DNA of 58,001 nucleotides from Candidatus Methylomirabilota bacterium. Lineage in GTDB: Bacteria > Methylomirabilota > Methylomirabilia > Rokubacteriales > CSP1-6. The stretch is from the NCBI GenBank assembly GCA_035936835.1, contig DASYVT010000146.1, positions 1 to 58,001 of the forward strand, given 5' to 3'. Position 1 is the first letter of the stretch. Each line of letters opens with the position of its first letter. Made by a program: the position numbers and the translations under genes. Positions 1 to 58,001 of this stretch are shown here, piece by piece. The notes below the pieces were generated by a model. That model was not told the origin of the DNA. It searched no databases and saw only the letters and a program-made list of their open reading frames with translations.

Positions 1-373
<373 letters not shown>

Positions 374-376
374 GTG

Positions 377-643
377 TTACGCCTCGACGGCCCCGTAGAC
401 GATGGAGGTCTCGGGCGCGGCCTCCTCGCGCTTGTAGAGCACGTCGTCGAGCCGCCCCGAGCCGATCCAGACCGCTTCGCCGTTGCCCCAGAGCTTTTCG
501 CCCAGCACGCTCATGCGCTTTTCCACGCGCTCCTTGATGGCGTGCGCCTCCATGGCCAGCTCGCTCTCGACGGTGAAGGCGGACCATTCCGGTTTCTGGC
601 CCGTCTCCTCGGTCTTCCGGTACGAGACCAGGTACTTGGGCAT
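377..643 (-). CDS. Uncharacterised 88-aa protein between carA and carB
   Basis: An 88-residue soluble protein beginning MPKYLVSYRKTEETG and ending SIVYGAVEA. No signal peptide, membrane segment or known motif is visible. The central part (about residues 28-55) is charged and predicted helical, and the ends look strand-like. A good ribosome binding site (GGAGGGTGAT) sits just ahead of ATG 643. It is locked into the operon: 4 bases after the carA stop and 3 bases before carB, so it is almost certainly translated. I do not recognise the family. Position suggests a role linked to carbamoyl phosphate synthase or pyrimidine supply, but that is inference from context only. Confidence 0.8.
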   Translation of the reverse strand: MPKYLVSYRKTEETGQKPEWSAFTVESELAMEAHAIKERVEKRMSVLGEKLWGNGEAVWIGSGRLDDVLYKREEAAPETSIVYGAVEA

Positions 644-647
644 CCGA

Positions 648-1766
648 TCACCCTCCTTCCATCAATTTGATGAACCGTTGGAACAGGTAGTGAGAGTCGT
701 GAGGCCCCGGCGAGGCTTCAGGGTGGTACTGGACGGAGAAGACGGGCAGCTCGCGGTGGCGCATGCCCTCCGAGGTGTCGTCGTTCAGGTTGACGTGCGT
801 CTCGACGAGCCCAAACTTCTCCACCGACTTCGGGTCCACCGCGAAGCCGTGGTTCTGCGCGGTGATCTCGACGCGCCCGGTCAGGAGGTCTTTTACCGGA
901 TGGTTGGCGCCGTGATGGCCGAACTTGAGCTTGTACGTCTTGCCGCCGAAGGCTAACGCCAGGATCTGGTTTCCGAGGCAGATGCCGAAGATCGGCGCCT
1001 TGCCGATGAGCCCACGGACGGATTCGACCAGGTACGGCACGCCCTCCGGGTCGCCCGGGCCGTTGGAGAGGAAGACGCCGTGGGGTTTCCGCTCGAGGAC
1101 GGCCGCCGCCGGCGTATTCGCGGGCACCACCTCGACCTCGCAGCCGAGCGAGGACAGCTGGCGCAGGATATTGCGCTTGATCCCCGAGTCGAAGGCGACG
1201 ACGCGGAAGCGCGCTTTGGGAGCCCGCGTGTAGCCCTTGGCGATGGTCCATTCGCCCTCGCTCCAGCCGTACGGCGCGTCCACGGTCACCTCGCCGACGA
1301 GGTCCCGGCCGACCAGGCCCGGCAGGGCCCGCGCCCGCTCGACGACGCGCCCCGCATCCGCGTCCTCTGTCGAGATGATGCCCTCTTGCGCGCCGTGGTC
1401 CCGCAGGTGGCGCGTGAGCGCGCGCGTGTCGATGCCCTGGATGCCGACGATGCCGTGCTCGCGCATGTAGTCCTCGATCGCCACCCGCCCGCGCCAGCTC
1501 GACGGGTACGCGCAGGCCTCCTTGACGATGAAGCCGTTGACCCACGGCCGCCGCGACTCGACGTCTTCCGCGTTGATCCCGTAGTTGCCGATGAGCGGGT
1601 ACGTCATGCAGACGAGCTGGCCGTGGTACGACGGGTCGGTCATGATCTCCTGGTAGCCCGTCATCGACGTGTTGAAGACCACCTCGCCGTGTGCCTCGCC
1701 CGTGGCGCCGCAGGCCCGGCCCTTGAAGACGCGGCCGTCGGCAAGCGCGAGCAGCGCCGACGTCAT
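648..1766 (-). CDS. carA: Carbamoyl-phosphate synthase small subunit (glutamine amidotransferase)
   Basis: 372 aa. CarA hydrolyses glutamine and channels ammonia to CarB. The N-terminal CPSase small-chain domain (about residues 1-150) carries GEVVFNTSMTGYQEIMTDPS. The C-terminal class I glutaminase has the nucleophile Cys in FGICLGNQ and the catalytic His in SVQYHPEASPGP. Length matches the family. ATG 1766 gives the expected [12 protein letters not shown] start and overlaps the pyrC stop by 4 bases (ATGA), a translational-coupling arrangement. It is followed after 4 bases by the 88-aa gene and then carB. Expression should follow the PyrR attenuator at the head of the operon. Confidence 0.97.
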   Translation of the reverse strand: MTSALLALADGRVFKGRACGATGEAHGEVVFNTSMTGYQEIMTDPSYHGQLVCMTYPLIGNYGINAEDVESRRPWVNGFIVKEACAYPSSWRGRVAIEDYMREHGIVGIQGIDTRALTRHLRDHGAQEGIISTEDADAGRVVERARALPGLVGRDLVGEVTVDAPYGWSEGEWTIAKGYTRAPKARFRVVAFDSGIKRNILRQLSSLGCEVEVVPANTPAAAVLERKPHGVFLSNGPGDPEGVPYLVESVRGLIGKAPIFGICLGNQILALAFGGKTYKLKFGHHGANHPVKDLLTGRVEITAQNHGFAVDPKSVEKFGLVETHVNLNDDTSEGMRHRELPVFSVQYHPEASPGPHDSHYLFQRFIKLMEGG

Positions 1767-3037
1767 GCCGTCACCACCTTCCCGCCGACGATGGTCATGA
1801 CCGGCGCGCCCGTCCCCGCGAAGCCGCCGAAGGGCGTGTTGCGGGCGCGCGAGTGGAAGCGGGCGGGCTCGACCGTCCACGCGCGCTCGAGGTCGAGCAC
1901 GGTGATGTCCGCCGGCGCGCCCTGCGCCAGGCTTCCGCCGGGCAGGTTCAGCAGCCGCGCGGGCCCCGGGGAGAGCCGCTGGACGAGCGTCGGCAGGTCC
2001 ATGCGCCCGGCGCGCACCAGCCGGTCGAGCAGCATCGGCACCGCCGTCTCGAGACCGACCACGCCGTTGGCGCACTCCCCGAACTCGCCCTCCTTCTCGG
2101 ACAGCGCGTGCGGGGCGTGGTCCGTCGCGATGCAGTCGATGGTGCCGTCGAGCAGGCCCTCGAGCACCGCCTCGACATCGCGCTTGGTGCGGAGCGGCGG
2201 CGCGACTTTGGTATTGGGGTCATAGTCGCGCACGGCCTCGTCCGTCAGCAGGAGGTGGTGCGGCGTCACCTCGGCCGTCACGCGCACCCCGCGCGCCTTG
2301 CCGTCGCGCACGAGGCGGACCGACCCAGCCGTCGAGACGTGGGCGATATGGACGTGCGCCCCCGTCAGCTCCGCCAGCAGGATGTCACGCGCGACCATGA
2401 CATCCTCGGCGGCCCAGGGCTGGCCCAGGAGCCCGAGCTCGGTCGAGACCCGCCCCTCGTGCATCGCACCGCTGTGGGCCAGGTGCTCGTCCTCGGCGTG
2501 GCTGATGATGGGCGTGCCGAAGGGCAGGGTGTACTCCATCGCGCGGCGGTAGATCTCGGCGTTCATCACGCACTTGCCGTCGTCGGAGAAGGCGACGCAG
2601 CCGGCCTCGGCCAGCTCGGCCATCTCGGCGAGCTCCTGCCCCTGGAGCCCGCGCGTGACGGCGCCGATCGGGTAGACGCGGACCACTCCCTCGACGCGGG
2701 CCTTGGCCAGGATGTAGTCGGTGACCGAACGGTTGTCGTTGACGGGCAGCGTGTTCGCCATGCAGGCGACGGCCGTGAAGCCTCCCGCTGCCGCCGCGCG
2801 CGTGCCGCTGGCGATGGTCTCCTTGTACTCGTAACCCGGCTCGCGGAGGTGGACGTGGATGTCGATCAGGCCCGGGCAGACGACCTTGCCCTCGGCGTCC
2901 ACGACCTCGATGCCCTCCGGGGCCTTGATTCCCTTGCCAACCTTCCTAATGACGCCGTCGGCGACGAGCACGTCGGCCACGGCGTCGACGCCGTTGGCGG
3001 GATCCACGACGCGGCCGCCCCTGATGAGGAGGCTCAT
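1763..3037 (-). CDS. pyrC: Dihydroorotase
   Basis: 424 aa amidohydrolase that cyclises carbamoyl aspartate to dihydroorotate, third step of pyrimidine synthesis. Metal ligands are visible: His61 and His63 in [13 protein letters not shown], a His in [10 protein letters not shown], and Asp/His in [11 protein letters not shown]. The substrate-recognition stretch [12 protein letters not shown] is also present. Length and motifs fit the class I (PyrC/AllB-like) dihydroorotases found beside pyrB, rather than an allantoinase; operon position supports this. ATG 3037 overlaps the pyrB stop (ATGA) and the gene's own TGA overlaps carA's ATG, so the three genes form a coupled set. Confidence 0.96.
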
Positions 3038-3960
3038 GCCGCCTTCCCTCCCGCCAGCAGGTAGAGCACGGCCATGCGCACCGCCACCCCGTTGGTGACC
3101 TGGTCGAGGATGACCGAGTACCGGCTGTCGGCGACTTCCGGCGAGATCTCGACGCCGCGGTTCACCGGCCCGGGATGCATGATCAGGACGTCGGGCCGGC
3201 AGTGCTTGAGCCGGTCCAGGCCGAGCCCCCACACGCGCGAGTACTCGCGCAGCGAGGGGATGAAGCCGCCCGTCATCCGCTCGTGCTGGAGTCGCAGCAT
3301 CATGATGACGTCGGCGTGCGCGATGGCCTCCTCCAGCCGGTGGCTGACCTTGACGCCCATCTCCTGGCAGGCGGGCGGGATCAGCGTCGGCGGCCCCGCC
3401 ACCGTCACCGTCATGCCCATCTTGCGCATGCCGTGGATGTTGGAGCGCGCCACGCGGCTGTGGGTGATGTCGCCCACGATGGTGACGTTGAGCCCCTCGA
3501 GATGGCCCTTCTTTTCACGGATCGTGAGGAGGTCGAGCAGCGCCTGGGTCGGGTGCTCGTGCGCCCCGTCGCCCGCGTTGACCACCGAGCACTTGAGGTG
3601 CCTGGCGAGCAGCGCCGGGCCGCCCGCCGCCTTGTGGCGCACCACGACCACGTCCGGGCTCATGGCCTCGATGTTCTTCGCCGTGTCGAGGAAGCTCTCG
3701 CCCTTTTCCGCGCTCGAGCCCGAGACGGAGAAGTTGATGACGTCGGCCGAGAGCCACTTGCCCGCGATCTCGAAGGAGGTGCGCGTCCGCGTCGAGGTTT
3801 CGTAGAAGAGGTTGACGACGGTCTTGCCGCGCAGCGCCGGCACCTTCTTGATCTCGCGGGTCGCGATCTCCTTCATCGACTCGGCCGTGTCGAGCATGTC
3901 GGTGATCTCGGCCGCTTCGATGTCCTGCATGCTGACGAGGTCCTTCCGCGTCCACGCCAT
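3034..3960 (-). CDS. pyrB: Aspartate carbamoyltransferase catalytic subunit
   Basis: 308 aa, the usual length for a catalytic chain. It condenses carbamoyl phosphate with aspartate, the committed step of pyrimidine synthesis. The carbamoyl-phosphate loop STRTRTSFE lies at residues 56-64, HPTQALLD follows in the middle, and the aspartate-binding end has [12 protein letters not shown]. No pyrI regulatory gene is visible, consistent with an operon controlled by PyrR instead. It starts 3 bases after the pyrR stop and overlaps pyrC by 4 bases. Confidence 0.97.
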
Positions 3961-3963
3961 GGA

Positions 3964-4572
<609 letters not shown>

Positions 4573-4597
4573 CTAGTCTCCCGGTGCTTCATTGCTG

Positions 4598-4632
4598 CTC
4601 CTTGCGGGCCTCTCAGGGTCCGCTTAAAGGAG
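4598..4632 (-). promoter_or_regulatory. PyrR-binding anti-antiterminator hairpin
   Basis: The leader RNA can fold with a lower stem CTCCTT/AAGGAG, an internal bulge (TAA), an upper GC stem and a loop containing ACCCTGAGAGGCC. That loop fits the known PyrR recognition core (CC-N-G-N-GAGG). In the Bacillus model, PyrR-UMP stabilises this hairpin, blocks the antiterminator and lets the downstream terminator form. Lower-stem positions are 4627-4632 and 4598-4603. Confidence 0.85.
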
Positions 4633-4651
4633 TGAATCAAGGTACTGCGCT

Positions 4652-4681
4652 ACTCTACCCTCTGTCTACCGCAGCTGTCAA
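4652..4681 (-). promoter_or_regulatory. Sigma70-type promoter of the pyr operon
   Basis: On the minus strand: TTGACA (-35, bases 4681-4676), an 18-base spacer, then TAGAGT (-10, bases 4657-4652). The -35 box is a perfect consensus and starts just beyond the stop of the preceding gene. The predicted transcript starts near 4645, giving a leader of about 130 bases that contains the PyrR hairpin and terminator. Confidence 0.7.
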
Positions 4682-4682
4682 G

Positions 4683-5633
4683 TCACGCTCCGATCACGGT
4701 GTCGGCTCGCGTCAGCAGAGAGCGCGGCAGCGCGAGGCCAAGCGCCCGGGCCGTTCCGGCGTTTACCGTCAACTCCAGGTGCGTGAGCAGCTCCACGGGC
4801 AGCGTGGCGGGCCCGGAGCCCGCGAGGATACGCGCCACCATGGCGGTCGCCCGCCGGATGACTTCTGCCGTGTCGCCGTACAGCGCCATCAAGCCGCCGG
4901 CCTCGGTGAAGGATCTCGCGCCGTACACCGCCGGCAGCCGGCTCTCGGCCGCAAGGTCGACGAGCCGGCGAGCGTGGAGTGCGAACAACCCATCCGGCAG
5001 CACGAGCAGACCGTCCATCTCCTCCACCACGATGGCGGCGAAGGCCCGCTCGACCTCCTCAACGCTCCGCGCCTCGAACGCGCGCACCTCGACGGCCTGC
5101 CCGGCTGTGCCGCGGAGATGCCTAAGCACATGCTCGCTGGAGGGGCTGTCGGGATTTGTCAATACCGCGACACGACCGACGCTGGTCACGGCCTGCGCGA
5201 GCAGTCTCAGCCGCTGGCCCGCGATCTCGGCCTCCGACGGCACCGACAGGCCTGTCACGTTGCCTCCCGGCCGGGCCACGCTCGCCACGAGACCCTCCCC
5301 GACGGGGTCGCCCCCGGCGACGAAGACGATCGGGATGGCCCTGGTCACGCTCTTGGCCGCGCGCGTAGGTCCCGCCCCGGCGGTGACGATGACGTCGACG
5401 CCCAGACTCACGAGCTCCGCCGCCAGTTCGAGGAGGCGATCGCGCCGCCCATCAGCCCACCGGCATTCGATTTCTGCGGCCGATGTCTTCACCGTCCACG
5501 GAATGGGGCTCACGTCACCGAGTACGCCGATGCGCGGCACCCGGCCCGCGGTCGCCGGGCGGGCCTCGGCGATGAGCGGGGCCACGAGGACGGCGAGCGC
5601 GGTGCCCTGGATGAAAGCCCGCCGGTCGATCAC
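4683..5633 (-). CDS. ABC-type substrate-binding protein (ABC_sub_bind family)
   Basis: 316 aa periplasmic binding protein. The N-terminus MIDRRAFIQGTALAVLVAPL looks like a Tat-type signal followed by an AEARPA cleavage region. The mature part starts RVPRIGVLGD and contains VDVIVTAGAGPTRAAK, IPIVFVAGGDPVGEGLV and SVARPGGNVTGL, the signature of the YtrF/TrpX-like ABC_sub_bind family common in soil bacteria. Ligand unknown. No permease or ATPase gene lies next to it, so it is an orphan. GTG 5633 overlaps the subtilase stop by 4 bases, suggesting co-translation with the protease upstream. Confidence 0.85.
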   Translation of the reverse strand: MIDRRAFIQGTALAVLVAPLIAEARPATAGRVPRIGVLGDVSPIPWTVKTSAAEIECRWADGRRDRLLELAAELVSLGVDVIVTAGAGPTRAAKSVTRAIPIVFVAGGDPVGEGLVASVARPGGNVTGLSVPSEAEIAGQRLRLLAQAVTSVGRVAVLTNPDSPSSEHVLRHLRGTAGQAVEVRAFEARSVEEVERAFAAIVVEEMDGLLVLPDGLFALHARRLVDLAAESRLPAVYGARSFTEAGGLMALYGDTAEVIRRATAMVARILAGSGPATLPVELLTHLELTVNAGTARALGLALPRSLLTRADTVIGA

Positions 5634-6640
5634 TTCGGGACCGCTTCGTTGCAGTTCAGACGCCCACTAGGCTTCACCGCCGTCGTCGTCAGGGCGGTTT
5701 TGAGGTCCGCCCCCGTGAGGTCCGGCTTCTTCTCCTTGACGAGGGCGGCGCATCCGGCCACGATCGCCGACGCGGCCGAGGTGCCCTGCATCGAGAACTG
5801 GGCGTGGAACTTCAAGGGCAGCAGGATTATTGGCGACGGCTCATATTCGGTGTCCGCCGTGCTCACATTCTGCCCCGGCGCCCAGATGGCGCCACGCTTG
5901 TCGTTGTAGGGCACCTCCTGGCCCCCCACTTTGTCGAGCGTCATGGCGGCGACGGCGATGACATTGCTGAGCTTCGTCCAGTCCGGAAGCGGATAGGCGC
6001 TGTCGTCCCAGACCGACGCGACCACGAACAGGATTCCCTTTTGGGTGGGGTGAGTGCCAGCGCCGGTGACGAGCTTCTTGAGGCGCTCGTGCACGTCAGG
6101 CGTGCTGGCGGGATAGCCGCCGAGCGCGATGAGGATGACGTCCGGCGTCTTGGCGATCGCCGCCGTGACCCCGTTCACGAGCGAATCAGCCGACACCAGC
6201 CCGCAGTCGATCTTGACAGGGAATAGCGCCGCGGCCGGCGCCACACCCTGGGTGATGGGGAGATGACCGAGAGCCGGATCGGGGCCGGGGTCTTTGCCCA
6301 GCGCAATCCCCGCGAGCTGCGTTCCGTGGCCGTTCGAGTCCCTGGTGTCGGCGCTGTTGCTCCCGCACGTCGCGACGCCGGGCAGCAAGACCTTCGCCAG
6401 ATCCTCGTGGTCCGTCGCCACGCCCGTGTCGACGATGGCGATGGTTCTGTCGATCCCTGTCGCCCTCTTGTGGACAACGCCCAGCTCGAGAAAGTCGTAC
6501 CACCAGAAGGGCCCGAGATCCGTGTTGACGTAGCTCCACGTCCCGACTGTCGATTCTTTCATTGTTGTCGCGCACGCGGTCAGCAGCAAGGACAACGCGC
6601 CGACAACCACGAGCCAGACGCCACGTCGATAGCGAGTCAT
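5630..6640 (-). CDS. Lipoprotein subtilisin-like serine protease (S8)
   Basis: 336 aa. A lipoprotein signal ends in LLLTAC (Cys23), so the enzyme should be anchored in a membrane facing the periplasm. The catalytic triad is visible: Asp71 in IAIVDTGVA, His105 in NGHGTQLAG, Ser in MQGTSAASAIVAG near the C-terminus. There is no obvious pro-domain. The position where subtilases carry the oxyanion-hole Asn (usual AAGND) reads ASVWDD here, so activity may be altered. ATG 6640 was preferred over longer upstream starts because it places the lipobox correctly. The stop overlaps the substrate-binding-protein gene. Confidence 0.85.
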   Translation of the reverse strand: MTRYRRGVWLVVVGALSLLLTACATTMKESTVGTWSYVNTDLGPFWWYDFLELGVVHKRATGIDRTIAIVDTGVATDHEDLAKVLLPGVATCGSNSADTRDSNGHGTQLAGIALGKDPGPDPALGHLPITQGVAPAAALFPVKIDCGLVSADSLVNGVTAAIAKTPDVILIALGGYPASTPDVHERLKKLVTGAGTHPTQKGILFVVASVWDDSAYPLPDWTKLSNVIAVAAMTLDKVGGQEVPYNDKRGAIWAPGQNVSTADTEYEPSPIILLPLKFHAQFSMQGTSAASAIVAGCAALVKEKKPDLTGADLKTALTTTAVKPSGRLNCNEAVPK

Positions 6641-6677
6641 CAGGCGCCTCCCCCCTCGCGGGGTGCTGTTGCGATCA

Positions 6678-7262
6678 CTAGTAGGGCTGGGTGACGCTCG
6701 TATCGACCTTCTCGACGGTCCCCTGCGCCGCGATGACCGCGAGGAGATAGTGCTCGACAAAGCGATCTGTGCCGAAGGCCATGACGACAGGAATCACCTG
6801 GAACGGCCTCCTCGCCTTCTGCTTGCAGCGGAGCTTGAGCGTGATGTCGGCGACCAGCTTGAACCGTCCTCCCGCGGGCGCCAGCGCGACGGCATAGCCA
6901 GCCCACTTGCCGCCGAATGCCTTCTCGAGCTCGTAGATGACGCCTTTGTCCTTCGTCACTCCCATGTCCGCGGTGCTGCCGTCGTTCATTCTGGCCCAAA
7001 GCGTGAAATCGAGGACGTCATCCGGCTTGACGCCTCCGAGCCCGAGCTTGCCGGCCGGCGGCGCCCCCGGCGGGGGGCCGGGGTGTGTCGTCTTTTGGGC
7101 GCGCGCCGTCTTTAGGCTGGCCGGCTGCTCGCGGCCGACGGGAACCGGCGCGCCGGTGAAGGACAGCTCGCTGACTCGATGGAGCTGATCTGTCTTCGGG
7201 TCGTAGTAGCTCTCCAGCGTATGGAGCGTGACCTGGATGTACCCGCCTGCGCCAGCGCCCAT
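6678..7262 (-). CDS. Uncharacterised 194-aa protein upstream of the subtilase
   Basis: 194 aa, starting MGAGAGGYIQVTLHTLESYY. No signal peptide, membrane helix or recognised motif. The N-terminal third (YIQVTLHTLESYYDP, RVSELSFTGAPVPVG) looks beta-strand rich; a Pro/Gly-rich linker (GPPPGAPPAGK) lies near residue 65; the C-terminal half (YELEKAFGGKWAGYAV, LVADITLKLRCK) could be a second beta domain. It lies 37 bases ahead of the subtilase on the same strand and may share its transcript. Function unknown; a role as partner or substrate of the protease would be guesswork. Confidence 0.65.
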   Translation of the reverse strand: MGAGAGGYIQVTLHTLESYYDPKTDQLHRVSELSFTGAPVPVGREQPASLKTARAQKTTHPGPPPGAPPAGKLGLGGVKPDDVLDFTLWARMNDGSTADMGVTKDKGVIYELEKAFGGKWAGYAVALAPAGGRFKLVADITLKLRCKQKARRPFQVIPVVMAFGTDRFVEHYLLAVIAAQGTVEKVDTSVTQPY

Positions 7263-7443
7263 GAGGCGTCCCCCGTGTTGAGGGTGCGTAGCTCAGATAG
7301 TTGCGTGCCGTCGGCCGCTCGGTGCCGCGGACCGTCTTGACCCGGCAGGGCCGTACCCGGCTCCGCTCCACCAACAGCCGGGCCCGCCATGGTTCGGACT
7401 AACGGGATCCCAAGCGAGATAGTGGCTGTGCGACCCGGCATAG

Positions 7444-10400
7444 TCAAGACTCAATGTTCCCCGCCCGCAGCCCATCCTTCAGCGCGCGCTCCGCCTGTCC
7501 CAGCCAGTGGGGCATGTCCGCTGCGCCGAAAATCTCCACGGCCGCCGAGAACTCGGAGGCTGCCTGCTGGCGTCTGCCCATCCGCAGGTACAGGTCGCCG
7601 AGGGTCAAGTGGCAGCGCGCGGCCAGCGGCCGCATCCCCAGGCTCTCCGCCGCGGCGAGGGCGGCACCCAGCTCGCGCTCCGATCGGTCGAACGCCTCCG
7701 GACCGACGTTGGCGGCCACGGCGCCGAGGAGATGCCGGGCCCATGCCATCGGACCCCGGGCATTCATCATGGTCGTGATGTCCAGGAAGAGCTCGGCCAG
7801 CGGAAGCGCCTCGTCGGCACGACCCGCGGCGAGGTAGGCCTCGGCCATGCCGCCTGAGCGAAGCCAGTGGCCGAGACGGGATTTCAACGCGATGGCTCGG
7901 CTGACGGCCCGGTCGAGGAGCGCCACCGCGTCGTTCGCCCGGCCCGCCTGCGCGAAGGCGGAGCCGAGCGGCAGGGCGACCTCCAGGAACACGGGCGGGA
8001 GGTCGGCCGTCTCGCAGATGGCCTTCCCGCGCTCGAGCGTCTGGATCGCCTCCGCGAAATCGCCGCGCTTGAGGTGGAGCGTCCCGATCCCGAGCAGGGC
8101 GAACACCTCGCTGTGGGGATGATTCAGGCCCTCGGCGATGCGAAGTCCTTCGAGCCCGACCGCGAGGCCGTGCGCGAACTGCCCCTGCTCCGCGAGGGAC
8201 CAGGTCATGACCGTGCGGGAGTACACGGAGGGCGGGAATGCCATCCCGAACCGCTTGCGTTCGAGGTCCCCCGTGAGAAGGCGCCGCGTCTCTTCGCCCA
8301 GCGCGATCGCCTTCGCATGGTCGCCCGGCCCGTAGAAGTAGGCGAGGCTTAGGACGGCCGCGGCCGGAACCAGAAGGGTCGGATCGTCGAGTCCCGCGGC
8401 GATCCGACGCGCATCCTCACCGTAGGTGATCGCGCGCTCGAAATCGCCCCTGAGCACGAAGAAGTTCGTGAGGAAGGAGAGGGTGAGTCCGAGTCGTCTC
8501 TGGTCGCCGAGCGTGCGCGCGAGACCCTCGGCCTCCGTGAGCACGTCGAGCATGCGGCCGTACTCACCGATCGGCGAGAGAGCGGTGCGCAGCTCGTGCC
8601 GCAGATCGATTCCTTGGGCGAGCGTGTCGGGGTTCTTGGGCAGGTGCTCGAAGGCCTGGAGCGCCTGTTCGAAATAACGCACGTCTGTCCGGTGAGCCGA
8701 GCGGGCGAAGGCCCGCGCCCCCGCTTCGCGGCAGTACGTGACCGCCTTGCCCCAGACGCCGCCGCGGAAGGCGTGATGGGCGAGCCGTTCGACCTGCTCG
8801 GCGGTGCGGTCGCCGGCAATGCTCTCGAGCGTCTCGACCAGGCGCGCGTCGAGGGCGCGGCGGCGGTCCTGGAGCAAGGTGCCGAAGGCCACGTCGAGCG
8901 TCAGCGCGTGCTTGAACGTGTACTCGAAGATCGGGAAGAGGCTGGTTTCGTACAGGAACTCGGCCGCTTGGAGCTGGTGAACGCTCCGGCGCAGCTCGTC
9001 GTCCGAGACCTCGGCGATGGCCTCGAGCAGCGGGAGCGGCACGTCCTTGCCGATGACGGCCGCGCATTGTAGGACCCGCTTGTCTTCGGTCGGCAGCCGG
9101 TCGATGCGCGCGGCGAGCAGGGCCTGGACGGTCGCGGGGACCTCGACCGTGTCGGCCCGGCGGCCCACGCGGTACGCGCCGCGCTCGCCGTAGAGCGCGC
9201 TGGTCTCGACCAGGTGACGGACGCTCTCTTCCAGGAAGAGGGGATTGCCCTCCGTGCGCTCGATGAGCTGCGCCCGGAGTGTCGCCACGTCCGCGCCGTC
9301 ACCCAGGAGGTCGCGAAGGAGCTCCTCGGCCATCCCGTGTTGCAGCGGGTGGACGGCGATCTGGGCGTAGTAGCTTTTCCGGCTCCAGCCCTGCTTGTAC
9401 TCCGGCCGGTACGTGACGAGGAGCAGGATGCGCGCGGCCGGCAGGCTCTCCACGAGCGCGTCGAGGACGGCCTGCGCCTCCGGATCGATCCAGTGCAGGT
9501 CCTCGATCACCAGGCACAGCGGCCGGCGCTGGCTCTCGCGGATGAGCAGCCGCCGGATGGCGTCGAGCGTGCGCTGCCGGCGCTGCCTCGGGTCGAGACC
9601 TTCCCACGCGAGGTCCTCGACGGGCAGATCGAGCAGGGTCAGCAGGGCGGGGAGCGCCCCGAGGAGCGATTGGTCGAGGTCGAGCAGCGCCGCCGTCACC
9701 TTGTCGCGGATGGCGCGCGCGTCGTCCCACTCCTGGAGATCGAAGTAGCCGCGGAGCAGCGAGATCATCGGCAGGTATGCCGCGCTCGTGTCGAAGGAGG
9801 TCGCGAACGCTTCAAGGACCCGCCACTCCGCCGACAGATGGACGGTCGTGAACTCGCGGACGAGGCGCGACTTGCCGACTCCCGGCTCGCCGACGAGGGC
9901 CACGACCTGGCCGTGTCCGCCCCGAGCCTGCTCCAGCGCCGCCGACAGCTCGCCCAGCTCCGCCTCCCGCCCGACGAACCGGCTCAGCCCACGCGCGGCC
10001 GCCAGCTGGAGCCTGGAGCGGATCGGTCCCGGTCCGCTGAGCTCGTAGATCGCCACGGGGGCGGCCAGTCCCTTGACCGGGACCGGGCCGAGGGACTTCA
10101 CGGCGACGTATCCCTCGACGAGCCGCAGCGTGTGCTCGGTAAGGAAGATCTGGCCCGGCGGGGCGAGCTGCTCCATGCGCCCCGCCAGATGTGTCGTCTG
10201 GCCGACGGCGGTGTAGTCCATCCGCAAGTCGCCGCCCACCGATCGCACCACGACCTCGCCGGAGTTCAGGCCGACGCGGATCTGGACGGAGAGCCCGTGC
10301 CGCTGGCGCAGATCCTCGGCCAACGAGCCGATGCTGTCCTGCATCCGCAGGGCCGCGTAGCAGGCGCGAACGGCGTGATCCTCGTGGGCGAGCGGCGCGC

Positions 10401-10830
10401 CGAAGAGCGCCATGATGCCGTCGCCCATGACCTGGTTGACGGTGCCCTCGTACCGGTGGACCGCCTCCATCATCCGTTCGAGCACCGGATCGAGGAGTCG
10501 CCGGGCGTCTTCCGGGTCGCGATCCGCGAGGATCTCGAGCGAGCCGCGAAGATCGGCGAAGAGCACGGTCACCTGCTTCCGCTCGCCTTCGATCGCCTCG
10601 CGCGCATGGATGATCTTCTCGGCGAGGTATCGCGGCGTGTACTCGTGCGGGTCAGGGGCGGTCTGCGGGGTTCCGGCCGCCGCCAGAGGCGCGCCGCAGT
10701 CGGAGCAGTAGGTGTTGGCGGGTGCGTTCAGGCTGCGGCAGGTGGGGCACGTCCGGCCGAGCGGGGCGGAGCATTCCCCACAGAACCGTGCGCCGGCGGG
10801 CGATTCATGCCGACACCGGGGACACTGCAT
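7444..10830 (-). CDS. Adenylate/guanylate cyclase domain protein with AAA ATPase and TPR repeats
   Basis: 1128 aa cytoplasmic regulator. Domains in order: two zinc ribbons (CPRC...CGEC and CPTC...CSDC, residues 3-50); a class III cyclase domain (about 80-270) with VTVLFADLRGS and VMGDGIMALFGAP supplying the metal Asp residues, and VGQTTHLAGRME; an STAND/AAA ATPase (about 285-560) with Walker A GEPGVGKSR and Walker B LCLVIEDLHWID; then a long alpha-helical TPR-like region to the end. Family members are thought to make a cyclic nucleotide or act as signalling scaffolds; the input signal is unknown. It stands alone with 181 bases separating it from the next gene. Confidence 0.9.
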   Translation of the reverse strand: MQCPRCRHESPAGARFCGECSAPLGRTCPTCRSLNAPANTYCSDCGAPLAAAGTPQTAPDPHEYTPRYLAEKIIHAREAIEGERKQVTVLFADLRGSLEILADRDPEDARRLLDPVLERMMEAVHRYEGTVNQVMGDGIMALFGAPLAHEDHAVRACYAALRMQDSIGSLAEDLRQRHGLSVQIRVGLNSGEVVVRSVGGDLRMDYTAVGQTTHLAGRMEQLAPPGQIFLTEHTLRLVEGYVAVKSLGPVPVKGLAAPVAIYELSGPGPIRSRLQLAAARGLSRFVGREAELGELSAALEQARGGHGQVVALVGEPGVGKSRLVREFTTVHLSAEWRVLEAFATSFDTSAAYLPMISLLRGYFDLQEWDDARAIRDKVTAALLDLDQSLLGALPALLTLLDLPVEDLAWEGLDPRQRRQRTLDAIRRLLIRESQRRPLCLVIEDLHWIDPEAQAVLDALVESLPAARILLLVTYRPEYKQGWSRKSYYAQIAVHPLQHGMAEELLRDLLGDGADVATLRAQLIERTEGNPLFLEESVRHLVETSALYGERGAYRVGRRADTVEVPATVQALLAARIDRLPTEDKRVLQCAAVIGKDVPLPLLEAIAEVSDDELRRSVHQLQAAEFLYETSLFPIFEYTFKHALTLDVAFGTLLQDRRRALDARLVETLESIAGDRTAEQVERLAHHAFRGGVWGKAVTYCREAGARAFARSAHRTDVRYFEQALQAFEHLPKNPDTLAQGIDLRHELRTALSPIGEYGRMLDVLTEAEGLARTLGDQRRLGLTLSFLTNFFVLRGDFERAITYGEDARRIAAGLDDPTLLVPAAAVLSLAYFYGPGDHAKAIALGEETRRLLTGDLERKRFGMAFPPSVYSRTVMTWSLAEQGQFAHGLAVGLEGLRIAEGLNHPHSEVFALLGIGTLHLKRGDFAEAIQTLERGKAICETADLPPVFLEVALPLGSAFAQAGRANDAVALLDRAVSRAIALKSRLGHWLRSGGMAEAYLAAGRADEALPLAELFLDITTMMNARGPMAWARHLLGAVAANVGPEAFDRSERELGAALAAAESLGMRPLAARCHLTLGDLYLRMGRRQQAASEFSAAVEIFGAADMPHWLGQAERALKDGLRAGNIES

Positions 10831-10866
10831 GGTGGTCTGAACGCTACTCCCCGCGCTGTAAGTGAG

Positions 10867-12051
10867 TCAAGCGCCGAGCGCGACGGCGCCGGCCGCCGCG
10901 AGGCGGTGGATCTCATCCTCGGCGTAGCCGAGCTCGCGCAGGACCTCGGCGGTGTGCTGGCCGAGGAGCGGGGCGGGGCGGCGGATCGAGGCGGGAGTCA
11001 ACGACGCGCGGGCGGGGAAGCCCAGCGCGTGCACCGGACCCAGCCCCGGCTGGTCCATCTCCGTGACGAGCCCCAGGTGCTTAACTTGAGGGTCCTCGAA
11101 GACCTCGTGGAACTCGTAGACGGGCCCCGCGGCGATCGAGGCCGCCTCGAAGCGCTCGACCCACTCCGCCGTCGGCGCCTTACTGAGCCGCGTGTCCACG
11201 TACGCCTGGAACTCGTCGTAGCGCGCGGTGCGGTCCGCATTGGTGGCGAAGCGCGGGTCGGTCTCGAGCTCGGGCTCGCCGAGCGCGCCGCAGAAGCGCC
11301 CCCACTGGTTCGTGTTCATGATCACGATGTTGATGTAGCCGTCCTGCGTCTTGTACGCCCCGCCCGGGGCGATTGCCGGGTTGCGGTTGCCCTGGCGCGT
11401 GGGCCGGACGCCCGTGTCGAAGTAGATGGCGGTGGGATCGGGCAGCAGCGACAGGCTGGAGGCCAACAGGTTCACGTCGAGGTACTGGCCGCGGCCTTTG
11501 CTGAAGCGGTGGACGAGCGCGGCGCAGACGCTGCCGAAGGCCACGAACGCCGCCGAGAGATCCGACGTGGAGCCGGCCACCCGCGTCGGCGGATCGCCGG
11601 GATGGCCGGTGAGCGCCATCAGGCCGCTCATGCCCTGGGCGATGGTGTTGTAGCCGGGGCGTTTCGCATGCGGCCCCGTCTGGCCGAAGCCCGTGACGGA
11701 GACGTACACGACGGCCGGGTTCACGGCGCTCACTGCCTCGTAGCCCAGGCCGAGCTTGGCGGCCACTCCGGGCAGGAAGTTCTCCACGACCACGTCGGCC
11801 CGGCGCGCCAGCTCGAAGGCGACCTTGCTGCCTTCCGGGTTCTGGAGGTCGAGCGCGATCCCGCGCTTGTTGCGGTTGATGGCGCCGAAGGACGCGCTCA
11901 TCCCATTCCGTCCTCGGAGCACGCGCAGGTCGTCGCCCGCCGGGGGGCGCTCGACCTTGATCACGTCGGCGCCGAGGTCGCCCAGGAGCGCGGCGCAGTA
12001 CGGTCCCGCGATCACGCGCGAGAGGTCGAGGACGCGGATGCCGTCGAGCAT
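10867..12051 (-). CDS. CaiB/BaiF-type (family III) CoA-transferase
   Basis: 394 aa, full length for the family. These enzymes move CoA between carboxylic acids through an Asp-bound intermediate. Seen here: [27 protein letters not shown] at the N-terminus, [10 protein letters not shown], the catalytic-Asp region [10 protein letters not shown], and [12 protein letters not shown] further on. ATG 12051 was chosen; GTG 12057 is a possible alternative and would overlap the upstream stop by 4 bases. Acyl substrate cannot be inferred. It is the last gene of the minus-strand block headed by a Liv transporter. Confidence 0.92.
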
Positions 12052-12053
12052 GG

Positions 12054-12308
12054 TCACGAGGCAGGCACCGCCCGGCCCCGCGCCCACTCGCGCAGGTCCT
12101 CGACCTCCTCGGCGCGCGTGACGGACAGGGGCTTGGTCGCCTTGAGATCCTCCAGGATGTGCTCGGTCGAGAGTAGGGCGCGCCGCGCGAAGGCCGTGTA
12201 GAGCGCGGCCACGACGGCCTGCTCGACGCGCTCCTCCTCGAGCGTTTCGATGGCGATGAGAGGCGTGCGCGAGGTGATGAGGATCTCGAGAGTCCGGAGC
12301 GCGTCCAT
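12054..12308 (-). pseudogene. Internally deleted remnant of an AAA+ ATPase (Ycf46-like)
   Basis: An 84-codon frame. The first 30 residues ([19 protein letters not shown]) resemble the N-terminal segment of Ycf46-type AAA+ ATPases, and the rest ([18 protein letters not shown], then [19 protein letters not shown]) resembles their extreme C-terminus. Everything between, including Walker A and B and the second region of homology, is missing. The two ends are fused in frame, so this looks like a large in-frame deletion of a protein of about 500 aa. It keeps a clean stop and abuts the CoA-transferase. Product either non-functional or a mini-protein. Family assignment is from memory of motifs and not confirmed by search. 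Confidence 0.6.
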
Positions 12309-12331
12309 ATCTGCTTTTCAGTCTGGCATGA

Positions 12332-13576
12332 TCACGCGCCGCTGCGCCAGAACTCCCTGCAGGTGCGTTCGTGTTCGAGGGACAGCCGTCCGGCCTTGAC
12401 GACGAGCCGGCGGGGCGCCATGGTCGTCACGACCTCGGCCGCCCGCTCCGTCTCCCAGAGCACGAGGTCGGCCCGGGCGCCCACGCGGAGGCCGTAGTCG
12501 GGCAGCCGGAGGATTCGCGCGGGGTGTTCGGTCAACATCGCGAGAACGTCCTGGACATCCCTTTCCGTCCCCATGTGAGCGGCCGCCGTCATGAGATAGC
12601 CCATGAGGGCCAGGTCGCCCGTGCCCATCGGGGTGAAGGCGTTCAGGATGTTGTTGGTCGCCGCCGCCACGGTCACGCCCGCCGCCAGGAGCCGCTTGGC
12701 CGGCGCCACGCCGCGCCTGACGTTCCTGACGTCCTTCCGCCCCATGAGGTAGAGATCCGTCGCGGGCAGGATGATGACGCCGACGCCCGCGTCCTTGAGG
12801 ATCGCGGCGGCCCGGTCGAGCTCGTTCGGCGCGAGCGCCGCGAGCTCGCTCGCGTGCCCGACGGCGACGCGCCCCTGCCAGCCGAAGCGCACGGTCTGCT
12901 CGGCGACGTAGAGGACGTCCATGTGCTCGGGCTCGTCGAAGAAGTCGATGTGGAAGTCCACGTCCACGTCGAACTCGCGCGCGAGGCGGAAGACGATGTC
13001 GATCTGGGCGTGGGCGTCCGTGTCGTTGTACGGGCAGCCGCCGATCAGATCAGCGCCGTTCCGCAGCGCCTGCCCGAGCAGGCCTTCCGTTCCGGGCGAG
13101 CGGAGGATGCCCTCCTGCGCAAAGGCGCAGAGCTGAAGGTCGATGGCCGGCGCGTACTCGCGCTTGAGCTTGGTGAGCGCCTCGAGGCCCTTGAGGCCCA
13201 CGATGGGGTCGATTTCGACGTGGCTGCGCATGGCCGTGGTGCCGGCGCGCACGGCCTGGTCGAGGACCCGGCGGGCGCGGGCGCCGATGTCCTCGACCGT
13301 GAAGCGGCGCTTGGCCTCGGCGGTCACCCGGAGCGCCTCGGCCACCGTGCCTTCGATCGAGGGCGCCCGCTCGGAGAGGAGCGCCTTGTCGAGATGGATG
13401 TGAGCGTCCACGAGCCCCGGTGTGAGGACCCGGCCGCCGCAGTCCACGGCGCGGTGGGCCGGGTGGCCCGTCAGCGAGCCGATCTCGGCGATCTTGCCGT
13501 CGAGCGTGCCGAGGTCCACGAGCCGCCCGTCGGGCAGGCGACAGCCCTGCAGCAGGAGATCGAAGGACGGGACCAT
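12332..13576 (-). CDS. Cytosine-deaminase-like amidohydrolase
   Basis: 414 aa metal-dependent hydrolase of the CodA/isoguanine-deaminase branch. HIH metal site in [14 protein letters not shown] (residues about 58-60), a His in MRSHVEIDP, a further His in [11 protein letters not shown] and [10 protein letters not shown]. The C-terminal site that holds the last metal or catalytic Asp in cytosine deaminase reads [14 protein letters not shown], with Asn in place of Asp. The enzyme could hydrolyse a cyclic amide or deaminate an N-heterocycle; the substrate is not predictable. It lies between the DUF2877 gene (20 bases) and the AAA+ remnant (23 bases), same strand as the Liv transporter. Confidence 0.82.
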
Positions 13577-13596
13577 TTATCTTTTGGCCACGCGGG

Positions 13597-14427
13597 CTAT
13601 CGCCGGGCCACGCGGGCCTCGAGCGCGCGGCACCCGAGGCGGATGCCGCAGACGGTGTCGGCCCCTGAGGTCGCGCCCATCGCAAGCAACCGCCTGGCTG
13701 CGTCCGCGGCGGATTCGTCGGAGAGGGCGGTCAGGAGGGCGAGGACGGGCTCGGCGAATCGCCCGTCGAGGGCCTCGAGGAGAAAGTCCCGCGCCAGATC
13801 GGTAGTCCGGCTCCGGGCCGCCTCGGCGAGCCGGTCGCGCTGTCCCGCGTGCGGCGCGAGCCAGCCGGGCGCCAGACGATGGACCGCGGCCAGCGCGCCG
13901 AGCACGCAGTCGTCTCCCGCGGGTGTGAGGCCCTCGCCGAACCCGATGAGCGCGCAGGCGGCGTCGGCGAATGCGCGGGCGTCGCCTGCCGCGATGCCGC
14001 GGGCCAGCGCCTGCCGCGTCCGCGCGCCGGCTGGGGAGCGCAAAGCCTCCGCGCCCGCCCGGTCGGGCAGGGCATCCGCGGCGAAGCCAAGCGGGCCGTT
14101 CGGCATCTCGAGCGCCACGCGCTCGGCGTCCCGCCAATCGAAGGCCCAGCGCCCGATCGGCATCCCGGGCGCCACGGTTCCGCGCGGGGGCAGCCGATCG
14201 AGCGCGATGGCGAACGGCGCCGCGAGCGGTCCCGGGCCGTGCAGCGTCAGCAGGTGGCCGTCACGCCAGAGGACGTTGACCGCGCGCTCGAAGACTGAGT
14301 GGACGAGGCCCGTCTTCTCGGGCTCGCGCGAGAGCCGCTCCAGCGAGACGCTTCCCAGCCGCATCACGCGCAGGGGATCGAGGACGGCGGGCTGCTGCGG
14401 CGGGGCAGGCATGGCGGATGGCATCAT
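13597..14427 (-). CDS. DUF2877 (AllH-like) protein
   Basis: About 276 aa. The family signature is clear: LIGFGEGLTPAGDDCVLGAL around the middle and MGATSGADTVCGI near the C-terminus. DUF2877 includes AllH, one component of the AllFGH oxamate carbamoyltransferase of allantoin breakdown; other members are uncharacterised. AllF- and AllG-like partners are not seen in this window. Start uncertain: ATG 14427 is used; TTG 14451 would overlap the livF stop. Context (amidohydrolase, Liv transporter) fits carbamoyl or ureide metabolism, which is inference. Confidence 0.8.
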   Translation of the reverse strand: MMPSAMPAPPQQPAVLDPLRVMRLGSVSLERLSREPEKTGLVHSVFERAVNVLWRDGHLLTLHGPGPLAAPFAIALDRLPPRGTVAPGMPIGRWAFDWRDAERVALEMPNGPLGFAADALPDRAGAEALRSPAGARTRQALARGIAAGDARAFADAACALIGFGEGLTPAGDDCVLGALAAVHRLAPGWLAPHAGQRDRLAEAARSRTTDLARDFLLEALDGRFAEPVLALLTALSDESAADAARRLLAMGATSGADTVCGIRLGCRALEARVARR

Positions 14428-14447
14428 AGTCGCCGCCGGCCGGGCCT

Positions 14448-15188
14448 TCAAGGCGCGCCCGCGCTGGCGCGGCGCCCGAGGTACGCGTCGATCACCGCCG
14501 GATTGCTTCGAACCTCCCGGGCGGGGCCTTCGAGCGTGATGCGCCCGCGCTCGAGGACATAGGCGCGGTCGGCCAGTGCCAGGGCCTGTGCGGCCATCTG
14601 CTCGACCAGCAGAACCGTCACGCCTTGGGTTCTCAATCGCTCGATCACGGCAAAGATCTCCCGCACGAGGATGGGCGCCAGGCCCAATGACGGCTCGTCG
14701 AGCAGCAGCACGCGCGGCCTGGCCATGAGCCCGCGCGCCACCGCCAGCATCTGCTGCTGGCCGCCGGAGAGAGCGCCGGCGGGGAGCTCGAGCTTTTCGG
14801 CGAGGGCGGGGAAGAGGGTGAGTGCGCTCTCGAGGTCCGCGCGGACCGCCGCAGCGTCACGCCCGCTCGGGCGCGCCAGGGCGCCCAGCATGAGGTTGTC
14901 GCGCACGCTCTGGTCCGCGAAGACGCCGCGCCCCTCGGGCACGAGCGCGATGCCGTGCCGCGCCACCCACCACGAGGGCCGGCCGGCGATGTCCCGGCCG
15001 TCTGCCACGACGCGACCCGCGACGGGACGGAGGACACCGGCGATGGTCTTCAGCAAGGTCGTCTTGCCCGCGCCGTTGGCCCCGATGACGCAGACGATCT
15101 CCCCCGGCCGGACGTCCAGCGTGACGTCGTGGAGGATGGCGACGGCGCCGTAGGAGACGCGGAGCCCGGAGACCGCGAGCGCGCTCAA
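14448..15188 (-). CDS. livF: Branched-chain-amino-acid-type ABC transporter ATPase (LivF)
   Basis: 246 aa. Walker A GANGAGKTT, signature LSGGQQQML, Walker B VLLLDEPSLGL and the LivF-typical VPEGRGVFADQSVRDNL are all present. It energises uptake by the membrane pair encoded upstream. The start is TTG 15188, overlapping the previous stop; no better start fits the family N-terminus (LAVSGLRVSYG). True substrate may be an amide, ureide or other small polar compound, since Liv systems are diverse. Confidence 0.93.
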   Translation of the reverse strand: MSALAVSGLRVSYGAVAILHDVTLDVRPGEIVCVIGANGAGKTTLLKTIAGVLRPVAGRVVADGRDIAGRPSWWVARHGIALVPEGRGVFADQSVRDNLMLGALARPSGRDAAAVRADLESALTLFPALAEKLELPAGALSGGQQQMLAVARGLMARPRVLLLDEPSLGLAPILVREIFAVIERLRTQGVTVLLVEQMAAQALALADRAYVLERGRITLEGPAREVRSNPAVIDAYLGRRASAGAP

Positions 15189-16945
15189 GGCGCTCCGCCC
15201 AGGTAGGCCTCGATCACCGCCCGGTCGCGGCGGATCGCGTCAGGAGTTCCGTCGGCGATGACCCGCCCGTAGTCGAGCACCGTGATCCGGTCCGAGACGG
15301 CCATCACGAGGTCCATGTGGTGCTCCACGAGGATCACGGCCGGGCCGCCTTGCTGGCGGAGCGTGGTCAATTGCTCGTCCAGCGCCGTGATCTCAGCGGG
15401 CGAGAGGCCCGCTGCCGGCTCGTCGAGCATCAGGAGCAGGGGCCCTGTGGCGAGCGCCCGCGCGATCTCGAGCTTGCGCCTGAGGCCGGCCGCCAGCGCC
15501 TCGGCGGGCTCTTCGGCCACGTCGGCGAGCCCGAGCGCTTCGAGCAGCGCCTGGGCGCGCGCCTGGATCGCGGCTTCGCGAGCGCGGGCGCCGGGCGTCC
15601 CGGCGAGCGCGCCGAGGACGGCGCCGAGCCGAGGGCCCGCGACGCCCACCGCGACGTTCTCCCTCGCCGAGAGACCGCCGAAGACCTGCGCTGTCTGGAA
15701 GGTGCGGGCGATGCCAAGGCGCGCGACCGCGTAAGGCGGCAGCCCGTCGATGCGTCGGCCCCGCAGGGCGAGCCTGCCGCTGTCCGGCGCGTAGTAGCCC
15801 GAGAGCACGTTGACGAGCGTCGTCTTGCCCGCGCCGTTCGGGCCGATGACCGCGTGAATGCTTCGGCCGTCGACCGCGACGTTGGCATCGGCGAGGGCCG
15901 TGACGCCGCCGAACGCGAGGCTCACTCCTTCTGCGGTGAGCAGCGGACCGTGCGGCTGCCCCTCACCCCGGCCCTCTCCCCTCTGGGGAGAGGGCGTCTT
16001 GGAGCCTCTCCCCTGGAGGGGGAGAGGCCTGGGTGAGGGGGTGCGACTTCCTGCGCGCCGCGCTTTCGAGACCTTGCCTACCACGCCTTCGGGCAGCCAG
16101 TAGATCGAGACGAGCAGGAGCGCGCCGTAGAGGATGAGACGGTAGTCCAGGAGCCTGGTCAGCAGCTCCGGCAGGATGGTGAGCGCGAGGCTGCCCGCGA
16201 CGGGGCCGGCGATGCGCCCGAGCCCGCCGAAGAGGAGAGCCAGGAGGAAGAGGATCGAGGTCTGCAGCGTGAAGCTGTCGGGCGAGATGTAGCCGTTCAG
16301 GAACGTGAAGAGCGCTCCTGCCGCGCCCGTGAACGCGGCCGAGACGGTGAACGCGGCGATGCGCACGTAGTAGGAGGACAGCCCCAGCGACTCCGCGGCG
16401 ACCTCGCTGCTCTTGACCGCGAGGAAGGCGCGCCCCCAGGCCGAGCGGCGAAGGTTAGCGGTGAGCCAGAGCGCCAGCGCGGCCGCCAGCATCACCGTCC
16501 AGTAGTGGGTGCGCAGGGCGGGCTTGGGGATGTTGAAGATTCCGCCGGGCCCGCCGGTGACCGAGCCCCACTCGATCAGCACCCCCTCGACGATCAGGCC
16601 GAAGGCGATGGTGACCATCGCGAGATAGGGCCCGGAGACACGGAGCGCGGCGGCGGCGACCGCGGCGCCGACGACGGAGGTGACGACGATGGCCGCGGCG
16701 ATGGCCGCCCACTCGCCCAGCCCCGCGCGTGTGGCGCAGAGCGCGGCCGTGTAGGCGCCGAAGGCGTAGAGGCCAGCGTGGCCGAGCGAGGTCTGGCCGG
16801 TGAAGCCCACCAGCACGTTGAGCCCGGCCGTCACGATCGTCAGGAGCCCGACGGACATGGCGACGTAGAGGTAGTACGTGTTGGACGTGAAGAGCGGAAT
16901 CATCGCGGCCGCGGCGGCGAGGGCGGCCCAGCCCAGCCGGTCCAT
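15185..16945 (-). CDS. Fused Liv permease-ATPase (LivM-LivG)
   Basis: 586 aa. Residues about 1-303 are a LivM permease with eight or more hydrophobic segments and the family stretches GFTGQTSLGHAG and LALLFGGLGRIAGPVAGS. Residues about 342-586 are a LivG ATPase with GPNGAGKTT, LLLMLDEPAAGLSP and EHHMDLVMAVSD. The ABC signature is atypical (LAAGLRRKLEIA, where LSYGQ is usual). The linker (about 304-341, with repeated TPSP and GEGRGEG patterns) is not protein-like; it is the in-frame translation of a palindromic DNA repeat at 15959-16040. ATG 16945 overlaps the livH stop by one base (TGATG). Fusion through a repeat is unusual; sequencing error is unlikely because the frame is open throughout. 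Confidence 0.9.
   Translation of the reverse strand: MDRLGWAALAAAAAMIPLFTSNTYYLYVAMSVGLLTIVTAGLNVLVGFTGQTSLGHAGLYAFGAYTAALCATRAGLGEWAAIAAAIVVTSVVGAAVAAAALRVSGPYLAMVTIAFGLIVEGVLIEWGSVTGGPGGIFNIPKPALRTHYWTVMLAAALALWLTANLRRSAWGRAFLAVKSSEVAAESLGLSSYYVRIAAFTVSAAFTGAAGALFTFLNGYISPDSFTLQTSILFLLALLFGGLGRIAGPVAGSLALTILPELLTRLLDYRLILYGALLLVSIYWLPEGVVGKVSKARRAGSRTPSPRPLPLQGRGSKTPSPQRGEGRGEGQPHGPLLTAEGVSLAFGGVTALADANVAVDGRSIHAVIGPNGAGKTTLVNVLSGYYAPDSGRLALRGRRIDGLPPYAVARLGIARTFQTAQVFGGLSARENVAVGVAGPRLGAVLGALAGTPGARAREAAIQARAQALLEALGLADVAEEPAEALAAGLRRKLEIARALATGPLLLMLDEPAAGLSPAEITALDEQLTTLRQQGGPAVILVEHHMDLVMAVSDRITVLDYGRVIADGTPDAIRRDRAVIEAYLGGAP
15959..16040. repeat. Palindromic repeat inside the livM-livG fusion gene
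   Basis: 82-bp inverted-repeat element. The outer arms CCCCTCACCC (15959-15968) and GGGTGAGGGG (16031-16040) are perfect. Inside are two hairpins: a 10-bp stem at 15972-15981 with 15985-15994, and a 9-bp stem at 16005-16013 with 16019-16027. This CCCTCACCC/GGGAGAGGG type is common as an intergenic repeat in GC-rich bacteria; here it lies in coding sequence and is translated. Confidence 0.9.
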
Positions 16946-17814
16946 CACACCCGCCTCGACGGCTTGTCGCCCATTAGTCCCCACGGCTTCAGGATCAGCA
17001 CCAGGATCACGAGCCCGAAGCCCACGATCTCGCGCGCGCGGGTGGAGATATAGCCGGCAGTGAAGGCCTCGACGAGCCCGTATCCGAGGCCCGCGATGAC
17101 GATGCCGGGCGCGGAGGTGAGCCCGCCGATGATGGCGACGGCGAAGGCCTTGAGCCCGATGATGGTGCCCATCTGCGGCGCCACGTTGAGGAGCGGCGCC
17201 AGCAGCACTCCGGCCACGCCGGCCAGGATGGCCGAGAGCGCGTAGGAGGCCATGACGGCGCGGGGGATGTTGATGCCCATGAGCCCGGCGGCCTCGCGGT
17301 TCCAGGCCACGGCCTTGAGCTGCTTGCCGTACGAGGTCCGGTGGTAGAAGAGCTGGACCACGCCCATGAGCAGGAGCCCCACCACCGGCACCAGGAGCTC
17401 TTGAGGATAGAAACCGGCCGAGCCCACGAAGATGGGCTTTTGCATGAACGGCGAGGGGAAGGCGCGCGCGTCCTTGCCGAAGGTCAGCTGCGCCACGTTC
17501 TCCGCGATGATGCCGACGGCGATGGTGGCGAGCAGCCAGGCGGGCGAGGCGCGGAGGAAGAAAGGGCGGACGGCGATGCGCTCGACGAGGGCGCCGTAGC
17601 ATGCGAGCGCGGCCAGCGTGATCACGAGGGCGAGGGGGAAGGGCCAGCCCAACGCCACGAAGACGGTGTAGGCGACTACGGCGCCCGCCATCACGGCGTG
17701 GCCCTGGGAGAAGTTCATGGTGCGGCTGGTCGCCCAGGTGATGTGGTAGCCGAGGGCGACCAGCCCGTACATGCTGCCCAGGGCCAGGCCGGTGACGACG
17801 AGCTGGACGAGCAA
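16945..17814 (-). CDS. livH: Branched-chain-amino-acid-type ABC permease (LivH)
   Basis: 289 aa inner-membrane permease, very hydrophobic throughout. LivH hallmarks: TGLALGSMYGLVALGYH at the N-terminus, NFSQGHAVMAGA, and near the end AIIGGLTSAPG followed by GLVEAFTAGYIS. It pairs with the LivM half of the fusion protein. Start TTG 17814 is used since it gives the family N-terminus; the gap to the livJ stop is one base, so translation is coupled. Confidence 0.93.
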   Translation of the reverse strand: MLVQLVVTGLALGSMYGLVALGYHITWATSRTMNFSQGHAVMAGAVVAYTVFVALGWPFPLALVITLAALACYGALVERIAVRPFFLRASPAWLLATIAVGIIAENVAQLTFGKDARAFPSPFMQKPIFVGSAGFYPQELLVPVVGLLLMGVVQLFYHRTSYGKQLKAVAWNREAAGLMGINIPRAVMASYALSAILAGVAGVLLAPLLNVAPQMGTIIGLKAFAVAIIGGLTSAPGIVIAGLGYGLVEAFTAGYISTRAREIVGFGLVILVLILKPWGLMGDKPSRRV

Positions 17815-17815
17815 G

Positions 17816-18994
17816 TTACTTCATAGTCACCGGGACGATCTTGCCGGCCTTCCAGACGACCATGACGTAGTCTTCGTCGGTCAGCGCGTCGTGCTGCTCG
17901 GGCGTGAACGGCCGCTTGTAGGTCTTGATGAGCCCCTTGTACTCACCCTTGAGGTTCTCGAGCGCATCGCGGACTTTGGATCCCTCGGTTGATCCGGACT
18001 GGTCGAGCGCGAGGGCGACGAGGTGGAGGCCGTCGTAGGCGTTCGCCGTGCCCACCGGCGCGATGACGTCGCCCGGCTCCTTCACCCCGTACTTCTCGCG
18101 CAGCATCTTGAGCACGTACTGGCCGCGCTCGTTCTGCTTGCCGGAGAAGGTGTACGTCTGGAGGAACGTGACGCCCTCGGACAGGTCGCCGGTCAGCTCG
18201 GCGAAGCGGCCGCCCGAGATGCCCCAGTGGGAGATCATGGCCGTGTCCCAGCCGAGCTTGGCCTTGGAGCGCAGGACCTGCGCGCCCTCGGGCGCGTTGG
18301 CCACGAGGACGATGTGGTCGGCGCCCGCGCTCTTGAGGCGGAGGAGCTGCGGGCTCATGTCGGGGTCGTTCCAGTTGAAGCGCTCGACCCCGACCGCCTT
18401 GATGCCCTTCTCGCCGAACCACTTGGTCAAGCCGGCCTCGTTGGACTGCCCCCACGGCGTGTTCTCGAGCAGCAGGCCCGGCTTGCCCTTCTTCAGGACC
18501 TCGATCGCGTAGCGCGACAGGAACCGGTCGACGTAGTCGTCGTTGGCCGAGACGCGGAACACGTAGTTCGGCGTCTGCCCGTTGCGCGTGATGTTGGTGC
18601 CGGCGGCCCAGGCGCCCATGTATGGCGTCTTGAGCTCCTGCCAGACCGGCACCTGGGCAAGCGCCACCGTCGTGTGCAGGCCGCCGAAGACCGCCGCCAC
18701 CTTCTCGCGCTCGACGAGCTCGCGCGCGATCGTGACGCCCTTCTGGGGGTTGCCCTCATCGTCACGAATGACCAGCTCGAGCTTGCGCCCGCCGAGCACG
18801 CCGCCCTTGGCGTTGATCTCGTCGATGGCGATCTGGAGCCCGCGCTTGATCGCCTCACCCGAGGCGGCGGAGCCGCCGGAGACGGCGGCCGACAGCCCGA
18901 TCTTGACGGGCTCCTTCGATTGGGCAAGCGCCGGACCGACGGCGCTGAGCGCGACAGCCAGCACGATGGAGAGAATCACGGAGACACGTCGCAT
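17816..18994 (-). CDS. livJ: Liv-type periplasmic substrate-binding protein
   Basis: 392 aa. Sec signal MRRVSVILSIVLAVALSAVG ending in ALAQS, then a peripla_BP_6 fold: PVKIGLSAAVSGGSAASGEA, VLGGRKLELVIRDDEGNP and VAAVFGGLHTTVALA. A strong Shine-Dalgarno (AAGGAGGT) lies 6 bases before ATG 18994, which fixes the start. First gene of the liv operon; a GC palindrome at 19009-19024 sits just upstream. Ligand unknown; the downstream DUF2877 and amidohydrolase genes suggest an N-containing compound. Confidence 0.93.
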   Translation of the reverse strand: MRRVSVILSIVLAVALSAVGPALAQSKEPVKIGLSAAVSGGSAASGEAIKRGLQIAIDEINAKGGVLGGRKLELVIRDDEGNPQKGVTIARELVEREKVAAVFGGLHTTVALAQVPVWQELKTPYMGAWAAGTNITRNGQTPNYVFRVSANDDYVDRFLSRYAIEVLKKGKPGLLLENTPWGQSNEAGLTKWFGEKGIKAVGVERFNWNDPDMSPQLLRLKSAGADHIVLVANAPEGAQVLRSKAKLGWDTAMISHWGISGGRFAELTGDLSEGVTFLQTYTFSGKQNERGQYVLKMLREKYGVKEPGDVIAPVGTANAYDGLHLVALALDQSGSTEGSKVRDALENLKGEYKGLIKTYKRPFTPEQHDALTDEDYVMVVWKAGKIVPVTMK

Positions 18995-19008
18995 CCTGAA
19001 CCTCCTTG

Positions 19009-19024
19009 GCGGGTCGAGACCCGC
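19009..19024. promoter_or_regulatory. Palindrome ahead of livJ (possible operator or leader hairpin)
   Basis: Perfect palindromic GCGGGTC-GA-GACCCGC ending 14 bases before the livJ start, next to the ribosome binding site. It could be a repressor operator or an RNA hairpin affecting translation. Nothing else identifies the regulator. Confidence 0.35.
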
Positions 19025-19151
19025 GTGGAATCTTGTCCCAGGCTGTGCCCGGCTGTTCCACGACGGCACTGGCGCGGCAGGGGCCCTACCTAGGTATCAC
19101 GAAACCCCGCTGAAGGAAACGGCTTGGCGGCGTCGCGGGCTCCAAGGCTGG

Positions 19152-20519
19152 CTACGGCTTGGGCGGGCTGATGCCGTAAGTCTTGAGCTTGCGGTAGAGG
19201 TGGCTGCGTTCGATGCCGAGCTTCTCGGCCGTGCGGGTCATGTTCCACTCGTGCGCGCGCAGCTCGCCGAGGATGTAGGCGCGCTCGAAGGCGTCGCGGG
19301 CATCCTTGAGCTTCCGGTCGCGCTGCGGGTCGTCGCCTGCTTCCGCCTCCGCGCGAGTGCGGAGGGGGGGCGGCAGGTTCTCGGGACCGATGACGTCGCG
19401 GGGGGCCATGATGACCAGCCGCTCGACCATGTTGCGGAGCTCGCGCACATTGCCCGGCCAGTCGTAGGTGAGGAAGTAGGCGAGCGCCTCGGCGGCGATC
19501 GTCTTCGGGCGCCGCCCGTTCTCGGCCGAGAAGAGCGCGATGAAGTGCTCCACGAGCGCCGGGATATCTTCTTTTCGCTTGCGGAGAGCGGGGACCTCGA
19601 TCGGGATGACGTTGAGCCGATAAAAGAGATCCTCGCGGAAGCGGCCGGCGCCGATCTGCTCCTGGAGGTTTTGGTTCGAGGCGGTGATAACGCGGACGTC
19701 CACGCGGATCGTCTCCTTGCCGCCGACGCGCTCGAAGGCCTGCTCCTCCAGGACGCGCAGCACCTTGGCCTGGGTCTTGAGGCTCATGTCCCCGATCTCG
19801 TCGAGGAAGAGCGTGCCCCCGTCCGCCAGCTCGAACTTGCCCCGGCGGCGCGCGACGGCGCCGGTGAAGGCGCCCCGCTCGTGGCCGAAGAGCTCGGACT
19901 CGATCAGCTCCTCCGGCACGGCGGCGCAGTTGACCTCGACGAAGGGCCCCTCGGCGCGGGTAGAGCGGGCGTGGATGGCGCGCGCGACCAGCTCCTTGCC
20001 CGAGCCGCTCTCGCCGTGGATGAGGACGCGCCCCGTCGTCGGCGCCGCGACCGCGATCTGCTGGCGCAGCTCCTCGATCACGGCGCACTTGCCGACGATC
20101 TCCTGGCCGCGCTCCACGCGCTCCCGCAGCTGGCGATGCTGCTGCTGCAGGCGGGCATGCTCGAGCGTGCGCTCCACGACGAGGAGCGTCTTCTCGAGGG
20201 AGAGCGGCTTCTCGACGAAGTCGTACGCGCCGAGCTTGGTCGCCTTGACGGCGGTCTCGATGGTGCCGTGGCCCGAGATCATCACCACTGCCGTCTCCGG
20301 CCGCCGCTGCTTGATCTCGGCCAGCGCCTCGAGGCCGTCCATGCCGGGCATCCAGATGTCGAGGAAGACCAGATCCGGCGCGTCGTCGGCCAGGCGCGCC
20401 AGCGCCTCCTCGGCGGAGCCCACGGCCGTAACTCGGTAACCCTCGTCCTCGAGCACACCTCTTAAAGATGTCTGGATGGCGCGCTCATCATCCACGATCA
20501 GGACGTGCTCACCCGACAT
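19152..20519 (-). CDS. ntrX: NtrC-family sigma54-dependent response regulator (NtrX-like)
   Basis: 455 aa. Receiver domain (1-120) with phospho-acceptor Asp in DLVFLDIWMPGMDG and Lys in DFVEKPLS; AAA+ domain (about 140-370) with Walker A GESGSGKELV, the sigma54-contact GAFTGA loop and Walker B GGTLFLDEIGDM; Fis-type HTH at the end (NMTRTAEKLGIERSHLYRKL). It activates sigma54 promoters after phosphorylation. Its ATG directly follows the ntrY stop with no gap, so the kinase upstream is the obvious partner. NtrX is the closest match by architecture and context. Confidence 0.93.
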   Translation of the reverse strand: MSGEHVLIVDDERAIQTSLRGVLEDEGYRVTAVGSAEEALARLADDAPDLVFLDIWMPGMDGLEALAEIKQRRPETAVVMISGHGTIETAVKATKLGAYDFVEKPLSLEKTLLVVERTLEHARLQQQHRQLRERVERGQEIVGKCAVIEELRQQIAVAAPTTGRVLIHGESGSGKELVARAIHARSTRAEGPFVEVNCAAVPEELIESELFGHERGAFTGAVARRRGKFELADGGTLFLDEIGDMSLKTQAKVLRVLEEQAFERVGGKETIRVDVRVITASNQNLQEQIGAGRFREDLFYRLNVIPIEVPALRKRKEDIPALVEHFIALFSAENGRRPKTIAAEALAYFLTYDWPGNVRELRNMVERLVIMAPRDVIGPENLPPPLRTRAEAEAGDDPQRDRKLKDARDAFERAYILGELRAHEWNMTRTAEKLGIERSHLYRKLKTYGISPPKP

Positions 20520-22784
20520 CTAGCCGGCCTTCACTGTCGCTTCAGGCTCGGTCGTGGCGCCCGCCAGCCGGCCAACGGGCAGCTCGACCACGAAGCGCGT
20601 GCCCTGCGGCACGGCGTCCTCGACCCAGATGGTGCCGCCGTGGTCGGTGACGATCTGGTGCACGATGGGCAGGCCCAAGCCCGTGCCGCCGGCCTTGGTC
20701 GAGAAATACGGCAGGAAGAGCCGCTCCTTGTCCTCGGCCGGGATACCGGGGCCGTCATCGGCGACGACGATGCGCGCGCGCCGGCTCTCCGGCAGCCAGA
20801 TGGTCTCGACCGTGACGGCGCCCGCGCCGCCCACCGCCTCGACCGCGTTGTCCACGAGGTTGAGCACCGCGCGCTTGATCTGGTCCGGGTCGACCTCGAC
20901 CGGCGGCATGTCGGGCGAGAACGACGCCTTGATGGCGAGCCCGGGATGGGACTCGCGGTAGAGGACGACCACGCCCTCGAGCAGGCGCCCGAGGTCCGTG
21001 GCGCGGGGCTGGAGCGCCGGCATCCGCGCGAAGCGCGAGAACTCGTCGACCAGCTGCTTGAGCCCCTCGACCTCCTGCACGATGGTGGCCGTGGCTTCCT
21101 CGAGGAGCTGCTTCTCCTCCGGGCTCCGGTCGGTGGACAGCCGGCGCCGGAGTCGCTGGGCCGACAGCTGGATCGGCGTCAGCGGGTTCTTGATCTCGTG
21201 CGCGATGCGCTGCGCGACCTCGCGCCAGGCCGCCAAGCGCTGGGCCTTGAGAAGCTCCGTCAGGTCGTCGAAGACGAGCACCATGCCCAGGTAGACGCCT
21301 TCGGGCCCCTTGAGGGCCGTCGCCGAGGCAAGCAGCGTGACCGCGTGACCTTCACGGCGCAAGTGGACTTCGCGCTCGAGCGAGCCCTCGCGCAGCCGGT
21401 TCATGCGCTGGATCAGCGCCGTGAGCTCGGAGTGCATCGGCGGCCGCAGCACGGCCGAAGCGGGCTGGTCCTGGGCCGACGCGGCCGGCACGCCCAGCAT
21501 GCGCTCGGCGGCGCCGTTGATGGTGGTGATGCGCCCGGCCGGGTCGAGCGAGAGCACGCCCGTGGCGACGGCCTCGAGGACGGTCTCGGTATAGCGGCGC
21601 CGCTGCTCGACCTCCTCGTGCTTGGCCTGGAGGTCGCGGTAGGTGTGCTCGAGCTTGGTCTGCGAGGAGGCGAGGTCGCTCGTCATCCGGTTGAAGGAGT
21701 CGACGAGGACGCCGATCTCGTCGTCGGCGCGGACCAGGACCTTGTAGTTCAGGTTGCCCGCGGCGACCGCCCGCGTGCCCTCCGCGAGCATCTGGATGGG
21801 CTCCGTGATGCCGCGCGCGAGGTAGAGGCCGAACCACGTCGCCGAGAAGACGATGACGAGGGTCATCAAGAGGAAGAGCAGAATGTAGATGCCCTTGAGC
21901 GGCTGCTTGAGCAGCCGAAGCTGCTTGTACTCCTGGAAGGACTGGCTGATGCCCCGCAGGCGGGACTCGAGCCGCTGCGTCACGTAGCTGCCGACGACGA
22001 GCGCGCCCACGACGCCGCGGTCGCCGCTCTTGATGGGCACGATGGCCTGGATCATGTCGCCGTTGTCGAGCTCGTGGACCGTCGTCACTTCCTGCCCGGC
22101 GAGCCCCTGTCTCACCTGCTCCTTGTTCACCGATTTCGTCGGCACGGGCCCGATCGTCGCGTCCCTGGCGTGCACGATCAGCTGGCCGCCGCGATTGAAG
22201 ACCGAGATAGCGGCGAGCCCGAGGCGCTCCTGCTGGCCGTTGAGGTACGTCTGCAGCAACGGGCGCTGGCTCGGGGCCATGAAGCCCTCGCGCGCGAGCA
22301 CGTCGGCCATGTAGCGCGCGTGGCGCAGGGCCATGGCCTCCTGGCCCTGGTAGTACGTCTGCGCGACCTCGAGGGCCTGGTCGAGCGGCCGCTCCACCTG
22401 CGGTTTGAACCAGCCCTCGATGGACGTGTTGATGAAGTTGGACGCGATGATGAAGATGAGGATGGCCGGCGTCAGCGCCAGCGACAGGAAGGCGAGGACA
22501 AGCTTGGTCTTGAACCGCGCGCCCAGGACTTTCTGCCGGCGCTCGAACGCGAGCTTGACCAGGTTGCGGAAGAGCAGAACCACCAGCAGCAGGAAGACGA
22601 TCAGGTTCAGGTTGAAGAGCGCGAACACGGCCAGGTTGGAGGCGAGGGGGACCTGGGGTGAATGGATCCAGACCTTGAACCCCCACCACGCCAGGGCCAG
22701 GAGCGCGAGCCCGCCGGAGACGATGAGCAGGTTGCGCCGGTAGTGGCCCCGCTGCTCGGCCGGCGTGTCGATCAGCGGGCTCAC
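20520..22784 (-). CDS. ntrY: Membrane sensor histidine kinase (NtrY-like)
   Basis: 754 aa. Three hydrophobic segments lie in the first ~115 residues (for example LIVSGGLALLALAWWGF and FLSLALTPAILIFIIASNF), then an extracytoplasmic region of about 180 residues, another helix (YILLFLLMTLVIVFSATWFG), HAMP, a PAS domain (ETVLEAVATGVLSLDPAGRI), HisKA with phospho-His in RIAHEIKNPLTPIQLSAQR, and HATPase with DNAVEA and VADDGPGIPAED. The N-terminal layout matches NtrY. Start GTG 22784 overlaps the DUF4390 stop. Probably senses an envelope or nitrogen/redox cue; the signal is not visible. Confidence 0.92.
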   Translation of the reverse strand: MSPLIDTPAEQRGHYRRNLLIVSGGLALLALAWWGFKVWIHSPQVPLASNLAVFALFNLNLIVFLLLVVLLFRNLVKLAFERRQKVLGARFKTKLVLAFLSLALTPAILIFIIASNFINTSIEGWFKPQVERPLDQALEVAQTYYQGQEAMALRHARYMADVLAREGFMAPSQRPLLQTYLNGQQERLGLAAISVFNRGGQLIVHARDATIGPVPTKSVNKEQVRQGLAGQEVTTVHELDNGDMIQAIVPIKSGDRGVVGALVVGSYVTQRLESRLRGISQSFQEYKQLRLLKQPLKGIYILLFLLMTLVIVFSATWFGLYLARGITEPIQMLAEGTRAVAAGNLNYKVLVRADDEIGVLVDSFNRMTSDLASSQTKLEHTYRDLQAKHEEVEQRRRYTETVLEAVATGVLSLDPAGRITTINGAAERMLGVPAASAQDQPASAVLRPPMHSELTALIQRMNRLREGSLEREVHLRREGHAVTLLASATALKGPEGVYLGMVLVFDDLTELLKAQRLAAWREVAQRIAHEIKNPLTPIQLSAQRLRRRLSTDRSPEEKQLLEEATATIVQEVEGLKQLVDEFSRFARMPALQPRATDLGRLLEGVVVLYRESHPGLAIKASFSPDMPPVEVDPDQIKRAVLNLVDNAVEAVGGAGAVTVETIWLPESRRARIVVADDGPGIPAEDKERLFLPYFSTKAGGTGLGLPIVHQIVTDHGGTIWVEDAVPQGTRFVVELPVGRLAGATTEPEATVKAG

Positions 22785-23356
22785 TGGCGCCTCAAGGGCG
22801 TGAGCAGGGGCGACGGGACCCAGTCCGACTCGGCCGCCTCTCCGCTAAAGCGGGCGATCCACGAGTTGACGCCGTTGAGCGAGACGTCGGCGCGGACCCG
22901 GATGAAGTAGAGCTCCTGCGGGTCGAGCGCAGTGTCCGGAGCGAGCTTGCCGGCGCGGAGCTCGGAGACGACGCGCTGGGCCTCGCGGAACTGCTTTGTC
23001 ATGAAGGGCTCGCGCTCCTCGCCGCCGAGCGACACGACCTTATACTCCTTGGTCGCGGGGTTGTACGTCACCTGGCGCTCGATCGTGCGCGATTGCAGGA
23101 GCCGGTTGCGGAAGCGCTGCTGCCAGAGCTCCACGAGGAAGCGCACGTGCACGGGCACGCCGCTGTGCAGGCTCTCGCTGAGTGTGGACGGCACGGCGCC
23201 CAGGAGCACGCAATGGACGGTGACGTCGAAATCGTTGAGGAAGATGGAGAGGTTGCTGATGCGGAGCTCACTCTCGGCCCGGGCGGCCGGGGCCGGGAGG
23301 CAGACCACGAGCAGGGTGATCAGAGCGATCACCCAGGGGCTAGGCTGGTGGCTCAC
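22781..23356 (-). CDS. DUF4390 exported protein
   Basis: About 191 aa with a signal peptide (WVIALITLLVVCLPAPAARA). The mature part has LRISNLSIFLNDFDVTVHCVL, then WQQRFRNRLLQSRTIERQVTYN, typical of DUF4390, a family often found ahead of NtrY-type kinases. Function unknown; periplasmic location next to a membrane kinase suggests a sensing or accessory role. Start: GTG 23356 is preferred because a TATAAT box at 23384-23389 would start transcription near 23377, downstream of the alternative GTG 23380; GGAG also lies ahead of 23356. Confidence 0.8.
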   Translation of the reverse strand: MSHQPSPWVIALITLLVVCLPAPAARAESELRISNLSIFLNDFDVTVHCVLLGAVPSTLSESLHSGVPVHVRFLVELWQQRFRNRLLQSRTIERQVTYNPATKEYKVVSLGGEEREPFMTKQFREAQRVVSELRAGKLAPDTALDPQELYFIRVRADVSLNGVNSWIARFSGEAAESDWVPSPLLTPLRRQ

Positions 23357-23383
23357 GACTGGAGGTCTCCCCACGGACACGTC

Positions 23384-23389
23384 ATTATA
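23384..23389 (-). promoter_or_regulatory. Perfect TATAAT -10 box ahead of the DUF4390-ntrY-ntrX operon
   Basis: Minus strand TATAAT, rare by chance in DNA this GC-rich. No convincing -35 lies 16-18 bases upstream (GGGCTC), so an activator may be needed. Predicted transcription start near 23377. Confidence 0.4.
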
Positions 23390-23450
23390 ACGTCGGGCGG
23401 GGCCAGGAGCCCGGGAAAGCCGGGCAGCCTGGAGGGGTTTGAGTCGGCTG

Positions 23451-24392
23451 CTAGAGAGCTGCGATGCCGGGGTGGGACGAGAGGCCGCCGCCCGACACGA
23501 GCCGCTCCAGGCGGCCTGCGAGGGTCCCAGCGGGCTGGGTCTGCGGCCGCGCGGCCCGCTGGCGCCGCTCCGCGGCGAGGGCGTCCATCATGGCGGCGAC
23601 CAGCTTGTGGTTGAGCGCGTGGCCGGCGTTCCTGGCCGTGATGTGACCCATGAGCGGGCGGCCCAGGAGCCAGAGGTCGCCCACCAGGTCGAGCATCTTG
23701 TGCCGGACGAACTCGTCCTCGAAGCGGAGGCTGTCGTTGAGCACCGAGCGCTTGCCGACCACGACGGCATTGTCGAGGGAGCCGCCGCGTGCCAGTCCGT
23801 TCTTCCGCATGGCCGCGACGTCCTTGAGGAAGCCGTAGGTCCGGGCCGGGGCCAGCTCGTCCACGAACACGCTCTCGCTCACATCGAGGGTGACGACCTG
23901 GCAGCCCACGACAGGATGCGGGTTGTCGAGCGTGTAGGTGATGCGGAAGACGTCGGAAGGGGCGATCTCGATCCAGCGGTTGCCGTCCCCGACGCGCACG
24001 GGCTCGCGGACGCTGACCGCGCGGCGCGGAACTGGCAGCGTGACGGCGCCCGCAGAGTAGAGCAGGTCCACGAAGGGCTTGGCGCTGCCGTCGAGGGCGG
24101 GGACCTCCTCGGCGCTGACGTCGGCCACGAAGTTGTCGATACCGAGCGCGGCGGCGGCGGCCATCAAATGCTCGACGGTGCGCACCCGCACGCCGAAGGC
24201 GCCGAGCGTGGTTGCCGCACGGCCGTCCACGACATGCTCGATGTCGGCCGGGACCAGGGTCCCGTCGGCCGCGCGGAAGAGAATGCCGGTGTCGGCGGCG
24301 GCGGGGGACAGCGTGAGCTTGACCGGCTCGCCGGAATGAAGCCCAATACCGTCCACCGAAACCTGCCGCCTGATCGTCCGCTGAAAGCTCAT
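23451..24392 (-). CDS. lpxC: UDP-3-O-acyl-N-acetylglucosamine deacetylase
   Basis: 313 aa zinc enzyme, the committed step of lipid A synthesis, implying an outer membrane with LPS. Starts SFQRTIRRQVSVDGIGLHSG; zinc and catalytic residues appear in RTVEHLMAAAAALG, VRHKMLDLVGDLWLLG and the active-site His in NAGHALNHKLV. LDGSAKPFV is another family signature. ATG 24392 gives the standard LpxC N-terminus; ATG 24425 would add 11 residues. The C-terminal 35 residues are Gly/Arg-rich and poorly conserved. It is separated from neighbouring genes by 70-150 bases on each side and is probably transcribed alone. Confidence 0.93.
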   Translation of the reverse strand: MSFQRTIRRQVSVDGIGLHSGEPVKLTLSPAAADTGILFRAADGTLVPADIEHVVDGRAATTLGAFGVRVRTVEHLMAAAAALGIDNFVADVSAEEVPALDGSAKPFVDLLYSAGAVTLPVPRRAVSVREPVRVGDGNRWIEIAPSDVFRITYTLDNPHPVVGCQVVTLDVSESVFVDELAPARTYGFLKDVAAMRKNGLARGGSLDNAVVVGKRSVLNDSLRFEDEFVRHKMLDLVGDLWLLGRPLMGHITARNAGHALNHKLVAAMMDALAAERRQRAARPQTQPAGTLAGRLERLVSGGGLSSHPGIAAL

Positions 24393-24544
24393 ACCGGGGC
24401 GCGTATAGAGCAAGTGGGATGCCATCCCGGACGACCTGATCTAACTTTTGGTTTTATATGACTGTTCCGCCACGGTACTGGCCAGCGAGTCCACGCTCCG
24501 ATGACTGTAGGACACGCCACCCGAGCCCGCATGTCTCATTTAGG

Positions 24545-25009
24545 TTACGCATTCGGGCCACCGACGCCCTGGGTGATGACACGAGCTTCAGACCCGTCGC
24601 CAACTGCGAGCACCGCGGCACCGTCGGCGCGGATCCCGCGCACCGTTTCCCGCGGGATGTGGCGGGCCGGGTCGAGGTCTTCCCCGTGGAGGCGGCAGTG
24701 CAGGCGCAGCGGCTCGCCGCCCGGGGCGGAAGCATCGAGAGCGAAGATCGTGAACTCGACCCGCCGTGGGACGAAGCCCTCGACGTCCAGGACGTAGAGG
24801 CACTCGTTGAGCCAATTCACGAGGAGAGTCTCGGGTGCTGAGCCGTGGGCGCGGACCTCGCGGGCGTCACGCTCTTCGACCGAAGCCGGATCCGCCAGGA
24901 GGGCGAACACGCCGAGGGCGACCTGCGCGAAGGCTTCCGGCAGCGTCGCGCCGCGGCCGACCACTCCCCTGCCTCCGCCGGCCTCGACATAGGCGAAGCC
25001 TGGGCTCAG
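24545..25009 (-). CDS. Archease-family protein (start and N-terminal motif unusual)
   Basis: About 154 aa. Archease helps RtcB RNA ligase turnover. The body matches: GATLPEAFAQVALGVFALLAD, ETLLVNWLNECLYVLDVEGF and HGEDLDPARHIPRETVRGI. However, the metal-site motif near the N-terminus (usual EHTADIG) reads YVEAGGGRGVVG, lacking the His and Asp. No ATG is available in frame: CTG 25009 overlaps the rsmE stop (CTGA), and GTG 24964 has a strong GGAGG-rich site but would remove the first strand. It may be a diverged or degenerating copy. No rtcB is seen nearby. Last gene of the hemW-hrcA-rsmE run. Confidence 0.6.
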   Translation of the reverse strand: MSPGFAYVEAGGGRGVVGRGATLPEAFAQVALGVFALLADPASVEERDAREVRAHGSAPETLLVNWLNECLYVLDVEGFVPRRVEFTIFALDASAPGGEPLRLHCRLHGEDLDPARHIPRETVRGIRADGAAVLAVGDGSEARVITQGVGGPNA

Positions 25010-25752
25010 GAGCCGCCTCCGCCGAGATCGCCGTAGCGCATCTGTAGGATAGCGAGCCCCACGGGCCCCGCGGTCTCGGTCCGGAGGATGCGGGGGCCCA
25101 GGCCCCCGACCACCGCGCCCGCAGCGAGGAGGGCGTCGGCCTCGGCCCGCTCGAGCCCGCCCTCGGGTCCGACCACGACCGTGGCGCGGATCACGGGCCG
25201 CGGCGGCAGCTGGGGGCCGAGGGGCTCGGGCGCGTCTTCCCAGAGGCACACGAGCAGCCCGTCGGTCTCGCGGGCCGCGATCCACGCGGCCAAGCTCTGG
25301 GGCGGCGTCACCTCGGTAATCAGCGCGCGGCCGCTTTGCTTGGCCGCTTCCTTGGCCACTCGCTGCCACCGGGAGAGGCGCGGCCCCAGCCGCCCCGGCT
25401 CGACGCGCACCACGGTGCGCGCCGTCACGAGCGGCACCACGCGCGCTGCGCCGAGCTCGGTCGCCATGCGGATGATGCCCTCCATCTTGTCGCCCTTGGG
25501 GATGCTCTGCGCCAGAGTCAGGTGCAGGGGGGATTCGCTCTGCAGCGCGGCGCGCGCGAGCAGGGTGCCGTAGGCGAGGCGGCCGCTCGCGCGCTCGAGC
25601 CGCACCGTCAGCACGTAGCCCATGCCGTCGAAGGCCTCGACGATGTCGCCCGCGCCCAGGCGCAGCACGCGCGTCAGGTGCCGCGTCTCCTCGGCGTCGA
25701 AGGTGACACGCTCCCCGGCGATGCCCTCGTGGCGGATGAGAAAGCGGGTCAC
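25006..25752 (-). CDS. rsmE: 16S rRNA (uracil1498-N3)-methyltransferase
   Basis: 248 aa SPOUT methyltransferase modifying U1498 of 16S rRNA. Family features: TRHLTRVLRLGAGD, LAQSIPKGDKMEGIIRMATELG, the cofactor-knot motif VVGPEGGLERAEAD and LGPRILRTETA near the C-terminus. GTG 25752 overlaps the prmA stop by 4 bases. The prmA-rsmE pair next to dnaJ is a common bacterial arrangement, supporting the call. Confidence 0.95.
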   Translation of the reverse strand: MTRFLIRHEGIAGERVTFDAEETRHLTRVLRLGAGDIVEAFDGMGYVLTVRLERASGRLAYGTLLARAALQSESPLHLTLAQSIPKGDKMEGIIRMATELGAARVVPLVTARTVVRVEPGRLGPRLSRWQRVAKEAAKQSGRALITEVTPPQSLAAWIAARETDGLLVCLWEDAPEPLGPQLPPRPVIRATVVVGPEGGLERAEADALLAAGAVVGGLGPRILRTETAGPVGLAILQMRYGDLGGGGS

Positions 25753-26630
25753 GCGGCGGCCGCTTCCAGGAGCAGCGAGGACCAGCCCTCGATCGCGAGC
25801 CGCCCGCGGAGCGCCAAGCCCGCGGGCTCGAGCGCCGCGATCACGTCCTGGTCCTCGTGTTCGAGGATGCCGCCCAGGATCAGCGCGCCGCCCGGCGCCG
25901 CCAGCCGGCGATAGTGCGGGGCGAGCGCAAGATGGGTGTGGGCGAGGAGGTTGGCGAGGACAAGCGGGAAGGGCGGGACGTCGCGGAGCGACTCGGGCCC
26001 AGCCATGAGGAGCTCGATGCGCTCGGCGCAGCCGTTGCGTGCGGCGTTGACCCGCGCGGCCGCGATGGCGTCCGGATCCACGTCCAGAGCCACGACGAGT
26101 GCGGCGCCCAGCTTGACGGCGGCGACGGCGAGGATGCCCGTGCCGGTGCCGATGTCGAGGACCCGCTCGGGCCGCGTGTCGGCGATGGCTTCGTCGAGGA
26201 GCGCCAGGCATCCCTCGGTGCTGCCGTGGTGTCCCGTGCCGAAGGCGCGGCCCGGCTCGATCACGACCGCGATTCGATCCGTCGCCTCTGCCGCTTCCCA
26301 CGGCGGCTTTATCCAGAGCCTCCGCCCGACGGCCCGCGGAGGGAAGGACTGCTGCCACGCGCTGGCCCAGGCTTCCTCGAGGAGCGGCGTGATCTCCACA
26401 TCGCCCGGCGCCGTCAGGAAGCCCAGGGTGCTGAGGCCGGCCGCGTACTCCCGCACCGAGGTCACGAGGGCGGTGGACGAGGCGCTGTCGGGGAAGAAGG
26501 CGCGAAGCCTCGCCGCAGAGACGGGGCTCTCCTCCTCCATCACGCCCAGGGCGCCCTGTTCCCAGAGGAAGTTGGTCAGGCCTTCGGAGGTTTCGGGCGA
26601 GGTCGGGACGGTGATCTGCCAGAAGGCCAT
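25749..26630 (-). CDS. prmA: Ribosomal protein L11 methyltransferase
   Basis: 293 aa. SAM-binding motif I is VLDIGTGTGILAVAAVKLGA, and the catalytic-loop NLLAHTHLALA follows. The N-terminal L11-binding domain starts WQITVPTSPETSEGLTNFL and includes GALGVMEEE. FGTGHHGSTEGCL is characteristic of PrmA. ATG 26630 overlaps the dnaJ stop by one base (TGATG). The frame stays open further upstream, but those residues lie inside dnaJ and do not match the family. Confidence 0.95.
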   Translation of the reverse strand: MAFWQITVPTSPETSEGLTNFLWEQGALGVMEEESPVSAARLRAFFPDSASSTALVTSVREYAAGLSTLGFLTAPGDVEITPLLEEAWASAWQQSFPPRAVGRRLWIKPPWEAAEATDRIAVVIEPGRAFGTGHHGSTEGCLALLDEAIADTRPERVLDIGTGTGILAVAAVKLGAALVVALDVDPDAIAAARVNAARNGCAERIELLMAGPESLRDVPPFPLVLANLLAHTHLALAPHYRRLAAPGGALILGGILEHEDQDVIAALEPAGLALRGRLAIEGWSSLLLEAAAA

Positions 26631-27727
26631 CAACTGCCGAAGAGCTTCTTCATTCGCTCGAGGAAAGAGGAGAGCAGCGGGCCCGAGGATGCCTTCGATG
26701 CCTCGCGGAGCTCTTCGAGGAGCTCCCGTTCCCGTTGCGAGAGCTTCTTCGGCACCTCGATGACCACCTCGTAGACCGCATGGCCGTGCCCCCGCCCTCT
26801 GAGGTGGGGCATCCCCTTGCCCTTGAGCGTCAAGCGCTGGCCCGGCTGGGTGCCGGCCGGCACCGTCAGCCGCGCCTTCCCGTCGAGCACGGGCACGTCG
26901 ACCTCGTCGCCGAGGCAGGCCTGGGAATAGGTCAGCGGCAGCGCGCAGACGAGGTCGGCGCCCTGGCGCACGAAGATCTCGTGCGGCCGGATCTGGAGCA
27001 GCACGTAGAGGTCGCCCGGCGGGCCGCCGTGGAGACCGCCCTCTCCCTCGCCCGAGAGGCGCAGCTGGTTGCCGTCCTCGATCCCCGCGGGGATCGTCAC
27101 CGTGAGCAGTCGCTCGCGCGCCACGCGGCCTTCGCCACGGCAGCCCGCGCACGGGTGGCGGTTGACGCGGCCCGCGCCTCCACAGGCCGGGCACGGGCGC
27201 GCGACGGTGAGGAAGCCCTGGGAGAAGCGGACTTGCCCCTGGCCGCGGCACGTCCCGCACGTCTCGGGCGTGGTGCCGGGCTCCTGGCGCGAGCCGCGGC
27301 AGGCCTCGCAGGTCTCGTGGCGGGGAATCTGGAGCTTGGTCTCGAGCCCGTGCGCAGCCTCCTCGAGCGAGATTCCGAGCCGGTACTGGAGGTCTTCGCC
27401 GCGCCGTGCGCGCGTGCGGCGCGCTCCGCCTCCGCCGCCGAAGAACCCCTCGAAGAGGTCCTCGATGATGGTGCCAAAGCCGACGTCGCCGGGGCCGCCG
27501 CCGGGCCCAGGGACGGTGCCGAAGCGGTCGTAGTGCGTGCGCTTGTCCGGATCGGAGAGCACGGTGTACGCCTCGCTGATTTCCTTGAAGCGCTCCTCGG
27601 CCCGGGCGTCACCGGGGTTCTTGTCAGGGTGGTGCTGGCGGGCGAGGGTGCGGTAGGCCTTCTTGAGCTCGGCGTCGTCGGCGCCCCGGCCGACGCCGAG
27701 GACCGAGTAGTAGTCCTTGGACGCCAC
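26630..27727 (-). CDS. dnaJ: Chaperone DnaJ (Hsp40)
   Basis: 365 aa. J domain (1-70) with the HPD motif in [11 protein letters not shown]; Gly/Phe-rich linker ([10 protein letters not shown]); four zinc-finger repeats ([31 protein letters not shown]); then the substrate-binding beta domain and a charged C-terminal helix. It delivers substrates to DnaK and stimulates its ATPase. GTG 27727 is the start, one base after the grpE stop. In the classical order dnaK lies between grpE and dnaJ; here they are adjacent and dnaK must be elsewhere. Confidence 0.96.
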
Positions 27728-27728
27728 G

Positions 27729-28265
27729 CTAGGACGCGTCGGGGCTCGAGGCCACGGTGACCATGGCCGGGCGGAGGACGCGCCCGTTGAGGAGATAGCC
27801 GCGCGCCGTCTCGTCCACCACCGTGCCCTCGGGCCGGCCCTGGGCGGGCACGCGCGCGATGGCCTCGTGCCGCTCGGGGTCGAAGAGCTGGCCGACGGAG
27901 GGGAAGGGGGTTACCCCGAACTTCTCCAGCACGCGCAGGAGCTCGCGCTGGGTCAGCTCCACCCCGGCCGTGACGGCCGCCGCCGCGGGCTCGCCGCGGG
28001 CCGCCTGAAGCGCCCGCTCGAAATTGTCGAGGACCGGCAGGAGCTCGCGCAGGAGCGACTCGTTGGCGTAGTGTGTGTACTCCTCCCGCTCGCGGGCGGC
28101 GCGCTTGCGGGCGTTGTCGAACTCGGCGGCAGCCCGGAGGTAGCGGTCGCGGTGCTCTTCGGCTTCGCGCCTCTTGGCTTCGAGGGCGTCGCGGAGACGC
28201 CGGATCTCTTCCTCGGGCTCGAGCGAAATACCGCCGTCCTCAGGGTCCAGGATGTGGTCGTTCAT
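27729..28265 (-). CDS. grpE: Nucleotide exchange factor GrpE
   Basis: 178 aa. Long N-terminal coiled coil ([20 protein letters not shown]), then [18 protein letters not shown] and [12 protein letters not shown], and a C-terminal beta domain with [13 protein letters not shown] and [16 protein letters not shown]. GrpE releases ADP from DnaK and acts as a thermosensor. ATG 28265 follows a 172-base intergenic stretch after hrcA that carries repeats (28300-28436). No CIRCE operator (the HrcA target) is visible upstream. Confidence 0.96.
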
Positions 28266-28299
28266 GACACAGAAAGTATAGCAGACGGGAGCCGGTTGA

Positions 28300-28436
28300 C
28301 CTGCGGCCGGTACCGGTTTGACCTGCGGACGGGGGGAGTGCGGGGGCACGCGGTGTGAGCCGCAGCCGAAGGCGAGGCGAGGGCTGAGACTGGTCGAGGC
28401 CCCCGCTGATGAACAAGGGCCTGCGGCCGGCACCGG
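28300..28436. repeat. Direct repeats flanking a palindrome, between hrcA and grpE
   Basis: A 17-bp sequence beginning CCTGCGGCCGG occurs at 28300-28316 and again at 28420-28436 with one mismatch. The right copy ends just before the hrcA stop codon. Between them lies an inverted repeat with perfect 8-bp arms GCGGGGGC (28340-28347) and GCCCCCGC (28399-28406). The layout resembles a small insertion flanked by target duplication. Confidence 0.6.
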
Positions 28437-28437
28437 A

Positions 28438-29487
28438 TCAGGATGGAAGGTACAGTTCTCTTTGCACTCGCGACAACGAGTCGGAGACGAGCCGCGCGGT
28501 CTCGTCCACGATGGCGATGACGTCGCCGTAGGCCATGCGTCGCGGCCCGACCACTCCCAGCACGCCCAGCACCTGACCGCGGTAGGTGTACGTGGAGGTG
28601 ATGAGGCTGCACTCGCGCATCTCCTCGACCGGATTTTCCCCACCGATCAAGACCTGCACGCCCCGCTCCTCGGCCATGCGCGTCAGGAGGTCCACGAGGC
28701 GGGCTTTGTCCTCGAAGGCCTTGAGCAGCCCGCGCATGGTGGCGACGTCGCTGAAGTCGGGATGGTCGAGCACGTTGATGGCGCCGCTGATGTAGAGGTT
28801 GCGGTCCTGCAGCAGCCCGACGATCTGGTCGAGGACGCCGCGGCTCCTGGTCCAGAGCGGGTCGAGCGGGTCGGCCGGGCGCTCGATGTCGTCGAGGATG
28901 GCCTGGAAGGTCTTGCCGCGGTAGCGCCGCGTCAAGGTCCGGCCGATCTCGCGCAGCTCCTCGACGCTCGGGCGGGGCAGCGGCGTGATGGCGCGGGCCG
29001 TGACCCAGCCCGTATCCGTGACGACCACGGCCAGCGCCCGGTCTTCGCCCAGGCCGACCAGCTCGATCCGGTCCAGCGCGGTGCGGCGGAGCGGCGGGGC
29101 GAGGAGCATCCCGGTCATGTGTGTGCCGTCCGAGAGGCGCGTGGGTGTCTCCGACATGAGCCGCTCGCCCGCGTCCGTCGGCGGGGCGGCGGTCTCCGCG
29201 GTCTTGGCGCCGGCCGGGGCGGCTTTCCACGGCACCTCGCCCAGGGCGCTGACGTAGAAGCGGTAGGCCTTGTCCGTCGGCACGCGGCCGGCCGACGTGT
29301 GAGGGTGGGTGAGAAAGCCCTGCTCCTCGAGGTCGGCCATCGCGTTGCGGATGGTCGCCGGCGATAGCCCCCGGACGTGACGGCGCGAGACGGACCGCGA
29401 CCCCACGGGCTGAGCGGTCTCCACGTATTCCGCGATGACAGCCAGGAGCACCTGCCGCAGACGCTGGTCGAGAACGGGCGGAGCCAT
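28438..29487 (-). CDS. hrcA: Heat-inducible transcription repressor HrcA
   Basis: 349 aa. N-terminal winged helix (DQRLRQVLLAVIAEYVETAQ, SPATIRNAMADLEEQGFL, HTSAGRVPTDKAYRFYV) followed by the GAF-like HrcA domain with NLYISGAINVLDHPDF and the C-terminal VGPRRMAYGDVIAIVDETA. HrcA represses chaperone operons by binding CIRCE inverted repeats. No CIRCE copy is visible in this window, so its operator is presumably at a dnaK or groES locus elsewhere. ATG 29487 lies 20 bases after the hemW stop. Confidence 0.95.
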   Translation of the reverse strand: MAPPVLDQRLRQVLLAVIAEYVETAQPVGSRSVSRRHVRGLSPATIRNAMADLEEQGFLTHPHTSAGRVPTDKAYRFYVSALGEVPWKAAPAGAKTAETAAPPTDAGERLMSETPTRLSDGTHMTGMLLAPPLRRTALDRIELVGLGEDRALAVVVTDTGWVTARAITPLPRPSVEELREIGRTLTRRYRGKTFQAILDDIERPADPLDPLWTRSRGVLDQIVGLLQDRNLYISGAINVLDHPDFSDVATMRGLLKAFEDKARLVDLLTRMAEERGVQVLIGGENPVEEMRECSLITSTYTYRGQVLGVLGVVGPRRMAYGDVIAIVDETARLVSDSLSRVQRELYLPS

Positions 29488-29507
29488 GGTGGCCGTATCG
29501 TACCCGA

Positions 29508-30788
29508 TTAAAGGAGATCGATGAAGAGCGCGTCCGAGAGGAGAAAGCCCGCCTCGGTCAGGCAAACACGTCCCTCGCGCTCCACGACGAGCCCGCGCTC
29601 ACGCCACGCCGCGAGCGTGGCCTGGAGCCGCGCCGGTCCCAGCGCGGCGCGCTCATCGAGCCACGCGGCCGGCACGCCGTCGCTGAGCCTGAGACCGAGG
29701 ATCAGGCGCTCGGCCAGGCGCTGGCGCGGCGTCAGCGTCTCGTGCGTGCCGACGGGCGGCTCACCGCCCGCGACCATGGCGCCGTAGCGCTCGACGGGCT
29801 TGACGTTGCCGTAGCGCACGTCCCCGAGGAACCCGCAGGCGCCAGGGCCCAGGCCAAGGTACTCCTCGGCGCGCCAGTAGATCTGGTTGTGCGTCGAGCG
29901 GTGCCCCGGGCGGGCGTAGTTGGAGACCTCGTAGTGCTCGAAGCCCGCCTCTGCCGCGAGCTGGGTGAGCCGCGTGTATTGCGCGGTCACCGTGTCCTCC
30001 GGGGGGAGGACTATTGGGATTTCGCTCGCCTCGGCCGGCGGGGCCCCAGCCCCGCGACGTCCTGCGGCTCGGTCCTGGATTTCGCTCGCCTCGGCCGGCG
30101 GGGCCCCAGCCCCGCGACGTCCTGCGGCTCGCCCTACAGACGCCGCCGCGTGCCAGAGGCTGCCCTCGTCGAGCGTCAGCGCGTAGGCCGAGAGGTGATC
30201 GGGTCCCCAGCCGAGCGCGCCCTTGACCGTCTCCTCCCAGGTCGCGAGGTCGAGCGCCGGCAGCCCGTAGATCAGATCGACGCTGACATCCTCGAAGCCC
30301 GCGGCGCGCGCGGCATCGAAGGCCTCGCGCGCCTGCGCGGCGGTGTGGAGCCGGTCCAGCGTCGGCAGGATGCGGTCGTCCAGGCTCTGGACGCCCAGGC
30401 TGATGCGCGTGACGCCCGCCCGGCGATAGCCCGACAGCCGCTCGAGGCTCACGCTCTCGGGATTGCACTCGACTGTGATCTCGGCGCCGGCCTCGATGCC
30501 GACGCGAGCCCGGAGGCGATCGAGGATCTCCGCCATGGCCTCGGCCGGCAGCAGTGAAGGTGTGCCGCCGCCGAGGAAAACGCTGCGAAGGCCGACGGCG
30601 CCCGCCCACGGGGCGCGGGTGACGAGATCCATCTCGCCGAGGAGCGCCGGGAGGAAGCGCGCGACGGCGCCGGGCGAATCGGGCGCGGTGTTAAAGGAGC
30701 AGTAGCCGCAGCGCTTCGTGCAGAAGGGGACGTGGAGGTACGCGCCGATCGAGCCCGAGCGAGGAATCCACGAGTCAAGTGAAGTCAT
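29508..30788 (-). CDS. hemW: Radical SAM coproporphyrinogen-III-oxidase-like protein HemW
   Basis: 426 aa. Radical SAM cluster motif CTKRCGYCSF near residue 25, VFLGGGTPSLL, ITVECNPESV and DLIYGLPALDL. The first Cys motif is CxxxCxxC followed by Phe, and YLHVPFC precedes it. HemW is a heme chaperone rather than a true oxidase. An in-frame insertion of about 45 residues between LDEGSLWHAA and LPPEDTVTAQY consists of two copies of an RRGAGAPPAEASEI-containing repeat, encoded by a 60-bp tandem duplication (30017-30131). Placement ahead of hrcA is the classical order. ATG 30788 chosen; GTG 30791 adjacent. Confidence 0.93.
   Translation of the reverse strand: MTSLDSWIPRSGSIGAYLHVPFCTKRCGYCSFNTAPDSPGAVARFLPALLGEMDLVTRAPWAGAVGLRSVFLGGGTPSLLPAEAMAEILDRLRARVGIEAGAEITVECNPESVSLERLSGYRRAGVTRISLGVQSLDDRILPTLDRLHTAAQAREAFDAARAAGFEDVSVDLIYGLPALDLATWEETVKGALGWGPDHLSAYALTLDEGSLWHAAASVGRAAGRRGAGAPPAEASEIQDRAAGRRGAGAPPAEASEIPIVLPPEDTVTAQYTRLTQLAAEAGFEHYEVSNYARPGHRSTHNQIYWRAEEYLGLGPGACGFLGDVRYGNVKPVERYGAMVAGGEPPVGTHETLTPRQRLAERLILGLRLSDGVPAAWLDERAALGPARLQATLAAWRERGLVVEREGRVCLTEAGFLLSDALFIDLL
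30017..30131. repeat. 60-bp-period tandem repeat with hairpins, in frame inside hemW
   Basis: Two identical 55-bp blocks at 30017-30071 and 30077-30131, exact period 60 bp (20 codons). Each contains a hairpin GCGGGGC-TGGG-GCCCCGC. The repeat is translated as an extra loop of HemW with no counterpart in typical homologues. Confidence 0.92.
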
Positions 30789-30809
30789 CACGACGTAGTC
30801 CCCATCTCA

Positions 30810-30988
30810 GGCTGCTCAAAGAGGTCCAGATGCGAGGCGGCGCCCCGCCGTTCGAGTTGAGCGGCCGCCGCGAGACGAGGGCTGAGTTGATCCGCACGCG
30901 AGGCGTACTCCTGTACGTTGAGCGTGCGATCGAGGGCGCCCCAACAGGCTTCTTGCTAAATGGCGCAGATGGGCCTCTTTCAGCAACC
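30810..30988 (-). repeat. Nested palindromic element, copy 1 (between lepB and hemW)
   Basis: 179 bp filling almost the whole lepB-hemW gap. The outer arms (30810-30824 and 30974-30988) pair at 13 of 15 positions. A central stem GCACGC/GCGTGC (30922-30927 and 30894-30899) carries the apical hairpin CGTAC-AGGA-GTACG. The apical 22 bases are identical to copy 2 at 48774-48899, and the orientation relative to transcription is the same. Compared with copy 2 it has extra sequence (about 30840-30890) in one arm. Confidence 0.85.
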
Positions 30989-30991
30989 GCT

Positions 30992-31660
30992 CTACGGCAG
31001 CCAGTTGCCCAGGCGGCCCCAGCGCGGCCAGTGGCTCTCCCCGTTCCACGACCAGTAGATCAGGAAGGCCTTGCCGCGGATCTTCTCGCCCCGGACGAAG
31101 CCCCAGTAGCGGCTGTCCTGCGAGTTGTCCCGGTTGTCGCCCATGACAAAGTACGAGCCCGGCGGCACCACGAGCGGGTCGCATCCGTAGAGGTAACCGC
31201 AGTGGCCCGACGGGACGGCGGGCATCGAGCCGGGTCGGGCGTACGGCTCCTCGATCGGCCGGCCGTTGAGCTTGACGCGGTTGTCCTGCACCTGCACGGT
31301 GTCGCCCCCGACCGCGATGATGCGCTTGATGAAGTCGCGGCTCTCGTCGTTGGGGTACTTGAACACGACGATGTCGCCGCGCTCCGGCTTGCGGAAGCCC
31401 GGCAGGTGGGTGTCCGAGAACGGCAGCTCGGCGCCGTAGAGGAACTTGTTGACGAGGATGTAGTCGCCCACGAGCAGGGTGTCCATCATGGAGCCCGACG
31501 GGATGGTGAAGGCCTGCACCCCGCACTGGCGGATCACGAGCGCCAGCAGCCCGGCGATGAAGATGGCCTCGGCGTACTCGCGGACGAGCGACTTGCGGCG
31601 CGCGGGGGCCGTGGCCTCGACGGGCGCGGGCGCTTCGGGGTGGGTCTGGGTCGGGCTCAT
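30992..31660 (-). CDS. lepB: Signal peptidase I
   Basis: 222 aa membrane serine protease that removes Sec signal peptides. One N-terminal membrane segment (EAIFIAGLLALVIRQ); catalytic Ser in FTIPSGSMMDTLL, general-base Lys in RDFIKRIIAVGGD; box E is YFVMGDNRDNSQDSRYWG. The N-terminal Pro/Ala-rich tail (residues 1-22) is cytoplasmic. It lies 7 bases downstream of lepA, matching the common lepA-lepB pair, and is followed by palindromic element copy 1. Confidence 0.95.
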   Translation of the reverse strand: MSPTQTHPEAPAPVEATAPARRKSLVREYAEAIFIAGLLALVIRQCGVQAFTIPSGSMMDTLLVGDYILVNKFLYGAELPFSDTHLPGFRKPERGDIVVFKYPNDESRDFIKRIIAVGGDTVQVQDNRVKLNGRPIEEPYARPGSMPAVPSGHCGYLYGCDPLVVPPGSYFVMGDNRDNSQDSRYWGFVRGEKIRGKAFLIYWSWNGESHWPRWGRLGNWLP

Positions 31661-31667
31661 CCGACGC

Positions 31668-33458
31668 TCAGCTCTTGAGGACCGACAGGAACGCTTCCTG
31701 CGGCACCTCGACCTTGCCGACCTGCTTCATGCGTTTCTTGCCCTCCTTCTGTTTCTCGAGCAGTTTGCGCTTTCGCGTGATGTCGCCGCCGTAGCACTTG
31801 GCGGTGACGTTCTTGCCCATGGCCTTGACGGTCTCGCGCGCGATGACCCGGCTGCCGATGGCCGCCTGGATGGCGACCTCGTACAGCTGCCGCGGGATGA
31901 CGCCGCGAAGCTTTTCGGTCAGCGCCTTGCCCTTTTCGTAGGCCTTGTCGCGGTGGGCGATGACGCTCAGCGCGTCCACCGGGTCGCCGTTGAGGATGAT
32001 GTCGAGCTTGACCATGTCCGACTCGCGGAACTCGAGGAAGTCGTAGTCGAACGACGCGTAGCCTTTCGAGATGGACTTGAGCTTATCGTAGAAGTCGATC
32101 ACGATCTCGGAGAGCGGGAAATCGAACTGGATGTGGCAGCGCTTGCCCAGGTACTCGAGCGACTTGTGTTCGCCTCGTTTGTCCTGCGCCAGCTTGTAAA
32201 TCTCGCTCATGAACTCGGTCGGCACGAAGACGGAACCGCGGACGTAGGGCTCCTCGATCCGCTCGATCTTGTCCACGGGCGGCAGCTTGGACGGGTTGTC
32301 GATCTCGATGGTCTCGCCCTGCATCGTCACCACTCGGAAGCGCACGCTCGGGGCCGTGACGATCAGCGACAGGTTGAACTCGCGCTCGAGCCGCTCCTGG
32401 ACGATCTCGAGGTGGAGCATACCCAGGAAGCCGCAGCGGAAGCCGTAGCCGAGCGCGAGCGAGGTCTCGGGCTCGAAGCTGAAGGCGGAGTCGTTGAGGC
32501 GCAGCTTCTCGAGGGCGTCCCGCAGCCCCTCGTAGTCGGTGTCCTCGATCGGGTAGAGACCCGCGAAGACCATGGGCTTGGCCTCGCGGTAGCCAGGGCA
32601 GGGCTCGGCGGTCGGGCTCAGCACGTCGGTGATCGTCTCGCCCATCTTCGCGTCGGCGACGCGCTTGATGGAGGCGGTAAGAAAGCCCACCTGGCCTGCG
32701 CTGAGCTCGTCCACCGGGCGCATGTCGGGGGCGAAGATGCCGACCTGCTGGACCTCGCAGGTCTTGCCGTTCGACATGAGCAGGATGCGCATCCCCGCCC
32801 GCACGCGCCCGTCGATCAGCCGGATGTAGACGACGACGCCCTGGTACGAGTCGTAGAAGGAGTCGAAGACGAGCGCCTTGAGCGGCGCCTCCGCGTCTCC
32901 CTTGGGCGGCGGGATGCGGCTCACGATGGCTTCCAGCACCTCGGGCACGCCCGTGCCGTGCTTCGCCGAGATCGTGAGCGCCGTGTCGCCGTCGAGCCCC
33001 AGCATCTCGGTGATCTGCGCCCGCGTGCCTTCCACGTCGGCCGCCGGCAAGTCAATCTTGTTGATGACCGGGATAATCTCGAGCCCGCCGTCGAGCGCGA
33101 GGTAGAAGTTGGCCAGCGTCTGGGCCTCGACGCCCTGGCCCGCGTCCACGATCAGGAGCGCGCCCTCGCACGCGGCCAGCGAGCGCGACACCTCGTAGGA
33201 GAAGTCCACGTGGCCGGGCGTGTCGATCAGGTTGAGCGTGTACTCGTGGCCGTCGCGCGCCGCGTAGAGGAGGCGCACGGTGTGAGCCTTGATGGTGATG
33301 CCGCGCTCCTTCTCGAGGTCCATCGAGTCGAGGACCTGTCCCACGGCCTTCTTGGCGTCCATGGTGCCGGTGAGGGACAGCAGACGATCCGCCAGGGTGG
33401 ACTTGCCGTGGTCGATGTGGGCGACGATGGAGAAGTTGCGGATGCGGTCCGTGGTCAT
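31668..33458 (-). CDS. lepA: Elongation factor 4 (back-translocating GTPase)
   Basis: 596 aa, standard length. G motifs: AHIDHGKST (G1), the switch [17 protein letters not shown] (G3), NKIDLP (G4). EF-G-like domains follow, then the LepA-specific C-terminal domain ([20 protein letters not shown]). It acts on stalled or misplaced ribosomes. ATG 33458 gives [16 protein letters not shown]. The 35-base gap to the upstream nucleotidyltransferase suggests one transcript from ugd onwards. Confidence 0.97.
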
Positions 33459-33493
33459 CTGCCTCAGGATATCACGCGCTGAGCCGCGATGCG

Positions 33494-34558
33494 TCAGCGG
33501 ACGAGGTGGACGCGCGAGGCTACGACGGCGCCGTCCTCGAGCACGACGCCGGGGCCGACGTGGGCGTGCTGGCCGATGCGGACGTCGGCGCCGATGATGC
33601 AGTCGCGGAGCACGGCGCCGGCGCCGACCGAGACGCGCTCCCAGAGGACGGCGCCCTCGACGGCTGCCGCCGCTCCGACGACGCATCCCGGGCCCAGGAC
33701 GGCGGAGGGGCCGACGCGGCAGTCGTCCGCGAGCCGGCACCCCGCGCCGATCACGACCGGCGCCACGGCTGAGACGCGCGCGCCCAATACCGCGTCGGTC
33801 GCGATCGAGCGCCGGTCGCCGCCCGCGCCCGCCGGGCCCACGTCCGTCGCCACCCGGCCCTCCAGCAGGTCGAGCTGGGCCTGGCGGTATTTTTCGGGGC
33901 TGCCGATGTCGATCCAGTAACCGTCGCCGACCCACCCGAAGAAAGGCAGGCCGTCGGCCAGGAGCCCCGGGAAGAACTCGCGCTCCATGGACGCGACGCG
34001 GCCGGGCGAGATTCGCGCCAGCAGGGCGCCGTCGAGCACGTAGATCCCGGCGTTGACCGTGTCGGCCGTTCGCTGCGCCGCGCTTGGTTTCTCCACGAAT
34101 CCTGTCACGCGCCCGTCGCCAGTCACCTCGACCAGGCCGTAGGGGCTGGGGTCTTCCACGCGCGTCAGGAAGATCGAGGCCCGCGCCCCTCGCTGGGCGT
34201 GGAAGCGCAGCATGGCGGAGAGGTCGACGTCGGTCAGGACGTCGCCGTTGAGCACGACGACGAGGCCGCTCACGAGATCGGCCGCGTTCCGGACGCCGCC
34301 CGCCGTCCCCAACGGCTCCGCCTCGACGGCGTAGTCGAGCCTGACGCCCCAGCCGGCGCCGTCGCCCATGGTCCGCCGAACCTCGTCCACGAGATAGGAG
34401 CACGACAGCACGACGCGCTCGATCCCGTGCCGACGCAGCAAAGCCAGCTGGTAGACCAGAAACGGGACGTTGAGCAGCGGGACGACAGGTTTCGGGCGGG
34501 AGCTCGTCAGGGGGCGCAGGCGCGTGCCTTGGCCCCCGGCCAGGATGACGGCGGTTAT
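33494..34558 (-). CDS. NDP-sugar nucleotidyltransferase with hexapeptide-repeat tail
   Basis: About 354 aa. N-terminal nucleotidyltransferase: [53 protein letters not shown]-terminal left-handed beta-helix (about 235-354) with repeats such as [12 protein letters not shown]. Resembles mannose-1-phosphate guanylyl- or glucose-1-phosphate thymidylyltransferases; exact sugar unknown. The expected start codon at 34558 reads ATA, and no ATG, GTG or TTG lies nearby in frame; TTG 34636 is far upstream inside the Trm112-like gene. ATA overlaps that gene's TAA stop, as if an ATGA overlap had mutated to ATAA. Sugar-cluster context fits. Confidence 0.85.
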
Positions 34559-34725
34559 GTGCCCGGTGTCCAGGGCTGCGCCTCGCTGATGAGCATGACC
34601 GGGATGCCGTCGCGGATCGGGTAGGCTTTCTTGCACCGCTGGCAGATGATGCGCGTCTCCTCGAAGATGAGGTTGCCCTTGCAGGCCGGGCAGGCCAGGA
34701 TGGACCGCAGCTCCTCGTCGATCAT
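34555..34725 (-). CDS. Trm112-like zinc-ribbon small protein
   Basis: 56 aa: [19 protein letters not shown], then [20 protein letters not shown]. The CPAC and CQRC pairs form a zinc ribbon, and [12 protein letters not shown] is the hallmark of the Trm112/YcaR family, small proteins that stabilise or activate partner enzymes. A good ribosome binding site (AAGGAGA) precedes ATG 34725, which overlaps the galE stop (ATGA). Its stop overlaps the next gene's start. In several bacteria this family sits beside LPS or sugar-nucleotide genes, as here. Confidence 0.88.
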
Positions 34726-35651
34726 CGTCCGGTCTCCTTCCTGAAGTGGTCGAGAGTCTGGATCAAGCCGTCGCCGAGGGGCGCGGTCGGACGCCAGCCG
34801 AGCACGCGCTCGGCTAGCTTGGGGCTCAGACAGCTGCGCCGCTGCTCGCCGGGTCGCGCGGGGGCGTGGACGGCGTCGACGCTTGCGTCCGCGGCGGCCC
34901 GAAGCGCGTCGCAGATGGCGTTCACCGAGGTCTCCACTCCGGTGCCGATGTTCAGCGGCCCGGTGACGTCCGGCCGCTCGAGCGCCAGCAGATTGGCCGC
35001 GGCCACGTCATCCACGTGGACGAAGTCGCGCGTCTGGAGACCATCGCCGTTGATCACGGGCGCCTCGCCCGCCAGGATGCGGCGGCAGAAGATGGCCACC
35101 ACGCCCGCCTCGCCGTAGGGGTTCTGCCGCGGGCCGTACACGTTGGCGTAGCGGAGGGAGACGCCGCTCATGCCCCAGACGGCTCCCCACGCGTCTACGT
35201 ATTGTTCCATCGCGACCTTGGTGATCCCGTAGGGGGACGCGGGCCGGGCTGGGTGCTCCTCGGGCGTGGGGATCAGGTCCGTGTCGCCGTAGCCGGCGCC
35301 GCCGCTCGAGGAGTAGATCATCCGCCGCACGCCGAAGCGCCGGCAGCAGTCGAGCAGGTTGAGCCCGCCGCTGATGTTGACCGACGCGTCGAACGCGGGA
35401 TCGGCGACGGAGCGGGCGACGGAGGCCTGGGCGGCCAGGTGCGCCACCGCGTCGGGACGCTCGGCCGCGAAGACCTCGCTGAGCTGCCCGCTCCGGATGT
35501 CGAGCGCGTGGAAGACCGCCTTCGGAGGGAGCCACGCGCGGTTGCCCGTCGAGAGGTCGTCCACGATGGCCACCGCGTGCCCGGCGCGGATGAAGGCGTC
35601 CGCGACGTGGGAGCCGATGAAGCCGGCTCCGCCCGTGACGAGCACCTTCAC
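34722..35651 (-). CDS. NAD-dependent sugar epimerase (GalE-like)
   Basis: 309 aa short-chain dehydrogenase. Rossmann motif [16 protein letters not shown], catalytic Ser in [12 protein letters not shown], YxxxK in [14 protein letters not shown], and [17 protein letters not shown]. Likely UDP-glucose or UDP-GlcNAc 4-epimerase; substrate not certain. GTG 35651 overlaps the uxs stop by 4 bases and is preferred over upstream ATG 35678 because VKVLVTGG is the family start. Confidence 0.9.
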
Positions 35652-36583
35652 GCGGGGCGCCCCAGCTTGCGGCACCATTCGAGTGTTCGGGCCAGTCCCT
35701 CTTCGAGCTCGACGGTCGGCTCCCAGCCGAGCAGCCGCCGCGCCCGGCCGATGTCGGGCTTGCGGACCTTCGGGTCGTCGGTCGGCAGCGGGCGGAAGAC
35801 GATCTCGCTCGTGGAGCCCGCGGCGCGGATGACGTGCTTCGCGAGCTCGAGGAGGGTCATTTCGCGGGGGTTGCCGAGGTTGACCGGGTCGTTGACGGGC
35901 GCCTGCATGAGCCGCCAGATGCCCTCCACGAGATCGGAGACGTACATGAAAGAGCGCGTCTGGGAGCCGTCGCCGTAGACGGTCAGTGGCTCGTTCAGCA
36001 GCGCCTGTCGCACGAAGGTCGGGACCGCGCGGCCGTCCGTGAGACGCATGCGGCTGCCGTAGGTGTTGAAGATGCGGACGATGCGTGTGTCGAGTCCGTG
36101 GACGCGGTGGTAGGCCATCGTCATGGCCTCGGCGAAGCGCTTCGCCTCGTCGTAGACGCCGCGGGGCCCCACCGGGTTGACGTTGCCCCAGTAGTCCTCC
36201 CGCTGCGGGTGCACCAGCGGGTCGCCGTAGACCTCCGACGTCGAGGCGAGGAGGAACTTGGCGCGGCGGGCCTTCGCGAGCCCGAGGGCCCGGTGGGTGC
36301 CGAGCGAGCCGACCTTGAGCGTCTGGATGGGCAGCTCGAGGTAGTCGATGGGCGAGGCGGGGCTCGCGAAGTGGAGCACGTAGTCGACGCCGCCCTTGAT
36401 CGAGATGAAGTTGGTCACGTCGTACTCGACGAAGATGAAGCGCGGGTCCTGGATGTGGGCAATGTTGTCGAGCGAGCCCGTCAGGAGGTTGTCCATGCAG
36501 ACGACCTCGCAGCCCTTCCCCAGGAGGAAGTCGCAGAGGTGCGAGCCGATGAACCCCGCGCCGCCCGTGACGAGGACCCGCAC
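35648..36583 (-). CDS. UDP-glucuronate decarboxylase (UDP-xylose synthase-like)
   Basis: 311 aa extended [20 protein letters not shown] at the start, [20 protein letters not shown] and [17 protein letters not shown] (YxxxK) match UXS enzymes, as do [10 protein letters not shown] and [11 protein letters not shown]. It converts UDP-glucuronate, the product of the upstream ugd gene, to UDP-xylose, so the two genes form a short pathway. GTG 36583 is the start. Some homologues act as dTDP-glucose dehydratases, but the SPIDY motif and neighbour favour UXS. Confidence 0.9.
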
Positions 36584-36593
36584 GCGGGCGCCC

Positions 36594-37904
36594 TCAGGCC
36601 GGAAGGACGGGTTTCCGTCCGACCGAGTGGTACTCGAAGCCGAGCCTGCGCATGCGCTCCGGCTCCCAGAGGTTGCGCCCGTCGAAGACCACGGGACGCT
36701 TGAGCAGGCCGCGCAGCCGCTCGAGGTTGAGGTACTTGAACTCGTTCCACTCCGTCACCAGCACGACCGCGTCCGCGCCCTCGGCCGCCTCGTAGGGCGA
36801 GTCGCTGAAGGTGACGCCGGCCGGCAGGAGTCGCTTGGCGTTCTCCATGGCCGCCGGATCGTAGGCGCGGATCCTGGCGCCGGCCGCGTGCAGGAGCTGG
36901 ACGACCTCCACGCTCTTGGCCTCGCGCATGTCGTCGGTATTGGGCTTGAAGGCCAGACCTAGGACCGCGACCGTCTTGTCGTCGAGGGGCCCCAGGGTTT
37001 TGACGACGGTCTCGACCAAGTGCGCGGCCCGCTCTCGGTTGATCTCCGCGACCGAGCGCAGGAGCTTGAAGTCGTAGCCGAGGCGGCCGGCCGTGTGGAT
37101 GAGCGAGTCCACGTCCTTGGGGAAGCAGGAGCCTCCGTAGCCCAGCCCCGCCTGGAGGAACGCCCCGCCGATGCGCGGGTCGAGCCCCATGCCCTTCATG
37201 ACCTGCGTCACGTCTGCGCCGGCCGCCTCGCAGATGTTGGCGATGGCGTTGATGAAGGAGATCTTGACGGCGAGGAAGGCGTTCGACGCGTACTTGATGA
37301 CCTCCGCCGCCGGCAGATCGGTGATGATCATGGGCCGCTCGAGCGGCGCGTAGAGCTCGACGAGCGTCATCGCGACCTGATGGGTGGGCGCGCCGATGAC
37401 GATGCGATCGGGCCGCAGCGTGTCCTCGATGGCCGAGCCCTCGCGCAGGAACTCGGGGTTCGACACGACGTCGAACTCGACCGGGCGCGGCTGGTGGCGC
37501 CCGATGACCTCGCGGACGAGCTCGCCCGTGCCGACCGGGGCCGTGGACTTGTTGACGACCACCTTGTAGCGGTCCATCGAGCGGCCGATCTCGGCCGCGA
37601 CCGCCTCGACGTGCGAGAGGTCGGTCTCGCCGCTGTCCTTGGGCGGCGTGCCGACGGAGATAAAGATCACGTCCCCATGGCGGATGCCCGCGCCCAGGTC
37701 GGTGGTGAACGACAGCCGCCGGTCCTCCACGTTGCGCGCGACCATCTCCTCGAGGCCCGGCTCGTAGATGGGCATGCGCCCGGCCTTGAGGGCGTCGATC
37801 TTGGCGCGGTCGTTGTCCACGCAGACCACGTCGTTGCCCAGGTCGGCGAAGACCGCCCCGGTGACGAGCCCGACATAGCCTGTGCCGACGACGCAGATGT
37901 TCAT
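36594..37904 (-). CDS. ugd: UDP-glucose 6-dehydrogenase
   Basis: 436 aa, family length. N-terminal NAD domain starts [20 protein letters not shown]; catalytic Cys in [15 protein letters not shown]-terminal UDP-binding domain with [16 protein letters not shown]. Oxidises UDP-glucose to UDP-glucuronate. First gene of a long minus-strand run reaching the heat-shock genes; a plausible promoter lies at 37928-37957. With uxs and galE it supplies sugar nucleotides for exopolysaccharide or LPS. Confidence 0.95.
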
Positions 37905-37927
37905 GGGTGCGCGCTTGCGAGCGTCCT

Positions 37928-37957
37928 AGGATACCAAACGGGGGCCCCGGAGGCCAA
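37928..37957 (-). promoter_or_regulatory. Candidate promoter of the ugd operon
   Basis: Minus strand TTGGCC (37957-37952), 18-base spacer, TATCCT (37933-37928). Transcription would start near 37921, about 17 bases before the ugd ATG. Confidence 0.4.
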
Positions 37958-37980
37958 TTCAGACCCTTCCCCGCTTCCTC

Positions 37981-38916
37981 TCAGAAGAGACGCCAGACGA
38001 GGCGCTCGGCGACCATCCCGGCGAAGAGCAGGAGCAGGTAGAAGTTCGAGAAGAGGAAGAGCTTGAGCCACCCGCGCTGGTCGTGTGGCTCGCGGGCAAA
38101 CTTGACGGCGAGCCACATGAGCCGCCCGCCGAGCAGCGCCGCGATCACGAAGCTGACCGGCCCGCCGACGCCGAAGGTCGGCGCCGCAAGAGACCACGCG
38201 GTCAGCCCCGAGGCGTAGAGCAGGATGAGCCGCGCTGTGCCCTCGACGCCGACGACCTCGCTGACCATGGGGAAGCCGCCCGAGGCGTAGTCGGCGCGGT
38301 AGCGGAGCGAAAGCGCCCAGAAGTGGGGCATCTGCCAGAGGAAGAGAATGCCGAAGAGGATGATGGCGCCGGCGTCGGTCAAGCTGCCGCCCGCCGCGAC
38401 CCAACCGATGACGGGCGGGATCGAGCCTGGGATGGCGCCCGGTACGGCGGCGAAGGGCGAAGTCGGCTTGAGCCACGGCGTGTAGACCCCGTTGTAGAAA
38501 ACCGCCGCAATGACCCCGAGCACGCCCGCAGTGCGGCCGATGCCGAGCCACAGCACAACCGCGCCCCCGGCTGTGGCAAGGGCGGCGAAGGCGAGGCCCT
38601 GGGCGTGAGAGAGGCGCCCCGAGGGCAGCGGGCGGTTCGCCGTGCGCGCCATCAGCGCGTCCTTGTCGCGCTCCTGCACCTGGTTGAGGGCCGACGCGCC
38701 CGAGGAGAGCAGCATCACGCCCGCCAGCACGACGAGGCCGTGCGCCCAGGGGAAGTCGACGCCGAGCGGCGCGCGCAGCATGAAGCCGGCCGCCGCCGAC
38801 ACCAGCACGAGCAGCACGATGCCGAACTTGGACAGCTCCGCGTAGGCGCTCACGCGCTCGCCGAGGCCTGTGGCCGCCCACGCGCGGGCGGTCGAGCTTA
38901 AAGCCCTAGGAGGCAC
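37981..38916 (-). CDS. ctaB: Protoheme IX farnesyltransferase (heme O synthase)
   Basis: 311 aa polytopic membrane prenyltransferase with about nine hydrophobic segments. The prenyl-diphosphate motif NQVQERDKDALMARTANRPL is intact, with the second motif in FYNGVYTPWLKPTS. It converts heme B to heme O for the caa3 oxidase. GTG 38916 overlaps the end of ctaA by 11 bases. Last gene of the cta operon. Confidence 0.95.
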   Translation of the reverse strand: MPPRALSSTARAWAATGLGERVSAYAELSKFGIVLLVLVSAAAGFMLRAPLGVDFPWAHGLVVLAGVMLLSSGASALNQVQERDKDALMARTANRPLPSGRLSHAQGLAFAALATAGGAVVLWLGIGRTAGVLGVIAAVFYNGVYTPWLKPTSPFAAVPGAIPGSIPPVIGWVAAGGSLTDAGAIILFGILFLWQMPHFWALSLRYRADYASGGFPMVSEVVGVEGTARLILLYASGLTAWSLAAPTFGVGGPVSFVIAALLGGRLMWLAVKFAREPHDQRGWLKLFLFSNFYLLLLFAGMVAERLVWRLF

Positions 38917-39829
38917 GGGCGACCCCGCCGTTGATCTCGCCTGTCCGGGCTTCCGCGCCCCGCGCGACGGTAATCCACCCCTCGGCGTGCGCCGAGAGCC
39001 AGACGAGCACTCCCCACAGCGCGTAGGCGACCACGGCGTGCGCCGCGCGGAGCGGCACGGCCAGCCCTCCGAGCACGGCCATGATCCCCAGCGCCACCTG
39101 CAGGACGGCGAGCACCGCCGCCGCCGCCGCGGGCCTTGCCAGCGCCGTGCGCCGCGCCGCCAGTGCTAAGTGGACGAAGAGCCCGAGGAGCACCACGCCG
39201 AGCCACCGGTGGATCCAGTGAATTCCGCTCTCCCAGTGGTGCGGAAGGAGGCTGCCGCTGCAGAGCGGGAAGTCGGGGCAGGCGAGCCCCGCGCCCGCGT
39301 GGCGCACGTAGCCGCCGAGCGCCAGCTGGAGGAGGAGCGCCGCCAGGCCGGCCATGGCCAGCCGTTTGAGCCGCGCCGGCACCGGGGGGTGCGCCCGCGT
39401 GCCCTCGGCCAGGATGATGAGCCCGGCGAGGATCAGGAGCGCGTTCACGAGGTGGGCGGTGCTCACGAGATCAGGCAGCTTGAAGAGCACCGTCACGCCG
39501 CCCAGGCCGATCTGTGCCGCGAGGAGGGCGACCAGGATGAGGCTCAAGCGTCGCGGCGCGCGCGCCGTCGTGCGCCGCCACGTCAGGACCACGGTCACGA
39601 GCAGCAGCAGGGTGAACGGGATGGCCTTGAGCCGGTGGCTGAACTCGATCAAGACCTGGGTCTCGGCGGGCGGCAGGAGGCGCCCGTGGCAGAGCGGCCA
39701 GTCGGGGCAAGCGAGGCCGGAGCCGGTGGCGCTCACGATGTTGCCCATGGTCATGAGAAGGGAGAGGGCGACGATGGCCGCCCATGTCCAGGCGCGCGGC
39801 GGGCAGGCGCGCGGCGGGCTACCTGCCAT
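38906..39829 (-). CDS. ctaA: Heme A synthase
   Basis: 307 aa, eight predicted membrane segments. Two pseudo-symmetrical halves each show the CPDWPLC/CPDFPLC cysteine pair and conserved His residues (EFSHRLKAIP, STAHLVNALL, WIHRWLGVVLLG, RAAHAVVAY), as in CtaA/COX15. It oxidises heme O to heme A. ATG 39829 is the start, overlapping ctaG by 11 bases; the first codons contain a 15-bp tandem repeat (CPPRA-like). Directly precedes ctaB. Confidence 0.94.
   Translation of the reverse strand: MAGSPPRACPPRAWTWAAIVALSLLMTMGNIVSATGSGLACPDWPLCHGRLLPPAETQVLIEFSHRLKAIPFTLLLLVTVVLTWRRTTARAPRRLSLILVALLAAQIGLGGVTVLFKLPDLVSTAHLVNALLILAGLIILAEGTRAHPPVPARLKRLAMAGLAALLLQLALGGYVRHAGAGLACPDFPLCSGSLLPHHWESGIHWIHRWLGVVLLGLFVHLALAARRTALARPAAAAAVLAVLQVALGIMAVLGGLAVPLRAAHAVVAYALWGVLVWLSAHAEGWITVARGAEARTGEINGGVARAS
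39790..39819. repeat. 15-bp exact tandem repeat at the ctaG/ctaA junction
   Basis: Two identical 15-bp units (39790-39804 and 39805-39819), five codons each, lying in the first codons of ctaA and running up to the ctaG stop. It probably arose by slippage and keeps the ctaA frame. Confidence 0.8.
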
Positions 39830-40679
39830 GCGAGGCTCCGAGCGGGGCGATGGCGCCGTCCTGGCCACCGGCGGCCTGCCAGCGGAAGAAGACGACGCTG
39901 ATCGCGATCAGGAAGGCGAGCCCCCCGGGGATCCACATGATGAGGCCGCCCAGGTGCTGGTCGGTGTGCGGTGTGAGCGCCTCCCACACCCGGGGCGCCG
40001 CAGCGTAGTAGGGGTACAGCACGGTTCCGGCCATCGTGATGAAGATCGAGACGACGACCATGGGCAAGCCGACCACGAACAGGTACAGCATCTGCACGGG
40101 ATAGGGCGCGCGCGGCAGCTCGGGCGAGGGCGACACGACCGGCCACCACAGGAGGACCGACACGACCATGATCATCAGGTGCTGGACGATGTGCACGCCG
40201 TGGTGGTCCATCGCCAAGTTGTAGAGCGGCGGCAGGTGCCAGGCCACGAGCACGAGATTGAAGCTCGCGAACGCGCCCGAGGGCCGCGTCAGGCGCCGTC
40301 CGAGGCGCAGCACCCGCGGGTGCTGCAGGAGCGGCGAGAGCATCCAGCCCGGCGTGCCGTAGAGCAGGAGCGGCGGCATGGCGAAGACCAGCAGGAGGTG
40401 CTGCACCATGTGCGCGCTGAAGAGGTAGTAGTCCGAGAGGTCGTGGAGCGGTCCGGTCAGCGAGCCCAACAGCACCGCGAGCCCCGCGAAGAAGGAGACG
40501 ACCTGGACGCCTTTCACGGGCCGACCCTGGGCGCGCCCGCGGCGGAGCGCGGCCACGTACAGGCCGCCCAGCGCCGCGACGCCCGCGACGACGGTGGGAT
40601 CGGGGTGCCACGCGGTCCAGTCAAAGCCGTCGGGGCCGAGGGGCGGCGGCCCCGCGGGCCCGGGCACTAGGTGCGCCAT
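39819..40679 (-). CDS. ctaG: Cytochrome c oxidase assembly protein CtaG (caa3 type)
   Basis: 286 aa multi-pass membrane protein of the caa3_CtaG family. Typical stretches: YYLFSAHMVQHLLLVFAMPPLLLYGTP, WHLPPLYNLAM and HIVQHLMIMVVSVLLWWPV, rich in conserved His that may bind copper. It is unrelated to the Cox11-type CtaG despite the shared name. It begins 4 bases after ctaF and is required for caa3 oxidase assembly in Bacillus. Confidence 0.92.
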   Translation of the reverse strand: MAHLVPGPAGPPPLGPDGFDWTAWHPDPTVVAGVAALGGLYVAALRRGRAQGRPVKGVQVVSFFAGLAVLLGSLTGPLHDLSDYYLFSAHMVQHLLLVFAMPPLLLYGTPGWMLSPLLQHPRVLRLGRRLTRPSGAFASFNLVLVAWHLPPLYNLAMDHHGVHIVQHLMIMVVSVLLWWPVVSPSPELPRAPYPVQMLYLFVVGLPMVVVSIFITMAGTVLYPYYAAAPRVWEALTPHTDQHLGGLIMWIPGGLAFLIAISVVFFRWQAAGGQDGAIAPLGASHGR

Positions 40680-40683
40680 GCTT

Positions 40684-41022
40684 CTACCCGCGCGCGAGCA
40701 GGACGTAGGCGCTGAAGAGCGCCATGATGGCGAGGATGATACACATGGCGATGAGCAGCGGGCCGACGAAGAGCACGGTCAGGAGCTTGTTGTCGTAGCG
40801 CAGGTGCATGAAGAAGGCGACCACCAGCCCGAACTTGAAGACCGAGAAGACGAGGAGCAGCGCGACCAGGGCGTGGCTCGGGAGGCCTGGCACGTACAGC
40901 GCGCCGATCTCGATGGCCGTGAGAATGCCCAACACCACGGCCACCCGGATATAGGTCTGGACTGTGGCATGGCCCCCGCCCGGGGCGTGGGCTTCTGCGG
41001 GAGCGGCGTGGCTCGAATCCAT
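40684..41022 (-). CDS. ctaF: Cytochrome c oxidase subunit IV (small membrane subunit)
   Basis: 112 aa. A hydrophilic His/Ala-rich start, then three membrane helices (VAVVLGILTAIEIGALYVPG, LVALLLVFSVFKFGLVVAFFM, VLFVGPLLIAMCIILAIMAL). The VVAFFMHLRYD motif is diagnostic of the prokaryotic COX4 family. It stabilises the core oxidase. Lies 13 bases after ctaE. Confidence 0.93.
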   Translation of the reverse strand: MDSSHAAPAEAHAPGGGHATVQTYIRVAVVLGILTAIEIGALYVPGLPSHALVALLLVFSVFKFGLVVAFFMHLRYDNKLLTVLFVGPLLIAMCIILAIMALFSAYVLLARG

Positions 41023-41035
41023 AACCCTCGACCTC

Positions 41036-41635
41036 CTACGGGATCAAGTAGATGAGGGTGAAGATGGCGATCCAGACGATGTCCACGAAGTGCCAGTACA
41101 GCCCGCAGATTTCGACCTTGAGCGAGTCCTGCGGACCGAGCTTCCCGCGCCGCGCCAGCACCCAGAGTGACAGCAGCCAGATGACGCCGCCCGTGACGTG
41201 GGCGCCGTGGAAGCCCGTCAGCACGAAGAAGGTCGAGCCGAAGAGGTTCGTCTGGAGCGTCAGGCCCAGGTGGACGAAGTGCGTGAACTCGAAGATCTGG
41301 AAGCCGACGAAGCCCGCGCCTAACACCGCCGTCACGAAGAGCCAGATCTTGCCCCACTTCATGTCGTTGCGCTGGACTGCGGCCAGCGCCAGCACCATCG
41401 TCAGGGACGACATGAGGAGATCGAAGGCGCTGACCGAGGTCAGCGGGATGTTCAGGATCTCGTGGGGGCCCGGTCCGTTGATGCTCTTGCCCTTGTAGGC
41501 CAGGTAGGTGCCGATCAAGGAGCCGAAGAACATGCACTCGGAGCCGAGGAAGGCCCACATCCCCATCTTGCGATGGTCGAGCCCCGTGCAGCCGATGTTC
41601 GGGTCGTGCGCGGCGGCGGCGTGCTCGGCGGCCAT
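41036..41635 (-). CDS. ctaE: Cytochrome c oxidase subunit III
   Basis: 199 aa, five membrane segments, the short form typical of caa3 oxidases. MGMWAFLGSECMFFGSLIGTYL, LTGFHGAHVTGGVIWLL and the C-terminal YWHFVDIVWIAIFTLIYLIP are the family signatures. ATG 41635 overlaps the ctaD stop by one base (TGATG). Confidence 0.96.
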   Translation of the reverse strand: MAAEHAAAAHDPNIGCTGLDHRKMGMWAFLGSECMFFGSLIGTYLAYKGKSINGPGPHEILNIPLTSVSAFDLLMSSLTMVLALAAVQRNDMKWGKIWLFVTAVLGAGFVGFQIFEFTHFVHLGLTLQTNLFGSTFFVLTGFHGAHVTGGVIWLLSLWVLARRGKLGPQDSLKVEICGLYWHFVDIVWIAIFTLIYLIP

Positions 41636-43506
41636 CAATGATGCCCTCCCGCGGGCGGCCCCACGTCCGTTTGATGATGGTACTCGAGCATGAACCGGAC
41701 CATGCAGTACAGGGTCAGGAAGCCGCCCACGATGACCTGGTAGATACTGACGAGGACGCCCGACATCATCACGAAGAAGGCGCCCGCCAAGAGGATGGGC
41801 CAGTAGGACGGCGGCGGCATGTGGATGGACGCGGGATCCGCTGCCGGTGTGATGACGGGCTTCCTCGGCGGCGTGCCGTGGCCGTCGCCGTACTTCTGCG
41901 CCCAGAAGTCGTCGCGATCGTGGACCACCGGCACGGTGGCGAAGTTGTACACGGGCGGCGGCGAGGGGATGGTCCATTCCAGCGTGCGCCCGTCCCACGG
42001 ATCGGCCGGCGCGGGGGCGCCCGAGCGCGTGGTCGTGATCACGTTCCAGATGAAGACCAGGAAGGAGAGCACGATGACGAGCGCGCCGATCGTGGCGATC
42101 AGGTTCCAGAAGTTCCAGCCGAGGTCGGGCGCGTACGTGTAGATCCGCCGCGGCATCCCGACGAGCCCCAGGAAGTGCATCGGGAAGAACGTGACGTTGA
42201 AGCCGATCATCATCAGCCAGAAGTGCAGCTTGCCCAGCCGCTCGTCGAGCAGCTTGCCGAAGATCTTCGGCCACCAGTAGTAGACGCCCGAGAAGAGCCC
42301 GAAGATCGAGCCCCCGAACAGCACGTAGTGGAAGTGGGCGACGATGAAGTAAGAGTCGGTCTGCTGCAGGTCCACCGGCGGGGAGGCGTGCATGACGCCC
42401 GAGAGGCCCCCCAGGGTAAACATGGCGATGAAGCCGAGCGAGAAGTAGAGCGCGCTCGCGAAGTAGATCCTGCCGCCCCAGAGCGTGCCGATCCAGTTCA
42501 GGATCTTCACCCCCGTCGGCACGGCGATCAGCATGGTGGAGATGGAGAAGGCCGCGTCGGCGACGGGGCCCATGCCCACCGAGAACATGTGGTGGCTCCA
42601 CACGCCGAAGCCGAGGAAGCCGATCATGATGCCGGAGTAGATGACCACGGGCGCGCCGAAGAGTGGCTTGCGCGAGAACGTCGGCAGCACCTCGGACACG
42701 ATACCCATGGCGGGCAGGATCAGGATGTAGACTTCGGGGTGGCCGAAGATCCAGAAGAGGTGCTGCCAGAGCAGCGGGTCGGCGCCGCCGGCCGGGGCGA
42801 AGAAGAGCGTGCCGAAGAGGCGGTCGAACATCAGCAGGATCAGCGCCACCGTGATGGCCGGAAAGGCCAGGACGACCAGGAACTGCACCACGAAGCTCAT
42901 CCAGACGAACAGCGGCATGCGCATGAGCGTCATGCCGGGGGCGCGCATGTTGATGATGGTCACGATGAAGTTGAAGCCGGCCATCAGCGAGGAGATGCCG
43001 AGCACCTGCAGGCCCAGCATCCAGAAGTCGATGCCGTGGCTGGGCGAGAACTGGGCCGAGGTCAGGTTCGCGTACCCGAACCAGCCGCCGTCGGGCACCG
43101 CGCCCACGAGGAAGCTCAGGTGCAGCAGCAGGGCGCCCGAGAAGAAGACCCAGTAGGACAGCGCGTTCAGCCGCGGGAAGGCCACGTCCCGGGCGCCGAT
43201 CAGAAGCGGGATCATGTAGTTGAAGAAGGCGGCGCCCAACGGCATGATCGCCAGGAACACCATGGTGGTCCCGTGCATGGTGAACAGCTCGTTGAAACGC
43301 TGGGCGCCGACGAGCGTGCCGTCGGGATGCGCCAGCTGCAGGCGCATGATCACGGCCTCGATCCCTCCCACCAGGAAGAAGAAGAAGGCCGAGACGCCGT
43401 AGAGCTGCCCGATGCGCTTGTGGTCCACGGTCGTGATCCAGGACCAGAGCACACTCCCGGCGGTCAGCTTCTTCGTCCCGGTCATGTACGCCGCGTGTGT
43501 CGCCAT
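41635..43506 (-). CDS. ctaD: Cytochrome c oxidase subunit I (heme-copper catalytic subunit)
   Basis: 623 aa, about 13-14 membrane segments. Heme and copper ligands are intact: low-spin heme His in FTMHGTTMVF, CuB His-Tyr crosslink in FGHPEVYILIL, CuB His pair in VWSHHMFSVG, and both heme His in VAHFHYVLFGG. GHPEVYILILPAMG places it in the A1 group of proton-pumping oxidases. Reduces oxygen to water, implying aerobic respiration. Lies 10 bases after ctaC and is coupled to ctaE. Confidence 0.97.
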   Translation of the reverse strand: MATHAAYMTGTKKLTAGSVLWSWITTVDHKRIGQLYGVSAFFFFLVGGIEAVIMRLQLAHPDGTLVGAQRFNELFTMHGTTMVFLAIMPLGAAFFNYMIPLLIGARDVAFPRLNALSYWVFFSGALLLHLSFLVGAVPDGGWFGYANLTSAQFSPSHGIDFWMLGLQVLGISSLMAGFNFIVTIINMRAPGMTLMRMPLFVWMSFVVQFLVVLAFPAITVALILLMFDRLFGTLFFAPAGGADPLLWQHLFWIFGHPEVYILILPAMGIVSEVLPTFSRKPLFGAPVVIYSGIMIGFLGFGVWSHHMFSVGMGPVADAAFSISTMLIAVPTGVKILNWIGTLWGGRIYFASALYFSLGFIAMFTLGGLSGVMHASPPVDLQQTDSYFIVAHFHYVLFGGSIFGLFSGVYYWWPKIFGKLLDERLGKLHFWLMMIGFNVTFFPMHFLGLVGMPRRIYTYAPDLGWNFWNLIATIGALVIVLSFLVFIWNVITTTRSGAPAPADPWDGRTLEWTIPSPPPVYNFATVPVVHDRDDFWAQKYGDGHGTPPRKPVITPAADPASIHMPPPSYWPILLAGAFFVMMSGVLVSIYQVIVGGFLTLYCMVRFMLEYHHQTDVGPPAGGHH

Positions 43507-43516
43507 GAGGATCCTC

Positions 43517-44536
43517 TTATTTCAGGCTCAGGAGATAGGCGGCGAGCGCCTTGGGCTGCTCGCCCCGCATGCCCAGGTCCGGCATCAGGACGCCCGGCTT
43601 CATGTGGCCCGGGTTCTCAATCCACCTGGCCAGGTTCCCCGGCGTGTTCGCCATCAGGTTGGCGCCCATGCTCTTCCGGCTGCCGAAGTGCGTCAGGTTG
43701 GGTCCCAGCACCCCGCCCGAGACGCCCGCGATCGTGTGGCAGCCCACGCAGGCCGACTGGGAGAAGAGCTCCTGGCCCTTCTGCGCGAGAGGATCTGTGG
43801 GCTGGACTGGCGGCTCCTGCTGGCCGGCCACCCATTTCTCGAAGTCGGTCTTGCTGTGGACGATGACGCGGAAGCGCATGTTGGCGTGCGACATGCCGCA
43901 GTACTCGGCGCACTGGCCGGGGTACTCGCCCGGCTCGTCGGGCGCCAGCGTGATGCGGTTGACCCGGCCGGGCACCACGTCCCGCTTGCCGCCCAGCTGG
44001 GGCATCCAGAACGAGTGGATGACGTCGGGGGCGTGGAGGTTGAAAGCAACCGTTTGTCCAGCCGGAAGATGCAGCTCGTTGGCCGTGACGATCTTGAGGT
44101 CGGGGTACTTGAACTCCCACCACCACTGCCTCCCACTCACGTCCACCCGCAATGACGTCGCCGGGGGCGCCGCCTGCGTCTCGAAGATGACGGGGATTGT
44201 CGGGATGGCGAAGATCAGCAGGACGACCGCGAAGGCGATGGTCCAGGAGACCTCGAGGAGCGTGTGGCCGTGGACCTGCTTCGGGATCGGCTGGCCGGGC
44301 TTCTCGCGGAAGTGGACGCAGACCCAGAGGAGCGCGCCCTCGACCACGATGCCGATGCCGAGCGTCCACCATGAGATCAGCATGAAGATCTCGTGGGTCA
44401 TCCGGCCGAACCCGGACTTCGGCCTGACGGTGGTCATGGGCGAGTCCCACAGCGACCACCCGCAGGAGGAGAGCAGCAGTGCGACGGCCAGCAGCAGGAG
44501 CGCCGTGGGGATGCGGGAGAGGAGGCTCTTTCGCAT
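43517..44536 (-). CDS. ctaC: Cytochrome c oxidase subunit II with fused cytochrome c (caa3 type)
   Basis: 339 aa. Lipoprotein-type start ending LLLSSCG (Cys25), two membrane helices, then the CuA cupredoxin domain with GRQWWWEFKYP, HAPDVIHSFWMPQL and the CuA ligands in GQCAEYCGMSHANM. The C-terminal part is a mono-heme cytochrome c with SACVGCHTIAG and a distal Met (LMPDLGM), so electrons enter through the built-in cytochrome. ATG 44536. Preceded by a small COX2-like membrane protein after 8 bases. Confidence 0.96.
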   Translation of the reverse strand: MRKSLLSRIPTALLLLAVALLLSSCGWSLWDSPMTTVRPKSGFGRMTHEIFMLISWWTLGIGIVVEGALLWVCVHFREKPGQPIPKQVHGHTLLEVSWTIAFAVVLLIFAIPTIPVIFETQAAPPATSLRVDVSGRQWWWEFKYPDLKIVTANELHLPAGQTVAFNLHAPDVIHSFWMPQLGGKRDVVPGRVNRITLAPDEPGEYPGQCAEYCGMSHANMRFRVIVHSKTDFEKWVAGQQEPPVQPTDPLAQKGQELFSQSACVGCHTIAGVSGGVLGPNLTHFGSRKSMGANLMANTPGNLARWIENPGHMKPGVLMPDLGMRGEQPKALAAYLLSLK

Positions 44537-44544
44537 AGGGTCCT

Positions 44545-44817
44545 TTACCTGGGTGGTACGCCCGGATCCGGGGCGGGGGCCGTGACGGCGGAGGCCGCCG
44601 CCGGACGCTGCACGTCGAAGACGGCCACCCAGCTGCGGGCGGCCAGCACGAGCACGATGATGACCGGGATCGAGGTCCATAGGACGTCGGAGCGCCGCCG
44701 GCGACGCCCGGGCGTATGCGCCCGGCGGTAGCGCATGACGTAGACGAAGGAACGGGCCTGAGCGGCCAAGAACACGGTCAGCACGACGGCCAGCAGCAGG
44801 TGCGTTATGGTCGGCAC
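44545..44817 (-). CDS. Small COX2-transmembrane-like protein at the head of the cta operon
   Basis: 90 aa. Two membrane helices (HLLLAVVLTVFLAAQARSFV and VLWTSIPVIIVLVLAARSWV) separated by a basic loop (YRRAHTPGRRRRRSD). The second half, RRSDVLWTSIPVIIVLVLAA, resembles the COX2 transmembrane hairpin (LEVLWTxIPVxIL), but there is no CuA domain. It may be a stand-alone membrane part or an accessory subunit for CuA or heme c assembly. Start GTG 44817 with GAGGGGGC ahead; promoter at 44855-44883. Family not identified with certainty. Confidence 0.7.
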   Translation of the reverse strand: MPTITHLLLAVVLTVFLAAQARSFVYVMRYRRAHTPGRRRRRSDVLWTSIPVIIVLVLAARSWVAVFDVQRPAAASAVTAPAPDPGVPPR

Positions 44818-44854
44818 AGCCCCCTCGGTGCGGTGATCGAAGCGTCCGCCCGGC

Positions 44855-44883
44855 AGTCTACTTGAGGGAGACGGGAAAGCCAA
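44855..44883 (-). promoter_or_regulatory. Promoter of the caa3 oxidase operon
   Basis: Minus strand TTGGCT (44883-44878), exact 17-base spacer, TAGACT (44860-44855). Predicted transcription start near 44848, about 30 bases upstream of the first operon gene. The interval up to 45001 otherwise holds only an 18-codon reading frame with no identifiable function. Confidence 0.6.
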
Positions 44884-45001
44884 GTGGGAAATTTCACAAT
44901 GCGCCGAGCGCCCTGCTCGCGCGCGCGCTGGATTTAGAAGGACCACTCGGTAGAGAGCCTCACGCGCAGCTGGTCGATCTCCTCCGCCATGGCCGCGGCT
45001 G

Positions 45002-46237
45002 CTAGCCGGCCAGCCCGAGCAGAGTGTGCAGGAGCGCGTTGGCGCCCCGCTCAATGGCCCGCCAGTCGGAGGTCTCGTCTGGTCGGTGGCTGCGCCCGCC
45101 CTGCGAGGGGATGAAGAGCATGCCTGAGTCCGTCACCAGGGCGAGATTCTGAGCGTCGTGGCCCGCGCCGGAGGGCATTCGCTTGACCTTGAGCTTGAGC
45201 CCGGCCGCCGCGGCCTCCACGGCCCGCATGACGCGCGGAGCGCAGCGCGCGGGCTGGCTCCTGGAGATCGGGTTGATCGTCACCTTGAGCTTCCACTTCT
45301 TCGCGACCTGCTTGGCCAGGGCCAGGCACTGCCGCTCGAGCCGGGCCAATACCCTCGGGTCGAGCTCGCGCATCTCGTGGAGCAGGACGCAGCGGTCCGG
45401 CACGATGTTGGAGACGCCCGGGCCGACCTCGACCCGACCGAAGTTGGTGACGCTCTTGCCGCTGCCCTTCGTGATGATCAGCCGCCGCGCGCGCAGGGCA
45501 TACTCGGCCGCCGCCATGAAAGCGTCCCGGCGCCAGGCCATGGGTGTGGTGCCGGCGTGGTCGGCCTGGCCCCTGAAGGTCACCCAGCTCCGGCGGTTGC
45601 CCACGATGCCCTCGACGACGCCGATGGGGATCTTCGCCGCCTCGAGGTGCGGACCCTGCTCGATGTGCAGCTCGACATAGGCCGAGAGCGTCTTGGGGTT
45701 GCAGCGCGCCTTGGGAGCGTCGTAGGCGTTGAAGCCCGCCCGCGCCATGGCGTCCACGAGCCGTTCGCCGTCAGCGGCACGGAGGCGCGGGATCTGCTTG
45801 GCGTCGAGTTTGCCGGCGAAGGCGCTCGAGCCGAAGAGCCCCGCGTAGCGCCCCTCCTCGTCGCTCCACGCGGCGACCATGAGCGGCAGCCGGGTGCGCG
45901 CGCCCGACTCGTGGATGGCCTGGAGACACTCGAGCCCGGCCAGGACGCCCAGCGCGCCGTCGAGCGGGCCGCCGTTGGGCACCGTGTCGATGTGTGAGCC
46001 CGTAACGACCGACCGGCCGCCGTTGCCGAGCCGGCCGAAGGTGTTGCCCGCCTCGTCCACCCAGGTGCTGAGCCCGGCTTCCTTCATCCGCCCCAGCAGC
46101 CAGGCGCGGGCCTCCTCGTGCGCCGGGCTCCAGCAGGAGCGGGTGATGCCACGGCCGTCCGGGTTGCGCCCGAAGCGCGAGAGGGCTTCGAGATGGGTCC
46201 GGAGGCGCGGCAGGGAGATCGCGAGCGGGGCGGCCAT
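45002..46237 (-). CDS. M20 Zn-dependent amidohydrolase (allantoate / N-carbamoyl-amino-acid hydrolase type)
   Basis: 411 aa. Di-zinc ligands: His-Asp in VVTGSHIDTVPNGG, Asp in GPLDGALGVL, Glu-Glu in AAWSDEEGRYAG, His in YVELHIEQGPHLE, and His in MPSGAGHDAQNLA. Arg and substrate-gating stretches ADHAGTTPM and IPSQGGRSH match the hydantoinase/carbamoylase branch, which releases ammonia and CO2 from carbamoyl amino acids or allantoate. ATG 46237. Transcribed away from the acyl-CoA dehydrogenases. It could work with the DUF2877/amidohydrolase block, but these are 27 kb apart, so this is speculative. Confidence 0.92.
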   Translation of the reverse strand: MAAPLAISLPRLRTHLEALSRFGRNPDGRGITRSCWSPAHEEARAWLLGRMKEAGLSTWVDEAGNTFGRLGNGGRSVVTGSHIDTVPNGGPLDGALGVLAGLECLQAIHESGARTRLPLMVAAWSDEEGRYAGLFGSSAFAGKLDAKQIPRLRAADGERLVDAMARAGFNAYDAPKARCNPKTLSAYVELHIEQGPHLEAAKIPIGVVEGIVGNRRSWVTFRGQADHAGTTPMAWRRDAFMAAAEYALRARRLIITKGSGKSVTNFGRVEVGPGVSNIVPDRCVLLHEMRELDPRVLARLERQCLALAKQVAKKWKLKVTINPISRSQPARCAPRVMRAVEAAAAGLKLKVKRMPSGAGHDAQNLALVTDSGMLFIPSQGGRSHRPDETSDWRAIERGANALLHTLLGLAG

Positions 46238-46295
46238 GGCGGGCCGCAGTATACCGCGAGCGCTTCTTGAGGGAAAACCCGCCGCGGATGCGGTC

Positions 46296-46325
46296 TTGAC
46301 ACCCTTCGCGGGCGGCCCGTATCAT
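46296..46325 (+). promoter_or_regulatory. Sigma70-type promoter for the acyl-CoA dehydrogenase pair
   Basis: TTGACA (46296-46301), 18-base spacer, TATCAT (46320-46325). It lies in the 151-base divergent region between the M20 hydrolase and the dehydrogenases. A GGGAGGG ribosome binding site precedes ATG 46389. Confidence 0.65.
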
Positions 46326-46388
46326 GGGAATGAATTGCCGTTCAGTCACGCTATCGGGTCTTGAAGTCCTCACCTCGAGGGAGGGTTT

Positions 46389-47585
46389 ATGGATTTTGCG
46401 CTGACCCCGGAGCAGACATCTTTCCGGGATGAAGTCCGATCCTGGCTCGCGAAGAATCTGCCCAAGGACTGGAGTGACCGGATGCGGGTGGGGTCCGACG
46501 TGCCCCGGCCGGAGGTCTACGACTTCCTCCGCACGTGGCAGCGCAAGATGTACGACGCGGGCTTCATGGGCCTGACCTGGCCGAAGGACTACGGCGGCCG
46601 CGGGCTTACCTTCATGGAGGAGATGATCTTCCAGGAGCAGATCGCGCTCGCCAAGGCGCCCCCCGTGCTCAACATCCTGGCCATCGGCATGGCCGGTCCC
46701 ACCATCATCGCCTACGGCACCGAGGAGCAGAAGCGGCGCTATCCGGCGAAGATGCTGTCCTGCGAGGAGATCTGGTGCCAGGGCTACTCGGAGCCCAACT
46801 CGGGCTCGGACCTGGCCTCGCTCCAGACGCGCGCAGAGAAGGTGGGCGACCACTACGTCGTCAACGGCCAAAAGGTGTGGACGTCCATCGCGCACCAGGC
46901 CGATTGGATGATGCTGCTGGCGCGCACCGACGGGAAGGCCGAGAAGCACAAGGGGATCACCTACTTCCTCCTGGACATGCACAGCCCGGGCGTGACCGTG
47001 AAGCCGCTCAAGCAGATTACCGGCGACGACGAGTTCAACGAGGTCTACTTCGACAACGTCAAGGTGCCCGAGGCCAATATCCTGGGCGGCCTCAACAACG
47101 GCTGGGCCGTGGGCATGACCACGCTGATGTACGAGCGGCTGGCCCTGGGCTTCGGCCTCCAGGTGCGGCTCCGGATCGCCCTCGACGGACTCGTGGACCT
47201 GGCCAAGCGCACGAAGAAGAACGGCGCGCCGGCCACACAGGACCCCAACGTGCGCCAGAAGCTGGCGCAGATGTGGATCGACACCGAAGTGTTCAAGTAC
47301 ACCGGGGCCCGCGCCGTCACCAAGCTGCTCAAGGGCGAGCTGCCCGGACCCGAGGCCTCGGCCGGCAAGATGATGTGGGTCGAGGGCCACCAGCGTCTCC
47401 AGGAGCTGGCCATGGAGCTCCAGGGCCCGTATTCCCAGCTCGGCCGGGGCAGCCGGTGGGCCGTGGACGGGGGCGTCTGGCAGTACAGCTACCTCCGCTC
47501 GCGCGCCAACTCCATCGAGGGCGGGACGACCGAGATCCAGAAGAACATCATCGGCGAGCGTGTGCTCGGCCTTCCGAAAGGCTAG
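46389..47585 (+). CDS. Acyl-CoA dehydrogenase, catalytic-type subunit
   Basis: 398 aa FAD enzyme. N-terminal helical domain (MDFALTPEQTSFRDEVRSWL), middle beta domain with CQGYSEPNSGSDLASLQTRA and VNGQKVWTSIAHQADWMML, C-terminal helical domain with YERLALGFG and the likely catalytic Glu region RANSIEGGTTEIQKNIIGER. Acyl substrate unknown; the N-terminal form resembles FadE subfamilies acting on steroid or branched acyl-CoAs. It lies 3 bases before a second dehydrogenase, and such pairs can form alpha2beta2 enzymes. Confidence 0.93.
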   Translation: MDFALTPEQTSFRDEVRSWLAKNLPKDWSDRMRVGSDVPRPEVYDFLRTWQRKMYDAGFMGLTWPKDYGGRGLTFMEEMIFQEQIALAKAPPVLNILAIGMAGPTIIAYGTEEQKRRYPAKMLSCEEIWCQGYSEPNSGSDLASLQTRAEKVGDHYVVNGQKVWTSIAHQADWMMLLARTDGKAEKHKGITYFLLDMHSPGVTVKPLKQITGDDEFNEVYFDNVKVPEANILGGLNNGWAVGMTTLMYERLALGFGLQVRLRIALDGLVDLAKRTKKNGAPATQDPNVRQKLAQMWIDTEVFKYTGARAVTKLLKGELPGPEASAGKMMWVEGHQRLQELAMELQGPYSQLGRGSRWAVDGGVWQYSYLRSRANSIEGGTTEIQKNIIGERVLGLPKG

Positions 47586-47588
47586 ATC

Positions 47589-48770
47589 ATGAACTTTGGG
47601 TTCAACGAAGAGCAGGAGCTGCTGCGGAGCACCGCGCGGAAGTTTTTCGACAACGAGTGCGCCTCGGAAACCGTCCGCAAGCTCATGGACGGCCCCGAAG
47701 GCATGACGCCCGACCTCTGGAAGAAGATCGCCGAGCAGGGGTGGACCGGGCTCATCTTCCCCGACGAGCACGGCGGCATGGGCCTGGGCTTCGTGGACCT
47801 CGTGGTGCTGATGGAGGAGATGGGCCGCTCGGTCGTGCCCGGACCGTTCTTCTCTACCGTGCTGCTGGGAGGCCTCGCCATCCGCGAAGCGGGCACCGAC
47901 GCTCAGAAGAAGGCGTGGCTGCCGAAGATCTCCTCGGGCGATGCGCGCGCGACGCTCGCCTGGATGGAGCCCTCCGCCGAGCTAGGCGCCGGCGGCATCA
48001 CGCTCCAGGCGGCGGCCAAGGGCGCAGGCTTCACGTTGGACGGCACCAAGCTCTTCGTCCACGACGCCCACACCGCCGACGTGATCGTCGTCGCGGCCCG
48101 TACGTCCTCCGGGCAAAATCCCCCAGCGGGCGGGCAAAATCCCCCAGCGGGCGGGCAAAATCCCGAAGACGGCGTGTCCCTCTTCCTCGTTCCCAAGGGC
48201 ACGCCCGGCTTGAGCGTCACGCTCCTGCCGACCATGGACCAGACGCGCAAGCTCTGCGAGGTCGGGCTCAAGGACGTCGCGCTCGGGGCCGATGCGCTCA
48301 TGGGGCAGGCCGGCTCGGGCTGGGCGCCGCTTGCCCGCGTCATCGACCGGGCCACGGTCGCCCTCTGCGCCGAGATGTGCGGCGGCGCGCAGAAGGTGCT
48401 GGAGATGACGGTCGAGTACGCGAAGATCCGGCAGGCCTTCGGCCGGCCCATCGGCTCCTACCAGGGCGTCAAGCACAAGGCCGCGGACATGCTGGTGGAC
48501 GTCGAGAACAGCAAGTCGATCACGTACTACGCCGCGTGGGCCATGGACGAGGGCGTGCCTGAGGGCCAACTCGCAGTCAGCATGGCGAAGGCGTATGTCT
48601 CGGACGCCTACCGCCGGGTCTCCGGCGCCGGCATCCAGCTCCACGGCGGCATCGGGTTCACCTGGGAGCACGACCTGCACCTCTACTTCAAACGGGCCAA
48701 GGGGTCGGAATTCACCTTCGGCGACGCCACGTGGCATCGCGAACGGGTGGCCCAGTTGGTCAACCTCTAG
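47589..48770 (+). CDS. Acyl-CoA dehydrogenase, partner-type subunit with repeat insertion
   Basis: 393 aa. N-terminal domain (NFGFNEEQELLRSTARKFF), LIFPDEHGGMGLGFVDLVVL, FAD region, then VEYAKIRQAFGRPIGSYQGVKH and IQLHGGIGFTWEHDLHLYFK. The C-terminal Glu-Gly-Gly-Thr motif of its neighbour is absent, fitting a non-catalytic partner subunit. After AARTSS there is an insertion of three GQNPPAG-type heptads encoded by 21-bp tandem repeats (48111-48170), which interrupts a loop before EDGVSLFLVP. Stop at 48770 is followed at once by palindromic element copy 2. Confidence 0.92.
   Translation: MNFGFNEEQELLRSTARKFFDNECASETVRKLMDGPEGMTPDLWKKIAEQGWTGLIFPDEHGGMGLGFVDLVVLMEEMGRSVVPGPFFSTVLLGGLAIREAGTDAQKKAWLPKISSGDARATLAWMEPSAELGAGGITLQAAAKGAGFTLDGTKLFVHDAHTADVIVVAARTSSGQNPPAGGQNPPAGGQNPEDGVSLFLVPKGTPGLSVTLLPTMDQTRKLCEVGLKDVALGADALMGQAGSGWAPLARVIDRATVALCAEMCGGAQKVLEMTVEYAKIRQAFGRPIGSYQGVKHKAADMLVDVENSKSITYYAAWAMDEGVPEGQLAVSMAKAYVSDAYRRVSGAGIQLHGGIGFTWEHDLHLYFKRAKGSEFTFGDATWHRERVAQLVNL
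48111..48170. repeat. 21-bp tandem repeats in frame inside acyl-CoA dehydrogenase
   Basis: Units begin at 48111, 48132 and 48153; the first two are identical and the third diverges after GGGCAAAATCCC. They encode a heptad GQNPPAG repeated, adding about 18 residues. Confidence 0.92.
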
Positions 48771-48773
48771 GAT

Positions 48774-48899
48774 GCAGGCCGCCGATAAGGGCCCATCTGC
48801 TTCGTTGGCGCCCTCGGCTGCATGCTCAACGTACAGGAGTACGCCTCGCATGCAGCCATCGGGCGCCGCCTCGCATCTGGGCCCTTCTCGACGGCCTGC
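48774..48899 (+). repeat. Nested palindromic element, copy 2
   Basis: 126 bp, palindromic end to end, starting 3 bases after the dehydrogenase stop. Arms from outside in: GCAGGCCG/CGGCCTGC (48774-48781, 48892-48899); GGGCCCA/TGGGCCC (48789-48795, 48878-48884); GGCGCCC/GGGCGCC (48807-48813, 48861-48867); GGCTGCATGC/GCATGCAGCC (48816-48825, 48848-48857); apical CGTAC-AGGA-GTACG (48830-48843). Copy 1 at 30810-30988 keeps the apical part exactly and compensates base changes in the supporting stem. No coding potential beyond chance frames. Confidence 0.9.
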
Positions 48900-48910
48900 C
48901 GGGTAATTGA

Positions 48911-50242
48911 GTGGGACGGATCCGAGAGCGGTTCGGCAAGTGGATCCGTCGGGGCGCCGACCCGGCGCCTCCCAAGAATCCCCTGCTATTCGCCGGCCAT
49001 GAAGAGATCCAGGACATCGCGCGCCAGATGGCGCGCACCAAGGTCGAGCTCGATCGATCCATCCTGACGCTCAGGAGCTGGGCCCGCGACCTCTCCCGCC
49101 GCGTGGCCGAGAGCGGGGGGCGGCTCGACCAGGGCCACGACCTTCGCTCGCTGGGCGAAACCGTGGGCGGTCTCGCGCACAACTTCAACAACTCGCTCGC
49201 GGCCATCCTGGCCTACACCGAGCTGCTCCTCCGCGACGCGCCCAAGGAGTCGACCGGCCACCGCCGGCTCGTGGTCGTCCGCGAAGTTGCGCTCGAGGCG
49301 TCGGCGACGGTGCGGCGGCTCCAGGATTTCGTCTCGCGCCAGCCGGAGGTCGCCTTCGGTCCCGTCGGTCTCCCGGCCGTCATCCAGGAAGCCCTCGACC
49401 TGACGGCGCCACGCTGGCGCGACGACGCCGAGCGCCGCGGCGTCGTCATCACCGTCACGCAGGACATGGAAGCGCTGCCGCCCGTCGAGGGCATCGCCTT
49501 CGAGCTGCGCGATGCTCTCGTGCGCCTTATCCTCAACGCCGTCCAGGCCATGCCCGAGGGCGGCACGCTCGGCATCCGCGCCGCCAGCGAAGAGTCGGGC
49601 TGGATCGTCATCGAGGTGCACGACACGGGTATCGGCATGACCGAAGAACACTCGCGCCTCGTGGCCAACCGCGCCCTTGAAAAGGCCCCGACGGACCGCG
49701 GGGGCCGAGGGCTGGCCGAGGTCGCCGAGATCATCGAGCGCCACGGCGGCAGCATGAGCATCGAGAGCGAGCCGGGTCGAGGCACGGTCGGCCGGCTGCG
49801 CCTGCACGCGAGCCGCTTCCAGATCATCCCGCCCACCGAGGGCGTCGTGGCGCCCGTGCACCCGGAGCAGGCCTCCCGGATCCTGCTCGTGGACGACGAC
49901 CCGCGTCTGCTCACCGTCCTCTCCGACATGCTCCAGTCCTACGGGCACGCCGTCACCACGGCCGCCAAGGGCGAGGAGGCGGTGCAGATGTTCGACCCGA
50001 CCCTGTACGACGTGGTCATCACGGACCTCGGCATGCCGCGCATGAACGGCTGGGAGGTCGCCGAGCGCATCAAGGCCCAGTCCCCCGAGACGCCGGTGTT
50101 CCTCCTGACGGGCTGGGGGGAGAGCGTTGCCGCTCACGAAGGCAGCCAGTTCGTGGACCGCGTGGTCGCCAAGCCGGTCTCCGCCGAAGCCCTGATGGAG
50201 CAGCTGGCCGAGCTGCACCGCACGCGCGCTCCGGCCCCGTGA
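48911..50242 (+). CDS. Soluble hybrid histidine kinase with receiver domain
   Basis: 443 aa. No membrane segment. HisKA with phospho-His in GGLAHNFNNSLAAILAYTEL; HATPase with LILNAVQAMPEGG and VHDTGIGM; C-terminal receiver (about 320-440) with DDDP, phospho-acceptor Asp in DVVITDLGMPRMNGWEVAE and Lys in RVVAKPVSAE. The unit is unusually short, with no sensor domain beyond the first ~85 residues. GTG 48911 is the start. The stop overlaps the Nudix gene's GTG (GTGA). Input and output partner unknown. Confidence 0.9.
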   Translation: MGRIRERFGKWIRRGADPAPPKNPLLFAGHEEIQDIARQMARTKVELDRSILTLRSWARDLSRRVAESGGRLDQGHDLRSLGETVGGLAHNFNNSLAAILAYTELLLRDAPKESTGHRRLVVVREVALEASATVRRLQDFVSRQPEVAFGPVGLPAVIQEALDLTAPRWRDDAERRGVVITVTQDMEALPPVEGIAFELRDALVRLILNAVQAMPEGGTLGIRAASEESGWIVIEVHDTGIGMTEEHSRLVANRALEKAPTDRGGRGLAEVAEIIERHGGSMSIESEPGRGTVGRLRLHASRFQIIPPTEGVVAPVHPEQASRILLVDDDPRLLTVLSDMLQSYGHAVTTAAKGEEAVQMFDPTLYDVVITDLGMPRMNGWEVAERIKAQSPETPVFLLTGWGESVAAHEGSQFVDRVVAKPVSAEALMEQLAELHRTRAPAP

Positions 50243-51042
50243 CCCCCGTCCGGCCCAAGCCCGCGTCGTCCGTCCTCCTCGTCCGCCAGGGGTCGCAGTC
50301 GCCGGCCGAGGTCTACATGATCCGCCGGCAGAAGAGCATGCGCTTCCTCGGCGGCTTCTACGCGTTCCCTGGTGGCAAGGTGGATCCCGAAGATGGCGAG
50401 CCCCAAATCTTGGCCCGCTGCCGCGGCATCACGGCGGCCCAGGCCGAGCGGCTCGTGCCGTCGGAGGACGGCCTGCCGGCGCTGGCCTTCTGGGTGGCGG
50501 CGGCGCGCGAGCTGCTCGAGGAGACGGGTGTGCTGCCGGCCTTCGACGGGACGGGGCGCGCGGTCGCCTGGGCCGAGCCGGCCGCCGCAGGGCGGCTCGA
50601 GGCGTTCCGCGCCGCCCACATGGCAAAGCGCGCGCCGCTTGCCGCGCTGCTCGCCGCGGAGGGCTGGTACCTCGATCTCGGACCCTTCCGCTACCTCTCG
50701 CACTTCATCACGCCGCCCTCGAGCCCCATCCGCTTCACGGCGCGCTTTTTTCTCGCCCCCGTTCCCGTGGGCCAGAGCCCGCGCCTCTTTCGCGAGGAGG
50801 CCTCGGAGAGCTTCTGGATCGACCCGGCCGAGGGCTTCCGTCGCCACCGGAGCGGGGAGTGGGCCATGGCAGAGCCGGCCGACTGCGGCTTGGGCTACCT
50901 CGCCCAGTTCGACGGTCTCGAGTCCGTATGGGCCGCCCACGCCGACGGCAGGCACAAGTTCCACGGCATCCTCGACCGCGTCCAGGCAGCCGGCGTGGAG
51001 ATCCGGAGAGGCGCCGACGGCCGGACGCCCGCCGCGCCTTGA
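50239..51042 (+). CDS. Nudix hydrolase
   Basis: 267 aa. An extended Nudix box: YAFPGGKVDPEDGEP and, after an insertion, AFWVAAARELLEETGVL supplying the REx2EE catalytic core. Preceded by VYMIRRQKSMRFLGGFYA. Resembles the long NUDT19-like Nudix enzymes that hydrolyse CoA or acyl-CoA species; substrate not certain, but the neighbourhood of acyl-CoA genes fits. GTG 50239 overlaps the kinase stop. Confidence 0.88.
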   Translation: MTPVRPKPASSVLLVRQGSQSPAEVYMIRRQKSMRFLGGFYAFPGGKVDPEDGEPQILARCRGITAAQAERLVPSEDGLPALAFWVAAARELLEETGVLPAFDGTGRAVAWAEPAAAGRLEAFRAAHMAKRAPLAALLAAEGWYLDLGPFRYLSHFITPPSSPIRFTARFFLAPVPVGQSPRLFREEASESFWIDPAEGFRRHRSGEWAMAEPADCGLGYLAQFDGLESVWAAHADGRHKFHGILDRVQAAGVEIRRGADGRTPAAP

Positions 51043-51067
51043 CAGGCGCATGCCCCAAAGGCTTACT
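51039..51067 (+). promoter_or_regulatory. Possible promoter ahead of the benzoate-CoA-ligase-type gene
   Basis: Perfect TTGACA at 51039-51044 overlapping the Nudix stop, with only a weak -10 (CTTACT, 51062-51067). It may give a second start for the aromatic-acid block. Confidence 0.3.
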
Positions 51068-51077
51068 CTGACGGCCC

Positions 51078-52583
51078 ATGGCTGATCTCGCCGTCGATAA
51101 CGCCGCGTCCGCCTTGATCGACCACCCGCTCGCCGAGGGACTGGGCTCGCGCGCGGCCATCGTGACGCCCGGGAAGTCGTGGACGTACGGCGAGCTCCAG
51201 GCCCTGACGGACCGCGCAGCGCATGGGCTCCGCCGGCTGGGCGTCGAGCCCGAGCAGCGGGTGGCGCTCCTCATGCCCGACGGCGTCGAGTTTGCCGCCG
51301 CGTTTTTCGCCACGCTCAAGCTGGGCGCCGTCGCCGTCCCGCTCAATACGCGCGCGGCCGCCGGGGACTTGGGCGTCATCCTGGACGACTGCCGGGCCAA
51401 GGTCCTGGTCGCGGACCGTGATCTCAGCAAAGCGCTCGGCCCCGCCGTGCAGGGGCGCGCCGTCGATTTCGAGAGCCTTGCCGGCGGGGCGCCCGCCGGA
51501 CCGGTCGCGCCCGAGCCCGTGGGGCAGGACGCCATGGCCGTCTGGCTCTACACCTCCGGCACGACGGGCACCCCCAAGGCGGCCGTTCACTGCCACCGCA
51601 CGCTGCTGGCCGGCCACCACTACGGCGCGGACGTGCTGGCTATCGGTCCCGGCGACCGGGTTTTCGCGACCTCCAAGCTCTTCTTCGCCTACGCCCTCGG
51701 CAATGCGCTCGCCCTGCCGCTCTACGCGCGCGCGAGCGGCTTCCTTCACCCGGCCTGGGCGGAGGCTCCGGTCGTGCTCGAGGTGCTGCGGAGCTACCGG
51801 CCGACGCTCTACTTCTCGGTCCCGACGGTCTACGCGCGGCTCCTGCGGGCCGACCTGCCCGCGGACGCGTTTCGCTCGGTGCGCCTCTGCATCTCTGCGG
51901 GGGAGCGGCTTCCCGCCGAGGTCTACCACGCATGGAAGGAACGCTTCGGCGTCGAGATCCTCGACGGCATCGGCGCCACGGAGACGGTCTTCATGTTCGT
52001 CTCGAACCGCGCGGGGCGGAGCCGCGCGGGCTCGACCGGCACGCCGGTGGACGGAACGGAGGTCAAGCTCCTCGACGCGGCGGGACAGCCGGTCGCCGAC
52101 GGCGAGCAGGGCGTTCTCTGGGCCAAGACGCCTTCGACCGCGGCTGGGTACTGGAAGCGGCTCGATCACTCGCGCCGCACCTTCGTCGGGGAGTGGTTCA
52201 GGACGGGCGACGTCTACGTCCGGGACGCGGACGGCTTCTACAGCCACTGCGGGCGCGAGGACGATTTCTTCAAGGTGGCAGGGCAGTGGGTCGTGCCCGG
52301 CGAAGTCGAGGCGGTACTGATGAAGCACCCCGGCGTCCTCGAGGCGGGCGTGGTCGGCGCCGAGGAGGCTTCGGGGCTGATCAAGCCCTTCGTCTTCATC
52401 GTGCCGCGGGACGCCACCGTCGAGGCGGCCGCGCTCCAGGTCGAGCTCATGCGGCACGCCGAACAGCTCCTGCCGAGCCACCAGCGGCCGCGCGAGATCC
52501 GCATCGTCGCCGAGCTGCCCCGCACCGCCACGGGCAAGCTCCAGCGCTTCAAGCTCAAGGAGTACGTTCATCCCGATGCGTAG
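51078..52583 (+). CDS. Benzoate-CoA-ligase-family acyl-CoA synthetase
   Basis: 501 aa adenylate-forming enzyme. P-loop AVWLYTSGTTGTPKAAVHCHR, core FFAYALGNALALPL, ISAGERLPAEVY, GIGATETVFMFVSNR, hinge TGDVYVRDADGF and catalytic Lys in PRTATGKLQRFKL. These forms match the benzoate/4-hydroxybenzoate-CoA ligase family, which activates aromatic acids as CoA thioesters. Followed by a thioesterase and a ring-cleavage dioxygenase, supporting an aromatic-acid role. ATG 51078. Confidence 0.9.
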   Translation: MADLAVDNAASALIDHPLAEGLGSRAAIVTPGKSWTYGELQALTDRAAHGLRRLGVEPEQRVALLMPDGVEFAAAFFATLKLGAVAVPLNTRAAAGDLGVILDDCRAKVLVADRDLSKALGPAVQGRAVDFESLAGGAPAGPVAPEPVGQDAMAVWLYTSGTTGTPKAAVHCHRTLLAGHHYGADVLAIGPGDRVFATSKLFFAYALGNALALPLYARASGFLHPAWAEAPVVLEVLRSYRPTLYFSVPTVYARLLRADLPADAFRSVRLCISAGERLPAEVYHAWKERFGVEILDGIGATETVFMFVSNRAGRSRAGSTGTPVDGTEVKLLDAAGQPVADGEQGVLWAKTPSTAAGYWKRLDHSRRTFVGEWFRTGDVYVRDADGFYSHCGREDDFFKVAGQWVVPGEVEAVLMKHPGVLEAGVVGAEEASGLIKPFVFIVPRDATVEAAALQVELMRHAEQLLPSHQRPREIRIVAELPRTATGKLQRFKLKEYVHPDA

Positions 52584-52589
52584 CCATGC

Positions 52590-52627
52590 GCCCCATGCTT
52601 AACCACGTGCCCCATGCTTAACCACGT
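52590..52627. repeat. 19-bp exact tandem duplication at the thioesterase start
   Basis: Two identical 19-bp units (52590-52608 and 52609-52627), each containing an ATG. The upstream copy makes a short reading frame (52595-52621, 8 codons plus stop) that overlaps the true start at 52614. Confidence 0.92.
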
Positions 52628-53048
52628 GATAGACATCAAGGTGCGCTGGTCCGAGGCGGACCCGGCCGGGATCGTGTTCTACCCGCGCTTCTTCGAATGG
52701 TTCGACCTGGCCACGGAGTCGCTCTTCGAATCGCACGGGCTGCCATGGGCGGAGATCTTTCCCAAGTACCGCGTGGTGGGCGTGCCTATCGTCGAGTCTG
52801 GCGCGCGCTTCGGCTCGCCCGTGCGCTACGGCGAGCTGGTGCGGATCCGCTCCACCGTGAGCGAGGTCCGTGACAAGACGTTCCGCGTGGAGCACGAGGT
52901 CTCGGTCGGCGAGCGCCACTGCGCCACCGGCTTCGAGGTGCGCGCGTGGGTCGCCAGGCCCGAGGAGCCCGGCGGGCGACTCGCGGCCACGCCGTTTCCG
53001 GAGGAGATCGTGGCGAGGCTCAAGGGACAGGGAGGCCTCTACGCATGA
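52614..53048 (+). CDS. Hotdog-fold acyl-CoA thioesterase (4-hydroxybenzoyl-CoA type)
   Basis: 144 aa. Active-site Asp in RWSEADPAGIVFYPRFFEWF, the signature of the YbgC/4HBT family, then VRYGELVRIRSTVSEV and HEVSVGERHCATGF. It hydrolyses an acyl- or aroyl-CoA; the preceding aromatic-CoA ligase suggests an aroyl substrate. ATG 52614 is chosen; the duplicated upstream ATG (52595) leads to an early stop. Its stop overlaps the next gene's ATG (ATGA). Confidence 0.9.
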   Translation: MLNHVIDIKVRWSEADPAGIVFYPRFFEWFDLATESLFESHGLPWAEIFPKYRVVGVPIVESGARFGSPVRYGELVRIRSTVSEVRDKTFRVEHEVSVGERHCATGFEVRAWVARPEEPGGRLAATPFPEEIVARLKGQGGLYA

Positions 53049-53896
53049 TTGGAACCATGGCTGGTGTCTATCTGTCAGCTCACACGCCGCGCTACTGCAC
53101 GCTCGAGGCCGCCGTCGAGGGGAAGCTCGCCTCGGAGGTGTTCAGGCCGGTCCGCGACGGACTTGTCGCGCAAGGCAAGGAGGTCGCGAGAGCCCGCCTC
53201 GACGTCATGGTCGTCAACTCCTGCCACCTGATCACTACGTTTCCGACCGTGGTGGACGGGACGCCGCGCCATCGAGGCGTGCTGACGGCGCAGGAGGCGC
53301 CCGAGATCATCCACGGCGTCGCCTACGACTACCCCGGCGACTACGAGCTGGCGGCGGCCATCGTCGCCCGCGGCAAGGCGGCTGGGCTCCAGTGCGTGCT
53401 GGCCAACGACGTCCACTATCCGCTCGACTACGGCACGGTCATGCCCATGGTCTGCTACCTCGATCGCGCGCAGGCGCTGCCGATGGTGCCGGTCTCGGTG
53501 TGCCTGGCGGCCGATCTCAAGGAATCCTTCGAGTGGGGACGCCACATCGCTCGAGCCGCGCGGGAGAGCGGGAAGCGCGTCGGCTTCGTCGCGAGCGGCA
53601 GCGTCTCTCACAAGCTCGTCCGCGGACCCGAAAAGGGGCCCACGCCCGGCGACGAGGAGCTCGACCACCGCCTGGCCAAGATGCTGGCCGCCGGCGAGTA
53701 CCGCCAGGCCTGGGAGTGGCTACCCGAGTTCGCCGAAGCCGCCGAGCCCGAGATGGGAGGCCGGCACCTGGCCATGATGTTGGGGGCTATCCTCGAGGCC
53801 GCGCAGGGCTTCGAGGCGACGGTCCACGCCTACGGCCCGTCTTCTGGGAGTGGCAACTATGTCATCTCGCTGCTTGCTCGTGACGGACGGCCCTAG
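53045..53896 (+). CDS. Class III extradiol ring-cleavage dioxygenase (LigB-type)
   Basis: 283 aa. Fe(II)-type LigB fold: SAHTPRYC near the start, VNSCHLITTFPTVVDGTPRHRG, CVLANDVHYPLDYGTVMPM and GFVASGSVSHKL are the conserved His-containing regions of protocatechuate- or aminophenol-type enzymes. It should cleave a catechol-like ring meta to the hydroxyls. Located after ligase and thioesterase and before a Liv transporter, it supports an aromatic catabolic cluster. ATG 53045; ATG 53057 is a possible alternative. Confidence 0.88.
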   Translation: MIGTMAGVYLSAHTPRYCTLEAAVEGKLASEVFRPVRDGLVAQGKEVARARLDVMVVNSCHLITTFPTVVDGTPRHRGVLTAQEAPEIIHGVAYDYPGDYELAAAIVARGKAAGLQCVLANDVHYPLDYGTVMPMVCYLDRAQALPMVPVSVCLAADLKESFEWGRHIARAARESGKRVGFVASGSVSHKLVRGPEKGPTPGDEELDHRLAKMLAAGEYRQAWEWLPEFAEAAEPEMGGRHLAMMLGAILEAAQGFEATVHAYGPSSGSGNYVISLLARDGRP

Positions 53897-53936
53897 TAGT
53901 CTTGTGCCAAATTGCTCCAATGAAGGAGGAGGCATC

Positions 53937-55154
53937 ATGAAAGCAGTCACGCGTCGGAAATTCCTCGCCACAGCAACGGTGGCGGCAGCCGGAGCCGCGG
54001 CCGGGCCATGGGTGCGGCGGGCCCAGGCCCAGGCGGGGACCACCATCACGGTCGGAGTGGTCCTGCCGTACACGGGTGTCTACGCCGAGCTCGGCGTGAG
54101 CATCACCCAGGGCATGAAGCTGGTCTTCGCACGCGAGAACGACAGGGTCGCGGGGCGCAAGATCCTGATGATCCAGGAAGACGACGAGATGAAGCCGCCG
54201 GTGGGGATCCGCAAGATGGAGAAGCTCATCGAGTCGGACAAGGTCGACATCCTGACCGGGCCAGTGCACAGCGGAATCCTCATGGGCATGCGTGACAAAG
54301 TCCACAGCACCAAGACCATCCTCATCGTCTCCAATGCGGGCGCGGACGCGATCAGCCGGGAGCGCTGCTCCAGGTGGATCTTCCGCGCGTCCTTCTCGAA
54401 CTGGCAGCCGAATTTCCCGATGGGGACGTGGGTGGCGAAGAACGTGGCCAAGGAGGCCTACATCGCCGCGCCGAACTACCAGGCCGGCAAGGATCAGCTC
54501 GGCGCGTTCAAGGAATCCTTCGTCGCCGCCGGAGGCAAGATCATCGGGGAGGACTACCCCAAGCTCGGCGAGACCGACTACGCGCCGTACCTGACCAAGA
54601 TCAAGCAGTCGGGCACCAAGGCCGTGTATGCCTTCTTCTCGGGCACGGACGCCGTCAACTTCGTGAAGCAGTACGATCAGTTCGGTCTCAAGAAGACGGC
54701 CAAGCTGACCGGCGCGGGCTTTCTCACCGAGCCGGATGTCCTGCCGGCCCAGGGGCAGTCGGCGCTCGGGATCATCACGGGCCACTTCTTCTCGCCGCTC
54801 CTCGACAACCCGGTCAACAAGAAGTTCGTCAAGGACTTCAGGGCGCAGTACGGCGGCAAGGTGCCGGACGGCTTCGCCTGCCAGGGGTACGACACCGCCG
54901 AGGTGATCATCCGCTCGCTCAAGGCGGTCGACGGCAACACGCAGGACAAGGACAAGTGGGTGGACGCCATCGCGAAGGTCGAGTTCGACAGCCCGCGCGG
55001 CCGCTTCCGCTTCGATCCCAAGACGCACAACGTGATCCAGCCCTTCATCTACATCCGCGAGGTGAAGGAGACGGCGCTCGGCTTGAACAACGTGCCGTTC
55101 GACAAGGTCGCCAACGTGATCGACCCCGGCACCGGCTGCACCCTGCCGGCCTGA
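53937..55154 (+). CDS. livJ: Liv-type periplasmic substrate-binding protein (Tat signal)
   Basis: 405 aa. Tat signal VTRRKFLATATVAAAGAAAG ending in AQAQA, so it is exported folded. The mature protein starts TTITVGVVLPYTGVYAELG with QEDDEMKPPVGIRKMEKLI, the periplasmic-binding (peripla_BP_6) fold. Such proteins in aromatic clusters often bind aromatic acids rather than amino acids. ATG 53937 has an AAGGAGGAGG site. Followed by a 12-bp stem hairpin before livH. Confidence 0.93.
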   Translation: MKAVTRRKFLATATVAAAGAAAGPWVRRAQAQAGTTITVGVVLPYTGVYAELGVSITQGMKLVFARENDRVAGRKILMIQEDDEMKPPVGIRKMEKLIESDKVDILTGPVHSGILMGMRDKVHSTKTILIVSNAGADAISRERCSRWIFRASFSNWQPNFPMGTWVAKNVAKEAYIAAPNYQAGKDQLGAFKESFVAAGGKIIGEDYPKLGETDYAPYLTKIKQSGTKAVYAFFSGTDAVNFVKQYDQFGLKKTAKLTGAGFLTEPDVLPAQGQSALGIITGHFFSPLLDNPVNKKFVKDFRAQYGGKVPDGFACQGYDTAEVIIRSLKAVDGNTQDKDKWVDAIAKVEFDSPRGRFRFDPKTHNVIQPFIYIREVKETALGLNNVPFDKVANVIDPGTGCTLPA

Positions 55155-55163
55155 TGGAGCCCT

Positions 55164-55193
55164 GGGAGGAGGGGCCCGCGCGCCCCTCCTCCC
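55164..55193 (+). other. Intercistronic hairpin between livJ and livH
   Basis: Perfect 12-bp stem GGGAGGAGGGGC/GCCCCTCCTCCC (55164-55175, 55182-55193) with a 6-base loop and no T tract afterwards. It probably stabilises the abundant livJ mRNA or attenuates transcription into the permease genes. Confidence 0.7.
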
Positions 55194-55208
55194 GCATCAC
55201 CCCCGCTC

Positions 55209-56081
55209 GTGGCCTTCGTCCCTGACTTCTTCGGCCAGGCGCTGAACGGCCTGGCATACGGTGTCCTGCTCTTCCTCCTATCGGTCGGCCTCACCCTCAT
55301 CTTCGGCATGCTCGACATCGTCAACCTCGCCCACGGCTCCTACTACATGCTGGGCGCCTACGCCGGGCTGACACTCATCGCGGTGACGGGCAACTTCTGG
55401 CTCGCCCTCCTCGTCGCGCCGCTCGCCGTCGCGCTGATCGGCGCCGCCATCGAGCGGACCTGCCTCCGCCCACTCTACCGCCGTGGCCCGCTGGACCAGG
55501 TGCTCCTGACCTTCGGGCTCATCTATGTCTTCGAGGACCTGGTCAAGTGGATCTGGAGCGGGCGCATTCGCTCGATCCCCACGCCGGCGCTCTTCTCAGG
55601 CTCGGTCACGATCTTCGGCGCCACCATCCCGTCCTACAGACTCTTCGTCATCGTCTTCGGCCTGGCGATCGCCGTGGCGCTGTGGGCGCTCATCGAGAAG
55701 ACGCGGCTCGGCGCCATCATCCGCGCGGGCGTGTTCGACTCCGAGATGACGGCGGGCATGGGCATCAACATCGACCGCGTGTTCACGGGCGTCTTCGCCT
55801 TCGGCGCCGCGCTGGCGGGACTCTCGGGTGTCATCGCGGGACCGATCCAATCGGCCTATCCCCCGATGGGCGCCTCGATCCTGGTGCCGGCGCTCATCGT
55901 CGTCGTGGTCGGCGGCCTCGGCAGCCTCAAGGGGTCGCTGGCGGGCAGCCTCATCATCGGCCAGGCCGAGACCTTCGGGAAGGTGTGGCTGCCGGGCGCG
56001 TCGATGCTGATGATCTACGTCGTGATGGCGCTCATCCTCCTCTTCCGCCCGCAGGGACTGTTTGGGCGGGCGCTCAAGTGA
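55209..56081 (+). CDS. livH: Branched-chain-amino-acid-type ABC permease (LivH)
   Basis: 290 aa membrane permease. LNGLAYGVLLFLLSVGLTLIFG, MLDIVNLAHGSYYMLGAY and VVVVGGLGSLKGSLAGSLII are LivH signatures. GTG 55209 gives the expected N-terminus. The stop overlaps the livM ATG by one base. Confidence 0.93.
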   Translation: MAFVPDFFGQALNGLAYGVLLFLLSVGLTLIFGMLDIVNLAHGSYYMLGAYAGLTLIAVTGNFWLALLVAPLAVALIGAAIERTCLRPLYRRGPLDQVLLTFGLIYVFEDLVKWIWSGRIRSIPTPALFSGSVTIFGATIPSYRLFVIVFGLAIAVALWALIEKTRLGAIIRAGVFDSEMTAGMGINIDRVFTGVFAFGAALAGLSGVIAGPIQSAYPPMGASILVPALIVVVVGGLGSLKGSLAGSLIIGQAETFGKVWLPGASMLMIYVVMALILLFRPQGLFGRALK

Positions 56082-57001
56082 TGGCTCGTGGTGTTGGCTT
56101 CGCTACGCTCGTGGCGATCGTCGCCGCTTTCCCGCTCTTTGCCGGCAACTACCCGGTCAAGCTCCTCCAGGAGATCCTGATCTGGGGCATCTTCGCCATG
56201 AGCCTCGACCTCCTCATGGGATACGCGGGCATGGTGTCCTTCGGGCATTCCGCGTTCTTCGGCATCGGCGGCTACGTCGGGGCGCTGGCCCTGGTCACGT
56301 CGCCCGGCTTGGTCTCGGCTCTCCTGCTCCCGGCGCTCGCCGCCGCCGTGGGCGCGCTCGTGATCGGCTTCTTCTCGATCCGCGTGAGCGGCGTCTACTT
56401 CATCATGCTGACGCTCGCGTTCTCGCAGATGTTCTACGCGGTCGCATTTCAGGCCGCGTGGCTGGGCGCCGAAGACGGCCTCGTGGGCGTCCCGCGGCCG
56501 GCCGTGCTCGGCTGGAGCCTGGCGAGCCCCGCGGCATTCCACGTCTACCTCCTGGTGCTCGTGGGATTCTCGACGCTCTTCCTGTGGCGCATCGTCCGCT
56601 CGCCGTTCGGCCACGTGCTCCGCGGCATCCACGACAACGAAGGGCGCATGGAGGCGGTGGGCTATCCGGTCAACCGCTACAAGCTCCTGGCCTTCGTCAT
56701 CGGCGGCACGGTGGCGGGCCTCGCCGGCTCGCTCTACGCCCAGCTCGTCGGCTCGATCTCGCCCGACGCGTTTCTGTGGACGACGTCGGGCGAGGCCCTC
56801 CTCATGGTCATCATCGGCGGTACTGGGACGCTCGGCGGCTCGATGCTTGGCGCCGCCGCCTTCATTCTTCTCCAGAGCATGGTCAGCTCATACACCGAGC
56901 GCTGGATGCTCATCCTCGGGCTGACCTTCGTCCTCCTCGTGCTCTTCGCGCCCGGGGGCATTCTGGGCGCGCTCCGCGGCCGCGTGGGGATCCGCTCGTG
57001 A
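56081..57001 (+). CDS. livM: Branched-chain-amino-acid-type ABC permease (LivM)
   Basis: 306 aa polytopic permease. LLMGYAGMVSFGHSAFFGIGGY and, near the end, MVIIGGTGTLGGSMLGAA match LivM. Here it is a free-standing protein, unlike the LivM-LivG fusion of the other transporter at 15185-16945. The last bases overlap the livG GTG. Confidence 0.93.
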   Translation: MARGVGFATLVAIVAAFPLFAGNYPVKLLQEILIWGIFAMSLDLLMGYAGMVSFGHSAFFGIGGYVGALALVTSPGLVSALLLPALAAAVGALVIGFFSIRVSGVYFIMLTLAFSQMFYAVAFQAAWLGAEDGLVGVPRPAVLGWSLASPAAFHVYLLVLVGFSTLFLWRIVRSPFGHVLRGIHDNEGRMEAVGYPVNRYKLLAFVIGGTVAGLAGSLYAQLVGSISPDAFLWTTSGEALLMVIIGGTGTLGGSMLGAAAFILLQSMVSSYTERWMLILGLTFVLLVLFAPGGILGALRGRVGIRS

Positions 57002-57750
57002 GCGCTCCCGCCCCGCTGCTCGCCATCGGCGGCTTGACCCGCAACTTCGGCGCGCTGTCCGCGCTCGCCGGCGTGTCGCTCACCGTCGCGACGCGCGAGC
57101 GGCGCGCCATCATCGGGCCCAACGGGGCGGGGAAGACCACGCTCTTCAACGTGATCACGGGCCAGCTAGAGCCCTCCGCCGGCAGCATCCTCTTCGATGG
57201 CGAGCAGGTCGAGGGGCTCCCGCCGCACGTGCTCGCGCGCCGCGGGATGGGGCGCTCGTTTCAGAGGACTAACCTGTTCTCTAAGCTGAGCGTCCTGGAG
57301 AACCTTCGCCTGGCCGCCGCGGCCGACGGGCGCGGCAGCTATAACCTCATCGGCGGCGTCGAGCGGCTGCGGGCGCCGCTCGAGCGGGCGCGCGCAGCGG
57401 CCGAAGCGGTCGGACTCTCAGCGCGGCTCGACGAGATAGCGGGAAGGCTCTCCTACGGCGAGCAGCGCCAGCTCGAGGTCGGCGTGGTGCTGGCGACGGG
57501 ACCCAAGCTCATGCTGCTCGACGAGCCGACGGCCGGCATGTCGCCCGAGGAGACCGGCCGCATGACGCGGATGCTCGAGGGGCTCCCGCGCGACGTGACC
57601 ATGCTGATCATCGAGCACGACATGGACGTGGTCGCCTCCATCGCCGACCGCGTCACCGTCCTGCACTACGGCGAGGTCCTGACGGAAGGGACCTTCGACG
57701 AGGTCAAGAGAGATCCGAGAGTGTACGAAGTCTACCTGGGAAGCGCGTGA
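56998..57750 (+). CDS. livG: Branched-chain-amino-acid-type ABC transporter ATPase (LivG)
   Basis: 250 aa. Walker A GPNGAGKTT, LivG stretch GMGRSFQRTNLFSKLSVLEN, signature LSYGEQRQLEVG, Walker B LMLLDEPTAGMSP, switch His in IIEHDMDVV. GTG 56998 overlaps the livM stop (GTGA). Confidence 0.94.
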   Translation: MSAPAPLLAIGGLTRNFGALSALAGVSLTVATRERRAIIGPNGAGKTTLFNVITGQLEPSAGSILFDGEQVEGLPPHVLARRGMGRSFQRTNLFSKLSVLENLRLAAAADGRGSYNLIGGVERLRAPLERARAAAEAVGLSARLDEIAGRLSYGEQRQLEVGVVLATGPKLMLLDEPTAGMSPEETGRMTRMLEGLPRDVTMLIIEHDMDVVASIADRVTVLHYGEVLTEGTFDEVKRDPRVYEVYLGSA

Positions 57751-58001
57751 TGCTCGAGCTCGACGCCATCCAGACCTACTACGGCGAGAGCCACATCCTG
57801 CACGGCGTGTCGATCCGGGTGGGCGAGGGCGAGGCCGTGGCGCTCCTCGGACGAAACGGCGCCGGCAAGACGACCCTCATCCGGAGCGTCGCCGGCTTCA
57901 CGCCTCCCCGCGAGGGGCGCGTGGTCTTCGGCGGCCAGCCGGTGCACGCGTGGCCCGCGTACCGCATCGCGCGGCAGGGGCTGGCGCTGGTGCCCCAGGG
58001 G
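57750..58001 (+). CDS. livF: Branched-chain-amino-acid-type ABC transporter ATPase (LivF), N-terminal part
   Basis: 84 codons before the window ends. MLELDAIQTYYGESHILHGV and Walker A GRNGAGKTT identify LivF, as does LALVPQG near the cut end. ATG 57750 overlaps the livG stop by one base. Confidence 0.92.
   Translation, partial: MLELDAIQTYYGESHILHGVSIRVGEGEAVALLGRNGAGKTTLIRSVAGFTPPREGRVVFGGQPVHAWPAYRIARQGLALVPQG

Follow-up and report, generated by a model that had tools for sequence, protein, structure and literature searches.

The window, the whole 58,001-nt stretch of Candidatus Methylomirabilota DNA analysed here (contig DASYVT010000146.1), contains two copies of a nested-palindrome element, each adjoining the stop codon of a gene. 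Copy 1, a long variant read directly at 30809–30989 with its structurally constrained strand (the E strand) on +, lies beside lepB, the signal peptidase I gene (ORF 30992–31660, Peptidase_S26), whose TAG stop at 30992–30994 (−) was placed by alignment with relatives; in the same alignment the orthologous stop site of the related genome G001 reads CTAG. Copy 2, at 48774–48899 with its E strand on −, is the standard 126-nt hairpin (R1 covariance-model match, E 1.6e-29) and lies beside its CTAG insertion target at 48767–48770 (+), which forms the stop of the acyl-CoA dehydrogenase gene (47589–48770). Copy 2 has an orthologue in G003.

Direct reading shows the 22-nt apical core TCAACGTACAGGAGTACGCCTC to be identical in the two copies, and a pattern search of the genome places it at 30900–30921 (−) in copy 1 and 48826–48847 (+) in copy 2. 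In the latter the core comprises TCAA (48826–48829), the loop (48835–48838) and CCTC (48844–48847), with the stem CGTAC/GTACG, all on +. A second conserved internal loop has TTCGTT on its 5′ side (48801–48806) and GCCTC on its 3′ side (48868–48872), also on +. A sequence-only reading had already located both copies, with the shared core, the nested shells around it and a supporting stem that is GCACGC/GCGTGC in one copy and GCATGC/GCATGC in the other, and all of this is borne out. The outermost arms, which it took to differ entirely, are on the contrary diverged forms of one arm, GCAGGC(C/T)GC(C/T)…. Copy 1 differs by an extra internal arm that is more complete in G001; like copy 1, the loci L209, L327, L328, L321 and L322 are longer variants with extra palindromic arms in mid-hairpin, and in such variants the core grows or shrinks by whole arms.

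Another dispersed repeat lies nearby, inserted in a coding gene: positions 30017–30135 (−), inside a hemW-like ORF (29508–30791), hold a tandem in-frame repeat of a ∼60-bp unit, GAGCCGCAGGACGTCGCGGGGCTGGGGCCCCGCCGGCCGAGGCGAGCGAAATCC, that recurs at many places in G002, G005, G007 and G008, often at 95–98% identity.

The two window sites belong to one dispersed family. A pattern search of this Rokubacteria-type genome (G000) at up to three mismatches found 16 core copies, all with one mismatch at most, and none in the reversed control. A covariance model, R1, built from 30 relatives and from Rokubacteria-type copies only, gave 62 full-model matches in G000, 71, 80, 87 and 78 in G001, G002, G003 and G004 of the same genus, 100 in G013 and 13 in G006; the same search gave no matches in G005, G007 and G008. 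The 16 near-exact cores against a control of zero, together with the 62 full-model matches, show that the resemblance is not due to chance. A search of this kind had been proposed by the sequence-only reading, and it returned many more copies (62 in the own genome, 71–100 in related genomes).

Conservation within the element is concentrated in its loops. Among 83 copies TTCGTT/GCCTC and TCAA/CCTC are nearly invariant and many helix positions are variable. In 30 diverged copies 97.2% of cells are paired, and the covariation that had been called for is present: 23 of 48 pairs have changed on both sides, compared with 10.5 ± 1.6 in shuffles and only 2–5 in a control in which the partners were slid. 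At one orthologous site G003 reads GCGGGC/GCCCGC where this genome has GCATGC/GCATGC, and at the same site GCCGCCC/GGGCGGC against GGCGCCC/GGGCGCC. When the inner hairpin positions were left free in the scan, both pairs were complementary in 57 of 63 distinct cores. Copy 2 has folding z-scores of −10.5 and −13.4 for its two strands. A CsrA/RsmA-type site in the AGGA loop was considered and rejected because this loop varies freely, with ∼50 different loops in 118 loci among the matches listed.

Complementarity could in principle be kept by mutation rather than selection, since template switching, a known mutational route for imperfect palindromes, copies changes from arm to arm within a palindrome. 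The locus at which both arms have changed together between G000 and G003 is what such copying would produce. Template switching should, however, erase mismatched loops, and the loops of this element are nearly invariant and recur across phyla; it also predicts no asymmetry between A·C and G·T mismatches. The constancy of the loops argues against template switching as the whole story, and we consider it unlikely to account for the conserved pairing.

That asymmetry is pronounced. On the strand that reads TCAACG, helix mismatches are 114 A·C against 12 G·T in Rokubacteria and 107 against 20 in other phyla, part of the A·C excess being supplied by one fixed C·A position; in the variable inner helix alone the counts are 17 and 4 in Rokubacteria (p = 0.007) and 14 and 11, not significant, in other phyla. 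The A·C mismatches of this strand are G·U on the opposite, E strand. There the apical loop of copy 2, GAGG/UUGA, reads G·A, A·G, G·U, G·U, and in the 30 copies the ‘loops’ become G·A/A·G pairs plus two G·U; the tandem pair is G·A in 28/30 and A·G in 27/30, and in the apical loop 30/30 for both. The E strand also folds better, both as RNA (−103.5 compared with −86.5 kcal/mol) and as DNA (−55.6 compared with −49.9 kcal/mol). These sequence patterns point to the E strand as the one that functions in single-stranded form, whether as RNA or as ssDNA.

The outer shell of the element is most readily interpreted as the end of an IS5-type transposon. A complete element measures 144 bp between CTAGs, has ∼15-bp terminal inverted repeats CAGGCTGCTGAAAAA and is laid out as CAGGCTGCTGAAAAACTC-GCAGGCTGCTCAAAAAGGTCC-core-GGCCTTTTTCAGCAGCCTG with a CTAG directly on either side; complete copies flanked in this way occur in G000 and G013. 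Intact IS5-family elements in the same bacterial family have the same ends and a CTAG/TTAG duplication: one in G006 has CTAG followed by CAGGATGCGGAAAAA and one in G012 has TTAG followed by CAGGTTGCTGAAAAA, each with matching duplication. The transposase inside these elements matches NF033581 (280 bits, cut-off 140) and contains DUF772 and DDE_Tnp_1. The sequence CAGGCTGCTGAAAAAC is common to the complete copies and the IS copy in G007, and the IS ends in G006 and G012 are near-identical to it. A 486-aa ORF beside the G007 IS fragment was rejected as a candidate transposase, being an SLBB protein. CTAG is the usual target duplication of IS5 elements (PMC10379815). No IS5 copy of this type was found now in G000, G002, G003, G004 or G013, so the mobiliser is inferred.

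Neither window copy retains the right-hand inverted repeat or the distal CTAG, the duplication having decayed on one side, so that their status as MITEs rests on their relatives. Over the family, CTAG is retained at the left end of 40/88 copies and at the right end of 8/88.

Comparison of orthologous sites is consistent with mobility. Copy 1 is present in G001 and absent from the orthologous site of G002, G004 and G006; copy 2 is absent from the orthologous position in the same three genomes, where the empty sites have a single CTAG or TAG. Further candidate empty sites distinguish G000 and G001. At the sister-genome sites of L001, L012 and L224 that were called empty, a small CTAGCAGG-type palindrome is still present; it may have been left behind by a deletion, the site then having once been occupied. 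At one convergent gene pair (L006/L225) the element lies in opposite orientations in G000 and G001, which points to two separate insertion events or else to an inversion between the arms.

Of 71 scored copies, 61 have their left end −4 to +3 nt from the stop codon upstream, and at the commonest junction the stop TAG is made of TA plus the first G of the element. The adjoining stop is TAG in 55 of these 71 copies, compared with 9 of 26 genes in the window (p = 0.0002). The 58 kb of the window contain 19 CTAG sites, of which at least 8 fall on ORF stops as judged by their coordinates. Outside stop codons CTAG is rare, so copies come to lie at gene ends; their placement results from target choice together with retention of the CTAG that serves as a stop. 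Stop-codon adjacency, as the sequence-only reading had observed, does hold for both window copies, but the stop is a CTAG insertion target and not the sign of an RNA 3′ end.

A cis-acting 3′-UTR RNA under host selection, acting as a terminator, attenuator or mRNA protector, would also adjoin stop codons, and the fold is very stable on both strands. Among co-directional gene pairs the element has an orientation bias of 31 to 12 (p = 0.005), which would suit such an RNA and is neither predicted by simple insertion in random orientation nor accounted for by CTAG targeting. The E strand, however, is antisense to the gene at whose stop codon the element lies, making a role in its 3′-UTR unlikely; the sites differ between sister genomes, CTAG targeting accounts for where the copies lie, and the outer repeats correspond to those of a transposon. 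We therefore regard a host 3′-UTR RNA as very unlikely. The alternatives offered from sequence, a small mobile palindrome or a conserved 3′-end RNA element, are thus separated: high copy number, polymorphic empty sites, terminal inverted repeats and the CTAG duplication shared with IS5 elements support the first, while CTAG targeting and a constrained strand antisense to the preceding gene count against the second.

A different mode of mobility is that of REP-like elements, single-strand hairpins beside a TAG/GTAG-type tetranucleotide that are moved by RAYT (Y1 HUH) transposases. A hairpin beside TAG with one structured strand recalls these elements, and Y1_Tnp genes are present in G001, G004 and G006. 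There is, however, no Y1_Tnp in G000, G002 or G003, which carry 62–87 copies, and the surroundings of the three Y1 genes, out to about 1.5 kb, are free of the element. Complete copies moreover have long inverted repeats and duplicated targets, which, to our knowledge, HUH elements do not make. Mobilisation by a RAYT is thus highly improbable. REP/BIME sequences are likewise palindromic, extragenic and present in many copies, but they are much shorter and are associated with Y1 transposases, which three of the carriers here lack. ERIC/YPAL and other enterobacterial palindromic repeats are imperfect palindromes of ∼127–168 bp, intergenic and often beside stop codons; we know of no sequence relation between ERIC/YPAL and this element, and of no occurrence of them beyond enterobacteria and their relatives. 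A phage or plasmid origin was rejected, with no match in phages or plasmids; viral contigs gave two pattern matches only, one inside a gene and one weak.

The core extends far beyond the Rokubacteria. A pattern scan found at least 118 stretches in distant bacteria, and the carriers among the matches listed include Clostridia, Syntrophomonadaceae, Desulfobacterota, Nitrospirota, Planctomycetota, Muiribacteriota, Peribacteria, Polyangiaceae and others. Twenty-five genomes of other phyla have 1–50 exact cores each, with no control matches, and R1 at E ≤ 0.001 finds 35 copies in G073 (Proteobacteria), 14 in G062 (Deltaproteobacteria) and 18 in G064 (Nitrospira). In Desulfobacteraceae the layout is the same, with an end repeat, a short spacer, an imperfect second copy, the core and an end repeat. 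The end repeat here is GATGGCTTCGTAAAAAGTC, with 64–237 matches (≤2 mismatches) in each of four genomes, and the copies are flanked by ∼6–7-bp duplications such as AATAAG, AAATTT and AAAGGTT (sharing of flanking words as high in 0/200 shuffles). Given these other ends and this longer duplication, the core is not tied to one transposon type.

Local variations accompany the core in several of these lineages. In the Desulfobacteraceae locus L361 (84–276) the apical loop is expanded into a tandem CTAAGTACG repeat. In Syntrophomonas-type loci (L035 6834–7028, L089, L041) cores are found next to near-identical terminator-like hairpins or between them, and some of these genomes have tandem hairpin-element-hairpin arrays. 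In Clostridia (L021, L034, L085, L109, L124, L129 and others) many copies are situated close to ribosome-binding sites and not to stop codons, with a GGAGG/AAAGGGG-like stretch on one side and (A)GAAAGGAATG downstream on the other; the conserved downstream GAAAGGAATG flanks were rejected as a target duplication, the shared words being no longer than in shuffles.

Rfam searches of the window and of 18 loci at the gathering score, and of 4 loci at E ≤ 5, gave no match at the element. Searching the text of papers for the core sequence gave a single relevant match, the Geobacter metallireducens genome paper, in which the passages on repeats describe 24 predicted ‘short RNA elements’, the Gmet_R1005 family, with the central palindrome GRCGTAGCGCTGCTACGCC (Aklujkar et al. 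2009; PMC2700814). This palindrome is a variant of the core, and the Geobacter family is, in those passages, likewise multi-copy and intergenic. The window copies carry CGTAC-AGGA-GTACG instead, and at L023 a Geobacter-type variant, CAACGTAGCGCTGCTACGCC, stands beside the CGTAC form. Those passages present the Geobacter repeats as RNA elements, located for instance 5′ of genes, and name four species alone as having them; the description there includes neither inverted repeats nor duplications nor a cross-phylum scope (PMC2700814). The element was therefore only partly ‘undescribed’, as the sequence-only reading had it: it is absent from Rfam in the searches above, but a 24-copy relative in G. 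metallireducens appears in the 2009 account (PMC2700814).

MITEs themselves are known, and the IS5-type shell is ordinary. The elements described here resemble IS5-family MITEs in their ends, their CTAG duplication (4-bp CTAG/YTAR), small size, high copy number and want of a transposase gene, with intact IS5-family relatives that have the same ends taxonomically near. They differ in having a covarying nested-hairpin core in common with elements of other phyla whose ends are unrelated, and it is this conserved core that is unusual. Taken as a whole, the window sites are probably IS5-type MITEs with a structured core that is found across phyla.

The sequence comparisons suggest how such elements may arise and spread. 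An IS5-family DDE transposase would move the element in trans, cutting and joining at CTAG. The CTAG beside a gene would be kept as its stop codon and the other would decay, as would the second copy of the inverted repeat, leaving the 127-nt hairpin. Less firmly, the core may be a portable unit that contributes to the spread of the element in the form of a single-strand hairpin, either ssDNA or RNA; it might bridge the two ends or bind a shared host factor. That unrelated transposon ends in many phyla have adopted a strand-specific hairpin module, which by way of a conserved host factor promotes mobility or persistence, is a tentative proposal, which we think somewhat less probable than its contrary.

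The rarity of CTAG gives a simple reason for the position of these elements at stop codons, and the repeat noted in Geobacter in 2009 is now tied to a family in about eight phylum-level groups. The interiors of MITEs are usually taken as leftover, functionless sequence. Here, the interior keeps its loops, covaries in its helices and is under strand-specific constraint across distant phyla, whereas the ends and the duplications differ, which suggests a functional part common to small transposons.
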